A stretch of DNA of 64,000 nt. It comes from Candidatus Nitrospira nitrosa. GTDB taxonomy: Bacteria > Nitrospirota > Nitrospiria > Nitrospirales > Nitrospiraceae. Shown here piece by piece: positions 1-64,000 of the stretch; the stretch's first letter is position 1; each line of letters starts with the position of its first letter. The translations under genes and the position numbers were made by a program. Where the stretch lies: assembly GCF_001458735.1 (NCBI RefSeq), contig NZ_CZQA01000010.1, positions 1 to 64,000 on the forward strand, read 5' to 3'. The notes under the pieces were generated by a model, which saw nothing but the letters and a program-made list of their open reading frames with translations, ran no database searches and was not told where the DNA came from.

Positions 1-65
1 AGAGGTGGCTCCGGTTGGTTGGACAGTTTTTACCAGTTCATAAGTGGCGCCTGGCGGATTGCTGA

Positions 66-896
66 CTACGCGGCAGTCCGTCGTGTGGTCAGATTGTCAT
101 AATAGACCTGGTCGGGCGTCTGGCCATCAAGCGCCTGATGCGGTCGGGTCTGGTTGTAGAACAGCAGATAGCGCTCCAGCCCCTGATAGGCAGTGCTGAC
201 CGTGTCATACGCGTGCAAATAGACCTCCTCATATTTCAGGCTTCTCCACAACCGTTCCACGAAGACGTTATCCCGCCAGCAGCCTTTGCCGTCCATGCTG
301 ATCTGAATGCCGTGGTCTTTCAAGAGTCCCGTGAACTCCTGGCTGGTGAACTGGCACCCTTGATCCGTGTTGAAGATCTCGGGGCAGCCATGCTGCGTGA
401 TCGCCTCTCGCACGGCGTCGAGACAGAAGTCCGTGGTCAACGTATTGGAGAGCCGCCAAGCCAACACTCGGCGACTGGCCCAGTCCAAGATAGCGAAGAG
501 ATACACGAAGCCGCGTCGCATCGGAATATAGGTGATATCGGCCGCCCAGACATGATTGGGACGACAGATCGTGAGATCACGGAGGAGATACGGGTAGATG
601 GTGTGGGCCGGATGCCGCCGACTCAGATGCGGTTTCCGATACAGCGCCTCAATCCCCATCCTGCGCATGAGGGTGACCACCTGGCGTCGCCCAATGGCAT
701 GGCCCTCCTGCTGTAACAGATCGCGCAGCATCCGAGCCCCGGCAAAGGGATAGTTCAGATGCAGCTCGTCAATCCGCCGCATCAACGCCAGCGTCGTCTC
801 GGAGGTCGGCGTCAGCTGGTAATAGGCGGTCGAGCGGGCCAGCTGCAGGAGTTGGCATTGCCGCACAACCGGCAAGGGATGCGTGCGATCGATCAT
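66..896 (-). CDS. IS3-family transposase OrfB (DDE integrase domain)
   Basis: Catalytic part of the transposase, 276 residues, which cuts and joins the element ends. An N-terminal HTH_21-like region (about residues 1-100) precedes an rve integrase core. The acidic triad is visible: the first Asp in WAADITYIP, the second in FNTDQGCQFTS, and the Glu in ERLWRSLKYEEVY; the C-terminus has the typical YNQTRPHQALDGQTP. The start overlaps the orfA stop as ATGA (893-896). IS3 elements usually make an OrfAB fusion by -1 frameshifting; I see no classical A6G slippery site near the overlap, so coupled translation may matter here. The frame is intact, so it may be active. Confidence 0.92.
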   Translation of the reverse strand: MIDRTHPLPVVRQCQLLQLARSTAYYQLTPTSETTLALMRRIDELHLNYPFAGARMLRDLLQQEGHAIGRRQVVTLMRRMGIEALYRKPHLSRRHPAHTIYPYLLRDLTICRPNHVWAADITYIPMRRGFVYLFAILDWASRRVLAWRLSNTLTTDFCLDAVREAITQHGCPEIFNTDQGCQFTSQEFTGLLKDHGIQISMDGKGCWRDNVFVERLWRSLKYEEVYLHAYDTVSTAYQGLERYLLFYNQTRPHQALDGQTPDQVYYDNLTTRRTAA

Positions 897-1192
897 CGCT
901 TTGCGCTCAGCAAGCCGGCCTTGGTGAGCGCGCCTTCTAAAAAATCATTCTCCAAGGTCAGTTGCCCGATCTTCGCGTGCAGGGTCTTGAGATCCGGAGC
1001 CTCCGCTGATGGTTTCGTCCCACCAAATACGTCCGAGGCTCGCGCCAGCAACTGCTGTTTCCATTCTGTGATCTGGGTGGGGTGGACGCTGAATTGCTCG
1101 GCCAATTCGGCCAGGGTCTTATCCCCTTTGACCGCGGCCAACGCCACCTGTGCTTTAAAGGTGGCTCCGTGATTCCGTCTCGTGCGTTTCAT
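893..1192 (-). CDS. IS3-family transposase OrfA (helix-turn-helix)
   Basis: DNA-binding subunit of the IS3 transposase, 99 residues from the ATG at 1192 (MKRTRRNHG). A helix-turn-helix lies at about residues 25-50 ([19 protein letters not shown]), followed by a Leu-rich segment ([22 protein letters not shown]) that normally mediates OrfA/OrfB multimers. The frame is open further upstream to 1249, but residues before MKRTRR come from the IS end and are not family-like. The start ATG overlaps the TGA of the truncated upstream ATPase frame (ATGA at 1189-1192), so host readthrough could feed translation into the IS. Confidence 0.9.
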
Positions 1193-1950
1193 TGCCTCGC
1201 TCCTTTGTGTCGCCACCTTCCGGTGGCGTTGGTGAAGCCAGGCTCCCACTTATCACACTGTCCGAATTTCCGAAGCCCTCTCTTATATCCATCATCAGAT
1301 ATCTTAATCCCCAAACTTGCTCCGCCAGAAATATCGAGCCAGGCTCCACGACGGAATACCTTCAGCACCTCTTTAGTCAGACGTTCCTGCGCCTCGTCAT
1401 TTAACCGAAGAGCTTGAAGCGTGTTGCTCGGGACTCCTTGCGCAGTATCAAAACTTCCCGTTCCTTGCGTGATCATCAGCCGGTTTTCGATAAATAGCGC
1501 TGAACACTCCAGTAACCCCATCTGTTGCAAATATGCGGTTGACTTTGTTCCTTCCCTGATGGGAGCTTGTACAAAATTTTCATGTTGCTCATATAGCTTC
1601 TCTAACTCGTTCTTGTCCCAACCCCCACCAATTCCTACATGAGTTCCATACTGGTGCCCTAGCTTCTTATAGTGGTAAACATTGCCTGAACTGACCACCT
1701 CTTCAATATCATTGGTAGATGTAAAATGTTCGATAAATTCTCTTACTGGAGGAAGACCGCGATAGGACAACTCCTGAGCAACGAGGAGTTTTTTCTCAAC
1801 TCCAGACACAGCGCTGTGGATCTCTCGAAGAAGAGTTGTTTTGCCGGAAGAGTTTGGGCCAACAACAACGATTAGTCCCCTTAAGGTCAACGGAGTGATT
1901 CCATGGAGTGAGACCGCTTTAATCGGAGAAAATCGAAATGCATCCCCCAC
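1189..1950 (-). pseudogene. AAA/OLD-like ATPase, truncated by the IS
   Basis: N-terminal part of an ATPase of the SMC/OLD/AAA_21 type. The Walker A motif GPNSSGKTT is at about residues 32-40, preceded by the usual short beta strands (LRGLIVVVG). About 229 residues are host sequence; at 1263 the frame enters the IS end and continues as an unrelated tail of about 24 residues to the TGA at 1189. The signature motif, Walker B and everything C-terminal are missing, so ATP hydrolysis is unlikely. It starts 8 bases after the plsY stop and would be cotranscribed with it. The family role (DNA repair, defence or other) cannot be told from this fragment. Confidence 0.7.
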
Positions 1951-1958
1951 AGCTATAC

Positions 1959-2564
1959 CTAGCCCTTCTTCCGCCCTATCTTGCTTTCCGTCCCATTTCG
2001 CAGCCGTTCAATATTCCCTTTATGTTTGATCGCAATCAGCCCGCTCACGGCGAGAGAGAAAAGCATGAATGCTATTGATGGATGGATCAGCGCGGCAATG
2101 ACAGGAAAGAGGCCGAAGGCCGTCAGTGCTCCGCCGGAAGAATATCGCCAGATAGCCACAGCCGCAATCCAAGCCAGCAGCAGTAAGAGCCCAACCAACG
2201 GCGACACACCGAGGACAGAACCGAGCGCCGTTGCCACGCCCTTCCCGCCTTTGAATCCCAGAAACGGTGAGAACACATGCCCGAGGAAGGGAGCCAGCGC
2301 GACAACAAGAATTGCCCATTCATCCTGCAGTAGATGCATCGCCGTAAACCCCATGACCCAGCCTTTGCCCATATCGCCGATTAACGTCAGGATACCAGCC
2401 GGCTTGCCGGAGACACGCAGGACGTTCGTAAACCCGACGTTCTTGCTGCCGACCGTGCGAGGATCGGGCAGACCCATGGCCTTAGAAATGACCACGCCAA
2501 ACGGCACTCCGCCCAGCAGATATCCGACGACCGCAAGTCCAACAATGAGCCCCAGTTGTTCCAT
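1959..2564 (-). CDS. plsY: Glycerol-3-phosphate acyltransferase PlsY
   Basis: Inner-membrane enzyme that transfers the acyl group of acyl phosphate to glycerol 3-phosphate, giving lysophosphatidate, the first step of phospholipid synthesis. 201 residues, the normal PlsY length, with about five membrane segments. Family motifs are visible: GSKNVGFTN near residues 39-47 (usual form GSxNxGxTN), GDMGKGW near 65-71, and the Gly-rich loop [16 protein letters not shown] near 100-115. The C-terminus has [13 protein letters not shown], the typical ending. It shares a phospholipid theme with pgsA 1.1 kb away but is separated from it by the esterase gene. The truncated ATPase follows it after 8 bases. 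Confidence 0.96.
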
Positions 2565-2594
2565 GCTATTCGCTTTCTCGATCGCTTCCGACCA

Positions 2595-3461
2595 TCATAA
2601 AAACTTCTCCGGATGCGTAAAAAAATCCAGCATCACCCTATTCAAATTCGGCCAGTCACGATGGCTGCCGGCTCCTTCGCAGTAGAGTGTAGCCCCACCT
2701 GCTGCGCAGCCTTGATACACCAGACAGCCAGCGTCAACTGCCTTCGTCTTAATCACATCACAGTTATTGCACTTCGCCCACCAGGCCGAGGTTTGCGCGC
2801 CCCAACCTGGAAACAGACTGTCGTTCCTGCCATGCATGACCATGACCGGTATAGGATCACGGCATTGAAACTCTTCGAGATCTTTTCCTGTCCATCCCGC
2901 TGCGCTTGGCGCAATGGCTGCTGGAATCTTTTTCGTCTTGTCGAGCACAGCCAGTGCCAATGAAGCCGTACCGCCATCTGAATGGCCGGTCGCATAGATT
3001 CGCTTCTCGTCGATACACCATTCCTTGGCTACCAGCTCGGGAATCTTCCCAAGCTGTTCAACGGTCTGAATATTCAACTGCTTGTGATCAACGTAGACCA
3101 CCACAAATCCAGCTCTGGTCGCCTCAGTCGTGAGACCTGTGAGCCGTTCCGACGCCCACCGGCTCGTTCCCGCCGGAGCATAGACCATCAACAAGGAGTG
3201 AGCAAACGTACCATCATAGTTCAAAGGCGTCCGCACCATATACTTGATGCCCTCAGCTGAGACCCGTCCATCCGTTGCCCCAGCAGCGCCAGAACGTGAA
3301 CCGGCAAGGCAATGCCCTGTTGTCGTGGGATAGGCGAACGCTTCGAGCTGGGGAGGCGTCGTGTTCTCGCTACAGGCTGTGATCAGCAAGAAGAGACTGG
3401 CACAGACAACAACCTGTTGGTGAAGTCGCGACGGAACAACCACTGGGCATTTGAAACCCAT
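2595..3461 (-). CDS. PHB-depolymerase/LpqC-type esterase lipoprotein
   Basis: Alpha/beta-hydrolase of the polyhydroxybutyrate depolymerase / LpqC esterase group. From the ATG at 3461 (MGFKCPVVVP) it begins with a signal peptide and a lipobox (LLITAC), so it is probably a membrane-anchored lipoprotein. The nucleophile elbow is YATGHSDGG (Gly-His-Ser-Asp-Gly), followed by VMVMHGRNDSLFP (acid region) and GSHRDWP with the likely catalytic His. A start at 3521 is open but would put 20 charged or polar residues before the signal peptide. The natural substrate is not clear; feruloyl-esterase-like and PHB depolymerase activities occur in this family. A dispersed repeat lies just upstream. Confidence 0.8.
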   Translation of the reverse strand: MGFKCPVVVPSRLHQQVVVCASLFLLITACSENTTPPQLEAFAYPTTTGHCLAGSRSGAAGATDGRVSAEGIKYMVRTPLNYDGTFAHSLLMVYAPAGTSRWASERLTGLTTEATRAGFVVVYVDHKQLNIQTVEQLGKIPELVAKEWCIDEKRIYATGHSDGGTASLALAVLDKTKKIPAAIAPSAAGWTGKDLEEFQCRDPIPVMVMHGRNDSLFPGWGAQTSAWWAKCNNCDVIKTKAVDAGCLVYQGCAAGGATLYCEGAGSHRDWPNLNRVMLDFFTHPEKFL

Positions 3462-3528
3462 CTCAGATCTGATCGAGGAACAGAGAATACCGAAGAACGT
3501 TGATGGTTGAGTCCAATCCAAGCTACTA

Positions 3529-3695
3529 CAGGATGCTTAAACTAGACATCCAGCGAGGCCGCAGCGAGTGAAGAGCCGAGGCATAAACCCTCTCACCCAC
3601 CCCACCCCGAGCAGCTAAAGCAGCTCTGTCCCGAGGGGTATGTTGAGGGCCTGAACGATGCGAGAACAAAGCTGGAGGCTAGTTTCAACATCCTG
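3529..3695. repeat. Dispersed TIR element, copy A (167 bp)
   Basis: Intergenic element with CAGGATG at 3529-3535 and CATCCTG at 3689-3695. It shares with copy B the blocks AGGCCGCAGC, GTTGAG, GCGAGAAC and TTTCAACATCCTG, in the same orientation. A central insert of about 45 bp rich in C (ACCCACCCCACCCCGAG) makes it longer than the 122 bp of copies B and E. It ends one base from the pgsA stop codon. Confidence 0.75.
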
Positions 3696-3696
3696 A

Positions 3697-4293
3697 TTAC
3701 AGCCCTTTAGCCACAACCTGCTTCCAAAAACTCCACACATACTGACCACCGGAGATGTACCCGAGGACCAGGGACAAATACAAGGTGACCGTGCCGGCTA
3801 AGTGCATGTTGCCGAGTTCTGCAAACCCGGTCCCTTCGAGGATCAGGAGAATGATCGCGACAACTTGGAGCGCCATCTTGTACTTACCGGTCGTCTCCGC
3901 GGGAATGATCATTCCTTCTCCCGCAGCGATCGCACGGATTCCCGTCACCGCGACCTCTCGACCAATGATCAACAAGGCAACCAACGCGCTGACACGATCC
4001 ACATTCATCAATAATATAAGCGCCGAGAGCACCAAAAGCTTGTCCGCGACCGGATCCAGCAACTTGCCGAGCTTGGTCACTTGGCCTGTTCGCCGCGCGA
4101 TATAGCCGTCCAGCATATCCGTCACCGCTGCGACCGTGAAGACAATAGCCGCTGCCAACGATTGATCGGGGGTCGGATTGACGAAGAGAATGATGAAAAC
4201 CGGGATCAAGAGAATGCGGAATAGCGTCAGGAAATTCGGCAGATTGAGCGAATCCTGCCCGATGTCACGCCATATTTCCAAAACTCGGTTCAT
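3697..4293 (-). CDS. pgsA: CDP-diacylglycerol-glycerol-3-phosphate 3-phosphatidyltransferase PgsA
   Basis: Membrane enzyme that makes phosphatidylglycerol phosphate from CDP-diacylglycerol and glycerol 3-phosphate, the committed step to phosphatidylglycerol. 198 residues, normal for PgsA, with several membrane helices. The CDP-alcohol phosphotransferase signature (DG-x2-AR-x8-G-x3-D-x3-D) is complete in DMLDGYIARRTG...LGKLLDPVADK, about residues 59-84. The N-terminal NLPNFLTLFRILLIP is also typical. It is the last gene of the envelope operon that starts with lepA, separated from kdsD by repeat copy B; another repeat copy starts one base after its stop codon. Confidence 0.96.
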   Translation of the reverse strand: MNRVLEIWRDIGQDSLNLPNFLTLFRILLIPVFIILFVNPTPDQSLAAAIVFTVAAVTDMLDGYIARRTGQVTKLGKLLDPVADKLLVLSALILLMNVDRVSALVALLIIGREVAVTGIRAIAAGEGMIIPAETTGKYKMALQVVAIILLILEGTGFAELGNMHLAGTVTLYLSLVLGYISGGQYVWSFWKQVVAKGL

Positions 4294-4350
4294 TGCTCTA
4301 TTCTGCTCCTACCACATCCTCAAAACACCAACTCGACCGATAGACACCCA

Positions 4351-4472
4351 CAGGATGGTCAAAAAGGCTGTCCAGCAAGGCCGCAGCAAGCGACGTGGCG
4401 AGGCGTACACTTCGGTACGTTGAGCCTCTGAGCGACGCGAGAACGACGCTGGCAGACGTTTTCAACATCCTG
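4351..4472. repeat. Dispersed TIR element, copy B (122 bp, reference copy)
   Basis: Starts CAGGATGGTCAAAAAGG and ends TTTTCAACATCCTG, so the outer 14 bases form an inverted repeat with two mismatches. The middle holds a palindromic GTACacttcgGTAC core. It fills most of the kdsD-pgsA gap and ends exactly at the base before the kdsD stop codon complement (4473-4475). Copies are also seen at 3529-3695, 6391-6563, 15428-15512 (partial, reversed) and 18536-18657 (reversed). Confidence 0.85.
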
Positions 4473-5480
4473 TTAGACGATCCCATTCTTTAAGAGATCA
4501 TGCAAGTGCACGACACCTTGAATGGTGCGCCCGTCTTCCGTCACGACCAGGGTGGTGATGGAAAACCGCTCCATCATCTCCACGGCCTTCGCCGCCAATT
4601 CATCAGGCCCGATAGATTTAGGATTGGGTGTCGCTAACTCTTTGGCCGTCACATTCACCAAATCCGTCCCGCGTTGAATAAACCGTCGCACGTCGCCGTC
4701 GGTAATGACGCCGAGCAACGCGCCATCTTGATCAACGACCGTCGTCATCCCGAGTTTTTTCGCCGTCATTTCCAGCATCGCCGCCATGCCTCCGACGGTG
4801 CCTTGAACGATCGGGATTTCCGGATCAGCATGCATGAGGTCTTTCACTTTGACCAGCAAGCGCCGCCCCAGACTGCCTCCCGGATGGAACCGGGCAAAGT
4901 CTTCTGCTTTGAATTCTCGTTTTTGCAGCAAGGCCACGGCCAGGGCATCACCCAAGGCCAGCGTCGCCGTCGTGCTCGCGGTCGGAGCCAACCCCATCGG
5001 ACAAGCCTCTTCGGCGACCGACACATCCAGTGCGACATCAGAATTTTTCGCCAAGGTCGAGTTCATCCGTCCCGTCATTGAGATGACCGGAATCCCGAGG
5101 CGCTTCACAAACGGAAGCAACTGCAACAACTCTTGGGTTTCTCCGCTATTGGAGATCGCAACCAAGACATCCCGACGAGCCAACATGCCGAGATCGCCAT
5201 GGACCCCCTCTGCCGGATGCAAAAAGAATGAGGAGGTTCCGGTACTTGCCAAGGTGGCGGCTATCTTTTGCCCGATCAACCCTGATTTCCCCATCCCTGA
5301 GACCACGACCTTCCCCTTGCATCGCACGAGCACATCTACGGCCTTGACGAATCGGTCATCCAGCCGACTGATCAACGCCTCAACCGCCCGAGCCTCGACC
5401 TTGAGTACACGTCGTCCTTCGGAAAGACTCTCTTCCAGTTTGGCGGATTTTGATTCTCGAGCAGCCGGCTTTCCCGTCAT
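4473..5480 (-). CDS. kdsD: Arabinose-5-phosphate isomerase KdsD (KpsF/GutQ family)
   Basis: Interconverts ribulose 5-phosphate and arabinose 5-phosphate, the first step of Kdo synthesis for lipopolysaccharide. About 335 residues from the ATG at 5480; an upstream GTG at 5525 is possible but adds a Cys-rich stretch not typical of the family. An N-terminal SIS sugar-isomerase domain (about residues 40-170; SGMGKSGLIGQKIAAT, HPAEGVHGDLGM) is followed by two CBS domains (about 205-330). It lies between kdsA and pgsA, 61 bases after the kdsA stop, in the lepA operon. No kdsC-type phosphatase gene is next to it. Confidence 0.95.
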   Translation of the reverse strand: MTGKPAARESKSAKLEESLSEGRRVLKVEARAVEALISRLDDRFVKAVDVLVRCKGKVVVSGMGKSGLIGQKIAATLASTGTSSFFLHPAEGVHGDLGMLARRDVLVAISNSGETQELLQLLPFVKRLGIPVISMTGRMNSTLAKNSDVALDVSVAEEACPMGLAPTASTTATLALGDALAVALLQKREFKAEDFARFHPGGSLGRRLLVKVKDLMHADPEIPIVQGTVGGMAAMLEMTAKKLGMTTVVDQDGALLGVITDGDVRRFIQRGTDLVNVTAKELATPNPKSIGPDELAAKAVEMMERFSITTLVVTEDGRTIQGVVHLHDLLKNGIV

Positions 5481-5541
5481 CGTGCAGCAAGTCCTCGTCT
5501 CGCACCCATTGTCATTGCTCTGCACCCTGTACGATCATTCT

Positions 5542-6369
5542 TCAGCTTGTCGGTTGTGCGGCATCCCAAACCCGCACCACCCGTTCCAATAACGCTTTCA
5601 ATTGATGCAATGGCACCATATTGGGTCCATCGGACAGCGCTTCATCGGGATTCGGATGGACTTCCATAAAGAATCCGTCGACCCCTGCCCCGGCTGCGGC
5701 ACAGGCCAACGGTTCGACAAACTCCCGCTGGCCGCTGGACTTCGTCCCGCCCCCACCCGGCAATTGCACGCTGTGGGTGGCGTCGAAGACGACAGGATAC
5801 CCGAACTTCCTCATGATAGGGAAGGACCGCATATCTACGACGAGATTGTTATAGCCGAAGGATGATCCTCGTTCGGTCAGCACGATCCGTTGACTCCCGC
5901 ACTCTTCGATCTTTTTGATGGCGTTTCCCATTTCGGTCGGCGAGAGAAATTGGCCCTTCTTTACGTTGACGACCTTTCCCGTCTTGGCCGCCGCAATCAA
6001 GAGATCCGTCTGCCGACAGAGAAACGCCGGAATCTGCAGAACATCCACGACCTTCCCGGCCTCCGTCGCCTGCTCTTCGGTATGGACGTCGGTCAACAGG
6101 GGCAGTCCCAGCTTCTCTCTCACCTGCTTCAACACCACCAACCCTTTTTCTAAGCCCGGACCTCGGAATGAATGGATGGATGTTCTGTTCGCCTTATCGA
6201 AGGACGACTTGAAGATGTAGGGAATTCCCAGGGCCTTTGTTATCTCAGCAACTCGCCCTGCCGTATCCAGGACGAGCTGCTCGCTCTCGATGACGCAAGG
6301 ACCGGCAATCAGGAACGGCCGCTGCCCTTGCCCGACTTTGAAGGAACCGATGTCGACAAGATGTGCCAT
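5542..6369 (-). CDS. kdsA: 3-deoxy-8-phosphooctulonate synthase KdsA
   Basis: Condenses arabinose 5-phosphate with phosphoenolpyruvate to give Kdo 8-phosphate. 275 residues from the ATG at 6369 (MAHLVDIG), the usual KdsA length; a TTG at 6402 would add 11 unconserved residues. DAHP-synthase I fold with the family blocks [32 protein letters not shown] and [12 protein letters not shown]. The motif order GPCVIES near the N-terminus and [16 protein letters not shown] near the C-terminus is diagnostic. No clear ribosome-binding site precedes the ATG because repeat copy C ends close by. It sits between pyrG and kdsD. Confidence 0.96.
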
Positions 6370-6390
6370 AAATTTCGAACTTACATTACG

Positions 6391-6563
6391 TGAGATGCTC
6401 AAACCGATTTACCATTCTCATCCGCCCAACCCCGATGGCGCCGAGACGCCATCTTTTCCACAGGAAGGCCGCAGGCGAGTCGAAACCGGAGGTGTACCCT
6501 CCGGGGTACGTTGAGGATTTTGATGGGCCGAGAACACGGTTGGAAGTCGGTTTCAGCATCTCA
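6391..6563. repeat. Dispersed TIR element, copy C (diverged, about 173 bp)
   Basis: Starts TGAGATGCTCAAA (6391) and ends TTTCAGCATCTCA (6563), an inverted repeat of 13 bases with one mismatch. It shares AAGGCCGCAG, GGGGTACGTTGAG, CCGAGAAC and the TTTCA(A/G)CATC end with the other copies, in the same orientation as B. It fills essentially the whole pyrG-kdsA gap and stops one base before the pyrG stop codon. Its ends differ from the CAGGATG consensus in a compensatory way, so end pairing has been kept. Confidence 0.7.
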
Positions 6564-6564
6564 C

Positions 6565-8166
6565 TCAGTGTCCCAGCTTCTTGCGGAGAGCCGCACCGAC
6601 AAACCCGCTGAATAACGGATGTGGCCGATGCGGGCGAGAACTATATTCAGGATGAAACTGGGTTCCCAAGAACCAAGGATGATCCTTCAGCTCAAGAATT
6701 TCGACCAGCCGCCCATCCGGCGAGAGGCCGCTCAAGACCAGTCCCTTGGCACTCAATCGCTCACGATACGCATTATTGAACTCGTACCGATGGCGATGGC
6801 GTTCACGAACTTCGTTTACGCCGTACATTTTCTGGGCCAACGTCCCCTCTCCTAACTTACAGAGATAGGAGCCGAGCCGCATCGTGCCGCCTTTGTCGCT
6901 GACGCCCTGCTGATCCGGCATGAGATGAATCACCGGATGAGGCGACTGCTCGTCGAACTCCGCACTGTTGGCCCCTGTCAATCCTGCCACATTGCGCGCA
7001 AACTCAATCGCGGCACATTGCATCCCTAAACACAGCCCAAGGAACGGCACCTGACGCTCCCGTGCATATCTGATGGTGGTGACTTTTCCCTCAATCCCTC
7101 TCGTCCCAAATCCGCCGGGAATCAAAATCCCATCCGCTTCACGAAGAATGCGCTCCGTCCCTTGCCGCTCAATATCTTCGGACTCGATCCAGTTGATATT
7201 GACCTTCGTTTCATGGTCGATTCCGCCGTGAATCAGCGCTTCTCCCAAGCTCTTGTAACACTCCTTCAGCCCCACATACTTGCCGACCAACGCAACGGAG
7301 ATTTCATGTTTCGGCCGCTTGATTTTCTGCACCATCGCGTCCCACTCGCGAAGATTCGGCTGACCGGTCTCGAGATGCAGCTGACGGACGATCAATTCGT
7401 CCAACCCTTCTTTACGGAAGACGATCGGCACTTCGTAGATCGTCTCGACGTCTTTGGCCGTAATGACCGCATCCTTATCCACGTTGCAAAACATCGCAAT
7501 CTTGCCCTTGAGCTCCGGGGGAATATACCGGTCGGTTCGGCACAAAAGGATATTGGGTTGAATGCCGATTTCCCGAAGCTTGTTGACCGAGTGTTGCGTC
7601 GGCTTGGTCTTCAGTTCACCGGCCGCGCCGATGTACGGCACCAAGGTCAGGTGAACATACAGCACATTATCGCGCCCGACGTCGTACGGCATCTGTCGAA
7701 TGGCTTCAAGAAACGGGAGACTTTCAATATCTCCGACCGTCCCACCGATTTCGATGATGGCGACATCCACGCCCTTGGAGATCCGCATGATCGCCTGTTT
7801 AATCTCATCCGTCACATGCGGCACGACCTGAACCGTCCCTCCAAGATAGTCCCCCCGCCGCTCTTTGGTGATGACCGAATGATAGATCCGACCCGTCGTG
7901 TAATTACTTTCCTTCGTCAGTGAGAGCGAGGTGAATCGCTCATAATGTCCCAGATCGAGATCGGTCTCGGCGCCATCGTCCGTGACGAAGACCTCGCCGT
8001 GCTGATAGGGGTTCATCGTCCCGGGATCGACATTGATGTAGGGATCCAGCTTCAGAAAGGTGATCTTCAACCCACGGCTTTCGAGGAGGTTTCCAATGGA
8101 AGCCGATGCCAGTCCCTTTCCAAGCGATGAAACCACTCCACCGGTCACAAAAATAAATTTATTCAT
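6565..8166 (-). CDS. pyrG: CTP synthase PyrG
   Basis: Makes CTP from UTP, ATP and glutamine. 533 residues, normal length. The N-terminal synthetase domain begins [25 protein letters not shown] with its P-loop-like nucleotide site; the [16 protein letters not shown] block is typical. The C-terminal class I glutamine amidotransferase domain (about residues 290-530) has the nucleophile Cys in GLCLGMQC and the His/Glu pair in [10 protein letters not shown]. Its position between kdsB, which uses CTP to activate Kdo, and kdsA suggests that CTP supply is co-expressed with LPS synthesis; the pyr operon elsewhere in the window does not contain it. Confidence 0.98.
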
Positions 8167-8215
8167 GGTTCCCCTCTCTCCTGGACGTCAGGTCGACCGA
8201 TCCCCGCTAGACACC

Positions 8216-9016
8216 TCATCCTTTAAAAAACATCCCGCTGCTCTTCAGCTCACGTTTGACCGCCAGATATTCCTGCAGTCGTTCCGCAACATCAGGCACG
8301 TCTTCCGGACGATCCACCCTCAGTGAGGCATGCTTGGTTTCCCAGACCCGGATGCGAATGCCATGGTCGAGCGCACGAAGTTGTTCAAGCTTTTCAGCAT
8401 CCTCGATGCGACTGGTCGGGAGGGAGGCTAATCGAAGCAACGTCTCTTTCGTATAGATGTAGAGTCCGAGATGAATATAGTGGAGCCCTCCGACCACTTG
8501 CGGCTTGAGGTCGTCGCGAACCAACGGGATCGGCGCGCGTGAAAAATAGAGCGCATCGCCTTTCGTATCGGTCACGACTTTCACTACGGCAGGATTGAGG
8601 AGATCTTCCGTCGAATCGATCACTCGCTTCAACGTTCCCATCCCCACACCACCAACCAAAAACGGCTCGACCAGATCGGTCAACAGGTCAGGCGTCAAGG
8701 GAATCTCATCCCCTTGCAAGTCTACGAAACAATCCCCTGCAAACATGCGAGCCACGGCAGCCACCCGATCCGTTCCCGTCCGATACTCGCCAGGAACGAT
8801 GAGAACACGCCCTCCAAAGCGCTCGACCGTCGTTTTGATACGTTCATCGTCGGTTGCGACGAGCACCTCCGACACGGCACGACAGGCCGCCGCCTGCTCG
8901 TACACATGCTGAATCATCGGCTTACCGTTCAGCTCGACCAGCGGTTTCCCAGGAAAACGGGATGAGCCGTATCGAGCAGGAATCACCACGGTCACGGTTC
9001 GCGAAGTTTTAGTCAT
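8216..9016 (-). CDS. kdsB: 3-deoxy-manno-octulosonate cytidylyltransferase KdsB
   Basis: Activates Kdo with CTP to CMP-Kdo, the donor for lipid A core assembly. About 266 residues from the ATG at 9016, which overlaps the rfaE1 stop by 8 bases and has GAGG upstream; a TTG at 9022 is the alternative. The nucleotidyltransferase start VVIPARYGSSRFPGKPL, the VLVATDD block and the FVDLQGDEI metal site are all present. The C-terminal part is family-like (RAPIPL, HLGLYIYTKETL, EKLEQLRAL). It is followed by pyrG after 49 bases, so substrate synthesis and use are coupled. Confidence 0.96.
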   Translation of the reverse strand: MTKTSRTVTVVIPARYGSSRFPGKPLVELNGKPMIQHVYEQAAACRAVSEVLVATDDERIKTTVERFGGRVLIVPGEYRTGTDRVAAVARMFAGDCFVDLQGDEIPLTPDLLTDLVEPFLVGGVGMGTLKRVIDSTEDLLNPAVVKVVTDTKGDALYFSRAPIPLVRDDLKPQVVGGLHYIHLGLYIYTKETLLRLASLPTSRIEDAEKLEQLRALDHGIRIRVWETKHASLRVDRPEDVPDVAERLQEYLAVKRELKSSGMFFKG

Positions 9017-10118
9017 CGCCAAAGGCCTCAGACAACTGCGTCGGTGACACCGTCGCCGTTCCTACCATTCCGACCACGATCCCGGCCGCATAATTGGCCA
9101 TCGTTGCTCCGGTCTTGATGTCAGCTCCCGCCGCAAGGGCCAATGCCAGCGTCCCGATGACCGTATCACCCGCGCCGGTGACATCATAGACTTGCCGAGC
9201 CTTTGTCGGAAGATGCCATGCTCGACCATCCTTTTCATAGAGACTCATGCCCTTCTCACCCCGCGTGATGAGAACGGACTGACAACCGAGCCGCTGGCGG
9301 ATCATGGCCCCAGCTTCGTTGATCGTTTGATTGTCATCCCCATGCATGCCCGACGCTTGCGTCGCCTCTAGGTGATTCGGCGTAATGACCGTCACGCCTT
9401 TATAAAAATTAAAGTGTTCGACCTTCGGATCGACGATGACCGGAACCCTGCGCAAGGCCGCCAAACGTGTGATCTCCGTCATCAGGGTCGCCGACACGAC
9501 GCCTTTGGCATAGTCCGAGATCACAATACAAGACAACTCACGGAGTTTGGACTCAACAAACCGGACGATCTTCCGTCGCAGCGGAACCTTTAACTCCGTT
9601 CGGCCTTCGATGTCATAGCGAACGATCTGCTGGTTGTGGGCGATGACCCGACTCTTCCTGGTCGTCGGTCGCTCACGATCGGTCACGACGCCACCGAGGC
9701 TCGCCTTGGTGTTTCCGAGTTCCTTGAGCAACCGCCTCCCACTCTCATCCGATCCGATCACCCCGCAGAGATAGGCCTTTCCTCCGAGCGCCATAATATT
9801 GCTGTAGACGTTGGCTGCCCCACCGAGTCGGATCGACTCCGATTCGACATGCACGACCGGGACCGGCGCCTCAGGAGAGATCCGACTCACCCGTCCCATC
9901 ACATAATGATCAAGAATCAAATCCCCGATCACGAGGACGGAGGCCTGCGGAAACCGATGCAGATACTCGCGGAGTACCGTGGATGAAGGAGATTCACTCT
10001 TCCCCTGTGACTCCTTCTTGGGAAGAATGATGCCCCCGCGTTTTTTTACTGAATGGCTTTGGCGAATCGTTCCCACCGAACCCACTCCGTCCAATTTCCC
10101 TGTCCGTTCCAGGACCAA
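9009..10118 (-). CDS. rfaE1: D-glycero-beta-D-manno-heptose-7-phosphate kinase (HldA/RfaE domain I)
   Basis: PfkB-family kinase that phosphorylates heptose 7-phosphate at C1 on the way to ADP-heptose for the LPS inner core. The core runs from about residue 55 (VLVIGDLILDHYVMGRVSRISPEAPVPV) to the GAGDTVIGTLALALAAGAD motif with the catalytic Asp. It ends soon after, so the cytidylyl/adenylyltransferase half found in bifunctional HldE is absent; a separate HldC would be needed elsewhere. The start is uncertain: the TTG at 10118 overlaps lepB by 73 bases, and the first 50 residues are not conserved. It overlaps kdsB at the 3' end. Confidence 0.9.
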   Translation of the reverse strand: MVLERTGKLDGVGSVGTIRQSHSVKKRGGIILPKKESQGKSESPSSTVLREYLHRFPQASVLVIGDLILDHYVMGRVSRISPEAPVPVVHVESESIRLGGAANVYSNIMALGGKAYLCGVIGSDESGRRLLKELGNTKASLGGVVTDRERPTTRKSRVIAHNQQIVRYDIEGRTELKVPLRRKIVRFVESKLRELSCIVISDYAKGVVSATLMTEITRLAALRRVPVIVDPKVEHFNFYKGVTVITPNHLEATQASGMHGDDNQTINEAGAMIRQRLGCQSVLITRGEKGMSLYEKDGRAWHLPTKARQVYDVTGAGDTVIGTLALALAAGADIKTGATMANYAAGIVVGMVGTATVSPTQLSEAFGDD

Positions 10119-10816
10119 TAGATACGGAACGCTTTGCCTCGGATTTTCTCCTCACGGACGTACCCCCAAAACCGACTGTCCAGGCTTTGGTCGCGATTGT
10201 CGCCCATGACGAAATAGGACTCCTCCGGAATCGTCACTGGGCCAAAATTATCGCGAGGGTTGACCGTCCCGTCGATGATGCCGGGATCAATGCGTTGGGT
10301 AAAGGTTTTGTCATCAAGCGGCTGACCGTTCACCAGGACAACCTTGTTCCGTAACTGAACCGTGTCCCCAGGCAGCCCCACAATGCGCTTGATAAAATCC
10401 TTCTCTTCATCCTCGGGAAACCGAAAGACGATGATATCGCCACGTTGCGGCTTGCCGAACGTGACGACGGTGGTGGACGTATAACAATTGACCGGTGGAA
10501 AACTCCATTGCAATTTACAGTCCGTCGGCCACTGCAGACCATAGGACAGCTTGCTGACCAAAATATGATCTCCGATCAGCAAGGTAGGAATCATGGATCC
10601 CGACGGAATCTTGAAGGCCTGTACGACAAACACGCGAATGGCGAACGCCAACAACATGGCGACGATGATCGCTTCCGCATACTCTCGAACGATGGACTTG
10701 CGTCCAGCCTGGTCGGCGTTGTCGGCAACCTTGGCGCCCGTCAGTGAGGCCGGTTCACCGGACCTTGACCCGCCGGACAACTTGTCCACATTGCGCTGAT
10801 TGGAATCGGAGCTCAT
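10046..10816 (-). CDS. lepB: Signal peptidase I LepB
   Basis: Membrane serine protease that removes signal peptides from exported proteins. 256 residues. A hydrophilic N-terminus of about 45 residues leads into one membrane helix ([20 protein letters not shown]). The catalytic Ser is in [11 protein letters not shown]; the catalytic Lys is in [13 protein letters not shown]; the family box [16 protein letters not shown] is near residue 205. The start overlaps the lepA stop as ATGA (10813-10816), the classic lepA-lepB arrangement. The insertion between the Ser and Lys boxes (about residues 92-125, with two Cys) is family-variable. Confidence 0.96.
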
Positions 10817-12612
10817 TCGTCTCCGACCTTGAGAATCGCCAGGAAGGCTTCCTGCGGAACTTCGACACTACCGACCGCTTTCATGCGTTTCTTTCCTTCC
10901 TTTTGTTTCTCCAGCAACTTCCGTTTCCGTGTGATATCACCGCCATAGCATTTCGCCAACACATTTTTCTTCATCGCCCCGATGGTCTCGCGCGCCACGA
11001 TCTTGCTCCCGATGGCCGCCTGAATGGCGATCTCATACATCTGCCTCGGAATCAATTCCTTCATTTTTTCAGCGAGCTGACGCCCTCGCTGCACCGAACG
11101 ATCCTTGTGCGTAATAAAGGACAAGGCATCGACCGCCTCGCCGTTCAGTAAGATGTCGAGTCGCACCAGATCGGATTCGCGATAGCCGAGCAACTCGTAA
11201 TCCAGCGACGCATAGCCCTGTGTGCGGGACTTGAGTTTATCGTAAAAATCAAGAATGACCTCATTGAGCGGCAATTCATAACTGATCATCACCCGCGTCG
11301 GATCCAGGAAGTGGATGCTTCGCTGAATGCCTCGACGCTCCTGACACAGCTGAAGAATAGCCCCCATATACCGTTCCGGCGTAATGACCGACGCGAGAAT
11401 GAACGGCTCTTCGAACGACTCGATGCTGCTGGGAGGCGGGAGCTGTGAGGGATTCATGACCTCCGACACCTCGCCTTTGGTCGTCATCACACGATACACG
11501 ACGGTAGGAGCCGTGGTGAGCAGCGTCAAGTTATACTCACGCTCAAGGCGTTCTTGAATGATCTCCATATGGAGCAGACCCAAGAACCCGCAGCGAAACC
11601 CAAACCCCAAGGCCAAGGACGTTTCTGGTTCGTAGACGAACGACGAATCATTCAGCCGGAGCTTGACCAACGCATCCCGCAAATCCTCATACCGAGCCGT
11701 GTCGGTTGGATACAGCCCGCAGAACACCAACGGTTTGACGTCTTTATACCCTGGAAACGGCTCACGCGTCGGCGACACCGCATCCGTGAGCGTATCTCCA
11801 ATTTTGACGTCCGCCACTTCCCGCATATTGGCACAGAGATATCCCACCTCGCCGGTCAGCAGCTCCGTCTTCTTCGTACGCTTGGGGGAAAAGTTCCCGA
11901 CCTCCATCACCTCGAACGTGCGATCGTTCGACATGACTTTAATTTTCATACCGGGTCTAATCGCCCCATCCACCACCCGCGTCAGCACAATCACACCCTG
12001 ATAGTTATCGAACCATGAGTCGAAGATCAGCGCCTTGAGCGGCGCCTGTGGATCGCCTGACGGAGGCGGTACCCGCGCGATGACTGCCTCCAAGACCTCC
12101 GGCACACCCTTGCCTTCCTTCGCACTAATAGGCAGAGCATTATCGGCCTCGAGTTGCAACACATCTGCAATCGACTGTTTGGTCCCATCGACATCCGCGC
12201 TCGCGAGATCAATCTTATTGATCACCGGAATAATGGTCAGGTTGTTCGCCATCGCTAAATTCACGTTGGCAATCGTCTGGGCCTGCACGCCTTGTGTCGC
12301 GTCAACGAGCAAGAGCGCCCCCTCGCAAGCCGCCAGGCTGCGCGAGACCTCATAGGTAAAGTCGACATGCCCCGGCGTATCGATCAAATGCAACGCATAA
12401 GTCTTCCCGTCCTTAGCCTTGTACCGGATCGCCACTGCGTGCGCCTTGATCGTAATGCCACGTTCCCGTTCGAGGTCCATGGCATCAAGGATCTGATCTT
12501 TGGCCTCTCGGGCAGTAACTGCGCCAGTAGCTTCGAGGAACCGGTCAGCGAGGGTTGATTTGCCGTGATCGATATGAGCGATTATGGAAAAGTTGCGTAT
12601 AAGACTTTGCAA
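10813..12612 (-). CDS. lepA: Elongation factor 4 LepA (ribosomal back-translocase GTPase)
   Basis: Translational GTPase related to EF-G. 599 residues, full length. The G motifs are clear: [10 protein letters not shown] near residue 11, [16 protein letters not shown] near 80, NKIDLASAD near 132. The LepA-specific C-terminal domain is present ([22 protein letters not shown] near the end). The gene is the first of the minus-strand envelope operon; a perfect consensus sigma70 promoter lies 30 bases upstream. The 4-base overlap with lepB indicates translational coupling. Confidence 0.98.
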
Positions 12613-12641
12613 ATCCTAACTCATTTGGTGAAAATCGCTTC

Positions 12642-12670
12642 ATTATAGTAACTGCCTTCTGGGTTGTCAA
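12642..12670 (-). promoter_or_regulatory. Consensus sigma70 promoter of the lepA operon
   Basis: On the minus strand, TTGACA (12665-12670) is followed after exactly 17 bases by TATAAT (12642-12647). Both hexamers match the consensus fully. Transcription would start near 12635, giving a leader of about 23 bases before the lepA ATG. It is the only perfect promoter I found in the window. Confidence 0.85.
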
Positions 12671-12733
12671 AGAGATCACCCCCACTTATAATCACGCGCA
12701 GCCCCGAGGCCCTTGCCTCGTTGATCGGCATGA

Positions 12734-12787
12734 GTCATTCCGTCAATCGTTGCCCAACCTTCTTGCCTCGTGCGATTGACGAATGAC
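12734..12787. repeat. Long inverted repeat in front of bioA
   Basis: GTCATTCCGTCAATCG (12734-12749) is matched by CGATTGACGAATGAC (12773-12787), a 15-base inverted repeat with a single extra C in the left arm and a 23-base loop. It ends 16 bases before the bioA ATG, so it would form a hairpin in the bioA leader or act as a two-half-site operator. It does not match the BirA or BioR operators as I know them. Confidence 0.6.
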
Positions 12788-12802
12788 GTCCATATCATCA
12801 GC

Positions 12803-14203
12803 ATGACTCGACCACCTTCGACGCAGCAACTCAGAGACTGGGACCGCCGCTATCTGTGGCACCCGTTTACCCAGATGCAGGAGTGGGAGCAAGAGGAGCC
12901 GCTCATCATCGAGCGTGGGAAAGGCTCGTATCTCATCGATACCGAGGGCAAGAAATATCTCGATGGCACCTCATCAATTTGGGTCAATGTCCATGGCCAT
13001 CGCCACCCGGCCCTTGATCGAGCCATCAAGAAGCAGCTCGACAAAATCGCCCACTCAACATTTCTGGGGCTCTCGAACCCACCGGCGATTGAGCTCGCCC
13101 GTGAGTTGATCCGCATCGCGCCTGATGGACTTGCCCGCGTCTTCTATTCGGACAACGGTTCAACGGCGGTGGAGATTGCCCTGAAGATGGCCGTTCAGTA
13201 CTGGCAACAGCGCCATCCCGAAGCCGGCCCGAAAAATACATTCCTCCATCTGAAACTCGCCTATCATGGAGATACCATCGGGGCCGTGAGCGTCGGCAAT
13301 ATCGACCTGTTCCATGCTCGGTTTAAACCGCTCTTATTCCCGACAGTGGAGGCGGAACCACCCCATTGCTACCGCTGCCCGCTCAAGCTCACATATCCGT
13401 CTTGTGATATGGCCTGCATTGATCCCATTGAGGCGATCATCAAACGTCGTCACCGGGAGTTGGCCGGTGTGATTATTGAACCACTCATGCAAGCTGCCGC
13501 CGGTATGATTCCCCAGCCACCCGGCTATCTGAAGCGAATCCGTGAGCTCTGTACTGAATTCAAGGTCCTTCTGATCGTCGACGAAGTCGCGACAGGCTTT
13601 GGACGTACCGGCAAGATGTTCGCCTGTGAGCACGAAGGCGTCACGCCGGATCTCATGGCCATCAGCAAAGGGCTCACCGGTGGGTACATGCCGCTGGCGG
13701 CAACCCTGGCCACGGATGAGATCTATCAAGGCTTTCTCGGCAGCTACGACGAGTTCAAAACCTTCTTCCATGGCCACAGTTTTACCGGCAACCCACTGGG
13801 CTGCTCCGTAGCGCTCGCCAATCTCAAGATTTTTCGTCAGGAAAAGACGCTTGCTCGACTCGCTTCAAAAATTAAACTCTTCCGCCGGTTACTGGCACCG
13901 CTCGCGGCAATCCCTCAGGTCGGCGACATTCGACAGCGGGGACTCATGGCAGGCGTTGAATTGGTTATGGACAAACGGAGCAAAACCCCCTACCCACTCA
14001 GCGTCAAGGCCGGCCATCGCGTGGCAGCCATCGCCCGATCAAAAGGATTGATCTTGAGACCGATCGGGAATGTCCTTGTCCTTATCCCACCGCTCGCGAT
14101 CTCCAAAGATGAATTGAAGAAAACGGTGGAAATTCTCAAACAATCCATAGAGACTCTGCAGAGAGATGCATTGCCAATCCACGGTACGTCCAACAACCGG
14201 TAG
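12803..14203 (+). CDS. bioA: Adenosylmethionine-8-amino-7-oxononanoate aminotransferase BioA
   Basis: PLP enzyme of biotin synthesis that converts KAPA to DAPA with S-adenosylmethionine as amino donor. About 466 residues from the ATG at 12803 ([14 protein letters not shown]); the family start [15 protein letters not shown] follows at once. Class III aminotransferase fold; the PLP-binding Lys is in [16 protein letters not shown] near residue 290, and the Asp pairing with the PLP nitrogen is in [15 protein letters not shown]. The region with Cys residues ([18 protein letters not shown]) is common in BioA of this type. No other bio gene is in the window; lhgO follows after 6 bases. Confidence 0.94.
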
Positions 14204-14209
14204 CACGAT

Positions 14210-15418
14210 ATGCCTTCTATGAAGACCTATGATTTTCTCATCATCGGCGGCGGAGTCATCGGCCTCAGCATCGCGCGCGAGCTTCGAGCTCGGCGCAGCG
14301 ACGCCAGCATCCTCTTGATAGAAAAGGAACCCTCCTGCGGAGCCCATGCCAGCGGTCGCAACAGTGGAGTCCTCCACGCCGGCTTCTACTATTCACCCGA
14401 CAGCCTGAAAGCCAAATTCACACGCCTCGGGAATGAGCGACTCACGGCGTACTGTCAGGAGAAACAGATCCCCCTCAATACATGTGGAAAGCTTGTCGTG
14501 GCCAAAGATGCTGCGGATTTGCCGTCGCTTGACGAATTAGTCCGTCGCGGCCAGATCAACGGCATTGAGCTCCAACCCCTCACAGAAGCAGAAGCCAAAT
14601 CGATCGAACCTCGAGTCAAAACCTATCAACGAGCCCTGTTCTCCCCGCGCACCTCGACCGTCAACCCGCTCCATGTCGTCAATGCGATGCAACAGGATGC
14701 AGTCCGTGAGGGGATCCACATTCAGTGTGCCACGGCCTATCGAGGCCGGGACAATGGAACCGTTCGAACCAACCAGGACAGCATTGCCGCCGGGTATGTG
14801 GTGAATGCCGCAGGCCTCTACGCTGATAAGATTGCCATGGACTATGGGTTTTCCGAAAAATATCGCATTCTACCCTTCAAGGGGCTCTACCTGTACTCCG
14901 ATGAACCCCCAGGTTCGATTCGCACGAATATTTATCCTGTTCCTGACCTCAGAAACCCATTCCTTGGTGTCCACTTCACGATCACGGCTGACGGGAAGGC
15001 CAAGATCGGCCCGACCGCCATCCCGGCCATGTGGCGTGAAAACTACGAAGGGTTCGGAAATTTTGATCTCGGTGAACTGATGGAAGTCGCGAGCCGAGGA
15101 CTCGGCCTGTTGACCGGCGCGGGATTCGACTTCAGACGGTTGGCGATGGAAGAAATTACCAAGTATTCCCGGAGCAAGATGGTGTCGCTCGCCTCTGTCC
15201 TCGCGGAAGGAGTGGACGAACGTAACTATCAGAAATGGGGTCGCCCCGGCATTCGAGCGCAGCTCCTCGACATCACCAAGAAGAAACTCGAAATGGATTT
15301 TGTGTTAGAAGGCGACAATCGTTCCATGCACGTCCTGAACGCCGTCTCTCCCGCTTTTACCTGTTCACTCCCCTTCGCCGGCTACGTCTGCGACCATATC
15401 GACAAGGCACTCACCTGA
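14210..15418 (+). CDS. lhgO: L-2-hydroxyglutarate oxidase LhgO
   Basis: FAD-dependent oxidase of the DAO superfamily that oxidises L-2-hydroxyglutarate to 2-oxoglutarate and passes electrons to the quinone pool in homologues. 402 residues, close to the family length. The N-terminal dinucleotide-binding motif is IIGGGVIGLSIARELR near residues 10-25, followed by GAHASGRNSGVLHAGFYY, a strong LhgO signature. The C-terminal FVLEGDNRSMHVLNAVSPAFTCSLPFA also fits. It starts 6 bases after bioA, so the two are probably cotranscribed although no pathway link is known to me. Confidence 0.9.
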   Translation: MPSMKTYDFLIIGGGVIGLSIARELRARRSDASILLIEKEPSCGAHASGRNSGVLHAGFYYSPDSLKAKFTRLGNERLTAYCQEKQIPLNTCGKLVVAKDAADLPSLDELVRRGQINGIELQPLTEAEAKSIEPRVKTYQRALFSPRTSTVNPLHVVNAMQQDAVREGIHIQCATAYRGRDNGTVRTNQDSIAAGYVVNAAGLYADKIAMDYGFSEKYRILPFKGLYLYSDEPPGSIRTNIYPVPDLRNPFLGVHFTITADGKAKIGPTAIPAMWRENYEGFGNFDLGELMEVASRGLGLLTGAGFDFRRLAMEEITKYSRSKMVSLASVLAEGVDERNYQKWGRPGIRAQLLDITKKKLEMDFVLEGDNRSMHVLNAVSPAFTCSLPFAGYVCDHIDKALT

Positions 15419-15427
15419 CACCACCGG

Positions 15428-15512
15428 TTATCGAAAAAGCCTTCAAGCAGCGCTCTCGCATCGCTCAACAGCTCAACGTACGACAAAAAGTACGCTTCGC
15501 TCCTTCGCTCGT
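15428..15512. repeat. Dispersed TIR element, copy D (partial, reversed)
   Basis: The reverse complement of this stretch aligns with the inner part of copy B: GCGAGCGAAG, a GTAC...GTACGTTGAG core, TGAGCGATGCGAGAGCG and a TTTTTC end. The outer CAGGATG/CATCCTG ends are missing. It begins 9 bases after the lhgO stop codon. Confidence 0.6.
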
Positions 15513-15517
15513 TGTGG

Positions 15518-15595
15518 TGTCCCGTCCGCGCGGACAGTGAGGGTTTCAGTGTGAGTCACGACCTCATTTCCTGACGAATCCCGCCTCAGCGCCGT
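15518..15595 (+). repeat. Direct repeat flanking the toxin-antitoxin pair, left copy
   Basis: About 78 bases that recur at 16543-16620 with scattered substitutions; shared blocks include CCGCGC, GGTTTCAGTG, GAGTCAC, GACGAATCC and GCCTCA. The two copies enclose the parDE-like pair. From here to the promoter at 15849 I see no gene. Confidence 0.65.
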
Positions 15596-15848
15596 CTCAA
15601 AACCTGAATTCACTGCTGTCTGACCGATTATTTTTGATTTAAACCTTTTCTCTTCTCTCATCTGTGAAAGACAGACCTGCCCCTATCAGGTTTAGAGCTG
15701 CCCTGCTTCACGCTTAAATTCTGGCGTGAACTGCTTGCGTACACCCATCGGACCCCTCCTTGGGAAATCCTGTCCCCGTTTCTCGGTGTCTGTCAAATCC
15801 TGGCCACCTCACCTTCCACACATTATTTCACAATGGGTAAGTTGTGAA

Positions 15849-15878
15849 TTATCAAAGATTGACAATCTATGTTATAGT
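15849..15878 (+). promoter_or_regulatory. Promoter and palindromic operator of the parDE-like operon
   Basis: A -35-like TTATCA (15849-15854) and a -10-like TATAGT (15873-15878) are 18 bases apart. Between them lies a perfect 13-base palindrome, AGATTG-A-CAATCT (15856-15868). ParD-type antitoxins bind such palindromes in their own promoter, so this is the likely autoregulatory operator. Confidence 0.6.
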
Positions 15879-15911
15879 TAGCTTACTTACGACTTGAACA
15901 AGGGGGGAACT

Positions 15912-16160
15912 ATGAACGTCAATCTTACGCCGCAACTAGAGCGGCTGGTCAAACAAAAGGTGACGGCTGGGCTTTATAACAATGCCAGCGAAGTCGTGCG
16001 CGAAGCCCTGCGCCTCATGGCGGTGCGCGACGAGGTCACCAATGGGTTTGCCCAGCTCCACGCGGGCAAAACTGTGCCACTGAATATGGCGGCAGCCAAA
16101 CGCATGGCCAAGGCAAACGCGAAGAAAGGCCGCGTGGTGAATCCGCTTGTCACGGGCTGA
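15912..16160 (+). CDS. ParD/CopG-like type II antitoxin
   Basis: Small antitoxin of 82 residues. The ATG at 15912 follows a very strong ribosome-binding site (AGGGGGGAACT). The N-terminal ribbon-helix-helix part (MNVNLTPQLERLVKQKVTAGLYNNASEVVREALRLM, broken here by its turn at NNAS) is typical of the CC2985/ParD family; the basic, flexible C-terminus would wrap the toxin. The toxin frame overlaps its end by 14 bases. A palindrome in the promoter fits autoregulation. The pair lies in an accessory patch between direct repeats. Confidence 0.88.
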   Translation: MNVNLTPQLERLVKQKVTAGLYNNASEVVREALRLMAVRDEVTNGFAQLHAGKTVPLNMAAAKRMAKANAKKGRVVNPLVTG

Positions 16161-16452
16161 TTTTACAGTAGTTCTTTCAGAACTGGCCGCGCTCGATCTC
16201 GCCGACATTCTTCAATATACCTTTGAACAATGGGGCGGACGGCAGATGAACCTGTATGCCGCCCAGCTCAACCGTGGCTTGCGGCAACTTGCCGTCAATC
16301 CACAACTGGGGAAACCGCGCGAGGATTGGTATCCGGGCTGCCGCTGTTTCCCTGTAGAACATCACCTCGTGGTGTACGCGGTTATCGGACACGAAGTACG
16401 CGTTGCACGGTTCTTTCATGAACGGGTGGATGTCCCACGTCATTTGCCGTAA
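16147..16452 (+). CDS. ParE/RelE-superfamily toxin
   Basis: Toxin partner of the preceding antitoxin, 101 residues. Family features: the N-terminal helix (LSELAALDLADILQYTFEQWG), LAVNPQLGKPREDWYPGCRCFPVEHHLVVYAV, and the C-terminal RVARFFHERVD, as in ParE gyrase-poisoning toxins. The likely start is the TTG at 16147, overlapping the antitoxin by 14 bases, so translation is coupled and the weak start keeps the toxin low. ParE or mRNA-cleaving RelE activity cannot be told apart safely; the conserved tail favours ParE. The frame is intact. Confidence 0.85.
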   Translation: MSRADFTVVLSELAALDLADILQYTFEQWGGRQMNLYAAQLNRGLRQLAVNPQLGKPREDWYPGCRCFPVEHHLVVYAVIGHEVRVARFFHERVDVPRHLP

Positions 16453-16542
16453 CTCACTCATGCGAGCAATACTACTTCTAATCTAGCCTCTGTCCGTGAG
16501 GACGGCGGGCACGGATGGTGCCGTGGCACATCCACCACACAC

Positions 16543-16620
16543 TGTCCCTTCCGCGCAGACAGTGCAGGTTTCAGTGGGGAGTCACTGCCTGATTTCCGGA
16601 CGAATCCTGCCTCACCGCCG
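16543..16620 (+). repeat. Direct repeat flanking the toxin-antitoxin pair, right copy
   Basis: Second copy of the repeat at 15518-15595. It is followed by RHS-like coding remnants, so the repeat may be part of a decayed RHS locus into which the toxin-antitoxin pair was inserted. Between 16621 and 16852 I see only degenerate open sequence (for example NGNQRIVLSG near 16720-16750). Confidence 0.65.
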
Positions 16621-16852
16621 CATGTTGGGTTCCAACACCTTGACCTATCAGACCAACGGCACGGACACAGTTCCCTGCGGCCGTGGGACGACCCATGCTC
16701 TCCAGATCGTCCTGTTGGTGAACGGCAATCAGCGGATTGTCCTGTCCGGCTGAGGTTGTTATAAGATTCAGGAGTGGATTGTCTCACCAATCTCGCCTCA
16801 TCCCCGCTTTGCGATCTGAATTCTTACCCTTCTGCCAGATTTTTGGGCGTTT

Positions 16853-17161
16853 GTGCGGACGAGTCTGACCGACAGAAGAGGGGCACAAGCGTTTGACTAC
16901 GATGCGTTGGATCGGTTGACCAGCGCATCCCATCCCTTGCTGGGCACGCCGCAGACAATCGCCTATGACGCGGTGGGCAATCGCACCACAGCCGGCAATA
17001 TGACCAACGTGGACAATCAACTCACGGCGGATGCCACGCACAGCTATCAATCCGATGACAACGGCAATCTCGCCAGAATGACGCTCCTCGCCACCGGTAC
17101 CTATACGCAGTGCAGCTTCAGGATGATAAACTTCAACAAGCCCACCTCCTGCCGATTCTGA
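16853..17161 (+). pseudogene. RHS/YD-repeat protein fragment
   Basis: About 80 residues match YD-repeat style: FDYDALDRLTSASHPL, IAYDAVGNRTTAG, and SYQSDDNGNLARM, three successive units with the usual YD...G(N)R/L pattern. The C-terminal part (after LLATGTYTQ) loses similarity and stops. No signal sequence, core or toxin tip is present, so this is a leftover of a large RHS gene rather than a working one. It lies between the toxin-antitoxin patch and the SAM hydrolase gene. Confidence 0.6.
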
Positions 17162-17233
17162 AGCTCGAAGCGACAGCACATTGGTCGGGAAGTACTTCTT
17201 GCTGCATTAGCGGTGCGTTGCGCCAAGACTGAG

Positions 17234-18031
17234 TCAGCAGAGACGAACTTCTTCCCCCACGCCAAACTGAAGACCCCGTGCCGCGCTATCCTCCTGCAGA
17301 AAAATCTCCAAGTTCCCGCCGCTATTGATCAGCGCGGACGGACTCTGGCGATGGCCTTGGCTGTAACTGCCGACCAAATCATTGATGATATACGTTCCGA
17401 TTTGAATCTCCACAGGTTGGCCCGTCACAGCTCGAAATTCCCGGATCTGTCTCGCGGTGATGTTGGAAATGAGATTGCCGAATCGATCGACAGACGCGAT
17501 CTTTCCGATCAACACATCCTCGTGCCAGACCGGGATCGCGACCGAACGCTGAATGGGGTCATCGACGGTCGGCCCAAAAAACGACGGCGGGACACCCTTA
17601 CTCAACCAGGCGGCAGCCGGTGCGAACACATCTCGACCATCAAAGGTCGATCCGGCCGTTTCCAAGCGATACTGTGGGTTATTGATCTGCCAGACCTTGG
17701 CGCCGACTTCCTGCTCCAAGATTTCCGTAAAGAGCCCGTTATCTGGCCCAACAAACAGGCATCCTGCGGCTGACACGAGCAACGCCCGACGCTCGGTCCC
17801 GACTCCGGGATCGACGACAGCGACGAAGATCGTTCCTGCGGGGAAATACCGGTAACAGGATTTCAGGAAATACCCGGCTTCCTGAATCTGATGCGACGTG
17901 ATCTGATGAGAGAGATCGACCAGCAGCGCGGACGGATTGATCGAGAGGATCACCCCTTTCATGCTGGCGACGAAACTGTCGCGTTCTCCAAAATCCGTCA
18001 GCAAGGCGATGAGGGGTCGTGCCTCCGGCAC
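17234..18031 (-). CDS. SAM hydroxide adenosyltransferase (DUF62 family)
   Basis: Homologue of the SAM-dependent chlorinase/fluorinase fold that in most bacteria hydrolyses S-adenosylmethionine to adenosine and methionine. 265 residues from the GTG at 18031, which has GAGGA at good spacing and lies one base after the greA stop; a TTG at 18073 would overlap greA. Motifs: LIALLTDFGERDSFVASMKGVI, VDLSHQI, FVAVVDPGVGTERRALLV, FVGPDNGLFTE, FDGRDVFAPAAAWLSKG, all family-typical. The 21-23 residue loop that marks halogenases is not evident, so hydrolase function is favoured. Cotranscribed with greA. Confidence 0.88.
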   Translation of the reverse strand: MPEARPLIALLTDFGERDSFVASMKGVILSINPSALLVDLSHQITSHQIQEAGYFLKSCYRYFPAGTIFVAVVDPGVGTERRALLVSAAGCLFVGPDNGLFTEILEQEVGAKVWQINNPQYRLETAGSTFDGRDVFAPAAAWLSKGVPPSFFGPTVDDPIQRSVAIPVWHEDVLIGKIASVDRFGNLISNITARQIREFRAVTGQPVEIQIGTYIINDLVGSYSQGHRQSPSALINSGGNLEIFLQEDSAARGLQFGVGEEVRLC

Positions 18032-18032
18032 G

Positions 18033-18509
18033 TCAACATTCCTCGAATTTGATCTCCACGACTTCGTATTCAACCATCTTGACCGGCGTCTTCACCTCGA
18101 CAAAATCGCCGACCCGTTTGCCGATCAAGGCACGCCCGACGGGGGACTGCACGGAAATTTTATTGAACTTCATATCCGCTTCATCTTGCCCGACCAACGT
18201 ATACTGTTTCTTGGATTGCGATTCCTGCTCAACCACCAAGACCGTCGCCCCAAAGACAATGGTCTCGCTGGTTCGTCCATTGATTTCCACGATGCGCGCG
18301 TCGGCGATCTTCCCCTCCAGTTCGGAGATTCGAGACTCAATGAAACCCTGACGCTCTTTGGCGGCATCGTATTCGGCATTTTCACTGAGATCGCCGTGTG
18401 CTCTCGCCTCCGCAATCGCCTCGATCACCTTCGGGCGCTCGATCTTGCGCAAACGAACCAGTTCAGCCTGTAACGCTTCGTAGCCTTTCTTGGTGATTGG
18501 TGTCGGCAT
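18033..18509 (-). CDS. greA: Transcription elongation factor GreA
   Basis: Stimulates RNA cleavage by backtracked RNA polymerase. 158 residues from the ATG at 18509 (MPTPITKKGYEAL), with GGAG just upstream. The N-terminal coiled coil (about residues 1-75) carries the acidic tip DLSENAEYDAAKERQ; the C-terminal FKBP-like domain includes GRALIGKRVGDFVEVKTP. Length and order match GreA well. It follows carB across repeat copy E and precedes the SAM hydrolase gene with only a few bases between. Confidence 0.97.
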   Translation of the reverse strand: MPTPITKKGYEALQAELVRLRKIERPKVIEAIAEARAHGDLSENAEYDAAKERQGFIESRISELEGKIADARIVEINGRTSETIVFGATVLVVEQESQSKKQYTLVGQDEADMKFNKISVQSPVGRALIGKRVGDFVEVKTPVKMVEYEVVEIKFEEC

Positions 18510-18535
18510 GCTCCGGTTGCTCCTCAACTGGTTAG

Positions 18536-18657
18536 CAGGATACTGAAAAATGGCTTCAACGATGTGCTCACATCGCTCAGAAACTCAACGAACCGAGGCG
18601 TATGCCTCGGTTCTTCGCTTGCTGAGGCCTTGCTGGACAGCCTTGTTGAGCATCCTG
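18536..18657. repeat. Dispersed TIR element, copy E (122 bp, reversed)
   Basis: Exactly as long as copy B. On the plus strand it starts CAGGATACTGAAAAA and ends GAGCATCCTG; its reverse complement aligns with copy B along the whole length, including GGCTGTCCAGCAAGGCC. The inner core is a strong palindrome, AACCGAGGC-GTAT-GCCTCGGTT. It lies between carB (stop 18734) and greA. Confidence 0.85.
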
Positions 18658-18733
18658 ACATAATGGTCGCATTCCCACCGCCCAGCACATTTCGGCCATC
18701 GTATGGGTATTACACGAGTTCTTCCGCAGCCTG

Positions 18734-21700
18734 TTAGGCCTGATGATACTCTTGCAATGTCCGGATCGATAGATCTTTTTTCAGGATTGCCTCGATCGCC
18801 ATCGCCGCCGCATGGGCCCCTCGCATGGTCGTGTAATAGGGGATCCCCCGATGGAGTGCCTCTCGTCTGATGGCAAGCGAATCAACATGCGCCGAGGCCG
18901 TCCGTACCGTATTGACGACAATGGCCACCGAGCCGTTCTTAATATGATCAACGATGTGAGGCCTACCTTCAGCCACTTTATTCACGACCTCCACGGGAAG
19001 TCCATGCTCTCGTAGATAGCCCGCAGTCCCGCTCGTTCCTTGAATCCGCATCCCCAGTTGGCTCAAGGCCCTGCCCACTTCGAGCGCGGCCGGACGATCC
19101 GATGGCTTCACGCTGATGAACGCCGTGCCGGACGTGGGCAACACAGCCCCGGCCCCGGCCTGGGATTTGGCAAAGGCCCATCCAAAATCTTCATCGAGGC
19201 CCATCACCTCCCCGGTCGATTTCATCTCCGGGCCGAGCAACACATCGACCCCTGGAAACTTATTGAAGGGAAACACCGCCTCTTTGACCGAGAAATGCTC
19301 AGGGACCGGAGCCTGTGTAAATCCAAGCTCCTTGAGCGATCGCCCCATCATCACCTTCATCGCCAGCTTTGCAAGCGGGACCCCGATCGCTTTGCTCACG
19401 AACGGAACGGTCCGGGATCCTCGTGGATTGACCTCTAACACATAAATCGTCTCCCCTTTGACGGCAAATTGGGCGTTCATCAACCCAATCACCCCTAACT
19501 CTCTGGCCAACATGCTCATCTGACGCTCGATCTCGGTGACAAGAGGCTTCTCGAGGGTGTAGGGAGGAAGCGAGCAGGCTGAATCGCCAGAATGGACCCC
19601 GGCCTCTTCAATATGCTCCATAATGCCTGCGACCACCACGGTATCCCCATCTGATATCGCATCGGCATCGACTTCGATCGCATCGGCGAGGTACTTGTCG
19701 ATCAACACCGGATGATTGGGCGACGCCTTGACCGCCGACCGCGTGTATTCCAATAAACCGGCTTCGTCATAGACGATCTGCATGGACCGTCCGCCTAAGA
19801 CGTACGACGGACGCACCATAACCGGGTAACTGATTTGCTCGGCAATGTGTACCGCTTCCTCAACGGATCGAGCGGTGCCACTCTCCGCCTGACGCAGGCC
19901 GAGCTTATTCAACAGTTCACGGAACCGTTCACGATCCTCAGCCAGATCGATGGCATCAGGACTGGTGCCGAGAATCTTGACACCGGCCTTTGAAAGCGGG
20001 AGCGCGAGCTTCAAGGGAGTCTGCCCCCCGAATTGCAATACCACACCGAGCGGCTGTTCCCGATGCACGATATTCAGCACATCCTCATGGGTGAGCGGCT
20101 CAAAGTAGAGGCGATCCGAGGTATCGTAATCCGTGCTGACGGTTTCCGGATTGCAGTTCACCATGATCGTATCGATCGCTTCTTCCCGAAGCGCCATGGC
20201 CGCATGGACACAACAGTAGTCGAACTCGATCCCCTGCCCGATACGATTGGGGCCTCCACCAAGAATAACGACCTTTTTTCGATCGGACGGCCTTGCTTCG
20301 CACTCGTGTCCATAGGTGGAATAGAGATACGGAGTCTGGGCCTCAAATTCTGCGGCACAGGTATCGACTCGTTTATACGTCACGCGCCGTTCCCGATGCT
20401 CCATCCGTGCTTTTGCGACGACCCCAGCCTCACAGCCCAGCAAGTACGCGATACGATCATCAGAAAAACCGAGCTCCTTGGCTTCCCAAAGGAGTCCTCC
20501 GCTCAGACACTCCGCCGGGTTGGTCGCATGGCTGGCAAGAGATCGTTCAAAATCCACCAGCTGTCTCACCTGGTCTAAGAACCAGGGATCGACTTTCGTC
20601 GTCGCGCCCAATTCCTTATCGGTCAATCCCAGGCGCATGGCGTCGGCCAGATACCACAGTCGCTCCGGCAATGGCGTGCGTAGTAATCCCTCAAGCTTCT
20701 CGACGGCCTCCGAACGATTGAAGCCGGTCGGCATTCCGCGGTCCAGGCCGAACCGAGACACCAGCCCGTTTAGATCCAATTCCAACGAGCGAATCGCTTT
20801 CTGCAATGACTCTTTAAAGGTACGTCCGATCGCCATCACCTCACCGACCGACTTCATTTGGGTCGTCAAGGTCGGATCGGCACCTTTGAACTTCTGAAAG
20901 GCAAATCGAGGAATTTTCACCACGACGTAATCAATGGCCGGCTCAAACGATGCCTTTGTCACTCCGGTAATATCGTTCGCAATCTCATCCAGCGTGTATC
21001 CAACGGCAAGTTTGGCGGCGATCTTCGCGATGGGGAATCCGGTCGCTTTCGAGGCCAACGCCGAACTTCGGGATACTCGCGGATTCATCTCAATGACGAC
21101 CATCTCACCATTGGCCGGGTTGATCCCGAACTGGATATTCGATCCGCCCGTGTCGACCCCGATCTCACGAATAATGCGCAGAGCCGCATCCCGCATCTGT
21201 TGGTATTCTTTATCGGTCAAGGTCATGGCCGGCGCCACGGTAATGCTGTCTCCGGTGTGGACCCCCATCGGATCGAAATTTTCAATGGAGCACACGATGA
21301 CGACATTGTCTTTCAGGTCACGCATGACCTCCAATTCATACTCTTTCCAACCGATGACCGATTCCTCGATCAAGACCTGGCTCACGGGACTCATCGCCAG
21401 TGCCCACTCGATCAATCGCTCAAATTCTTCACGATTGTAGGCAATATTTCCACCGGTCCCTCCCATCGTGAAGGAAGGGCGAATGATCGCCGGAAACCCG
21501 ACGGTCTCCACGATCGCGACGGCTTCCTGGCGATTATGGGCCGTCCCGCTCTTCGGCACCCGGAGCCCGATCCGCTGCATGGCCAGCTTAAACGCTTCTC
21601 GATCCTCCGCCTTATGGATCGCATCCGCCGACGCCCCCACAAGGGTCACTCCATACTTCTCGAGCACGCCTCGTTTGACCAAGCCCATCGTGGTGTTGAG

Positions 21701-21985
21701 AGCCGTTTGCCCTCCCATGGTCGGCAGCAAGGCATCGGGACGTTCCCGGTCGATGACTTTTTCGACCACGTCCAACGTAATCGGTTCCACATAGGTCCGA
21801 TCGGCCAGCTCTGGGTCGGTCATGATCGTAGCGGGATTACTGTTGATGAGAATGACCTTATAGCCCTCGGCCTTGAGGGCTTTACAGGCCTGTGTACCGG
21901 AGTAATCGAACTCACAGGCTTGCCCGATGACGATTGGGCCTGATCCGATCATCAGAATTGATTGGATATCCGTCCGTTTTGGCAT
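18734..21985 (-). CDS. carB: Carbamoyl-phosphate synthase large subunit CarB
   Basis: Makes carbamoyl phosphate from bicarbonate, ammonia and two ATP for arginine and pyrimidine synthesis. 1083 residues, normal. Two homologous ATP-grasp halves: the first starts [22 protein letters not shown], the second [21 protein letters not shown] near residue 570. The C-terminal MGS-like allosteric domain (about 950-1083) is present. The small subunit gene carA is 2 kb upstream in the same operon, separated by sppA and the M48 gene. Start ATG 9 bases after the M48 stop. Confidence 0.98.
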
Positions 21986-21994
21986 GATAGTCTG

Positions 21995-22963
21995 CTAACC
22001 GTGATTGACTAGAGGAAGTTCTGGACCAATGAGGGGGTGATAGGGAGCCGGCATTGGGCCCTGATTCTCCTGAGTATCATGATAGTACTTCATGGCCTCA
22101 GGGAGCCACGCTTCGATCTGATTGATCCGCGCCAGATCGGAGGGATGCGTCGACAAAAATTCTGGAATCGTGTGTTGAGATCGAAAACAGACTTTGTCAA
22201 TCATTTGTCTGGGACAACCACTCATTCGCTCCCAAAACGGAACCGCTTCTCGAGGATCATACCCCGCCTGTGCCATCAGCTTGAGCCCGATATAGTCGGC
22301 TTCTGATTCTTGTTTCCGGCCGAATGGTAACGACACCCCGACACCATAGGCACTCATCGCCGCAATGGCTGCATCCGGTCGACCGGCTGCCGCTCCGGCA
22401 GCCAGAGCACCGACCTGACCGATGGTCTCCAGAATACTCCGACTATACCGTTCTGCGCCATGTCGTTGGAGGGCATGCGCCACTTCATGGCCGATCACGG
22501 TGGCCAAGCCATTTTCATTCTTGGTAATCTTCAAAATTCCCGTGAAGACCGCAACTTTTCCGCCGGGAAGGGCGAAGGCGTTGATCGTGCGATCATCTCG
22601 AATGATCGCGAATTCCCATTGATATTCCGGTTTATTCGCGACGGCAGCGATTCGATTCCCCACCCTGTTGACCAACTCATTCAACTCAGGATCGTCGCTT
22701 ACCGGTGCTTTTCGAAGTAATTCCCGATAAGCACCGACCCCCATCGCCATTTCCTTTTCCTCGGAAATGTAAATAAACTGATCGCGCGCGGTCCCTGGGG
22801 CTCTGACACACCCGCTGACCGCCGCAGCCAAGATTGCCATCGACCCAGCGGTCAGAAGACACGAGAGCCCCATCGCTCTGCGAACACCCCCAAGCAACAA
22901 CGTCCGACGAGCAATGGGCGTTGAGAGCAATCGGTCGATCTCGTGGTCCGACGGCTGCACCAT
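21995..22963 (-). CDS. M48-family metallopeptidase lipoprotein
   Basis: Zinc protease of the periplasmic M48 (LoiP/BepA-like) type, 322 residues. The zinc site is HEVAHALQRH (HExxH) near residue 160, with the third ligand Glu in ESEADYIGL. The N-terminus has a twin-Arg-like pair and a hydrophobic stretch ending in VSGC, a lipobox, so it is probably exported and lipid-anchored. GAMR-type catalytic surroundings (FALPGGKVAVFTGIL) are family-typical. It sits between sppA and carB in the pyr operon; these two proteases may serve envelope quality control. Start ATG has AGAGGTGA upstream. Confidence 0.9.
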   Translation of the reverse strand: MVQPSDHEIDRLLSTPIARRTLLLGGVRRAMGLSCLLTAGSMAILAAAVSGCVRAPGTARDQFIYISEEKEMAMGVGAYRELLRKAPVSDDPELNELVNRVGNRIAAVANKPEYQWEFAIIRDDRTINAFALPGGKVAVFTGILKITKNENGLATVIGHEVAHALQRHGAERYSRSILETIGQVGALAAGAAAGRPDAAIAAMSAYGVGVSLPFGRKQESEADYIGLKLMAQAGYDPREAVPFWERMSGCPRQMIDKVCFRSQHTIPEFLSTHPSDLARINQIEAWLPEAMKYYHDTQENQGPMPAPYHPLIGPELPLVNHG

Positions 22964-23031
22964 CTGTCACCTCTACCCCACCCTCCGGCTTCATTCTAAC
23001 ACCAGCCACACCATCGGTATTCTTCTTTCTA

Positions 23032-23982
23032 CTACGGCATCCACAGGTACATAAACTGAGGAGTTCCCCCACGCACCAATGTGGCAAGGTCGAAATCTGC
23101 AAGGCCGGCAAGTCCGCTCGGAACGGCAAGTTTAGAATAGACGTTGTTCGAATACTCGCCTGGACGTTGGTACGTCACGACACGGGCTTCCGTCAGGCCG
23201 GCTCGTTTCTTCGCAACCTCAACGGCGTCTTCCAGGTAGCCGATCTCATCGACCAAACCGGCCTCCTTCGCTTGCTCCCCTGTATAGATGCGACCATCAG
23301 CCAGCCGCTTGATCTGGTCCATCTGTAAATTCGAACGGCCCTCCTGCACGATGGTCAAGAACCGTTGATAAAACGAATCGATCAGCCCTTGGAAGATGGC
23401 ACGCTCTTCGGTCGTCATGGTCCGAAACGGCGATCCCATGTCCTTCCGAGGGCCTGACGTGACCGCCGTCGCATCGACTCCTATTTTCTCGAGCAACCCT
23501 TTGGCATTCACCGTGAGCATGATGACACCGATACTCCCGGTGACGGATGACGGATGCGCCAATACCCGGTCGGCAGCGGCTGCAATGTAGTAGCCCCCCG
23601 AGGTCCCAAGATCCATGATGGAGGCAACAACGGGCACTTTACGATTGGCTTTGAATGTCTTCAACTCGTGATAAATGATATCCGAGGCCGTGACCGTTCC
23701 TCCAGGCGTGTTGATGCGCAACACGACGGCCTTGATCTGTTCATCCTTCGCGGCCCTAGTCAGTTGCTCCTTCACGTTTGCAATCATACTGGGCGTCGAT
23801 CTGAATCCATCTTTTTCCTGCGAGCTGATCATTCCCGATATCTCAACCAACAGCACCTTGGCCTTTCCGCTTCCGTCGACCTGCATTTCCTGTAACGGTC
23901 CAGGGCCGGGGAACAACGGGAAATTGAAGGTACAGCCGGACAGCAGAAGTCCGATCACCCCCACCACAATAGGATTACGCAT
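23032..23982 (-). CDS. sppA: Signal peptide peptidase SppA (lipoprotein form)
   Basis: Serine protease that degrades cleaved signal peptides at the membrane. 316 residues from the ATG at 23982 with GGAG upstream, overlapping the carA stop by 8 bases; the open frame further upstream is inside carA. N-terminal signal peptide with lipobox LLLSGC. S49 core: [18 protein letters not shown], the Lys of the Ser-Lys dyad in [10 protein letters not shown], and the nucleophile in [16 protein letters not shown]. Length is that of the short (67K-half) SppA form. Cotranscribed with carA and the M48 protease gene. Confidence 0.92.
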
Positions 23983-25147
23983 AATGGTTCTCCATACGCC
24001 GCACAAATTCACCGAACAAGTAGGCAGCATCGTGCGGTCCCGGTGCTGCCTCCGGATGGTATTGGACCGAAAAGACCGGATGTTCAAGTGAAGCCATACC
24101 TTCAACCGAGCAATCATTCAAACTGACATGGGTGATGGCAAGCCGTCCATATCGCGTCTGGATCACAGGCGAGACCGTTGGTACGTCAACCAGCATCGGC
24201 TGCGCCTGCACGGCAAAATTATGGTTCTGCGAAGTGATTTCAACTTTTCTGGTTCGAAGATCCATCACAGGGTGATTCGCTCCATGGTGGCCGAACTTCA
24301 ACTTATAGGTCTTGAGTCCGAATGCGAGGCCAAGAATCTGATGCCCCAAACAGATCCCGAAGATGGGATAGCGACCAATCAGCTGTTCAACCGCCTTCGC
24401 CGCATACGGAACACCCTCCGGGTCTCCCGGACCGTTTGAAAGAAAAATTCCGTGAGGCTTAAGCGCCTCAACGGCTTCGGCCGGCGTGGCGGCAGGGACC
24501 ACGGTCACATCACACCCGACATCAACCAGTCGTCTCAGAATGTTGTATTTGATGCCAAAATCATAGGCGACAACCCGCCAGCGTGCACCGCTTCCTATTG
24601 CGTCACTGTTCGGCCATGGTGCCCAGTCACCGGTCCCTGTCGTCCATTCAAATGGACGCGCACAGGTGACTTCGGCAGCAAGATCTCGTCCGACGATACC
24701 GGGTGCTTGTCTAGCTCGCCCAATCGCTCGTTCATGGTCGAGATCAAGGTGCGTGATACAACCTTGTTGCGACCCATGCTCGCGCAAATGTCTTGTCAAC
24801 GCCCTTGTATCGATCCCCTCAATGGCAACAACCTGAGTCTCTACCAAGGACTCGTGAAGCGTCTGTTTGCCGCGCCAGTTACTGAGCAATCGGCTCGCTT
24901 CATGTACGATAAACCCTTCAGCCCAAGCCCGACGAGACTCTACATCTTCCGGCGTCACGCCATAGTTCCCGATCTGTGGACAGGTCATGGTAATGATCTG
25001 TCCCTTGTAGGACGGATCACTCAAAATTTCCTGATAGCCGGTCATGGCCGTGTTAAACACGACTTCACCGACCGTTTCACCCTCGTAACCAAGCGCACGA
25101 CCTTCAAACACCGTCCCGTCTGCCAATGCCAATACTGCCTTTTTCAC
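23975..25147 (-). CDS. carA: Carbamoyl-phosphate synthase small subunit CarA
   Basis: Glutaminase subunit that delivers ammonia to CarB. 390 residues. The N-terminal CPSase domain starts [19 protein letters not shown] with [17 protein letters not shown]; the C-terminal amidotransferase domain has the nucleophile Cys in [15 protein letters not shown] and the His/Glu pair in [11 protein letters not shown]. The start overlaps the stop of the DUF4149 gene (25144-25147, ATGA). Part of the pyrR-led operon, so probably under PyrR attenuation. Confidence 0.98.
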
Positions 25148-25656
25148 GATTGTCTTCCGCCGTCGTCCATTACACGTTTTGCTCTGATCCCCATAAGCAG
25201 GAGACCCAATACCAGGTTGATCATATACAGCGATCGAATCGGCAACAGCACGTGGAAAAATGCCTCAAACGCTGCTTTCTTGGCTCCCTCATCCTTCGTC
25301 GCAAAGGCCTGCGTTTGAAGTGCTGCTGCCTCAGGATGCAATACCAGAATGATAACCCCTGCGATCACCACCATCATGATCACCACCAGAATCTCGCTCG
25401 CACTCACCATCACACGAGGCTCACCGCTCCACCATCGGCCTAACAAGGCCACAGCGAGAACGCCACCGGCTCCGATGACGAACCGATGATAGCCCTCAAA
25501 CGCACGTGTCAAAAACATCCCCCCGGAGTCTTGTCCTCCGAACGTATTGAATACCGCTGGGATCACTGCACCGCTCAGTACTATCATCCCCCCGACCCAC
25601 ACTGCGAGGGCAACTCCCTCGAGCGTGAGGCAACAGACCATCCCCCACCAGGGCAT
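25144..25656 (-). CDS. Four-helix membrane protein, DUF4149-like
   Basis: Integral membrane protein of about 170 residues with four hydrophobic segments (near residues 8-30, 60-80, 92-112 and 140-160). The pattern [15 protein letters not shown] and the [17 protein letters not shown] end resemble DUF4149-type proteins; the function is not known. The ATG at 25656 lies 13 bases after the pyrC stop; an upstream start at 25704 would overlap pyrC. It overlaps carA as ATGA. The pyr operon position suggests only co-expression. Confidence 0.7.
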
Positions 25657-25669
25657 CCGCCGCACGGCA

Positions 25670-26956
25670 CTACCGCTCCACAGGGCTGGCCTCGAATACC
25701 ACACGGCCGCCTACGATCGTGGTCTGTACTAGCCCTTTCACTTTCCATCCGACAAACGGCGTGTTTCGGCTCTTGGATCGGAATTTTGTCGGATCGACCT
25801 CCCACTGTTCATGCTGATCCACGATCACGACATCAGCGTCCGCGCCCACCCCCAATGTACCTTTTTTGAGGCCGAACGCGGCGGCCGGAGCAGAAGTCAG
25901 CTTCTGAACGGCTTGCTCGAGCGATAAGACCCCTTCCTCCACCAATCCCAACGTCAGCGAAAGCGCGGTCTCAAGTCCGACAATTCCGAATGGAGCCTCG
26001 GTAAAATCCTGCTGTTTTTCCTGAGTCGCATGGGGAGCATGATCCGTGGCGATCACATCAATTGTCCCATCACGCAACCCTTCCTTGATCGCCTGGACAT
26101 CGGTCCAGGTCCGCAAGGGCGGATTCATTTTGGCATGGGTGTTGTAACCGCGCACTAGGTCCTCGGTCAACGTGAAATGGTGCGGACAGGCCTCCGCTGT
26201 CACACGAATCCCACGGGCCTTTGCCTCCCGAACCATTCGCGCCGACCCGGCGGTGCTGATATGGGCCAGATGCAAACGAGCCCCCGTCAACTCAGACAGC
26301 GACAGATTGCGCGCCACCATCACATCTTCGGCTGCCGCAGGGATACCGGGCAATCCAAGCTCGGTGGAAATCAACCCCTCGTTCATGCAACCGCCTTCGG
26401 CGAGATGGAGATCCTCGCAGTGATCAACCACGGGTAGGTCAAACGCCGACGCATATTCCATCGCACGCCGCATCACCAAACTGTTCATCACGGGCTTTCC
26501 ATCATCCGAGATCGCCACGCAACCGGAACGGCGCAAGTCACCGATTTCGGCCAGTTCCTTCCCTTCGGATCCTTTGGTGATCGCACCGATCGGCAACACA
26601 TTCGCGAGACCGGCCAGCCGAGACCGTTCCAGAATAAACTCGGTCACGGCTTGATTGTCGTTCACCGGGCTTGTATTGGGCATACAGCAGACAGTCGTAA
26701 ATCCTCCTGCGACTGCTGCTGCGCTGCCGCTTTGAATGGTTTCTTTATATTCGAATCCTGGCTCTCGAAAATGCACGTGCAGGTCGACAAATCCAGGCAG
26801 AACCAACTTTCCTTCCGCCCGAATCGTCCGGCTGCCGACGGGAGCCGTCAGCTGGGGAGCGACCGCCGTGATTTTTCCGTCATCGATGAGCACATCGGCT
26901 ATTCCGACAAACCGACCTGGATCGATGACCCGACCACCTTTAATTAAAATCGACAC
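25670..26956 (-). CDS. pyrC: Dihydroorotase PyrC
   Basis: Closes carbamoyl aspartate to dihydroorotate. 428 residues, class I (PyrC of the long, AllB-like type). Metal site: DLHVHFREPG (HxH) near residue 60; substrate loop CMPNTSP; further His ligands in DHCEDL and LAHIS; the catalytic Asp in ATDHAPH. Follows pyrB by 118 bases in the operon. All ligands are present, so this is an active-type enzyme rather than the inactive PyrC' found beside some PyrB. Confidence 0.96.
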   Translation of the reverse strand: MSILIKGGRVIDPGRFVGIADVLIDDGKITAVAPQLTAPVGSRTIRAEGKLVLPGFVDLHVHFREPGFEYKETIQSGSAAAVAGGFTTVCCMPNTSPVNDNQAVTEFILERSRLAGLANVLPIGAITKGSEGKELAEIGDLRRSGCVAISDDGKPVMNSLVMRRAMEYASAFDLPVVDHCEDLHLAEGGCMNEGLISTELGLPGIPAAAEDVMVARNLSLSELTGARLHLAHISTAGSARMVREAKARGIRVTAEACPHHFTLTEDLVRGYNTHAKMNPPLRTWTDVQAIKEGLRDGTIDVIATDHAPHATQEKQQDFTEAPFGIVGLETALSLTLGLVEEGVLSLEQAVQKLTSAPAAAFGLKKGTLGVGADADVVIVDQHEQWEVDPTKFRSKSRNTPFVGWKVKGLVQTTIVGGRVVFEASPVER

Positions 26957-27074
26957 GATACGCCCTTTCTATACGTTGGCAGTCTCTGTTGATCCGATGA
27001 TCTGTCACGGAACCCACTCCATTTCAAGCGCTGATCATTGGTTACGCACTCGACAGACCGTCAGATCAATGGAT

Positions 27075-27998
27075 TCATGAATTGGTCCCGGACATGAGGT
27101 ACAAAATTCCCATCCGTACCGCCACCCCATTCGCAACTTGGTCCAAAATCACCGACGACAAACTATCAGCCACATCCGGGGCGATCTCCACACCTCGATT
27201 GATGGGGCCAGGATGCATGACGATGGCATCCGAGTCAGCCAGCCGTACACGCTCAGCGGTGAGTCCGTAGAGCCGCGAGTATTCTCTGATTGAAGGAAAC
27301 TGTGCGCGCCCTTGCCGCTCCAATTGAAGCCGCAGCATCATGATGACATTCACGTCGCGCAGACCTTCATCCATATTGGAATATACTTTCGCCCCCAGCT
27401 TTTCGACGCCCCAAGGCATCATCGTCGGAGGCCCCACGAGTCTGACCTCAGCCCCGAGTTTGACGAGCGCAAAGATATTCGAACGAGCAACCCGACTATG
27501 CGACACGTCGCCGACAATCGCCACCCGCAAGCCTCGAAAGTTCATTCCTCGTTGCCGAATCGTATAGAGATCAAGCAATGCTTGCGTGGGATGTTCGTGC
27601 CATCCATCGCCTGCATTGATGACAGACGACTTCACTCCCTGCGCCAACGCCTCGGCGGCTCCGGCCGAGGAATGCCGCAATACGATAATGTCGGCTTGCA
27701 TCGCTTCGATATTTCTCGCCGTATCGAGCAACGTTTCCCCCTTCACGACACTACTGGAAGAGGGTGCAAAGTTGATCACGTCGGCGCTCAGCCGCTTGGC
27801 TGCCAATTCGAAGGATGTCCGCGTCCTCGTACTTGGCTCGAAGAAGAGATTGACGACCGTCTTCCCTCTCAGGGCCGGCACTTTCTTGATTTCGCGCCCC
27901 GTCACTTCTTTAAAAGAATCGGCGGTATCGAGGATGAGGGTGATCTCATCGACCGCCAAGGGGGCGAGACTCAACAGATCTTTGCGCTTCACGCTCAT
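27075..27998 (-). CDS. pyrB: Aspartate carbamoyltransferase PyrB
   Basis: Transfers the carbamoyl group to aspartate. 307 residues from the ATG at 27998, which has GGAGGG upstream; longer starts would run into pyrR. Carbamoyl-phosphate site [13 protein letters not shown] near residue 50; [12 protein letters not shown] near 130; the aspartate site is in the C-terminal half ([19 protein letters not shown]). No pyrI regulatory subunit is nearby, as is usual where PyrR controls the operon. Confidence 0.97.
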
Positions 27999-28020
27999 GG
28001 AACCCTCCATTCCATGACCA

Positions 28021-28611
<591 letters not shown>

Positions 28612-28626
28612 TCACATTTCAGGCAT

Positions 28627-28658
28627 AAAAAAACCTCCCCACCACAAGAGTGAGAAGG
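28627..28658 (-). terminator. Attenuator terminator of the pyr leader
   Basis: On the minus strand CCTTCTCAC (28658-28650), a 7-base loop and GTGGGGAGG (28642-28634) form a 9-pair stem followed by seven T (28633-28627). The left arm can instead pair with GTGAGCAAGG (28712-28703), part of the PyrR-binding hairpin region, giving an antiterminator. The structures exclude each other, as in classical PyrR attenuation. Confidence 0.85.
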
Positions 28659-28706
28659 TCGACTGGAACGAACGTGCGCCGGAACATCACACATGATCAA
28701 CTCCTT

Positions 28707-28726
28707 GCTCACCTCACTGGATGAGC
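28707..28726 (-). promoter_or_regulatory. PyrR-binding hairpin (anti-antiterminator)
   Basis: The 20 bases fold into a 7-pair stem (GCTCATC / GGTGAGC, one T-G pair) with the hexaloop CAGTGA, which fits the known PyrR loop CNGNGA; the run ATCCAGTGAGGT matches the published binding consensus at nearly all positions. It lies about 10 bases after the likely transcription start. Confidence 0.85.
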
Positions 28727-28741
28727 ATTAAAGGTTTCGCT

Positions 28742-28770
28742 ATCCTACTGAGTCAACGATGCCCTGTCAA
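28742..28770 (-). promoter_or_regulatory. Promoter of the pyr operon
   Basis: Minus-strand TTGACA (28765-28770) and TAGGAT (28742-28747) with a 17-base spacer. Predicted start near 28735, just before the PyrR-binding hairpin, giving a leader of about 155 bases to the pyrR ATG. Confidence 0.75.
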
Positions 28771-28827
28771 GATTCGTCGCAACGGCACTCAAACTCGCTC
28801 TGCGCTCTATGAAAAGACGGTCAGGAC

Positions 28828-28857
28828 GTACGTTGCCCCATGCGACAGGCAACGTGC
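28828..28857. terminator. Hairpin downstream of the CorA-like gene
   Basis: GTACGTTGCC and GGCAACGTGC pair over 10 positions (one wobble) with a 10-base loop. It lies 52 bases beyond the stop codon of the CorA-like gene and upstream of the pyr promoter, without a strong T run, so termination is plausible but not sure. Confidence 0.45.
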
Positions 28858-28909
28858 TGAGGTCTGGCCGGGAAGACTGTCCACTGAAGAGATGAGGGTT
28901 GTCGGTCGA

Positions 28910-30556
28910 CTACGAATCCCGTCCCTGTTTGCTCCGCCATACCGTCAGCAACGCCGCGAGTTTGTCTTTGGACGAACGATGCTCCTCAGCTAAGGTTTCC
29001 AAAAAATCTGAAAGTCGCCTTGCCTTCAAGACCGTATAGAGCGTGACAATGATGACGGGTATCAGCACTACGAGAAAATATCCGATGCGCTTGGTCGACG
29101 GTTCCGCACCCAAGTCGAAGAGGTTCATACCCAATACCCCGGTTGTTGCAACACCGATCAAGCCGACAGTCGCCACCACCGTCAGGCGAACCATCGTTTC
29201 TCCTTGGCGACGGAGCGCATCGCTATCGAGGTATTGGCTCATATCTTCCAACTCCGAACGGAGCTCGTCGTAGAGTCGACCGGTGCCTAATTGTTCGCTG
29301 ACCATCCGATAGAGTTCCTTCACCTGCCCATGATCGGACACCTGATGGGACCAGTAGCGATGGGTAAACCGCAGAAAGATACCGAGTGTTTGGCGAATCA
29401 CTCGACGAAACTGCCGGACGGAGTCCAACTTGGTGAGATCAAGCTGATGCATCGCCTCAACAAGACGATTCGTCAGCATCAACAGGGCCGCCTTATGAAA
29501 ATGCGGGACCAGAAACAATAAAAAATATTCATGCCGGAATTGTTCTAAATTTGTTTTACGATCTTCGAACGCCGGTTCTCCTGCTTCCCCCACCATCGTA
29601 AACACCCGGCCTGTACACATAAAACGGGCGCCTGGTGAACCTGGCCCTTGGCCGTTCCAATACCGGTCATAGCAATGGTGTTCTTCAAAGTTACGGAGAT
29701 AGCGTTCCGAAAACGGCAACGTATCAGAGCTACCCGGTGCCGCCGCCAAACCTATTCGTGCGAACTCCCCCCGCGTCAGTGCGCCAGGATCGTCCAGACT
29801 CAGATACGCCATGACCGGCATCAAGTGGTATTCAAGCTGGCGATACCGAATCAGACCGGCTTTCTCTGAATGGTGCAACACCAATGGTTCCAGCAGAAAC
29901 TCCCAGTGGGAGGCAAGACTCAACGACCGATGCTGGCAGACAAACGAGAGATATTTCTCACGGTGATCATAATCTGAGACCGCCAGCACCGTACCATCTG
30001 AGGACAACCACTCTACCTGCTTGGGACAATGGCCACCGTGCCCGTCACGCTCCCAGTAGGTGGGATAGCATCGGCCGAAGCGAAAGAGTGAATTCTGCAC
30101 CTGCTCAAGCGGTACATCATTGTCATAGATCTCGACGACCAAAATCGCCACATCGATGTCGTAGAAAAAGTACAAATCCACATGGGCCACTGTAAAGGTC
30201 GCAGGAGTCCCGTGAGGGCCAGGGAAGACCATCCGCACTTTCGCAATATCATTGCGACGAAAAACGCGGATCGCGGCCCCCTCGCGAACTTCAGCGCTCG
30301 TTCGCTTCCCCTCGCCGTAGAGAAACCGCTGAACGTAGGGCAAAAATGTCACAAACTCACTGTAATGTCGTTCCTGGAACTGCCGAGGATCACCCGTAAA
30401 CTCGTCCAGCACCTCTCGCCACGGGTTGTCCGGATTGGTCGCCTGGAGAAGTTCCCAATGCTTTTGGATCGGCGCGTCCTCCCGGATGGGAGTAAGCTGC
30501 ATTGGCCACAGCAGGATTTGTCGGAAATGTCGAACAACCGTTTGAGAGTCAGCCAC
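28910..30556 (-). CDS. Large CorA-like membrane protein with GMN motif
   Basis: 548 residues. The C-terminal part looks like CorA-type metal-ion channels: a long helix region (about 380-470), a first membrane segment TVVATVGLIGVATTGVLG ending directly in GMNLF (the GMN ion-selectivity motif), a short loop, and a second segment YFLVVLIPVIIVTLYTVL; a basic and acidic tail follows. The roughly 400-residue N-terminal cytoplasmic part is much longer than in standard CorA (about 240) and I do not recognise it further. Mg2+ or other divalent-ion transport is the likely role by motif, not proven. Monocistronic, minus strand. Confidence 0.7.
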   Translation of the reverse strand: MADSQTVVRHFRQILLWPMQLTPIREDAPIQKHWELLQATNPDNPWREVLDEFTGDPRQFQERHYSEFVTFLPYVQRFLYGEGKRTSAEVREGAAIRVFRRNDIAKVRMVFPGPHGTPATFTVAHVDLYFFYDIDVAILVVEIYDNDVPLEQVQNSLFRFGRCYPTYWERDGHGGHCPKQVEWLSSDGTVLAVSDYDHREKYLSFVCQHRSLSLASHWEFLLEPLVLHHSEKAGLIRYRQLEYHLMPVMAYLSLDDPGALTRGEFARIGLAAAPGSSDTLPFSERYLRNFEEHHCYDRYWNGQGPGSPGARFMCTGRVFTMVGEAGEPAFEDRKTNLEQFRHEYFLLFLVPHFHKAALLMLTNRLVEAMHQLDLTKLDSVRQFRRVIRQTLGIFLRFTHRYWSHQVSDHGQVKELYRMVSEQLGTGRLYDELRSELEDMSQYLDSDALRRQGETMVRLTVVATVGLIGVATTGVLGMNLFDLGAEPSTKRIGYFLVVLIPVIIVTLYTVLKARRLSDFLETLAEEHRSSKDKLAALLTVWRSKQGRDS

Positions 30557-30789
30557 GTAACACGTCCTTGCTGAGGATCGAATCGCTCACCAGCACATGC
30601 CAGTTACCCGACACGTGACATCACAACAGGGAACAGCGCCGTGATGGTCTTATACCATAGCGTAGTCTGAAAGTATGTGAAGGAAAGATACGGTCATCAC
30701 CACGTGGCAGGAGAGCGCCTTGTTTCACACTGGCGAATCCAACGGGCCCTCCTTACCGAAGGTAACACAACTACCAGCTACTCCAACGA

Positions 30790-31407
30790 TCATTCGTAGG
30801 AAATCGTTCTCGGAGCTTGGAGAACAGCAAGGCTGTCTGACCAGAATGTCTCAGGATCTATATTGAAGATATCGAAGGTGCCGGACGACAACACGCCCCA
30901 TGAGCCTTCACGCATCTCAGATTCGAGTTGCCCCGGTGCCCATCCGGCAAACCCGGCAAAGGCACGGAACGCTTCGTTCGGCTTGAGACCGGCAATGACG
31001 CGCTCCAGAACCATCGGTGTGCCCACATAAATTCCATTCGCAATATGCCGTGCATCGGGCAAGAGTTGCTTGAGTCGGAACAGCAACACCAGTTGCGTAC
31101 GCCCAACCGGTCCTCCAGCAAATAACCGGTGGTTGGTCTGTTTCAATACCGGAAGATCCTGTAAAACTTCCGCTAATAGTACATCCGTAGGACGATTCAA
31201 CACGAGACCAATGGTCCCACCTTGCCCATGTTCAACAATGAAGAGAACGGTGCGGGTAAAGTTGGGATCGCTCAATGAGGGGCTTGCGACCAAGAGTGAG
31301 CCTTTTTGAACTGGCGAGGGCACAAACTGCTGCTGAGCCGAGGCCGAGGATGCTGGCATCGCCATCATGGTCCCCAGAAACAGAATAGCCCACACAACAT
31401 GTTTCAT
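30790..31407 (-). CDS. YqgE/AlgH-family protein with signal peptide
   Basis: About 205 residues from the ATG at 31407. The body is a clear YqgE/AlgH (UPF0301) protein: KGSLLVASPSLSDPNFTRTVLFIVEH, GTIGLVLNRPT, LFAGGPVGRTQLVLLFR, FAGFAGWAPGQLESEMREGSW. The odd feature is the N-terminus: MKHVVWAILFLGTMMAMPASSASAQQQ is a convincing Sec signal peptide with an ASA-Q cleavage site, while YqgE proteins are usually cytoplasmic. The function of the family is not settled. The 233 bases to the CorA-like gene hold nothing I can name. Confidence 0.85.
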   Translation of the reverse strand: MKHVVWAILFLGTMMAMPASSASAQQQFVPSPVQKGSLLVASPSLSDPNFTRTVLFIVEHGQGGTIGLVLNRPTDVLLAEVLQDLPVLKQTNHRLFAGGPVGRTQLVLLFRLKQLLPDARHIANGIYVGTPMVLERVIAGLKPNEAFRAFAGFAGWAPGQLESEMREGSWGVLSSGTFDIFNIDPETFWSDSLAVLQAPRTISYE

Positions 31408-31487
31408 CCCAGCGCTCATACCGTTACACAAAGTCGAATTACATCATTGCAAAGGAGACAGCGCTATCACATCATGAAAAGGCTACG

Positions 31488-31516
31488 ACTCACGATTCCC
31501 TGTGTCAATCGTGAGT
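31488..31516. repeat. Perfect 10-base inverted repeat
   Basis: ACTCACGATT and AATCGTGAGT with a 9-base loop, in the gap between the divergent yqgE-like gene and the Sel1 gene. It could be a terminator-like hairpin or an operator. The rest of the 31408-31878 gap shows no gene or other site I can support. Confidence 0.5.
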
Positions 31517-31878
31517 GAGGAGCAGTGAGAATGCACGGGACAGTCACCGAAGCAGACAAATAACAGGGGCTTGATATCCTATCTGATTTTTCCTGGAAAA
31601 CGTCCGTCACGAACAATCGCCCACCGATTCCATTGGGCTGGGTTACGAGCGACCTTGAACGAGAGACGGCGACCTGACTCCAATGATCTGTGCGAGGGGC
31701 TACGGCCAGACAACATCGAACCGGTCATCCTGTAAAAAAATGGCTCAATCGAGCATAGCCCCTAGATCACCAACGTGTCATTCGCGTATGCTAGAGTTGA
31801 GTCGGGATAACGAGCTGTCATCACATTGCTTGGACGTTGATGGGCCACTATTTGGATTACATAAAAGGAACTTTACTT

Positions 31879-32463
31879 ATGACCACCGGCTTGCGCTATC
31901 TCCTCGCCGTCACCATCATGGGAAGTCTACAGGGATGCATCGATCCACCCAAATCCCCTTATGTTGATGTGCGAGATACCGTATCGCGAATCGATGAGTC
32001 CAGGTCGGTCGCAGAACAAGGGAGCGCCGAAGAACAATATAATCTTGGCCTACGATATGAGAATGCTCGTCCAGCGGACCATCGAGAAGCCGTACGGTGG
32101 TATCGCATGGCGGCCACTCAGCGCCACCCTGGAGCGTTTTATCGGCTTTGCGTACTGTCGGATATCGGACGCGGGATGCCCCAGGATTATCAGGAGGCTC
32201 TCCGGTGGTGCCGCCTGGCTGCAGACCAGAGCCATGGCGCCGCGATGTTTCTCATCGCCACTCACTATGAACAAGCACGAGGCGTTCCGAAGGATCTCGT
32301 CCAGGCCTATCTCTGGTATAACCTCGCAGCCGCCAATGGTCATGAAGCCGGCGCAAAATGGCGGAATCGACTAGGGCACGACATGACGGCGGCTCAGATT
32401 GCTCAAGCACAATTGTTGACACGGAATTGGAAACCGAAAGGGCAAGAACCGCCTCAAGAATAA
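31879..32463 (+). CDS. Sel1-repeat lipoprotein (first of two)
   Basis: 194 residues from the ATG at 31879 (MTTGLRYLLAV), with AAGGAA upstream; the frame is open to 31837 but that start would spoil the signal peptide. Signal peptide with lipobox SLQGC, then four Sel1 units of about 36 residues (AEEQYNLGLRYENAR, REAVRWYRMAATQRHPGAFYRLC, QEALRWCRLAADQSHGAAMFLIATHYEQARG, VQAYLWYNLAAANGHEAG). Such proteins are periplasmic scaffolds; the partner is unknown. A second Sel1 lipoprotein follows 217 bases later. Confidence 0.85.
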   Translation: MTTGLRYLLAVTIMGSLQGCIDPPKSPYVDVRDTVSRIDESRSVAEQGSAEEQYNLGLRYENARPADHREAVRWYRMAATQRHPGAFYRLCVLSDIGRGMPQDYQEALRWCRLAADQSHGAAMFLIATHYEQARGVPKDLVQAYLWYNLAAANGHEAGAKWRNRLGHDMTAAQIAQAQLLTRNWKPKGQEPPQE

Positions 32464-32680
32464 TCATGCAGAAACCCGTTCCATCAAGCTCCTGCTTGAC
32501 CTATAGATCAAATACTCCGTCCATCCATCCGATGATCAGACTCACGGTCAACATGCCTCAGGTTTCCTCTCATGGTGCAGTTCCCGATCCTTTTCACAAT
32601 TGGCCTCCCACTCATTCCATCCTTGAACTCCCAGGCGTGAGCTGAGTAGGATACAGCTCGTAGGATTCACTGCACCAACG

Positions 32681-33292
32681 ATGTCAGCACAGTCTCAGTA
32701 TCACAGAAGCTCATTCTCGATCAGCATATTACTTCCGCTGATTGGTCTACTCACGCTATGTACATTTTCATCAAGTTGTCTCTCCCCTCCCCAACCCCCG
32801 TCTCAGCCACTCACGAGTGGCCCGGCAGTGAGTGAGTTACTCACACGGGCGCAAGGAGGCGAGGCAGAAGCCCAAAACCAGTTGGGCGTCCACTACAGTG
32901 AGGGCCAAGGACTTCCGCAAAACTATCTGGAAGCGAAGTATTGGTTTAAGAAAGCGGCAGACCAGGGTCATGCCGGGGCACAGGTCAATCTGGGCACACT
33001 TTACTCATTAGGACAAGGGGCTCCGTTCAGCGACCCCATGGCATTATTTTGGTTTCAGAAAGCAGCGGACCAGCGCAATGCGCTGGCCTTTGCTAAACTT
33101 GGCATGATGTACGAACGAGGACGCGGTGTCTCACAAAATCTTGTGGAAGCTCACATGTGGTACAACCTCTCTGCGGCCTACGGTGAGAAACGAGCCGCTG
33201 AGTCCCGCAATGCCTTGGCCAAACAGATGACGACCGAGCAAGTCACTGAAGCCGAAACACGAGCCAAGAAGTGGGCTCCAAATCGGCGGTAA
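32681..33292 (+). CDS. Sel1-repeat lipoprotein (second of two)
   Basis: 203 residues. N-terminal hydrophobic stretch with lipobox FSSSC near residue 33 and a Pro-rich linker (LSPPQPPSQPL). Sel1 units: AEAQNQLGVHYSEGQGLPQNYLEAKYWFKKAADQ in its two halves, then GAQVNLGTLYSLGQGAPFSDPMALFWFQKAAD, LAFAKLGMMYERGRG, VEAHMWYNLSAAYGE. The C-terminal stretch (MTTEQVTEAETRAKKW) parallels that of the neighbour (MTAAQIAQAQLLTRNW), so the two are probably an old tandem duplication. Followed by a strong bidirectional hairpin. Confidence 0.85.
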   Translation: MSAQSQYHRSSFSISILLPLIGLLTLCTFSSSCLSPPQPPSQPLTSGPAVSELLTRAQGGEAEAQNQLGVHYSEGQGLPQNYLEAKYWFKKAADQGHAGAQVNLGTLYSLGQGAPFSDPMALFWFQKAADQRNALAFAKLGMMYERGRGVSQNLVEAHMWYNLSAAYGEKRAAESRNALAKQMTTEQVTEAETRAKKWAPNRR

Positions 33293-33446
33293 CGCGATGC
33301 GTGGAGGCCTTCCAGTCGTTGCACTCATGACGTCCCCCGATCCTTACCGAGTCGACATCTTCTCAATAGTGCGCCCCATTCCTTTTGAACGCACGTCTGG
33401 CTGGAATGACCCACGGCGATCGACAAACTCAGCTTTCTGATCCGGT

Positions 33447-33480
33447 AGAGCCCCGCGAGGCTTGACGGTCGTGGGGCTCT
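33447..33480. terminator. Bidirectional terminator hairpin
   Basis: AGAGCCCCGCGA and TCGTGGGGCTCT form a 12-pair stem (one G-T) with a 10-base loop, between the converging Sel1 gene and the small exported protein gene. No long T run on either side. Confidence 0.7.
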
Positions 33481-33511
33481 GCACAGTAGGCACCCACTGG
33501 CCCTATCGTCC

Positions 33512-33778
33512 TCACTTCTTCATAAAAGAATCCATCGCACCACTAGCCGATGGTAAAGTAGACAACTTGTCTTTGGTCTGTTTGAGCGCATTCATATTTT
33601 TTTGCAGTTCATCAACATTCTTCTGCATTTCAACCAACGAACTTCCTATCTGTGTGACCGAATCCTTGATTCCAAAGAGCCCCTCCGCCGATGCAATATG
33701 CAACGATACCCCTCCCAGACCGAACCCGAGCAGAAATGCCGGAATCGCAAATGTGCATATCGAGCGTGTGAGTGTCAT
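33512..33778 (-). CDS. Small exported coiled-coil protein of unknown function
   Basis: 88 residues, preceded by a perfect AAGGAGGA ribosome-binding site. A signal peptide (ICTFAIPAFLLGFGLGGVSLHIASA) is followed by a short mature protein with a heptad-like helix (VTQIGSSLVEMQKNVDELQKNMNALKQ, given here in parts: VTQIGSSLVEMQ, NVDELQKNMNALKQ). I do not recognise the family; the size and pattern resemble small periplasmic helical proteins. It is monocistronic and ends near the bidirectional hairpin. Confidence 0.65.
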   Translation of the reverse strand: MTLTRSICTFAIPAFLLGFGLGGVSLHIASAEGLFGIKDSVTQIGSSLVEMQKNVDELQKNMNALKQTKDKLSTLPSASGAMDSFMKK

Positions 33779-34013
33779 CAGTTCCTCCTTGTTGAGCCAT
33801 CTCTAAGGCACTTACCGTTAGCCGACATCATTAAGGATATCCGTGGAACTGTCAAGACGCCTATCAGCGGAGCAGCGTTCAATCCATCCGTGGGGAGTCA
33901 CGGCCAGATAGAACCATCGATGGCACGGTCAAAAGTATTGAACAAGCACTCAAGCGCTGTGCCATGGGGGTCTGAACTTCGGTGAGGTGACATACAGAAA
34001 CGAATGCGTGGGA

Positions 34014-34409
34014 TTAGAAAATCCCAGCTTGTTTTTGCAGCCAACGGACATATTTCACGATCTCGTCCACGTCTTCCGACTTGACGGCATCGATCTTCGG
34101 CATATCGCCAAATTGCCAATGATGGGCCTTAACCCCGTTCGCTGCCGCCCGTTGGAAGGCTACATCGCCGTGATGGTTCGGTTCATACACTTTATGAAGA
34201 AACGTTGGGCCTTGGTTGGTTCCGACGCCGCCGATGCCGTGGCATCGTGAACAATTTGTATTAAACTTCTGCTCTCCGTCACGAAACTCTGCCGGAGCAG
34301 AGGCTACCGTTCCACTTGCCTTCGGTTCCCCCCCGCTCTGACTGCACGCCGGAGCAACGCCGAGCATCAAGAGTACCGAACTGAGTAGCGCAACTTGTGA
34401 CAACCTCAT
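34014..34409 (-). CDS. Exported class I cytochrome c
   Basis: 131 residues from the ATG at 34409, with GGAG upstream. The N-terminal signal sequence ends in VAPACS, which could be a lipobox, so the protein may be lipid-anchored. One haem site, CSRCH, is near residue 55; the axial Met is likely in FGDMPKIDAVKSEDVDEIVKYVRWLQ, the usual C-terminal helix. It would carry electrons in the periplasm. It is the last gene of the acyP-rpoS-apt-dksA-queC run, 35 bases after queC. Confidence 0.9.
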   Translation of the reverse strand: MRLSQVALLSSVLLMLGVAPACSQSGGEPKASGTVASAPAEFRDGEQKFNTNCSRCHGIGGVGTNQGPTFLHKVYEPNHHGDVAFQRAAANGVKAHHWQFGDMPKIDAVKSEDVDEIVKYVRWLQKQAGIF

Positions 34410-34444
34410 AAAGATTCTCCACCTGTTCCCAGAAAATGACTCCC

Positions 34445-35143
34445 TCAAGATACCGCATAGGGAATTGGATCTACAACTCCCACCTCTGCAAACCCTCGCC
34501 GTCGAATGAGACAGCTGTCACACCGTCCGCAGGCCACTGTGTCCGTGGGATCATAGCAACTGTGTGTGAGGTGGATTGGGGCACCGAGATCCAGCCCCAG
34601 CCGTATGATCTCTGCCTTGGTCATTTGCATCAGAGGTGCTCGAATTTCAATACGCCCCCCCATCATCCCCAGTTTGGTTCCGAGCTGTAACGTTGTTTCC
34701 ACGGCCTTGATGAACTCGGGACGGCAGTCAGGGTAACCAGAGTAGTCCACCACATTCGCCCCGAAATAAATCACTGAGGCACCCACCACCTCTGCCTGTG
34801 CGGCTGCAATGGAGAGAAAAATCAAGTTTCGGCCTGGCACATAGGTCACCGGCACGTCACGGCCACGGTCGGAGTCACGCCGGCCTTTGGGAACTGGGAT
34901 GTCCCCAGTGAGAGCCGACCCGCCGATTGACTGCAAATCAACGGGCACCACGAGGTGATGCTCTGCTTCCAGCGCACCGGCCACCTGCTTCGCCCGCTCA
35001 ATCTCTACGGCATGACGTTGTTGGTAGGCAAGAGTCAACAGATACAGCTCATAGCCGGCCTGTCGAGCAACAGCGGCCGTGACGGTAGAGTCCAAGCCAC
35101 CGCTGGCGAGTACAACAGCTCGTTTTAGAAACTGCCCAGTCAT
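34445..35143 (-). CDS. queC: 7-cyano-7-deazaguanine synthase QueC
   Basis: ATP-dependent enzyme that turns 7-carboxy-7-deazaguanine into preQ0 for queuosine tRNA modification. 232 residues. PP-loop SGGLDSTVTAA near residue 14; the C-terminal zinc site has four Cys in SCYDPTDTVACGRCDSC. The middle VPGRNLIFLSIAAAQAE and NVVDYSGYPDCRPEF are diagnostic. No other que gene is nearby, so its operon place beside dksA is not metabolic in an obvious way. Confidence 0.96.
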   Translation of the reverse strand: MTGQFLKRAVVLASGGLDSTVTAAVARQAGYELYLLTLAYQQRHAVEIERAKQVAGALEAEHHLVVPVDLQSIGGSALTGDIPVPKGRRDSDRGRDVPVTYVPGRNLIFLSIAAAQAEVVGASVIYFGANVVDYSGYPDCRPEFIKAVETTLQLGTKLGMMGGRIEIRAPLMQMTKAEIIRLGLDLGAPIHLTHSCYDPTDTVACGRCDSCLIRRRGFAEVGVVDPIPYAVS

Positions 35144-35191
35144 AGGCAGAACACGTTGCGGGAGGATGCTGTAGGAGGCAGAATTAAAAAC

Positions 35192-35749
35192 CTAGTCGCG
35201 ATCTTCTTCTCGTTCGATTTTCTCCAGCAGCTCGGCACGTGATTGGCACTCGACGCACAGTTTGGCGAAGGGGACCGCTTGGAGCCGCCTCTCGCTGATC
35301 TCGATTCCACACTCCGCACAAATTCCATAGGTTCCCTCGTGCAGACGCGTGAGGGCTTCATCAATTGACTGCCGACGCCGATTGCGCATTTCCATCAAGG
35401 AAATACCCAGTTCACGCTCTAGATCCATCAATGCCTGGTCTCCAACATCGCGTGCTGATTCCAGGCGTCGCTGCTGATCTTCGGTCAGTGATTGCCCCAG
35501 ACTTCCTTCGATCTCCTTGATAATTTCCTGACGCTTCCCAAGGAGCATTTTATGAAGCACTTCCTGTCGCTGTTCCCGTGCTTCTCGCTCTTTTGCGGTC
35601 TCTTTCGGTCGCACGGGCACTTCATCGACTTCGACCGATGGCTTCGCTGTAGCCGCTACGCTAGCCGCCGATTGCAGTTTCTTGATGATCGGCTCAACCG
35701 ACTTCGCTTTCAGCTCGCCCTTCTTCTTCAACTGCCCCTTCGTCACCAT
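35192..35749 (-). CDS. dksA: DksA/TraR-family zinc-finger transcription factor
   Basis: 185 residues. The C-terminal zinc finger is CAECGIEISERRLQAVPFAKLCVECQ (four Cys), and the coiled coil before it (about residues 60-130) carries the typical ALMDLERELGISLMEMRNRRRQSIDEALTRL in pieces (DVGDQALMDLE, RRRQSIDEALTRL). The N-terminal 50 residues are basic and unconserved. Members bind the RNA polymerase secondary channel, often with ppGpp. The acidic coiled-coil tip of true DksA (DxxDxA) is only partly seen, so a DksA-like paralogue is possible. Confidence 0.88.
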   Translation of the reverse strand: MVTKGQLKKKGELKAKSVEPIIKKLQSAASVAATAKPSVEVDEVPVRPKETAKEREAREQRQEVLHKMLLGKRQEIIKEIEGSLGQSLTEDQQRRLESARDVGDQALMDLERELGISLMEMRNRRRQSIDEALTRLHEGTYGICAECGIEISERRLQAVPFAKLCVECQSRAELLEKIEREEDRD

Positions 35750-35860
35750 AGTAATATGTGCTCCGCAATTAGGTCGTTTGGAAGGCTAATCCCTGCTTCT
35801 CAATCATGGCCCACGTTCCCGTTACAAGAGGGGATTGGAAGATATACCCCATCATCCCGC

Positions 35861-36385
35861 TCACGGATAGATGATGGTCGAATGAACGTCATACCCACCG
35901 AGTTTCTCACGTCCATTCAGGCTCTTTAGTTCAATCAAGAAATCAAGTCCGACAATGGTTCCTCCAAGCTGTCGGACGAGATTCACCGTCGCTTCCGCAG
36001 TCCCTCCGGTTGCCAGGAGATCGTCGACGATCAGCACATGCTCTCCAAGCTCGATCGCATCACGGTGTACTGCAAGACTGCTGTTACCATACTCAAGGTT
36101 ATATTTGACTTCATAACAATCGGCAGGAAGTTTGCCAGGTTTACGAGCCGGAACGAATCCGGCTCCCAGCCTTGCCGCAAGAATCCCGCCAAAGATAAAC
36201 CCCCGAGACTCAATTCCGACGACCTTCCGGATCCCTCGATCTTGATACCGAGCCGTCAATTGATCGGACAGACTTCGAATAGCTGCGGGATGTTTCAACA
36301 AGGTCGTGATGTCATAAAAGAGAATGCCGGGCTTTGGAAAGTCCGGCACTTCGCGGATAAGCGCTTGATAGTTGACAGTGGTCAC
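35861..36385 (-). CDS. apt: Adenine phosphoribosyltransferase Apt
   Basis: Salvages adenine to AMP with PRPP. 174 residues, the normal length. Family start [58 protein letters not shown] loop [20 protein letters not shown]. The start lies 5 bases after the stop of the sigma factor gene, so the two are tightly cotranscribed. Confidence 0.97.
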
Positions 36386-36390
36386 GGGAT

Positions 36391-37344
36391 CTAGAGCAGA
36401 TCTGCCTGTGTCATGGTTTTTCGCTCAATGGTATGACGAAGACGGGCAAGCGCGGCCATTTCGATCTGACGGACACGTTCTCGAGTCAACCCCATGGTCC
36501 GCCCAATCTCTTCCAACGTCTTCGCTTCCCCTCCATCAAGCCCGAACCTCGACACAATAACAGTTTGCTCTTTTTCTGGCAACTCCCTCACCCAGGCCAT
36601 CAATTCCGCTCGGCGCCGAACCCCATCGGCGGTTTCGTCGGGTGACAATCCCGTCGGATCCTCGATCACATCACGGAGAAACGTATCCGTGCGATCATTG
36701 AGCGGGCTATCGAGTGAACAGGTCGTGCGGACCAACTGTTTCAGATCCAAGACTTCCTCTTCCGATGTCTTCATCTTGAGCGCAACTTCCGCCGCTCTCG
36801 GTTCACGTCCGAGTGCTTGGACCAATTGCTCAGTGCGGTTCAAATAGCGATTCAGCCGTTCCACCACATGGACAGGGAGTCGAACCAGTTTCCCTTGATT
36901 GATTATCGCACGTTCGATGTACTGCCTGATCCACCAGGACGCATAGGTGCTAAACCGAAAGCCCCGCTTATAGTTGAATTTTTCCACTGCCTTGATCAGC
37001 CCGAGATTTCCTTCTTCGACGATATCGGAAAAGGGAAATCCCCGATGCATATACCGTTTCCCAATGCTGATCACCAGGCGCAGATTTGATTCGATCATAT
37101 GTTGACGAGCGTGTTCGTCGCCGGCCATGACACGTTTCCCAAGTTGCTGCTCTTCTTTGAATGTCAGCAATGTGGATCGCCGGACCTCGCGCAGATAGCT
37201 CTTGAGGGTATCAAGGCCTTCGGCTCGACCTGTTTCACGCTCACTCTCCTCGGAAAATCCACCTGACTCGGAAGCACTTGGCTCATCTTCAAGATGCCTT
37301 CGCGCCTCACTCGTCTCGGATTCCTCGTGATGTTGCAGGCTCAT
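36391..37344 (-). CDS. RpoS-like sigma-70 family factor (group 2)
   Basis: 317 residues. A variable acidic N-terminus (about 45 residues, no region 1.1) is followed by regions 1.2-2 ([76 protein letters not shown] in parts), region 3 and region 4 ([31 protein letters not shown]). The -10-binding helix [12 protein letters not shown] is intact. Length and lack of 1.1 favour an RpoS-type general stress sigma rather than the housekeeping RpoD. Cotranscribed with apt and close to dksA, which suggests a stress-response operon. Confidence 0.9.
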
Positions 37345-37360
37345 ATTTCCTCAGTAAGCC

Positions 37361-37657
37361 CTAATACCAAATTTCAAACACAGAATACTGCCCCGTCGCT
37401 GCTCCCCACACCGTCTCCACTTTCGTAACATGAGCAGCAGAAGGACCGATCCGCAGTCGATGCTCAAGCGCTTCGATCACAGCCTTTTGGCCCTCAACTT
37501 CGAGCTCGACTCGACCATCGGGAAGATTACGAACACCGCCGACCAGCCGAAGATCCGCAGCTACTCTGGCTGCAAAGGCACGAAACCCCACCCCTTGCAC
37601 ACGACCATACACAAGGATACAAGCCCGCACCGACAACTCCTTGGCGGGTTGAGTCAT
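37361..37657 (-). CDS. acyP: Acylphosphatase
   Basis: Small hydrolase of acyl phosphates, 98 residues. The catalytic signature VYGRVQGVGFRAF (phosphate-binding Arg included) and NLPDGRVELEVEGQ with the catalytic Asn are present. A C-terminal beta strand (YSVFEIWY) closes the fold. First gene of the rpoS-like/apt run, 16 bases before the sigma factor gene. Confidence 0.93.
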   Translation of the reverse strand: MTQPAKELSVRACILVYGRVQGVGFRAFAARVAADLRLVGGVRNLPDGRVELEVEGQKAVIEALEHRLRIGPSAAHVTKVETVWGAATGQYSVFEIWY

Positions 37658-38259
<602 letters not shown>

Positions 38260-38294
38260 ACAAGACCAAGCGATCAACCGACGGCGTGATTGTC

Positions 38295-39398
38295 TTACAA
38301 GAGAGGGGTAAAAGGCAACCCATGTGATTCTGCCACACCTGAATGCGTTACCTTCCCGTCTTTTAAGTTGACGCCCTTCGCCAAACCAGGATCAGACCGA
38401 ATCGCTCGCTCTACGCCCTCGGAAGCAAGACGGACCAAGTACGGCATGGTCGCATTGGTCAGCGCATAGGTGGATGTGCGAGGAACAATTCCAGGCATAT
38501 TGGCCACACAATAATGGGTCACTCCATCCACCAGGTACACGGGATCAGAATGGCTCGTTGGTCTGGTTGTCTCAATACAGCCGCCCTGATCGACGGAGAC
38601 ATCAATGATTACGGAACCAGGCCTCATCCGGGAGACCATTGCACGCGACACCAACTTGGGTGCCTTGGCTCCTGGAACAAGCACCGCCCCAATCACCAGA
38701 TCCGCAGAACAGACCGCTTCTTCAATGACCGCAGAACTTGCTGCACGAGTGACAATGCGCCCGTGATACTGATCATCAAGGCCACGTAACTGTTCAACAT
38801 CCAGATTGATGACCGTGACCTGTGCTCCTAACCCCACAGCCATACGAACAGCTGCTGCTCCGACAACTCCAGCTCCTAACACGACCACCCGACCCGGTTC
38901 TACCCCTGGAACCCCTCCCAACAGTACGCCGCGTCCCCCATGGATTTTCTCAAGGTATCGGGCGCCAATCTGGATCGACATCCGACCTGCGATCTCACTC
39001 ATCGGCTTGAGCATGGGAAGACTCCCACCCTTGGCCTCTGTCGTCTCGTAGGCAATTGCCGTAATCTTGCGGCTAAGAAGTTCTTTCGTCACATCCGGGA
39101 CAGCAGCAAGATGCAAATAGGTAAACAAGAGGTGACCGGGACGAAACAGCATACATTCCTGAACCAGCGGCTCCTTGACCTTCAGAATCAACTCTGCCTG
39201 TTCGAATAACTCAACTTTTGAATCGGCAATCGTGGCACCGGCCTTGCGGTATTCATCATCGCCAAACCCACTGCCCATGCCAGCCGAAGCTTCGACCAAG
39301 ACATCGTGTCCTCTCTGGCATAAGGTCGCAGCACCATCCGGCGTTAAGCTGACGCGATACTCATGATCTTTGATTTCTTTAGGAACGCCGATCACCAT
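38295..39398 (-). CDS. ald: Alanine dehydrogenase Ald
   Basis: NAD-dependent oxidative deamination of L-alanine to pyruvate and ammonia. 367 residues from the ATG at 39398 ([20 protein letters not shown]), preceded by GGGAGGGGA; longer starts are not family-like. Signature [14 protein letters not shown] and [10 protein letters not shown]; the Rossmann motif [23 protein letters not shown]; catalytic [17 protein letters not shown] minus-strand TATAAT at 39444-39449 is a likely -10 box, though no good -35 is seen. The next plus-strand gene is divergent from it. Confidence 0.96.
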
Positions 39399-39566
39399 AT
39401 GTGCTTCCCCTCCCTTCGGGTACACAATGCTACATCCATCACTATTATACCTCGGACTTCTCCAGTGCAGTCTGGAATAGGCGCTGTGTTTGGAGTCCCT
39501 CCCGACCATGGACAGTCCGGAAAGTCCTGTTGTAAGATGCACACCTTGCATTATGAGGAGATAGCG

Positions 39567-39950
39567 ATGGACTCTTGGAATCACGCCTGTCAGGCCTGCG
39601 GATCCCCAAGCAACGCACTGACAAAGTTGTCGCTGGGAAAAGATTTTTTTGGACGCCCCTATGATCGTTTATCGCCATCGTCGGATCAAAACCCAAGGTG
39701 GTACTGTACATTCTGCTCCTTGCACAAACACTTCCAGCGAGATTTTCGCGACATCCTTGCTGAATTCGATAAATTGCGCTCTGGGTTCGCCTCTGAGCTC
39801 TCTAAGGCTGACGAATTTCGACGCGCCTCGCTGCGATTACATGAAATCATGACGATTCTGAACGCGCCCCAGCAGACATCCACATTGCTCAACAACCGCG
39901 ACGTCACGTTCTTGATGGAGCGGCTCAATACCTTGACAATGCCCGTCTAG
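39567..39950 (+). CDS. Small CxxC zinc-ribbon-like protein of unknown function
   Basis: 127 residues from the ATG at 39567, with GAGGAG six bases upstream; the open frame to 39363 runs into the ald promoter and is not needed. Two Cys pairs, CQACG near residue 7 and CTFC near 50, could bind zinc or iron. The rest is helical and charged (FRDILAEFDKLRSGFASEL in part, FRRASLRLHEIMTIL). I do not recognise the family. It is the first gene of a tight four-gene plus-strand set with two Fe-S proteins, which suggests a redox or cluster-related role. Confidence 0.7.
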   Translation: MDSWNHACQACGSPSNALTKLSLGKDFFGRPYDRLSPSSDQNPRWYCTFCSLHKHFQRDFRDILAEFDKLRSGFASELSKADEFRRASLRLHEIMTILNAPQQTSTLLNNRDVTFLMERLNTLTMPV

Positions 39951-39961
39951 CGATCACGTCT

Positions 39962-40315
39962 ATGCCACCATTTCAGAGACATATTTTCGTATGCACCAAC
40001 CAGCGTCCTAAGGATGACCCCCGAGGTTGCTGCGCCAACTTAGGATCTGAAAAGCTTCACGCCCATTTCAAAAGCGAAACCAAGCGACTCAATCTCAAAG
40101 GTCTTGTTCGGGCCAACAAGGCCGGCTGTCTTGACCATTGTGAACTGGGTCCCAGCCTGGTGGTCTACCCCGAAGGGGTCTGGTATTGGGTCGGAACAGA
40201 AGCCGACGTCACCGAGATCATGGAACGGCATATCCTAAAGGGCGAGATCGTCACGCGATTGCTCATGCCAGATCACCCAGCTCCGAACTCGCTGCCGCCG
40301 CTCAAGACGAGTTAG
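39962..40315 (+). CDS. Thioredoxin-fold [2Fe-2S] ferredoxin
   Basis: 117 residues, 11 bases after the CxxC protein. Pattern of the thioredoxin-like 2Fe-2S ferredoxins: HIFVCTNQRP, then DPRGCCANLGS, later NKAGCLDHCELGPSLVVYPEGVWY, and a final EIMERHILKGEIV. The Cys set (one in the VCT strand, one in GCC, two in CLDHC) can bind one [2Fe-2S] cluster. Such proteins serve as small soluble electron carriers. The electron donor and acceptor are unknown; the neighbouring 4Fe-4S protein is a candidate partner. Confidence 0.88.
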   Translation: MPPFQRHIFVCTNQRPKDDPRGCCANLGSEKLHAHFKSETKRLNLKGLVRANKAGCLDHCELGPSLVVYPEGVWYWVGTEADVTEIMERHILKGEIVTRLLMPDHPAPNSLPPLKTS

Positions 40316-40339
40316 CGCTGTAATCAAATAACCCACCAC

Positions 40340-40753
40340 ATGTCCACTGAAGACAAATGGAAGGCCAACATGGAGAAGGTGGCCTTCACGCAACGGTTTC
40401 CTGGACTCCTGCTCGATTGGCAATCCTGTGAAGGCAAGACAGTCCGGTCAGTGGTTCCGCTGACTGGTAAACCCGGCGCGGCGGTCGTCGTCTTTACCGA
40501 CGCAACCTACACCATCGCTCCCCCACTTGCGCCGGAACCTTGGGCACTCGGACAAGCTCTTGTTGACGCGCGGGCGCAGCTGGAGCCGTCGCATCCCGCC
40601 GCCTATGCGGAGTATGATCGGCTGGTGAAGAAAGACAAAGATGCATTGAAGTCCGCAAGAATGGAAAAGATTTTAGGCGCGATTCACAATAATGCGGAAC
40701 AGATTCCTGAGCTGAAAGATCGACTTAAAGAACTTGTCAAGGAATGGAAGTGA
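40340..40753 (+). CDS. Conserved-looking protein of unknown function in the Fe-S cluster operon
   Basis: 137 residues, no signal peptide or membrane segment. One Cys only (DWQSCEGK), so no metal site is evident. The N-terminal half is beta-rich (TVRSVVPLTG, AAVVVFTDATYTIAPPL) and the C-terminal half helical (AAYAEYDRLVKKDKDAL, IPELKDRLKELVKEWK). I cannot name a family. Its end overlaps the 4Fe-4S gene by 10 bases and its start is 24 bases after the ferredoxin gene, so it is almost surely co-expressed with them. Confidence 0.75.
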   Translation: MSTEDKWKANMEKVAFTQRFPGLLLDWQSCEGKTVRSVVPLTGKPGAAVVVFTDATYTIAPPLAPEPWALGQALVDARAQLEPSHPAAYAEYDRLVKKDKDALKSARMEKILGAIHNNAEQIPELKDRLKELVKEWK

Positions 40754-41046
40754 GCAGTCTGCCAAACAAAAATATGTTTGAGATCTTCTCGCAAGGTCTC
40801 TTTGAAGGAGTGAAGCCCATGTTGGTTATTCGTGATCATCTCGTCAGGCATCCGGACCGCTGCACTCACCAGGCCGTCTGTGTCCCGATTTGCCCGACCA
40901 GCGCCTGGCTTTCGACACCGCCCTACAAGTTTGATCCCTCACGTTGCCTCGAAAGCTGCCGATTGTGCCTTGATGCGTGCCCATCCCAGGCCATCTACGC
41001 CGTTTTTAAAAAAGGTGACAAGCTGCTGGAGCCGCAAAAGAAGTAG
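40744..41046 (+). CDS. 2x[4Fe-4S] ferredoxin-type protein
   Basis: Up to 100 residues. Two cluster motifs: CTHQAVCVPICP (first set, with spacing unlike the standard CxxCxxC because of the insertion) and CLESCRLCLDACP (second set). The starts are open: the ATG at 40744 overlaps the previous gene; a GTG at 40750 has AAGGA at good distance; the ATG at 40819 (MLVIRDHLVRHP) has AAGGAG eight bases upstream and would give a 75-residue ferredoxin. The cluster count suggests a low-potential electron carrier. It ends 6 bases before the converging squalene-synthase-like gene. Confidence 0.85.
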   Translation: MEVSSLPNKNMFEIFSQGLFEGVKPMLVIRDHLVRHPDRCTHQAVCVPICPTSAWLSTPPYKFDPSRCLESCRLCLDACPSQAIYAVFKKGDKLLEPQKK

Positions 41047-41052
41047 ACGGAA

Positions 41053-42108
41053 TCACACAAGCTGTTTCCGCAAATGTCCCCAGTAAGCTGTTCCAGCATA
41101 CCCACAGGCGATGGTGCCGGTTGTCATAGCCATGATTTGATAAACCTTACTGCGGGGAATTTTGACTTTCACACCGGGATTCAAGAGATCGGGAGAGTTC
41201 ATAACGAGCTTAAGCGATTCTCCGGCGGATAGGATCGGCCACATACAGGCCAGCCGTAACCGTGTTTCATGGCGTGGTATCATCATCGTATAGGCCCAGC
41301 CCTGATCGAGATGCTCTACCGCCATGCGAATCAATTTGTTCAGGACGGACCGCAATTGAGGCAAACACTTCTGAGCGAGTAAGTCCTGCGGCTTGAGTCC
41401 AACTTCGGTCAGCATCGTTTCGGGAATGTAACATCGACCCTTCTGAAGATCATGGGCGATATCTTTGACGATGTTCGTCAACTGCAGCCCCTTCCCAAAT
41501 CGCACCCCTTGCTCAGACATCTGTTGCACATCCCAGTCGGCAAGGGCTTTGCGATGGGCGCACATCAACACCGTCCAAAATTCACCGACACAACCGGCCA
41601 CGGAGTAGGTGTAGCGATCGAGGTCATCAACGGTCTTGAGCGCAGTCAGGTCGCCAGGGCCGGCACCTGGAAAGGTATTCAGGTCCATTTCCATGCCCTG
41701 CGTCAGGGTGACCATCACGCGCCGAATCCGATGTTGATCGTCCAATGAACAGACCTGAAATATTTCGAAACACTCATCCAGCCGTTCCAACAGAATTCGT
41801 TCCGCTGAATCTTGTTGCACAGAGCCAACGGCCTGTTGGATAGACCGGATCTGTCCCCAGTCAATCTGTTCGCCGACAAACTGCTCCCTGAGGCGGTGAA
41901 GAAACCCGAGCCGACGCGGTCGATCGATGAGTTCGGTATCTGCAATCGTATCGGCTGCCCGGGCAAAGAGATACGCGAGCCCCACCTGATCACGTACATT
42001 CGCGGGCACCACTACTAACGTCGTGTAAAACAAGCGTGAGACCTGTTTCAGAAGGTCACTGAGCAACGTTTCCTTGCTGGACGAGTCGATCGCCAAGGGG
42101 TGAGCCAT
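41053..42108 (-). CDS. Squalene/phytoene synthase family protein
   Basis: 351 residues from the ATG at 42108 (MAHPLAIDSS). Head-to-head prenyl transferase fold: the first Asp-rich motif DTIAD near residue 55 in LAYLFARAADTIADTE, the YCYxVAG-like YTYSVAGCVGEFW, and the second Asp motif NIVKDIAHDLQKGRCYIPE. The start SRLFYTTLVVVPANVRDQV resembles farnesyl-diphosphate farnesyltransferases. A C-terminal hydrophobic helix (MAMTTGTIACGYAGTAYWG) looks like a membrane anchor as in single-enzyme squalene synthases. No hpn or crt gene is adjacent, so squalene versus phytoene product is open; squalene is favoured. Confidence 0.88.
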   Translation of the reverse strand: MAHPLAIDSSSKETLLSDLLKQVSRLFYTTLVVVPANVRDQVGLAYLFARAADTIADTELIDRPRRLGFLHRLREQFVGEQIDWGQIRSIQQAVGSVQQDSAERILLERLDECFEIFQVCSLDDQHRIRRVMVTLTQGMEMDLNTFPGAGPGDLTALKTVDDLDRYTYSVAGCVGEFWTVLMCAHRKALADWDVQQMSEQGVRFGKGLQLTNIVKDIAHDLQKGRCYIPETMLTEVGLKPQDLLAQKCLPQLRSVLNKLIRMAVEHLDQGWAYTMMIPRHETRLRLACMWPILSAGESLKLVMNSPDLLNPGVKVKIPRSKVYQIMAMTTGTIACGYAGTAYWGHLRKQLV

Positions 42109-42390
42109 CACGTGATTCCTAGTATGCCTTCCATGCCGGTGAGCCCAAAAGACCTTTGAGTGAACATCATGAGAGATTTCTAACAGGAACCACCGGAAAG
42201 GGTCAACTTTCCATTGTACTTTCATTGACTTCCAGCACCTTGACTTTCATCACGACATTCTTATTTGTTAAAAGTAACGGCCTTTGAATACTGCGACTCT
42301 ATAAAATGGTTTGTGTATAATGTTGGCTGTTCCATGTTCAGGTTTTGAAATGACTGCATAGGCGAAAGCTTATCGCGAAGGAGGATATCC

Positions 42391-43305
42391 ATGAAGTGGC
42401 TTAAAGGTATTGGCCTGTTCCTGATTACAAACTTTCTCATCTTCATCACACTGTCATTCACGGCCAATCTATTGATCAACGCCGTACTACCGGCATTTGG
42501 AATTGATGTCCGTGGAGTATTCAACCAGCAACTGTTGGTATTCTCCTTGGTCATTGGATTCGGCGGGGCATTCATCAGCTTGGCGTTCTCCAAGCAAATG
42601 GCCCGTGCCATGCTGGATTGTCAGCAGATCACCCAACCCCGATCACACGCTGAGCACGTCATCTATGGATCGGTGCAAGAGATTGCCCAGCGGCTTCATA
42701 TTACGATGCCGGAAGTCTGGGTGTATGACTCGCCTGACCCCAATGCGTTTGCGACCGGTCCAAGCAAGAACAATTCAATGGTCGCTGTATCCACCGGCCT
42801 TCTACAAAACTTGAAGGAAGAGGAAGTCAAGGCCGTGCTCGCCCACGAAATGGGGCATGTCTATAACGGTGATATGTTTGCGACAACGGTTCTCGCCGGC
42901 CTAATGAATACCTTCGTGTATTACATCAGTAACTTTATCTCCCACCTGATTGCACAACCCAATCAAGATCGTGAGGAGGGATCTGCAGGTAATCCGTTCT
43001 TGGCGATGATCGTGTATTTCTTCCTACAGGTGGTGCTGACGATTCTTGCATCAATTGTCATTGGTTGGCACTCCCGCCGTCGCGAGTTTGCCGCGGATGC
43101 CTTCTCAGCGAAGGTCTACGGAAAAGATGCGATGATCAATGCCCTCCGTGGCATCGACCGCTGGGTCAACCGTGCACAATTTGAATACTCGAATCAAGAC
43201 GCCTTGGCCACCATGAAGATCGCAGGAAACTCTTCAGGCTTCATGCATCTGTTCGCAACGCATCCACCTATCGATGCGCGTATTGCGGCACTCGAGCAGT
43301 TGTAG
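42391..43305 (+). CDS. htpX: Protease HtpX (M48B)
   Basis: Inner-membrane zinc protease of membrane-protein quality control. 304 residues, preceded by GAAGGAGGATATCC. Two N-terminal membrane helices (to residue 65), the zinc site AHEMGHVYNGD (HExxH) near residue 150, two further helices around 170-230, and the third ligand Glu in SRRREFAADAFSAK. The typical tail LFATHPPIDARIAALEQL ends the protein. A TATAAT at 42316-42321 may be its -10 box. A strong hairpin follows the gene. Confidence 0.97.
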   Translation: MKWLKGIGLFLITNFLIFITLSFTANLLINAVLPAFGIDVRGVFNQQLLVFSLVIGFGGAFISLAFSKQMARAMLDCQQITQPRSHAEHVIYGSVQEIAQRLHITMPEVWVYDSPDPNAFATGPSKNNSMVAVSTGLLQNLKEEEVKAVLAHEMGHVYNGDMFATTVLAGLMNTFVYYISNFISHLIAQPNQDREEGSAGNPFLAMIVYFFLQVVLTILASIVIGWHSRRREFAADAFSAKVYGKDAMINALRGIDRWVNRAQFEYSNQDALATMKIAGNSSGFMHLFATHPPIDARIAALEQL

Positions 43306-43342
43306 GAGTTGTAAAGGAAGCAACCCGGACGCGGTTCGCCCC

Positions 43343-43370
43343 TGACGCCCGCCAAACCTGGCGGGCGTCA
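43343..43370. terminator. Perfect-stem terminator between converging genes
   Basis: TGACGCCCGCC and GGCGGGCGTCA pair perfectly over 11 positions around a 6-base loop (AAACCT). It serves htpX on the plus strand; its outermost three bases are also the stop codon of the converging gene at 43368. Confidence 0.8.
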
Positions 43371-43652
43371 CCTATTCCGATAGAACAGGATGTGTTCACG
43401 GTACTCCTGGATCGCCGCCCCCAAGGCAATCGATCCCAGTACGATATTGTCATCAAGCGCGGCTTCAATCTGGGGTTCATCAATCTCGACTTCATAACGA
43501 TCTTGGATATTCGTACGAACCGGCCCCTGCGATATATCGCGAGGCATAAAGATTTCCTTCCAGACTTCTTTTTCAACCAAGCACACCTCTCGAAACCGCT
43601 CATACAGCAAGCTCAACTTTTCAGGGTCGGTAATCCTGACACGATCCCCCAT
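43368..43652 (-). CDS. Small acidic protein of unknown function
   Basis: 94 residues, preceded by AAAGGAGACTC, a strong ribosome-binding site. Soluble, no Cys. Segments: ITDPEKLSLLYERFREVCLVEKEVW at the N-terminus (one Cys), FMPRDISQGP, RYEVEIDEPQIEAALDD, and a C-terminal helix LGSIALGAAIQEYREHILFYRNR in parts. I do not recognise a family. It follows the exported protein gene after 21 bases and is probably cotranscribed with it. Confidence 0.7.
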   Translation of the reverse strand: MGDRVRITDPEKLSLLYERFREVCLVEKEVWKEIFMPRDISQGPVRTNIQDRYEVEIDEPQIEAALDDNIVLGSIALGAAIQEYREHILFYRNR

Positions 43653-43673
43653 GAGTCTCCTTTCTTCTTGAAG

Positions 43674-44321
43674 TTACCTCGCCGACTTCTCATCCTGCGA
43701 CAGGGTGGACGTACTATCCTTGATCGTAAAGCGCATCATACCGACCTGATTCACAGCATGAAACGGTTGTTGCCCAATCGGCGCGATATAAATCTTGGCA
43801 AGGTAGTTGCCCACCATCCACCGATCGCCTGATCGTGTGATCTCCAGATATCCATACCGTTCATGGCCAGGTACTTCCAAGACATCCTTGCCCAACAGCC
43901 TCTCACCCATTTGACTGTTTGGTTCCTCTCGATACCATTGCACTCCGAATTGGGTCGGGTCTTCCAGGGGGGCCACTTCAAACACGATATAAATGGCAGG
44001 GATCTCCGGCGTGAAGACAGATCGAGGTTCGACAGGCTTGATTCGTGGATCTTGCGTATACCATCCTTTTCTCCCAAATGTATCCCATTCAACATCAAAT
44101 GCTCTGGCCATTTTAATCCAGGTAAAAAGCGACTGCGGGATCCCGATCTCCTGATAGTCAAATGATGGACTCTGAGTTGATCCAACCTCGGTCAATTCCT
44201 GTTCCTTCGGTGGGAGGAGGTCCTTCGCCTCGCCTGCCTGAGTACAGCAAAGCGTGATGGACAGCATAAGTGCCATCATAGAGCCCTTCGGCAATCGCCT
44301 GACAACGGCATCAGAAATCAT
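43674..44321 (-). CDS. Exported protein of unknown function
   Basis: About 215 residues from the ATG at 44321; an ATG at 44279 has AAGG upstream and would start directly at the signal peptide (MMALMLSITLCCTQAGEA). The mature part has no known motif I can see; it is beta-rich and Pro-rich in the middle (KPVEPRSVFTPEIPAIYIVFEV), with YGYLEITRSGDRWMVGNYLAKIYI near the C-terminus. Probably a periplasmic or outer-membrane-associated protein. It precedes the small acidic protein gene. Confidence 0.6.
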   Translation of the reverse strand: MISDAVVRRLPKGSMMALMLSITLCCTQAGEAKDLLPPKEQELTEVGSTQSPSFDYQEIGIPQSLFTWIKMARAFDVEWDTFGRKGWYTQDPRIKPVEPRSVFTPEIPAIYIVFEVAPLEDPTQFGVQWYREEPNSQMGERLLGKDVLEVPGHERYGYLEITRSGDRWMVGNYLAKIYIAPIGQQPFHAVNQVGMMRFTIKDSTSTLSQDEKSAR

Positions 44322-44429
44322 AGAGATTATCGTACTGACCTCGACCCTAGGGGTCAATTCCATACGGCAATCCGCGATGAAACCTTGTACTAGGTCCGAG
44401 GTATGGTAGAGTGCCTACAGTAGTATCGC

Positions 44430-45830
44430 ATGACTGAACAGCCCGTGCCCTCCTCGCATTCCTCCGAACGACCGCATCCTACAGCCTTAGACCCACATGA
44501 ATCCGGACGACGCTTCGGCATCCGTGACGGAATGTTCCAAGCCGTCGCCCAAGGAGGCGGTGAACACTATCTTTCAGCCTTCGCCCTTCTCTTTTCCGCA
44601 ACAGCATTTCAATTAAGTATCCTCTCGGCAATTCCTCAGCTTCTCGGCACCTGGGCGCAGCTGATTTCCGTCAAAGTCTTGCACTGGTTCCCAAGCCAGG
44701 CCTCCCAAGTCTACTGGGGCATTATCGGCCAATCCGTGGCCTGGATTCCCATCCTCGTATTACCCTTACTCTGGCCGGAACATGGGCCATGGCTTCTTAT
44801 TACAGGCGTTGCCGTGTATTTCACTTGCACTCATTTCACCTCCCCTGCCTGGAACAGTCTCATTACCGAATTACTGGACCCCAATGAGCGGGGAGCGTAC
44901 TTCGCCAAACGATCTCGAGTGGTTGCCATCACCAGCCTTCTGGTGCTCTGTTCAGCAGGGGCCTTGCTAAGCCTCTTTGAAAAACACGACCTACTATGGA
45001 TAGGCTTCACAATCATCTTTCTGACGGCAGGACTCTGTCGGAGCGCCTCGGCCCTGCTGCTCCGAACAATCACCGTGTTCCCTCAACATACCCCCAGTAG
45101 TACGCCAACAGGTTTTCTGAGTTTTCTTCGCACCGGTGTCTCCAATGACTTTCTCCATTTTTTACTCTTTTCAGGGTGCATGCACGCCGCAGTGCTGATC
45201 GCCGGTCCGTTCTTCGTCCTCTACCTCATTCAGGATCTCCATCTAGCCCATTGGCAATATGGGACCTGGCTCGCGGCAGGCATTCTGGGGCAATTTCTGA
45301 CTTTGCCAGGTTGGGGACAGTTCGGTGATCGTTTCGGCAATAAAGCGTTGCTCACTTTTACCGGACTCCTCGTTGCCTTCCTTCCAATGCTTTATCTATT
45401 CAGCAATGCCTGGTTCTTTCTTGTCACCGTCAATTTCTTCGGAGGGGTGGTCTGGGCAGGATTAGGACTTGGATTGAACAACTACGTCTATGATGCGGTA
45501 CATCAAGCGGACCGTGCCAAGGCAGTCGCCATCTCAAGTATCGTCAACGCCATCGGGTGGGCCATGGGAACCGTAGTGGGAAGCCTCTTGATCAAGACAG
45601 TACCGAATAGGCTTTATCTTGGAACCTTCACGCTAGAACCCGTCTCCAATATTCCGTTTATCTTCTTTCTCTCCGGTCTGCTCCGCCTGATCGTTTCAGC
45701 AACGCTCCTCCGGACGTTTCACGAGCCTCGCCAAGTAGAACAACGTGCCCACAGCCGACTGCTGTGGGAACTACCGTTCTTGAAACCGTTCCGACAATTC
45801 TCGCGTCGTCCGAGCGGTCTCAATCAGTAA
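44430..45830 (+). CDS. Major facilitator superfamily transporter
   Basis: 466 residues with about twelve membrane segments and a hydrophilic N-terminus of about 45 residues. The loop between helices 2 and 3 contains LLDPNERGAYFAKRSR, the MFS A-like pattern with conserved acidic and basic residues, and the second half has GQFGDRFGNKALLTF. The substrate cannot be told from the sequence. The 3' end overlaps the converging small lipoprotein gene by 7 bases. No regulatory gene is adjacent. Confidence 0.85.
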   Translation: MTEQPVPSSHSSERPHPTALDPHESGRRFGIRDGMFQAVAQGGGEHYLSAFALLFSATAFQLSILSAIPQLLGTWAQLISVKVLHWFPSQASQVYWGIIGQSVAWIPILVLPLLWPEHGPWLLITGVAVYFTCTHFTSPAWNSLITELLDPNERGAYFAKRSRVVAITSLLVLCSAGALLSLFEKHDLLWIGFTIIFLTAGLCRSASALLLRTITVFPQHTPSSTPTGFLSFLRTGVSNDFLHFLLFSGCMHAAVLIAGPFFVLYLIQDLHLAHWQYGTWLAAGILGQFLTLPGWGQFGDRFGNKALLTFTGLLVAFLPMLYLFSNAWFFLVTVNFFGGVVWAGLGLGLNNYVYDAVHQADRAKAVAISSIVNAIGWAMGTVVGSLLIKTVPNRLYLGTFTLEPVSNIPFIFFLSGLLRLIVSATLLRTFHEPRQVEQRAHSRLLWELPFLKPFRQFSRRPSGLNQ

Positions 45831-46051
45831 GAAACAGCCTCGGAACCAACAGCGCGATTCTTCTCTTCTTGTTTGAGGCGTTCAAACGATTTATCGGCGT
45901 TACTCTTGACCTGTTCCGGTGTCATTGTCGGTGCTGGCTTGAGTGACTCCGTCGCGCAGCCGGTCGCGCTTGCGACTCCAATCCCAATTGCAACCGCTAC
46001 TACCCAATACCTGCCTTTTACCCTCTTCATGATTGTTGGGAGCATCCTCAT
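45824..46051 (-). CDS. Small lipoprotein of unknown function
   Basis: 75 residues from the ATG at 46051, with AGGAGG six bases upstream. Signal peptide ending in the lipobox ATGC (SATGCATESLK), then about 40 hydrophilic residues likely to form one helix (MTPEQVKSNADKSFERLKQEEK in parts). Size and shape resemble small outer-membrane lipoproteins, but no family is certain. Converges with the MFS gene with a 7-base overlap. Confidence 0.65.
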   Translation of the reverse strand: MRMLPTIMKRVKGRYWVVAVAIGIGVASATGCATESLKPAPTMTPEQVKSNADKSFERLKQEEKNRAVGSEAVSY

Positions 46052-46128
46052 CCTCCTTGACCATGATCTACGATCTACCCATCATCATACCACCTCTCTT
46101 CACTGAATACTGTTGAGAATCCGGCTCG

Positions 46129-46157
46129 TTGACTCACTCGACCAAGGCAGGTATGCT
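46129..46157 (+). promoter_or_regulatory. Likely promoter of the yqeY gene
   Basis: TTGACT (46129-46134) and TATGCT (46152-46157) are separated by 17 bases. Transcription would begin near 46164, giving a leader of about 30 bases to the ATG at 46195. Confidence 0.6.
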
Positions 46158-46194
46158 CCGCACCACATACGATTTCACCACAAAGAGGCTCCTC

Positions 46195-46641
46195 ATGTCG
46201 CTCTATGACCGCCTAACCGAAGACCTGAAGTTCGCCATGAAATCGCGCGATCAGCTCCGCATGGATGTGATCCGGATGATCAAAGCTGCGGTGTTGAATA
46301 AGGAGGTCGAACTGAAACGCGATCTTGATGACGCAGAGATGAGTCGAGTCATGACCACGCTCGTCAAGCAACGTAGAGAGTCGATTGAACAGTTTGAGAA
46401 GGCGCAGCGTCAGGAATTGGCTGCCAAGGAGCGCCAAGAAATCGAGATCATTGAATCCTACCTTCCAAAACCGCTTTCACCGGAAGAGCTTGAGACCATC
46501 GTCACATCAGTCATTGCCGATACAGGATCTCGCTCGATAAAAGACCTGGGAGCGGCGATGAAGGCCGTCATGGCACGCCTTGGGGGACAGACTGTCGACG
46601 GCAAACTTGTCAGCGAACTCGTGAAGCGCAAGCTCTCCTGA
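46195..46641 (+). CDS. GatB/YqeY domain-containing protein
   Basis: 148 residues from the ATG at 46195 (MSLYDRLTEDLKFAMKSRD); the open frame upstream crosses the promoter and is not coding. YqeY family, related to the tail domain of GatB amidotransferase: VIRMIKAAVLNKEVEL, YLPKPLSPEELETIV, GAAMKAVMARLGGQTVDGKLVSELVKRKL (in parts). Thought to help tRNA-dependent amidation; the precise role is not established. It is followed by the response-regulator genes after 83 bases. Confidence 0.92.
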   Translation: MSLYDRLTEDLKFAMKSRDQLRMDVIRMIKAAVLNKEVELKRDLDDAEMSRVMTTLVKQRRESIEQFEKAQRQELAAKERQEIEIIESYLPKPLSPEELETIVTSVIADTGSRSIKDLGAAMKAVMARLGGQTVDGKLVSELVKRKLS

Positions 46642-46724
46642 CCCATCACGCAAGTGGTTTGATATACTGATCACATCCTATCTCAACTTCAGTTTCATCA
46701 GGTTTCAGCCGTAGAGTAAGAGCT

Positions 46725-47363
46725 ATGGCCATTCTCATCGTCGATGACTCAACGGATCACTATACACTCCTCCGATCCATCCTGACCAAGGCAGGCCACG
46801 ATCAAATCCTCGGCGCAGAGTCAGCCCAGACAGCCTTTTCAATGTTGAATCTGGATGGGACACAGTCGGCAACCGACGTCGACTTGATCTTGATGGATGT
46901 GCTCATGCCGGAAATCGACGGGGTGCAGGCTTGCCGACGAATCAAACAACAGGCTCATCTTCACGACATTCCAATCATCATGGTCACGGCCAAGAACGAC
47001 CTTGAGAACCTGCATGAAGCCTTTGCTGCAGGAGCCATGGACTATATCAACAAGCCCGTCAAAAGCGTCGAGCTCCTCGCCCGAGTGGCCTCCGCTATCA
47101 CACTGAAGAAGGAAATGGACTGCCGCAAGTTGCGTGAATCGGAGCTCCGCCGCACGAACGAAGAGCTGCAGCAGGCCTTACGGGAAGTCAAAGTGCTACG
47201 CGGCTTGATTCCCATCTGTGCCTCATGCAAAAAAATTCGTAACGATGGAGGGTTCTGGCAGCAAATTGAAGAGTATATCGGTGAACACTCAGAAGCCGAG
47301 TTCAGCCATGGCATCTGTCAACCTTGCCTCAAAAAGCTTTATCCTGGTGTTTACCAAGACTAG
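46725..47363 (+). CDS. Response regulator with Cys-rich C-terminal domain
   Basis: 212 residues. An N-terminal receiver domain (about 1-120) has the acidic pair VDDS, the phosphoacceptor Asp in [15 protein letters not shown], and the Lys in YINKPVK. A helical linker (about 125-155) leads to a short domain with two CxxC pairs: [20 protein letters not shown] and [12 protein letters not shown]. This tail also occurs at the end of some PAS kinases and response regulators; it may bind zinc or sense redox state. No DNA-binding or enzymatic output is seen. The next gene encodes a close receiver paralogue with GGDEF output. Confidence 0.88.
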
Positions 47364-47410
47364 CTGTTAGGATTCTTTCAGTTCGCATTTTTCTCAGTAC
47401 CAGAGCACCT

Positions 47411-48415
47411 ATGAGCATCCTCCTCATTGATGATTCGCCGGATGATCGTCTCCTGCTTCAGGCCATCTTATCTGCGGCAGGCTATGAGCATATCATTGCC
47501 ACTGACTGCGCCGCTGCCGCCTTCAAACAGCTCGGGCTGGATGGGGGGAAGCAAGGCCTCGCACGTGTTGATCTTATTCTCATGGATATGCTGATGCCGC
47601 AAATGAACGGCATTGAAGCCTGCCGCCAGATCAAGGCGGTCGACCGTTTCCGCGACACTCCGGTCATCATGGTGACCGTGAAGACGGATCCGGTTGATCT
47701 TCAACTAGCATTTGCCGCAGGGGCGATGGACTATGTCGCCAAACCGATCAATAAAATCGAGCTCCTCACGCGAGTCCGTTCGGTACTCCGACTCGTTCAC
47801 GAGATCGACCGCCGCCGCGCACGAGAGCACGAGCTCCTTGAGGTCATGCGCCAACTTCAGGAAGCGAATCAAATGTTGCTTCGGCTCTCCTGCTTGGACG
47901 GGTTGACTGGCATCACCAACCGACGCCAATTCGATGATTTCCTGGATCAGGAGTGGCGAAGAGCGTTGCGTGAATCAACCCCACTTTCTCTGATCATGTT
48001 CGATATCGATCGATTCAAAGCCTACAACGATTCCAAAGGACATACCGCTGGGGACGAATGTCTGAAGCAAGTCTGCGCGGCTATTTCCAGTGCCGTGAAT
48101 CGTCCCGGCGATTTGGTCGCTCGCTACGGCGGAGATGAGTTCGTCACGGTACTCCCCGGCACCGGGATTGACGGTGCGGCACAGGTTGCGGAGAGCCTTC
48201 GCCGCCGCGTTGAGGCCCTCGGCATTCAACAAACCGATGGGGAGCCCGTGACCATCAGCGTCGGGTACGCCTGTGTGGTCCCAAGCAGACACTCTTCGCC
48301 TACCGATCTTGTGAAGGCTGCAGACCAGGCGCTCTATCAAGCCAAACAGGAAGGACGAAATAGAGCCAGGTCGGCCAGCATTTTGTCGTTGGTCCAAGAT
48401 TCACCGAGCACGTAG
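47411..48415 (+). CDS. Response regulator with GGDEF domain (diguanylate cyclase)
   Basis: 334 residues from the ATG at 47411; longer starts overlap the previous gene. Receiver domain (about 1-120; [29 protein letters not shown]) very similar to that of the previous gene, so the two arose by duplication. A coiled-coil linker then leads to a GGDEF domain (about 165-325) with the intact active site RYGGDEFV at residues 239-246, so c-di-GMP synthesis is expected on phosphorylation. The inhibitory RxxD motif five residues before GGDEF is not apparent. Confidence 0.94.
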
Positions 48416-48553
48416 CCGACGATTGGCTCGTAATGTGTCGCCCCACTGCGATCAGGATTACCTGACAGCGGCGGTCGAATTGATCGTGTCTCTCGAACAG
48501 ACGAATACGGCGACCAGCGGGGCCTCCCTATTCCCTGAAGTATTTATGGGCTC

Positions 48554-50842
48554 ATGTCACGACATCCACGGGTAGCATCTTCTAAACGGGTTTTGAGATC
48601 GACCAAGCCCCCTCGCCCTACTCAGACCACTTCCAAACACGCCATCGCCTCACGGAGATCTACAAATCCCAGCTCGTCGCAGCCGATACCGAAACGCAAT
48701 ACAACGGCTGTTCTAAAACAGTACCAGGACACGTTCCAAAAACTGGCACAAAGTGAGGCCTTGAGCAGTGGTGACCTGGTCCAAGCGTTCCGGGCGATTT
48801 CTTACACCTGTTCTAAGCTGCTTCGAGTCAAGCGCACGAGTACCTGGCTGCTTTCTGAAGACCAGAGTGAACTCATATTTCTGGACCTGTCTGACCCGAA
48901 ACAAGGACACTCTAATCCAGGACTGATCCTCAAATACAGCGACTGTCCTGCTTATCTTCGCTCACTACGCCGTGAACGTCGCGCCATCGCGATAGAGCTG
49001 GCCTCGCAGGATCCACGAACCCGCGACCTGGCTCAGGTCTACTTCGCTCGATTTAAGATTCAATCCACACTCAGTGCACCAATCAGGCGGAAGGGGAAGC
49101 TGGTCGGAGTACTCTGCGCTGAATCTGTAGGGAAACCTCGACAGTGGAGTCAACAAGACGTCTACCTCTGCTGCATGCTCGCGACTCTGGCAACGCTCGC
49201 CCTCGAAGCAACCGAACGACACCACGCGGAGCAGGTGCTTCGTGTCGCCAAAGAAGTCGCCGAGGTGGCCAATCGCGCCAAGAGCGAGTTTCTCGCCAGC
49301 ATGAGTCATGAGATTCGAACTCCAATGAATGCCATCATCGGGATGGCGGACCTCCTCTGGGAGACGCCTCTCACCCCTGATCAACGAAAGTATCTGCGTA
49401 TTTTCAGACGGGCGGGGGGGACGCTGCTCAACCTGATCAACGATATCCTCGATCTCTCGAAAGTTGAGGCGGGGCATCTCGAATTGGAGACCATTGACTT
49501 CGACCTCAATGAGGTACTTGATAAAGCCATCGATATATTGGCCCTGCGAGCCAATGAAAAGGGCCTCGAGCTGACGGCGCATATCGACCGACAGGTTCCG
49601 TGTTACTTACTCGGCGACCCAACACGTCTGACACAAATCGTGATGAATCTCATTGGCAATGCCATCAAATTTACCGAGACAGGGAACGTTGAAGTTCGCA
49701 TCATCAACGACCCAGATCGGACTACCGCCGGTGCGATACGAATTTCTGTCACTGACACAGGCATTGGAATCCCTGCCGATAAACTCACTGCCATTTTTGA
49801 AAGTTTCACACAGGCCCAGGCATCAACGACCAGGCAGTATGGCGGAACAGGACTTGGCCTTGCGATTACCAAACGTCTCGTAGAACAAATGCAGGGTCGG
49901 ATCTGGGCGGAGAGCACCCTAGGAGAAGGCAGTACCTTTCACTGCTCCCTCCGGCTTCAGGTTCAACCACAACCCCTCATTCAGAACACCGCTCCGCGAA
50001 TCGATCTTACCGGAGTGAAGATCTTCGTCGTGGACGACCATCCTACAAATCGCCAGATCCTTCGTGAAACATTACGCACCTGGGGAGCTCAGGTGACGGA
50101 TGCCTCAAGCGGGAAGGCTGCCTTAGCCAGACTCCTCGGGACACGAGAGCATCGGCAGGAGTATGACCTTATGCTGCTTGATTGCCGAATGCCCGAGATG
50201 AACGGGTTTCAAGTCGTAGAACAGCTCAATCAATCTTCCGATAGAAAAGACCTCACTGTGGTCATGATGACCTCAAACCATTGGGCTGACGATATCGCCC
50301 GCACCTACGACCTTGGCCTCGGCGGCTACCTTGTCAAACCGATTCGACGTACAGACCTGCTTCAATCAATCAGTATCGCGCTTAGTCGGAAAAAGGGGAT
50401 CTCTCCGCCAACGACACCCCCTGAAACGATGAAGACATCGTCGAGTGCTTCAACCAGACCCTTTCAGGTCCTTCTCGTCGAGGATTCACCTGACAACCAA
50501 CTCTTGATTCGGGCTTATCTGAAGAAGACCGACTATCTTCTGGATGTCGCAGACCATGGTGGCATTGCCGTCGAGAAATTCAAGACCACCCATTACGATC
50601 TCATCTTGATGGACATCCAGATGCCCGTGATGGATGGCTATACGGCAACCATGGCGATCCGAACATGGGAACGAGACCACGACCTCCCCTCAACACCAAT
50701 TATTGCCCTGACGGCACTGGCCTTACGAGAAGAAGGAATTCGCATTCTGGAGGCCGGGTGCAACACCCACGTCACCAAGCCCGTCAAGAAATCGACGTTG
50801 CTAGAGATCCTTCATGTCTATAAGGAGCACGCCATCTCATGA
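48554..50842 (+). CDS. GAF-containing hybrid histidine kinase with two receiver domains
   Basis: 762 residues. A basic, low-complexity N-terminus (1-55); a GAF domain (about 65-215; [35 protein letters not shown]); HisKA with the phosphoacceptor His252 in [14 protein letters not shown]; HATPase (N box in [15 protein letters not shown] boxes DTGIGIP and GTGLGLAI); a receiver at about 488-605 with Asp543; and a second at about 637-755 with Asp687. No membrane segment, so it senses a cytoplasmic cue. A free Hpt gene overlaps its stop by 4 bases, giving a complete phosphorelay. The start is not backed by a clear ribosome-binding site. Confidence 0.93.
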
Positions 50843-51165
50843 CACCTCCTGGATCCCAGAACGCTCGCACGCCCATACATGTGGGAATCAGTCGTGACCT
50901 TGAAGATATTGTGCCGATCTTCCTCGAAAATAGAAGAAAGGATCTGCAGACGCTTCGCGTCGCGGTGGGAGCCCAAGATTTTGCCACACTTCAAACACTG
51001 GGCCACCGCATGAAAGGCGACGGCGGAGGCTATGGGTTTGATGCAATTTCACAAACCGGAGCAAAGTTGGAGAGCGCGGCAAAACGGCAAGACCTCTCCG
51101 CCATTGAACACTGTATCGCTGAGCTAGAAGATTTTCTGAATCGAGTCACTGTATTCTATCGATGA
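50839..51165 (+). CDS. Hpt-domain phosphotransfer protein
   Basis: 108 residues, ATGA overlap with the hybrid kinase (50839-50842). The Hpt signature is [17 protein letters not shown], with the likely phosphoacceptor at His56; the flanking helices fit the four-helix bundle. It would move phosphate from the kinase receivers to a response regulator, plausibly one of the two upstream ones. The 307 bases after it up to tRNA-Ala contain no gene I can support. Confidence 0.92.
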
Positions 51166-51472
51166 CAGACCGATCCTATCCTTGCTGACCGTCACTGCAA
51201 GTCCCAACCTCTGCAGATCACCATATCCCGCGCATCGGTATCTTGAGTGTAGTCACAGGTATGATGGAGATGCGTACCTCGAAACAAGAAATCTCTTAAA
51301 ACAACTCTGAAAGGTACTGCTAGAGTCTCGGCCACAGGTTGTGTATAATATCGCCCACGGGAAGCGCGACTCACTATTCCTCCCCGTTCTTCGACCGCAG
51401 CAACAAGTCTGTACGATCGTGTGCGGCAAACCCTGCGGGATCCACGAGTCGTGAACCCAACATCCCAAGCGT

Positions 51473-51548
51473 GGGGGGCTAGCTCAGTTGGGAGAGCACT
51501 ACGTTCGCAACGTAGGGGTCGGGGGTTCAACTCCCCTGCCCTCCACCA
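51473..51548 (+). tRNA. tRNA-Ala (anticodon CGC)
   Basis: 76 bases with encoded CCA. Acceptor stem GGGGGGC/GCCCTCC includes the G3-U70 pair that marks tRNA-Ala; D-arm AGCTCAGTTGGGAGAGC; anticodon stem CTACG/CGTAG with loop TTCGCAA (anticodon CGC); T-arm GGGGGTTCAACTCCCC. Its 3' part is duplicated at 54261-54285, so it is the integration target of a small island. Confidence 0.97.
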
Positions 51549-52260
51549 ACATTATTTTACCGGTCACCATCCGGTATAACCCTGCGTAGTCGCCAGAGAC
51601 CTGAGCGGTCGGATAGCGGCTTGCTCCGTCTGATGTCGGGTGCAAGACTATCTGCGCACCCATTAAGTCCCACAAAATGCCCCGCGCTTTATCCACGCTG
51701 TGTTGAGTCACAGTGATCAAATTCTTCAAGGCAGTCTTAAACCGCCCAATGGTATCCGGCAGAAAGTCCGTCACACGGTCAGCCTTTGATCGCGAACGCC
51801 GCATAGCGGTCTCAAGTCGCTGCTGCTCTCCTTCAAGCTTCATGAGCTCCGCCTTGGTGCTTGTGGTGATAACCCCCTGCTTAATGGCTTCCATCAGGTG
51901 AGCAATTTCCTGCTCGATTTGTAGCAAGCGTGCGTTCGAGTTGATGAGCTCTGGTGCCTGGCGGCGGCGACGTTCGGCCAGGAGCCTGGCGACTTATTGT
52001 CTGACGACGGCGAACCCTTCCTCGGTGAACAGGTCTTGTTGAATGGCTTCCAGCAGTACCTTCTCGACCAGCAGACGCGAAACCTTGATTGTGTTTTGAC
52101 AGACCGACAATCCCCGGTACTTCCACTCAGAACAACCATACTCCATCAGGGGTGATTACGATAAATTTTCGCCCGCATATCCCGCAGGTTAGGAGTCCGC
52201 TGAGTAGATATTTGGGGCGTCTTCCGGTGTGGGCATTCACATGCGACCCAACCCCTAGCC
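51499..52260 (-). pseudogene. Large serine recombinase, C-terminal remnant with frameshift and stop
   Basis: Three pieces of one protein are readable. First, GRRPKYLLSGLLTCGICGRKF (zinc-ribbon half, about 52240-52150); then, after a frameshift near 52140, YGCSEWKYRGLSVCQ and LLVEKVLLEAIQQDLFTEEGF; then an in-frame TAA at 51994-51996; then VARLLAERRRRQAPELINSN onward, a coiled-coil region, ending GRGVEPPTPTLRT inside the tRNA-Ala gene. The catalytic N-terminal resolvase domain is absent. The coding end that runs into the tRNA shows how the element sat at its attachment site. Confidence 0.8.
51525..51549 (+). other. attL: 3' end of tRNA-Ala
   Basis: 25 bases from GTTCAACTCC to the CCAA after the tRNA, repeated without a mismatch at 54261-54285. 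This is the usual pattern of site-specific integration into a tRNA 3' end with the tRNA kept intact. Confidence 0.85.
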
Positions 52261-52769
52261 CGCATTCATAATATAGTATTTTTTCTAAGAAGTATGACAT
52301 ACCTGATTGCTCCTAGTATTGGTTGGCAGGTCGGTGTGAAACCAGTACTATATTTGCGTGGTCGCGTGATGTCTGTTTCGGCTTCACGGATCCTTTTAAG
52401 GCGAAAACGATGATTGGCTGGCTTTATGACGGGCTGGACACAGATCAGGTACACCACCTAAAATGCGCCCACTTCAAAGGTAGTGAATGATGGGAATCAC
52501 AATTGACTCCTCAATTTGTTTAGACGCACCAGTTTGAGCAGGAGCGGAAAGGCAAATGGGCATAGATCGTCTCGCACGTCAGAACCGAGGAAAACAGCTA
52601 CCGGGATCATTATTAGAGGTGTGATGTCGCTTCATCTCAGAGAGCAATCAGTGAGACCTGAAAATTTCGATATGTAGATCGAAGCTTGGGTTTCATCCTG
52701 AAGGTCTTCAATCAATCCACTATCCCAACGAGCATCGATGCATTAACCCTATAATTTTAGGATTAGATT
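52261..52769. other. Gene-free AT-rich stretch inside the island
   Basis: No open frame with coding character or good ribosome-binding site is seen in these 509 bases. A TATAAT at 52750-52755 just before the lipoprotein gene may be a -10 box, though no matching -35 box is visible. Confidence 0.5.
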
Positions 52770-53834
52770 ATGCGACAAGCATTGATTCTAATTGTTTGCT
52801 GCGCGCTCGCGACAGGTTGCATTGCAACACATCGCTCCAACACTGCATGGCTTGATGAAAAGGTCCATGTTGGACTTCTAGAAGTGCCTCCCTTTTCAGA
52901 TGCTCTTTACGAGGAGTTTCCCGACTTTGCATTTTCCACGGCCGCCTCATTGGCAGTGAAAGCTGCCGGGGCCGCATTGAAATGGGAAGCAAGTAAGTAT
53001 GTTCAAGACAGTACAGGTAGACTCGAAGAAGCTAGTCTTGGTAAGCGCATACGCCGTGAAGGTCCAGAAGGCTACGTGCTCTTAAATGAGGTGGGAGGCC
53101 CTATCATTCCAGTTGCTTATATTACCGTTCTTCGGTACATAACACCTAAGAGAGATTCTGGAATTCTTGAATCCATGTGGAGAACACTCTTATGGTTTGA
53201 ACGACCGACGCAATTGGAATCTCTGAATCATGATTTTATTGAGGACGTCGTTCGACGAGTAAGAGGTTACAATGCTGGTGCGATGTATCAAAGAAAATGG
53301 GAAACAATCCAGAGCGCTTTTGGACTAGATAAAATACCTGAGAACTCGTTCGTCGGTTTTGTTGCGGTACTTCAGATTACAGCAGCTCCACCTATGATAG
53401 GTAAGAAAGATGGTTATTCCAACTATCGCATAGAGCTTCTAGACTATCGGTATTCCTCTCTCAAATCAAAGAATTTGTCATGGATTCGAGTTCCGTTCAC
53501 TAATTGGGAAGAAACGAAAAGTGTTTTGACAGTATCTCTCCAGGGCCCTAAGGCCGACATGCGTCTCATTGGCAATCAGTATGAGGGAAAGGCGGACTTC
53601 GAGGTTCAATGGAATAGAAAATTAAGTAGCGATAACAAACCATCTGAGTGGGTGAATAAAGATGAGCGAGCGCTTGGAAAATCGCTTGCCAGATCGACCC
53701 CCATACACACTTATGATTTCCGCAACTTTGGTGTGTCTATTAAACTGTCCGAGGCTGGGTCTCTTAAGGAAGGATTTGAAAGTGCATCAACTAAAATTAT
53801 AGAGACTGACTTAAAAAAGCTTCTAAAGCAATGA
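52770..53834 (+). CDS. Putative lipoprotein of unknown function (island cargo)
   Basis: 354 residues. Signal peptide with lipobox LATGC near residue 17. The mature protein has no Cys pair and no motif I can name; segments such as GYVLLNEVGGPIIPVAYITVLRYI and YSNYRIELLDYRYSSLKSKNLSW (in parts) suggest beta structure, and the C-terminus (FESASTKIIETDLKKLLKQ) is helical. It is clearly AT-richer than the surrounding genome and is the only intact gene of the tRNA-Ala island, so it was probably acquired with it. Confidence 0.75.
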   Translation: MRQALILIVCCALATGCIATHRSNTAWLDEKVHVGLLEVPPFSDALYEEFPDFAFSTAASLAVKAAGAALKWEASKYVQDSTGRLEEASLGKRIRREGPEGYVLLNEVGGPIIPVAYITVLRYITPKRDSGILESMWRTLLWFERPTQLESLNHDFIEDVVRRVRGYNAGAMYQRKWETIQSAFGLDKIPENSFVGFVAVLQITAAPPMIGKKDGYSNYRIELLDYRYSSLKSKNLSWIRVPFTNWEETKSVLTVSLQGPKADMRLIGNQYEGKADFEVQWNRKLSSDNKPSEWVNKDERALGKSLARSTPIHTYDFRNFGVSIKLSEAGSLKEGFESASTKIIETDLKKLLKQ

Positions 53835-54260
53835 TACATAACAATGAGACCTCCTCTCCAACCACGCAATCTGACACTCATCAGAGATCACCTGAAAGGT
53901 GCTTTCAGTATTATCAGCAGGGTACAAAAATTGATGACCTGCCCCCAACTGTCAGGCCATTTTTCACGCGGAGCTTACACAGTTCGCTATGCTGCAGTCC
54001 GTGATAGAGTAGGCTCGCCAGCACGGCCCGGTCAAGCTTGTCCTTCAAAATTCATCTTGCTGGAGTTGCGAAAACAGTAAATTGGTTCAGTTATGGCCCA
54101 CACCTCTTTATTTGGTTCTAGAACAGCCACTGATAGGAAATTCCATCTGGCAAACTGTAGTAAGGTTTGAGTCAAAAACACGAAGGTCTATATGGAGTAG
54201 CCCCCTTAGTCTTCGACTTAGTAGGCCGGAGGGGCACCTGAATCGTCGGGGCAAAATAAT
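53835..54260. other. Gene-free stretch inside the island up to attR
   Basis: About 426 bases with only short open frames lacking coding signs. No terminator-like hairpin or known repeat found before attR. Confidence 0.5.
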
Positions 54261-54285
54261 GTTCAACTCCCCTGCCCTCCACCAA
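54261..54285 (+). other. attR: duplicated tRNA-Ala 3' end
   Basis: Exact 25-base copy of 51525-51549, including the T-arm right half, acceptor 3' strand and CCA. The bases before it do not continue the tRNA, so only the tRNA tail was duplicated, marking the far end of the island. Confidence 0.85.
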
Positions 54286-54433
54286 ATCAGCCAGTCGGTT
54301 CATTGACCACGTCTAAGCCGGCCAAAGTCGTCCGGTATTCCCGCTCAACGACTTCCTCTCTTGAGAACCTTCCACGGCCTGGAGATGGTTGTAGCTTGTA
54401 CAACCATGATTCCTCGATTGGAAGCCTCACATC

Positions 54434-54751
54434 CTACAAAGCTTTGAGGCGGGCTTGGATATAGTCATTGAGTCTCGCTTGAGATCTGGTGTCCATCGCC
54501 AAGGTTTCAATACCACATTCTTCCCCACGCACCCATCGCACCATTCCCTGAGCAACCGACACCCACTGGTTTGTCGGCAGTTTAACCGTAAGCGTGCACA
54601 TATCCCCCTGCTCTACCGGCAAGGACCCTGAGATACGCCACCCAAGTGAGGACAGGTTGGTGACGGACCCGTAGCCAATCCCATTCCCTCGTTCATACTT
54701 TACGAGGCTGAAGACCGGAAAGCGGTAGTGATACCGGAGAGCAAAAGGCAT
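54434..54751 (-). CDS. PilZ-domain protein (probable c-di-GMP binder)
   Basis: 105 residues, a single PilZ domain. The c-di-GMP motif is visible as RYHYRFPV (RxxxR) near residue 6 and TNLSSLGWRISG ([D/N]xSxxG) near residue 31; the beta-barrel end VSVAQGMVRWVRGEECGIETL is typical. It would act as a c-di-GMP effector; the GGDEF protein 6 kb upstream could make the ligand, but no direct link is shown. Monocistronic on the minus strand just outside the island. Confidence 0.88.
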   Translation of the reverse strand: MPFALRYHYRFPVFSLVKYERGNGIGYGSVTNLSSLGWRISGSLPVEQGDMCTLTVKLPTNQWVSVAQGMVRWVRGEECGIETLAMDTRSQARLNDYIQARLKAL

Positions 54752-54923
54752 GGGAAAAGACCCTCAACAACACAGGAGCGACTTATTGTAGAGAGGCGCT
54801 TGTTCAAGGCGCAAGGCCTGGGAACCAGCCCCCCCCGTTAGAGGGTAGGCCCGTGCTGACTGCACACTTGGCGATCACTGGACTCTAAGTGAGTATGATA
54901 TGTGCTGACGTTCTGTGGGGGCA

Positions 54924-55598
54924 CTATACCGCGCTGATGATCGCCTCGCCGTCTGGCTTGGCTGCATCGATCACCACTCGACGGCTGTCGACTTGGAGAC
55001 GACCTTCGGCGAAGAGTTGCACGGCGCGAGGATAGATTTTGTGTTCCTGTAGGAGGATTCTCGCGGCCAGAGTTTCGGAGGTATCAGCATCAAGGATCGG
55101 GACCGCTGCTTGGATAATAATCGGTCCTTCGTCCACCCCTTCTGTGACAAAATGCACCGTACAACCCGCCAACTTGCAACCCCAATCGATGGCCTTCTTC
55201 TGCACATCCAATCCGGGGAAAGACGGCAACAGCGAGGGGTGAATATTCATCATCCGGTTGGCATAGGCATTGACCAAAACCGCTGTCACAATTTTCATAT
55301 AACCAGCGAGGAGGACAAGTTCAACATCGTGTTGCTGAAGGATTTCTAGAAGTGCACGATCATACGCTTCTCGACTGTCCGGCCGTCCGGCAAATGGTTT
55401 GGGGTCGACGAAAATATCAGTGAGTCCGTGTTTCCGAGCCCGCTCCAGTGCAACGGCCTCTCTTTTATTACTAAGGACGGCAACGATTTGAGCCTGAACT
55501 TGCCCCGCCTCGATTGCATCGATAATGGCTTGCAGATTGGAGCCCCGACCGGATGCCAGAACCGCCACACGCAACGGGGTCGTTCGGCTATTCGACAT
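54924..55598 (-). CDS. purN: Phosphoribosylglycinamide formyltransferase PurN
   Basis: Adds the first formyl group in purine synthesis using 10-formyl-tetrahydrofolate. About 224 residues from the ATG at 55598 ([19 protein letters not shown]), which overlaps the purM stop by 11 bases; a longer start would lie within purM. Motifs: [40 protein letters not shown] with the catalytic His, and the Asp in [11 protein letters not shown]. Coupled to purM. Confidence 0.96.
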
Positions 55599-56625
55599 AC
55601 TCGACCTCCGCTTCCTCCTCAGCGGAAGACAGAATTTCGCCAATCTGCCAGCCTTGGTCTCCCAGTACGGCGGCACGAGCCAACACGCCGGAGACGGCTT
55701 CAGGTGGAACGACGAGAATCAACCCGATGCCCATATTGAACACACGGTACATCTCCTCACGTTCAATCTGTCCCAAACGGCTGATCACGTCAAAAATCGG
55801 TGGCACCGACCAGGTCGTACGCGTAATCCTCGCCCGTACCCCCTTTGGAAATACGCGTGGAAGATTCTCGGTAATCCCTCCTCCGGTAATATGTGCGATC
55901 CCTTTGACCGGAAAGTCCTGGATGAGAGACAGAATCTGCTTCGCGTAGATTCTCGTCGGTGCAAGCAGCACGTCGCCCAGAGGGCGATCAAGTTCAGGCA
56001 CTCGATCGGCCATCGACAATTTCCCCTGATCGAACAACACCCGGCGCGCCAACGAATAGCCGTTGCTATGTAACCCCGAAGATGCCAACCCAATAACAAT
56101 ATCCCCAGGCCTGATCGTTTTGCCATCGACGATTTTTGACTTTTCGACGACACCTACGGCGAATCCGGCCAGGTCGTACTCCCCATCGGGGTAAAAGGAC
56201 GGCATCTCGGCGGTTTCTCCCCCGATCAATGCACAACCGGCCTGACGGCAGCCTTCGGCGATACCAGCGACCACTTCTTGAGCCTTCGAGACAGACAACT
56301 TCCCGGTCGCAAAGTAGTCCAAAAAGAACAGTGGTTCCGCTCCACTCACAGCGATATCGTTCACACACATCGCAACCAAATCGATGCCCACGGTATCGTG
56401 CTTATCCATCATGAAAGCGATCTTGAGTTTGGTCCCAACTCCATCCGTTCCGGAGACGAGGACAGGCTCTTTGTATTTGCTTGCTTGAAGGCCAAAAAGC
56501 CCACCGAAACCTCCTAAATCGGTCAGTACTTCTGGGCGAAACGTCGAACGAACAAGCGGCTTGATACGATCGACGAATTCATCACCCGCATCGATATCCA
56601 CACCAGCATCGCGATAGGTAGTCAT
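55588..56625 (-). CDS. purM: Phosphoribosylformylglycinamidine cyclo-ligase PurM
   Basis: ATP-dependent ring closure giving aminoimidazole ribonucleotide. 345 residues, normal. Blocks: [20 protein letters not shown] at the N-terminus, [52 protein letters not shown], and [16 protein letters not shown]. All are PurM-specific. Followed by purN with an overlap. Confidence 0.97.
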
Positions 56626-56802
56626 AATGAAACCGTCACAAGGTTTACAGAAATTCGAACGGCAGCAGCGACTAGGAGCCGCATCTTATCGGAGGGTACA
56701 CCAGAGGTCAACGCATGCGCAGGACATGAGCGTCCACGGTTCTTTCACGAGGACAACCACCGATCGGTCACACGATTCGCCACGGAGCTACAATGATCTT
56801 CC

Positions 56803-58194
56803 TTACCCTTCCGGCCGCATCTCCACATCCAATAGCTTGATCTTTCGGTGAAGATGGCTCCGTTCGATCTTGAGATCATCAGCCGTGCGGGAGATATTCC
56901 AATGGTGTTCTCGCAATTTTCGGCTGATGTACTCTTTTTCAAAGGCGTTCCGGGCATCACGGAGCGAGTCGTAGGACTTACTCAGAAGCGGAGTTGCCGA
57001 AGATGTGTTCGTTGGGACAACTCCGGTGGTTCGTCCCTGTAATGAGAGCGTGGCCTGTGCGGCTTCAATCGTAAATCCCGGCACCATGATCATGAGCCGC
57101 TCGATCAAATTCCGAAGTTCCCGGATATTCCCTGGCCAATCGTATTGCTGGAAGACGCCCATCGCTTCCGGAGAGACATCCTTCATCCGCAGACCTTGTT
57201 CTTCGGCATGCAACCTCATAAAGTGTTGGACGAGCGCCGGAATATCTTCCCGCCGCTCTCGCAATGGCGGGACCACAATTGGGACCACATTGAGGCGGTA
57301 GTACAAATCCTCTCGAAATTGCCCCTTACCAATTTCCTTTTCTAAGTCCTTATTGGATGCCGCCAACACCCGCACGTCCACCTTCATCAACTTCGTTCCA
57401 CCAACACGCGTAAACTGTTGCTCTTGCAGAGCTCGCAAGACTTTGGCTTGCGTACTGAGGCTCATGTCACCGATTTCATCGAGAAAGAGCGTGCCGCCGT
57501 TCGCCTGTTCGAATTGTCCCCGTTTCATGGAGATGGCACCCGTGAAGGACCCCTTCTCGTGGCCGAACAGCTCGCTCTCGATTAATGTCTCAGGAATGGC
57601 GGCGCAATTCACCGCCACAAAGGGATGATCCACTCGCGGACTATGGAGATGGATCGCTCTGGCGACGAGCTCCTTTCCGGTTCCGTTCTCTCCCCCGATC
57701 AAAACCCGACTATTCGTGGGACCGGCTGTTGCGATGAGCTCTCGTAGCCGTTGCATCACCGGAGATTGTCCGACCAGCTCAAATTTCCGCTCGACCTTAC
57801 TCCGTAAGGCCCGATTCTCCTGAGCCAAGCGATACTGTTCCAACGCTTGTTTCACGCGAAACGTGACGTTTTCCAGCGACAGCGGCTTCTCAATATAGTC
57901 ATAGGCTCCCAGCTTAATCGCCTTCACCGCCGTTTCGATGGACCCATGACCAGAGATCATCATCACCTGGGTAGTCGGCACAAACTCCTTCACCCGCCGC
58001 AGAGTTTCCAGACCATCCATCTCCGGCATCCAAATATCCAGGATCATAAGGTCCGGAGGATCCGTTCCATAGATCTTCAGCGCTTCAAGCCCGTTGGCTG
58101 CAACAGCAACCTCATATCCTTCATCTTCAAGAATACTTCGTAGAGACGTGCGAATGGCCTCCTCATCATCTACGATCAAAATCGATGCTGACAT
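56803..58194 (-). CDS. ntrX: NtrX-type sigma54-dependent response regulator
   Basis: 463 residues. Receiver domain (1-120; VDDEEAIRTSL, LMILDIWMPEMDG, YIEKPLS), sigma54-activating AAA+ domain (about 140-370) with Walker A GENGTGKE, the sigma54 loop GSFTGA (Ser for the usual Ala, as often in NtrX), Walker B GTLFLDEIGDMS, and a C-terminal Fis-type HTH (WNISRTADDLKIERSHLHRKIKLL). The partner kinase gene ends upstream with 78 bases between. NtrYX systems respond to nitrogen or redox state in other bacteria; the target genes here are unknown. Confidence 0.93.
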   Translation of the reverse strand: MSASILIVDDEEAIRTSLRSILEDEGYEVAVAANGLEALKIYGTDPPDLMILDIWMPEMDGLETLRRVKEFVPTTQVMMISGHGSIETAVKAIKLGAYDYIEKPLSLENVTFRVKQALEQYRLAQENRALRSKVERKFELVGQSPVMQRLRELIATAGPTNSRVLIGGENGTGKELVARAIHLHSPRVDHPFVAVNCAAIPETLIESELFGHEKGSFTGAISMKRGQFEQANGGTLFLDEIGDMSLSTQAKVLRALQEQQFTRVGGTKLMKVDVRVLAASNKDLEKEIGKGQFREDLYYRLNVVPIVVPPLRERREDIPALVQHFMRLHAEEQGLRMKDVSPEAMGVFQQYDWPGNIRELRNLIERLMIMVPGFTIEAAQATLSLQGRTTGVVPTNTSSATPLLSKSYDSLRDARNAFEKEYISRKLREHHWNISRTADDLKIERSHLHRKIKLLDVEMRPEG

Positions 58195-58272
58195 TTACCC
58201 CTCCAAGAACATCGACAATCGGTCGGCGACCGTTCCTCGTTTCGGCTGTCGTAGAACCCCTCACACATCTTG

Positions 58273-60630
58273 TTACACTGGGAGATCGAATTTAAACACG
58301 GCGCCTCTCGGCTGATTGTTGCCAACCTGAATCTGCCCTTCGTGATCAGTGATGATTCGGCGAACGATCGCCAATCCCAATCCGGTTCCCGTTTTTTTGC
58401 GAGTAAAATAGGGCACAAACAGCTTGTCATGATCTTCCGGCGCGATGCCTGGGCCTTCGTCCGCAACAGCAACCACCGCACGTCTGCGCTTGGTGTCGTA
58501 TCGCGTGCCGACCCACAGTCTCCCCCGTTGGTTCATGGCTTGAACAGCATTGTCAAACAGATTGACGAACACCCGCCGCAGCTGTTCGCGATCAAAGTTG
58601 ATGGGCGGCAACGTGTCATCCAACTCGATGACGAACTGAATATCTTTCTGCGCCTCACGATACAGCGTCACGACATCGCGAAGCACGTCGTGCAGGGACT
58701 GCCGAGTCATTTGTGGCGCGGGGAGACGGGCAAATTTTGAAAACTCATCCAACATATGTTTGAGACTGCCGACCTCGTTGATGATGACGTTCGTGGCATC
58801 ATCAAAGACTCGGTCGAGATCGGGAGATTTCTCGAAGAACTTCTTGCGCAACCGCTGGGCCGACAATTGGATCGGCGTGAGTGGATTCTTAATCTCATGC
58901 GCGACCCGCTTGGCTACCTCCTGCCAAGCCGCAACTTTCTGCGCCTTGATCAACTCCGTCAGATCTTCAAACACCAACACAAATCCAAGATCTTTGTTGG
59001 CTTCATCCCGCATTCGAGAACCTTTTAAGCCGATCGTGAGTAACTTGCCCTGGCTATCCAACTGGCCCTCTAAATCAAAGTCATCGCGCTCATCGCTCAA
59101 CATACGGACATAGGCCGTCTGAAACAAGTCCAGACCGAACTCCTTGAAGACATCGTTGGCCGGGCGCCCTCGCAACTGATCCCCGGCGAGGCCCAAGATG
59201 CGCTCAGCCGAGGGATTAAAGGTGGTAATCACCCCATTCCGATCGATCGACAAGAGGCCGGCGGCAATCGTATCAACCACCGTTTCAATGTAGGCGCGGC
59301 GGCGATCCAGCTCGACGTTGGTATGACGCAGCGTCAAGTTGGTCTCCTCCAACTTGGACTTACTCCCCTGAAGATCTTGGGTCATGCGATTGAACGACGC
59401 AATCAAGGTCCCGATTTCATCCGTCGCTTTAGCATCGATTTGTACGGTCAGATCCCCATGGGCCACCGCCTCGGTGGCCTCCGCCAAGCGTTGAATCGGC
59501 ACGGTGATACCACGGGCCACATAAAATCCGAACCACGTGGCACTGAAGAGAATCAAAACCGTCACCACCGCCACAAACAGATAGGCCCCGGCCTTGATCG
59601 GATTTTTCATCGCCTTGATCTGTTTATATTCCGTATATTGTCGACCGATCCCCTCCATCTTGGTCAACAACGACTCGGGAACGTAGGTTTCGACGACCAC
59701 GACACCTTCGATCTCGCCACGCCGGCTCGCGGAAACCACCGGAATCGCCGCGCGAACCAATCTCCCGGTTTTCGCCTCCTGAACCGAGGTAAACTCCTGC
59801 TTGCCGTTAATGACTTGTAAGACCAATTGACTGATCGGCAAATCCAAGACTCCGAGTGGAACGTCGGCATCCAAGGCTTTGGTCAGGGTCTCCATCCGAT
59901 TTGAAAACACCTCGATCCCCGCTACCCCGTATTCCATACGCTTTCTCGCCATGGCCGCAATCAAAAGATCCCGCTGGACCGGCGTCAGCAAATCCTCCCG
60001 AAACAATTCCTGGGAGATCGCCCGGGCACTGTTCACAGCCAGTGCGACATGCCCCGCATGCTGCATCCGAGCCACCTCATAGGAGTCTTTCATCACCTTT
60101 TCGATCTGTTCGCTGAACCAGACCTCGACGGCTTTGTTCACCAATCCGCTCGCCACGATGGCCAACAAGACGGTTGGAATCAGTGAAAACCCGATAAACG
60201 CCGCAATCAGTTTCGTGCGGAACCCGGCGCCAACCAGCCGATGCCGGCGCTCGAAATAGGCTTTGATCAAATTCCGGGACAGCAGGAGGACCAGGACTAC
60301 AAAACCGATCAGGTCCAGATTGACCAAGAGCAGAACCAGCGCGTAGCTGGTCGTCGGAAGGAACGAGCCCGTCTCTTCGCTCCCCGGAGCGACCACCTGC
60401 GAGTAATACAGCGTCAGGGCAACGCAAGGGATCAGGAGGATGAGAACGATCCACACCGGACGGAGATGGCGTGGTTTCGGGTCAAATTTCCGTGAATGGT
60501 CGGGCAAGGACCGATGCATACTCCGACTGAACACGATGGGTTGAACTTCGTCGACTTCTCCCGATGCTCGTCGAAATGTCCCGTTCGGATGATTCGGCTC
60601 AGGCATGCACGTGTCCTCGGGCACCCTCAA
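58273..60630 (-). CDS. ntrY: NtrY-type membrane histidine kinase
   Basis: 785 residues. Membrane segments near residues 50-70, 85-110 and 140-165 lead into a periplasmic sensor region to about 355, another membrane helix (AYLFVAVVTVLILFSATWFGFYVA, in parts), HAMP (about 370-425), a PAS domain (ETVVDTIAAGLLSIDRNGVIT), HisKA with the phosphoacceptor His in KRVAHEIKNPLTPIQLSAQRL, and HATPase ([41 protein letters not shown]). This matches NtrY, with a larger extracytoplasmic loop. The ntrX gene follows, so the pair is a complete two-component system. Confidence 0.92.
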   Translation of the reverse strand: MRVPEDTCMPEPNHPNGTFRRASGEVDEVQPIVFSRSMHRSLPDHSRKFDPKPRHLRPVWIVLILLIPCVALTLYYSQVVAPGSEETGSFLPTTSYALVLLLVNLDLIGFVVLVLLLSRNLIKAYFERRHRLVGAGFRTKLIAAFIGFSLIPTVLLAIVASGLVNKAVEVWFSEQIEKVMKDSYEVARMQHAGHVALAVNSARAISQELFREDLLTPVQRDLLIAAMARKRMEYGVAGIEVFSNRMETLTKALDADVPLGVLDLPISQLVLQVINGKQEFTSVQEAKTGRLVRAAIPVVSASRRGEIEGVVVVETYVPESLLTKMEGIGRQYTEYKQIKAMKNPIKAGAYLFVAVVTVLILFSATWFGFYVARGITVPIQRLAEATEAVAHGDLTVQIDAKATDEIGTLIASFNRMTQDLQGSKSKLEETNLTLRHTNVELDRRRAYIETVVDTIAAGLLSIDRNGVITTFNPSAERILGLAGDQLRGRPANDVFKEFGLDLFQTAYVRMLSDERDDFDLEGQLDSQGKLLTIGLKGSRMRDEANKDLGFVLVFEDLTELIKAQKVAAWQEVAKRVAHEIKNPLTPIQLSAQRLRKKFFEKSPDLDRVFDDATNVIINEVGSLKHMLDEFSKFARLPAPQMTRQSLHDVLRDVVTLYREAQKDIQFVIELDDTLPPINFDREQLRRVFVNLFDNAVQAMNQRGRLWVGTRYDTKRRRAVVAVADEGPGIAPEDHDKLFVPYFTRKKTGTGLGLAIVRRIITDHEGQIQVGNNQPRGAVFKFDLPV

Positions 60631-60746
60631 GACGGACTAACAGGTTTGGGTATCACTATAGCCGACATACCGAGCAGTCTCAAAGCCTACCGCACAACTA
60701 GCAGTGTCCGTAAACCGAGTCAGACAACAAACCGTAAGAAGGGAGA

Positions 60747-61142
60747 CTACTTCGGCGAAGCGAGCGTGACATACTTCATACGAAGGGCATAGAGCATGTC
60801 GCGCAGGACCGTCTGTTCGTCAGAGGTCAGATTGCCCTTGGTCTTGTCTTCCAAGACGGACAAGAGATCGATGATTTCCTTGGCCTGCGGCAAATTCACG
60901 GACATCGCCGGCTGCTGAGGATCGAACTGTTCTCCCATCAGCATGAGAGACGACGAGCCGAGCGAGATGACGAAAGACGAGAATGTAACAGGGGGTGCTG
61001 GAGCCGATTGGGAGGATTCAGTCGTCGTGGGGGCAGCTGTCGGTTGAGATTCGTGAGTGGTCGAAACAGCCGCAGAAGCAACCTCCGCGCCTCCGCTCGC
61101 CCGCCGATCGCGAATCACAAACCCTTGTTCCTGTTCTGCCAT
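60747..61142 (-). CDS. DUF1844-domain protein
   Basis: 131 residues from the ATG at 61142 (MAEQEQGFVIRDRRAS). The N-terminal half is Ala/Thr/Pro-rich and disordered-looking. The C-terminal half matches DUF1844: FSSFVISLGSSSLMLMGE, VNLPQAKEIIDLLSVLEDKTKGNLTSDEQ (in parts) and MLYALRMKYVTL. The function is not known. It lies upstream of ntrY with 116 bases between, possibly in the same transcript. The 208 bases upstream to the toxin remnant hold nothing I can name. Confidence 0.88.
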   Translation of the reverse strand: MAEQEQGFVIRDRRASGGAEVASAAVSTTHESQPTAAPTTTESSQSAPAPPVTFSSFVISLGSSSLMLMGEQFDPQQPAMSVNLPQAKEIIDLLSVLEDKTKGNLTSDEQTVLRDMLYALRMKYVTLASPK

Positions 61143-61350
61143 GGGACTCCTACCTCCACCATAAATGGTGGGGTACCCTACCATAGGGGCTTATCGGTCG
61201 CAAGCCAGGAACCATATTGGATAGATGGTCTTACGACGTGACGATACATCGTCCTAACATGACCAATAAGGATTGGATGATCTTAACGAGATCAAGGAGC
61301 AGGTCAGAGTAATTCGACGAGGTGAAACAGGCTACGCACAGAAGTAGCGG

Positions 61351-61670
61351 TCATGGGATAGGAACCTCGACATAACTGCCTGGCACGGCTGACTCAATGG
61401 CCGTTGCCACGAGATCCACCGCTCGTTCAATGCGCGGCCAACTGGTTGTCGTCAGCACAACGATTGCGATTGTGCGACCCGTGAGATTCTGCTGATATCG
61501 GAGATTCTGGTAGGTCGTGACCAGAACAGAAAAACCTCTCGCTTCGGATTGTTGCAGTAGTTCACCGTTTTTGAGATTACCCCAACCCCATTCAAAGGTT
61601 GTCGCGACCTGATGGGTGACAAGATACTTGCGAAGAGGGATTGGAGTACCCTGGTCGAAAGAACACGCAC
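61351..61670 (-). pseudogene. DUF5615-type PIN-like toxin, frameshifted
   Basis: Starting with GTG at 61670, directly after the antitoxin stop, the frame reads VRVL and then leaves the family sequence. One base further on, FDQGTPIPLRKYLVTHQVATT, GWGNLKNGELLQQSEARGF, SVLVTTYQNLRYQQNLTGR and IAIVVLTTTSWPRIERAVD read through to a TGA at 61351, a full DUF5615-type PIN-like protein. The break is a missing T in the run at 61658-61660. Either the toxin is dead or the run is a sequencing error or slippage site. There is no other start for the downstream frame. Confidence 0.75.
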
Positions 61671-61889
61671 TTAGGCCGCTTCTAGAGAGCGGGCCAGGTG
61701 CTCAAACACGGCGCGGACTTGCGCAAGCGTGACGCCAGGAAACAAGGCAATAAAATCCGAGACTTGTGCCCCATCTTCAAGGTTCTGGAAAAGGGCGGTC
61801 ACAGGCACACGCGTGCCGCGAAACACCCAGGCGCCACTCACACGTTCAGGGTCATGCTCAACGGCTGGACAAGAGGACCAATCAATCAC
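61671..61889 (-). CDS. DUF433 antitoxin
   Basis: 72 residues, an intact DUF433 protein: WSSCPAVEHDPERVSGAWVFRGTRVPVTALFQNL (in parts), FIALFPGVTLAQVRAVFEHLA. DUF433 genes commonly sit directly upstream of DUF5615 PIN-like toxins and encode the antitoxin with a winged-helix-like DNA-binding fold. Here the toxin gene follows without a gap but is frameshifted. The next gene region upstream (61890-62163) shows no feature. Confidence 0.85.
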   Translation of the reverse strand: MIDWSSCPAVEHDPERVSGAWVFRGTRVPVTALFQNLEDGAQVSDFIALFPGVTLAQVRAVFEHLARSLEAA

Positions 61890-62163
61890 AGAGTAATTCT
61901 ATGACCGACCATGAAGACGATTCAATTCAATTGTACGGGCCGGAATTGAGGTCGCACCTTGCTCTAGGCAATCTGACCTGCCGTTGCCTGCTTCAGGGAT
62001 GCACAATACAAGATCCGACCTCATAGGCAATTTTCCTGTACCTCAGCCCTGCCATCTCATTTCGCGTGCAGGCACGATTCAAGAGCCAACTCCGTACTAC
62101 TTTTCTCGAACGTACAATCTCTATAGCATCACGCAGTCGCCAGCGTCATGGGCTTGTTAGGCA

Positions 62164-63015
62164 TCACCACGCCTTTGCGTAGTATCGCTTGAGCCACGCG
62201 CAAAGCCCAGGCAACCCTGGAAAGAGTGTCCGTTCAGAGATGTTGTTCTGATCCAGCATCGCACGTATCTCTGGCTTGACGGCTGCAGCTATGACGATCC
62301 GATGAACCAACGCTGCATGTTGTGCGCTATAGTCCGCGAGGAAACTATTCTGGGACCCGGTCGCGCTGTTCATGATAGTCAGCATCCCCGATTGATTGGC
62401 AATCCGATCATCGAGGGACGGAGGTTCCCACAGTAACATGAGCCGTGTGCTAGGTTGCTGAGGTTCGTACGAGGCATCCAAAGCATCGAGGTCTCGAAAC
62501 TGCGATTCGAGGAGCCGCGTATCGTAGACCCACGCGACACGATCAAGTGTTCGTGTTGATTGATGGTGTTCTCGGTTAATTGCTCTAAGCGCGCCGGCGT
62601 GCAGACACCAAATCACGCCGTCCTCCAACTTTCTGGTTTCATCGCCACAGGCGAAATGCGCCGCCACAAACGGTGAAGCGCACCAGTCCAAGCACCTTGT
62701 GGGAAGACCGTTGTGCTGAGCGACAGCCAGTACATACCACTCGGATTTGTCGTCGAACGTCCCGGCCTTCGCATACTTCCTAAAACTTCGAATGAGTGAG
62801 CGCTCAACAGTCTTGCTATTGGAAGGAATGAATCCCGGTAATCTAACAATACTGGTTTCAAGAGGCCATTTGGCGCTGTCGGCGCCACGAAAGACGTACG
62901 GCGACCGCAAGTGGCCACCTTCATCCTCCCGGACCGGAATGATCTCACGCGAGTGCAATTCGCCTACAAGTTCAGCCCATGAATTGACAATTGTCTCAGT
63001 ACCAGGAAGTCTCAT
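62164..63015 (-). CDS. FRG-domain protein
   Basis: 283 residues, preceded by AGGAG at good spacing. The FRG domain spans most of the protein: SPYVFRGADSAKWPLETSIVRL near residue 38 (the FRG motif itself), WYVLAVAQHNGLPTRCLDWCASPFVAAHFAC (in parts) and the C-terminal LVHRIVIAAAVKPEIRAMLDQNNISE. The biochemical role is unknown; FRG genes are often in accessory or defence-type regions. It lies beside a toxin-antitoxin remnant, which fits an accessory origin. Confidence 0.85.
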   Translation of the reverse strand: MRLPGTETIVNSWAELVGELHSREIIPVREDEGGHLRSPYVFRGADSAKWPLETSIVRLPGFIPSNSKTVERSLIRSFRKYAKAGTFDDKSEWYVLAVAQHNGLPTRCLDWCASPFVAAHFACGDETRKLEDGVIWCLHAGALRAINREHHQSTRTLDRVAWVYDTRLLESQFRDLDALDASYEPQQPSTRLMLLWEPPSLDDRIANQSGMLTIMNSATGSQNSFLADYSAQHAALVHRIVIAAAVKPEIRAMLDQNNISERTLFPGLPGLCAWLKRYYAKAW

Positions 63016-63403
63016 CGTATGCTCCTAATAGCTTGCGACGGAAGTCGACAGATGCGATGCTTCCCTGATGCCTAACCGATCAGTATAAGAGCCTGAGCTG
63101 TCACCGTCTATCACACAGTTACGGTTCGTAAACCATATGGCATAATTTCGCCAGGCAGACTGCGTACACTAGACAGCCATCAATGAAGGATCTGCCAACA
63201 GATCATCGTCATTTTGGCTTCACGATACTCTAACAACTCCTAAACTGTTCGAATGTCAGAACTGCTTTCACTCATCATAGCATCATCATCCGTTATACGC
63301 GCTGCTTATTACGAACCAAGAACAAACCGCGCGTAGTCTCCTCCGAGGTGCGCTCACCGTCACCATTGAAGCCACCACCACCCTCGGTATACAGTGGCGC
63401 ACC
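63016..63403. other. Gene-free stretch upstream of mazG
   Basis: 388 bases without a supported gene. The last 100 bases are open in the mazG frame (reading TNQEQTARSLLRGAL) but lack a start codon, so I treat them as leader rather than coding. Confidence 0.45.
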
Positions 63404-64000
63404 ATGTCTGAACGATTTACCAAAGTGGTGGAAGTCATGGCGGCGCTGCGCGCCGTGAACGGCTGTCCGTGGGATCGCAAGCAAACCCACGAGTCATTGA
63501 AACCCTACCTGCTCGAAGAAACGTACGAGGTACTGGAGACAATCGATCAGCGTGATGCTCAGAAGCTCAAGGAAGAATTAGGCGACGTGCTGTTGCAAGT
63601 GCTCTTCCACAGTCAGATTGCGGCAGAGGCCGAGTCCTTTACGGTCGAGGATGTCTTGGAAACCCTGGCCACCAAACTCATCCGCCGGCACCCCCACGTC
63701 TTTGGTACAAGCGATCAAGTGACCGACGTGACGAGCAGCGAGCAGGTCTTGAGCCAATGGGAACAGATCAAGCAAGCCGAGCGTGAGGCGGCAGGAACCA
63801 AGCAGTCGGCGCTCGATGGCGTACCGAAGACCTTACCAGCGTTGTTGCGAGCCTATCAGGTTCAGGCGAGAGCGGCACGGGTGGGATTCGATTGGCCCCA
63901 CAACAGCACGGGCCTCCAGCAGGTCTTTGCCAAGATCACCGAAGAGGTGGAAGAACTACGGGAAGCGCTCGCTCACGCGCAGCAACAGACCAAACCAGAC
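63404..64000 (+). CDS. mazG: Nucleoside triphosphate pyrophosphohydrolase MazG (partial, runs off the window)
   Basis: The ATG at 63404 (MSERFTKVVEVMAALRA) opens a frame that reaches the end of the window with 199 codons. MazG hydrolyses nucleoside triphosphates to monophosphates, cleaning the pool and lowering ppGpp in E. coli. Family blocks: LRAVNGCPWDRKQTHESLKPYLLEETYEV (in parts), ELGDVLLQVLFHSQIA (metal-binding EExxD-type helix), KLIRRHPHVFG, and the second-domain start AARVGFDWP, EVEELREAL. Two tandem MazG domains are expected; the second is cut. Confidence 0.95.
   Translation, partial: MSERFTKVVEVMAALRAVNGCPWDRKQTHESLKPYLLEETYEVLETIDQRDAQKLKEELGDVLLQVLFHSQIAAEAESFTVEDVLETLATKLIRRHPHVFGTSDQVTDVTSSEQVLSQWEQIKQAEREAAGTKQSALDGVPKTLPALLRAYQVQARAARVGFDWPHNSTGLQQVFAKITEEVEELREALAHAQQQTKPD

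Follow-up and report, generated by a model that had tools for sequence, protein, structure and literature searches.

A leader open reading frame behind the PyrR hairpin suggests ribosome-gated attenuation of the pyrR operon in Nitrospirota

The window analyzed here is a stretch of 64,000 nucleotides from Candidatus Nitrospira nitrosa (contig NZ_CZQA01000010.1, positions 1 to 64,000). On its minus strand, it carries a pyr operon that begins with pyrR, and the leader ahead of pyrR contains a promoter, a PyrR-type hairpin, a short open reading frame (ORF), and an intrinsic terminator (Table 1). The pyrR product was identified as PyrR by an equivalog match above the cut-off, and the best 11 PDB sequences, with scores of up to 234 bits, are all natural, ancestral, or engineered PyrR. 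The window PyrR also has a 15-residue stretch in common with its nearest PDB structures; residues in this stretch touch RNA in Bacillus. Its closest relatives among the named genomes found are from Nitrospira, the best being a Nitrospira MAG with 98% identity. PyrR is widespread in the phylum, found at E ≤ 1e-20 in 102 of 109 Nitrospirota genomes. Two genomes, G006 (C207:9586-10104) and G025 (C108:2299-2817), have a second, weaker PyrR-like match inside a frame of >400 codons (129 and 126.5 bits, respectively; cut-off 138). In the window, the gene upstream of the leader on the same strand (28910-30556, minus) encodes 548 residues with a weak CorA-like match (23.7 bits, cut-off 27).

Table 1. 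Leader elements and genes of the pyrR operon in the window, in the direction of transcription
Feature	Position	Strand	Description
Sigma-70-type promoter	28742..28770	minus	TTGACA at 28770-28765, 17-nt spacer, TAGGAT at 28747-28742; 10/12
PyrR-type hairpin	28703..28734	minus	5' arm CCUUUAA, upper stem, loop CAGUGA at 28719-28714, 3' arm ending AAGG; RF00515 and covariation
Shine-Dalgarno of leader ORF	28701..28706	minus	AAGGAG; the AAGG part forms the 3' side of the lower PyrR stem
Leader ORF	28575..28694	minus	ATG, 39 codons plus TGA; crosses the terminator; TGA overlaps the pyrR ATG (ATGA)
Intrinsic terminator	28627..28660	minus	Stem 28660-28632 (12 pairs, 5 G-C), U7 run 28633-28627
pyrR	28021..28578	minus	185 aa; NF003549, 244 bits, cut-off 138 (ORF from 28590 scored)
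pyrB, aspartate carbamoyltransferase	27075..27998	minus	NF002032, 410.8 bits; start taken as the Met before the matched domain
pyrC, dihydroorotase	25670..26956	minus	TIGR00857, 438.7 bits
DUF4149 protein, between pyrC and carA	25144..25704	minus	PF13664, 29.6 bits, cut-off 24.6
carA, carbamoyl-phosphate synthase small subunit	23975..25147	minus	TIGR01368, 476.7 bits

The promoter is the sole promoter-like site in positions 28550-28960, where shuffles give 0.2 expected, and it would place the RNA start at about 28735, just ahead of the hairpin. Among 168 leaders, 119 have a promoter-like site, which in 92 of these lies 7 nt upstream of the hairpin (shuffled upstream sequence: mean 18, max 27). 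Single-sequence folding of the window leader gives a modest signal (z -1.99). An earlier note on this DNA, made from the sequence alone, had described the order promoter, hairpin, terminator; the order and the coordinates were right, with all parts on the minus strand. Its terminator with seven T is borne out by the U7 run behind the 12-pair stem, and its CAGTGA loop also stands, but the hairpin that it drew with 7 pairs has a predicted upper stem of 8 pairs. The leader ORF had been overlooked.

The earlier note had suggested a search with the Rfam PyrR-element model (RF00515). In a 601-base search, the window leader aligns with this model from end to end, hairpin and terminator included (28738-28625, model positions 1-115 of 115, 49.3 bits, E 9.2e-6). 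The score falls short of the gathering cut-off of 54 bits, so the leader is missed when the window is scanned at cut-off; indeed, the Rfam scan of the window at curated cut-offs returned two tRNAs only. Five further weak Rfam matches in the region were set aside, each being below its own cut-off (E 1.1 to 8.4). In the whole genome (4.4 million bases), the window leader is the sole RF00515 match at E ≤ 1. Across the phylum, RF00515 matches at E ≤ 0.01 in 293 of 395 Nitrospirota genomes, 55 of them with a match above the cut-off. The Rfam cut-off thus misses most Nitrospirota leaders: in 238 of the 293 genomes, no match exceeds it. The claim that such a leader lies outside the Firmicutes is true, and true phylum-wide, but it is not unique to this phylum, as Thermus composti also matches among the 14 named control genomes (Thermotoga maritima and Bacteroides ihuae match at E ≤ 1 only). 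At the 80 PyrR loci of named genomes, the CCNGNGAGG loop motif is found upstream of pyrR in 79, and the one exception (L088) is cut by a contig end. Sun and others (2013; PMC3766115) give 211 pyrR sites, with 255 genomes studied; the word Nitrospir is absent from the main text of that paper. In the open-licence literature searched, we found no titles that deal with attenuation by PyrR in Nitrospirota or with leader peptides of PyrR leaders.

For comparative analysis, we used a sample of 182 leader records, made up of the window, 30 and 71 places with Rfam matches, and 80 PyrR loci. The 101 places are the better-scoring Rfam matches, while the PyrR loci, chosen by protein similarity, are the best 80 of 132; leaders far from both are therefore under-represented. 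We parsed 177 of the 182 records, the others being L117, L161, L167, L168, and L088, whose contig begins just ahead of pyrR. Removal of 8 leaders that were identical from the last 25 hairpin bases to the U run left 169 distinct leaders. A further set of 63 divergent leaders was obtained by dropping spacers whose alignment score to a retained one was more than half their length.

In these 63 divergent leaders, the five pairs adjoining the loop have 98.7% standard cells, compared with 78.7% (max 83.2%) when the 3' letters are shuffled, a shuffle that ignores the relatedness of the leaders. Several pair types (C-G, U-A, A-U, and G-C) occur at one position. The upper hairpin thus covaries, with the compensatory changes that the earlier note had proposed to look for in related Nitrospirota. 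The hairpin also has the CNGNGA loop and the CCUU/AAGG lower stem of a PyrR-binding hairpin; however, the search pattern itself prescribed the loop, the arm ends, and the lower stem, which are thus no independent test; the independent support comes from the upper-stem covariation and Rfam. Altogether, Rfam, covariation, and phylum-wide conservation support the proposal that promoter, PyrR hairpin, and terminator form a PyrR-controlled leader.

The hairpin closes with AAGG at the end of its 3' arm, extended to AAGGAG in 93 of the 169 leaders, and a start codon follows. We searched for ORFs by one fixed rule: a Shine-Dalgarno-like word in or beside the 3' arm, followed 3-12 nt on by ATG, GTG, or TTG. 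By this rule, 163 of the 169 distinct Nitrospirota leaders, the window included, have a leader ORF (117 start with ATG, 37 with GTG, and 9 with TTG). These ORFs are present in 25 of the 27 Nitrospirota families that could be assigned (90 of the 169 leaders were assigned). Six leaders have no ORF by the rule, and one further region, L205 of family f29, has a hairpin and no leader ORF. The frame of the ORF is open to within 15 nt of the terminator stem in all 163 leaders, compared with 47 and 137 for the other two frames, and it reaches the stem itself in 149 (other frames: 35 and 82). The median distance from start codon to stem is 35 nt; 14 of the ORFs end within 15 nt before the stem, 37 inside the stem-loop, and 112 beyond it. 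The footprint of a ribosome extends about 15 nt downstream of the decoding site, and ribosomes translating these ORFs would occupy the terminator's left arm.

The pattern holds in the divergent set, where 58 of the 63 leaders have the ORF and the frame is open in 58 of 58 (other frames: 24 and 42). When the spacers of the 63 leaders were dinucleotide-shuffled (300 rounds), on average 33.3 had a start, and 26.8 (at most 37) had a start together with an open frame. Frame +2, too, is frequently open (137 of 163), and about 80% of the shuffled spacers with a start are open (26.8 of 33.3), and thus the placed start codon carries much of the signal.

The peptide, by comparison, is not conserved. Over 36 independent pairs, substitutions numbered 60 at the first, 59 at the second, and 49 at the third codon position, which is no third-position excess; the ORFs range from 3 to 99 codons in length, and all three frames are used across the terminator (49, 70, and 44). 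This suggests that translation itself, not its product, matters. The comparison supports an open frame only and not selection for peptide coding. That the ORF encodes a functional small protein, in a leader that is otherwise ordinary, is accordingly very improbable given the substitution counts, the spread of lengths, and the three frames, even though some groups, e.g. L102 and L104 with MITC-GKSCP, have a recognizable peptide. The MITC-GKSCP-like pattern is shared by the leader peptides of L100, L102, L104-L107, and L109-L111, a lineage in which these ORFs end either within the terminator stem or shortly ahead of it.

In textbooks, PyrR leaders exemplify attenuation by RNA refolding, and in the Bacillus model the antiterminator is expected to win without PyrR. 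The earlier note likewise held that three mutually exclusive structures, among them an antiterminator, can be drawn here. They can indeed be drawn, as GUGAG-C-AAGG is complementary to CCUUCUCAC, but the antiterminator is predicted not to compete with the upper hairpin. To compare the two structures at the time when an antiterminator has to win, we folded every leader truncated halfway through the terminator loop. The upper PyrR stem of the window then has 7.24 expected pairs versus 0.28 for the antiterminator. The hairpin wins in 133 of the 169 leaders (49 of the 63 divergent ones), and the antiterminator has at least as many pairs as the upper stem in the other 36. Four of the five Firmicutes controls behaved in the opposite way: the antiterminator wins in three out of three leaders from Bacillus velezensis and in one from Lactobacillus, while a Paenibacillus leader is undecided (4.2 versus 3.61). 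The control loci gave six Rfam matches, of which five were folded (L184 has no terminator by eye and was left out; L187 and L188 have no match). This suggests that the folding calculation can tell hairpin leaders from antiterminator leaders, bearing in mind that five controls are few.

A second helix, in which the Shine-Dalgarno region pairs with the terminator's left arm, is predicted with 4.85 expected pairs in the window and a median of 2.38 over the 169 leaders. This helix spares the upper stem but is in competition with the lower one, so antitermination by RNA alone may contribute. When looser helix definitions are used, the hairpin probability is below 0.5 in 44 of the 169 leaders and antiterminator pairs outnumber hairpin pairs in 55, which is less favorable to a role of the ribosome; these counts do not separate upper and lower stem and are thus superseded. 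Among the 163 leaders with an ORF, 34 are predicted to favor the antiterminator over the upper stem. We considered whether an antiterminator replaces the ORF in the ORF-less leaders and rejected this idea (2 of 6 versus 34 of 163, p 0.61).

Family f15 provides natural variants of the left arm. In L003, L005, and L014, the left arm of the terminator begins with AAACCCAG and not with CCUU as is usual, which removes the antiterminator pairing, yet these three of the five f15 leaders retain the ORF; in the other two, L002 and L006, the left arm has ACCUCCUG. This speaks against a Bacillus-type attenuator, in which the left arm would pair with the 3' arm of the hairpin without PyrR, PyrR would break this antiterminator, and the ORF would be incidental. 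An incidental ORF also fails to explain the 58 of 63 placed starts and the 58 of 58 open frames, and the window fold is the opposite of the B. velezensis and Lactobacillus folds. Against these stand the complementarity in the window, the CCUUC-type left arms that are common by eye in the leaders inspected, the Shine-Dalgarno/left-arm helix, and the 36 leaders in which the antiterminator equals or exceeds the upper stem, and we regard such an attenuator as quite unlikely on balance. Thus, the Bacillus-style antiterminator finds no support as the main switch, and what is conserved instead is an ORF that overlaps the terminator. The earlier interpretation was right on PyrR control, while its switch was probably wrong or at least incomplete.

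Both devices could also work together, with a weak Shine-Dalgarno/left-arm antiterminator setting a base line and the ribosome doing most of the antitermination. The expected pairs with the left arm, in the window and in the median leader, speak for such an arrangement; however, the helix would itself hide the Shine-Dalgarno, and its extension beyond AAGG:CCUU is not kept, by eye, in the close relative L032. We think this combination is unlikely, though conceivable, and as it overlaps with control by a ribosome-gated attenuator, the likelihoods of the two are not additive.

The end of the leader ORF suggests a further link to pyrR. In the window, no Shine-Dalgarno-like tetramer is found 4-18 nt before the pyrR ATG, which the stop codon of the ORF overlaps. 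We placed pyrR in 146 of the 163 leaders, leaving out 17 without a located pyrR motif, and in these 146, 99 ORFs pass the terminator. Of those, 38 overlap a possible pyrR start (ATGA, GTGA, TGATG, or similar), compared with 16 of 222 other-frame stops (p 4e-11, uncorrected for kinship), and 83 end no more than 20 nt from a possible pyrR start, compared with 89 of 222 (p 1e-13, likewise uncorrected for kinship). The overlapped pyrR start is without a Shine-Dalgarno-like tetramer in 28 of the 38, including the window. By comparison, these 38 leader ORFs themselves have 4-6-base matches to AAGGAGGU; 4 of the bases are given by the search pattern, and 6 are reached in 25 of the 38.

We also read 20 further upstream regions, mainly from families with few or no Rfam matches, and the hairpin was visible in 14 and not in 6. 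Families f14 and f22 have PyrR and few of the Rfam matches listed; all 10 of their regions that we read have the hairpin, and by eye, no terminator was seen in these 10. In six of them (all four from f14 and two of six from f22), an ORF begins 7-10 nt behind the hairpin and continues into the PyrR motif, its Shine-Dalgarno lying within the hairpin arm. The remaining four, all from f22, have a short ORF (23 to 57 codons) behind the hairpin that ends on ATGA or TGATG, and from its position, the start overlapped there would be that of pyrR. Among the ten regions of other families, four have the hairpin: L206 and L208 have a terminator and an ORF as well, L204 (f29) has an unclear ORF, and the fourth is the f29 region with no leader ORF mentioned above. 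No PyrR hairpin was seen in the fetched upstream bases of L199-L202 (f28), L203 (f27), and L207 (f31), although PyrR is present; these families may keep the regulator without its usual site, or the site may lie elsewhere. Thus, most of the hairpin-bearing variants have a Shine-Dalgarno and start codon behind the hairpin, while the terminator comes and goes. This constancy of the Shine-Dalgarno and start, set against a variable terminator, is the best argument that PyrR acts first on translation initiation.

The Firmicutes controls show that the ORF is not split by phylum. By our rule, four of the five have no leader ORF (0 of 3 in B. velezensis, and none in Lactobacillus), but Paenibacillus cellulosilyticus also has one, and the ribosome-gated plan may therefore occur in Firmicutes too. 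In this leader (L185, 2292-2474), the PyrR hairpin is followed by a frame of 60 codons with a GTG start, which extends past the terminator and ends next to the pyrR Shine-Dalgarno; in the other two frames, stops occur after 0 and 25 codons.

In all, the leader is probably best explained as a PyrR-controlled, ribosome-gated attenuator. Transcription would begin at the hairpin. With pyrimidines in good supply, PyrR (together with UMP, if it acts as in Bacillus) would hold the hairpin that contains the AAGG of the ORF's Shine-Dalgarno; the leader ORF would then stay untranslated, the terminator would fold, and transcription would stop ahead of pyrR. When pyrimidines are scarce, PyrR would release the hairpin, a ribosome would start on the leader ORF and move over the left arm of the terminator, and RNA polymerase would read through. 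On reaching the ATGA where the leader ORF ends and pyrR begins, the ribosome would finish translation of the ORF and reinitiate on pyrR, which lacks a separate Shine-Dalgarno. More broadly, we are inclined to see Nitrospirota PyrR as basically a repressor of translation initiation, to which the leader ORF would add control of transcription, through readthrough of the terminator, and of pyrR translation, through the overlap of stop and start; across lineages, the output would have been exchanged among terminator, coupled ORF, and pyrR itself, with hairpin and Shine-Dalgarno kept constant. If this is true, the PyrR protein and its hairpin are coupled, in a large and environmentally important group of bacteria, to a different device, namely the ribosome; with several outputs present within one phylum, one could trace how a single RNA-binding protein passes between control of transcription and control of translation.

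The window leader can be compared with four known systems. Like the Bacillus pyr attenuators (RF00515), it has pyrR in the operon, a hairpin with a CNGNGA loop, and a terminator ahead of pyrR. Unlike them, it has a leader ORF with its Shine-Dalgarno in the hairpin, and its antiterminator is not predicted to beat the upper stem; its genome also has one RF00515 match, compared with three in the B. velezensis stretch L183. For Thermus strain ZO5, where the gene order is said to be pyrR-pyrB-(extra gene)-pyrC, Van de Casteele and others reportedly proposed in 1997 that PyrR attenuation works via a ribosome on a leader ORF and not via an antiterminator. An ORF with its Shine-Dalgarno in or beside the hairpin and a frame open to the terminator is what we found in 163 of 169 leaders, including the window. 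If the Thermus proposal is as reported, the Nitrospirota leaders would represent the same idea, as far as the described mechanism goes, and add broad comparative support, stop-start coupling, and terminator-less variants to it. To our knowledge, neither the stop-start overlap with pyrR nor the terminator-less variants are known from Thermus strain ZO5.

In Mycobacterium, PyrR represses translation of the pyr genes, and the hairpin adjoins the Shine-Dalgarno. This plan resembles the six regions, four from f14 and two from f22, in which pyrR immediately follows the hairpin; the window differs in having a leader ORF and a terminator between hairpin and pyrR. In Escherichia coli pyrBI, a leader ORF overlaps the terminator and its translation gives readthrough, the signal being UTP-dependent pausing of RNA polymerase without PyrR. 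The readthrough proposed for the window leader would likewise come from a translated leader ORF over the terminator, but here, unlike in pyrBI, it would be PyrR that is involved.
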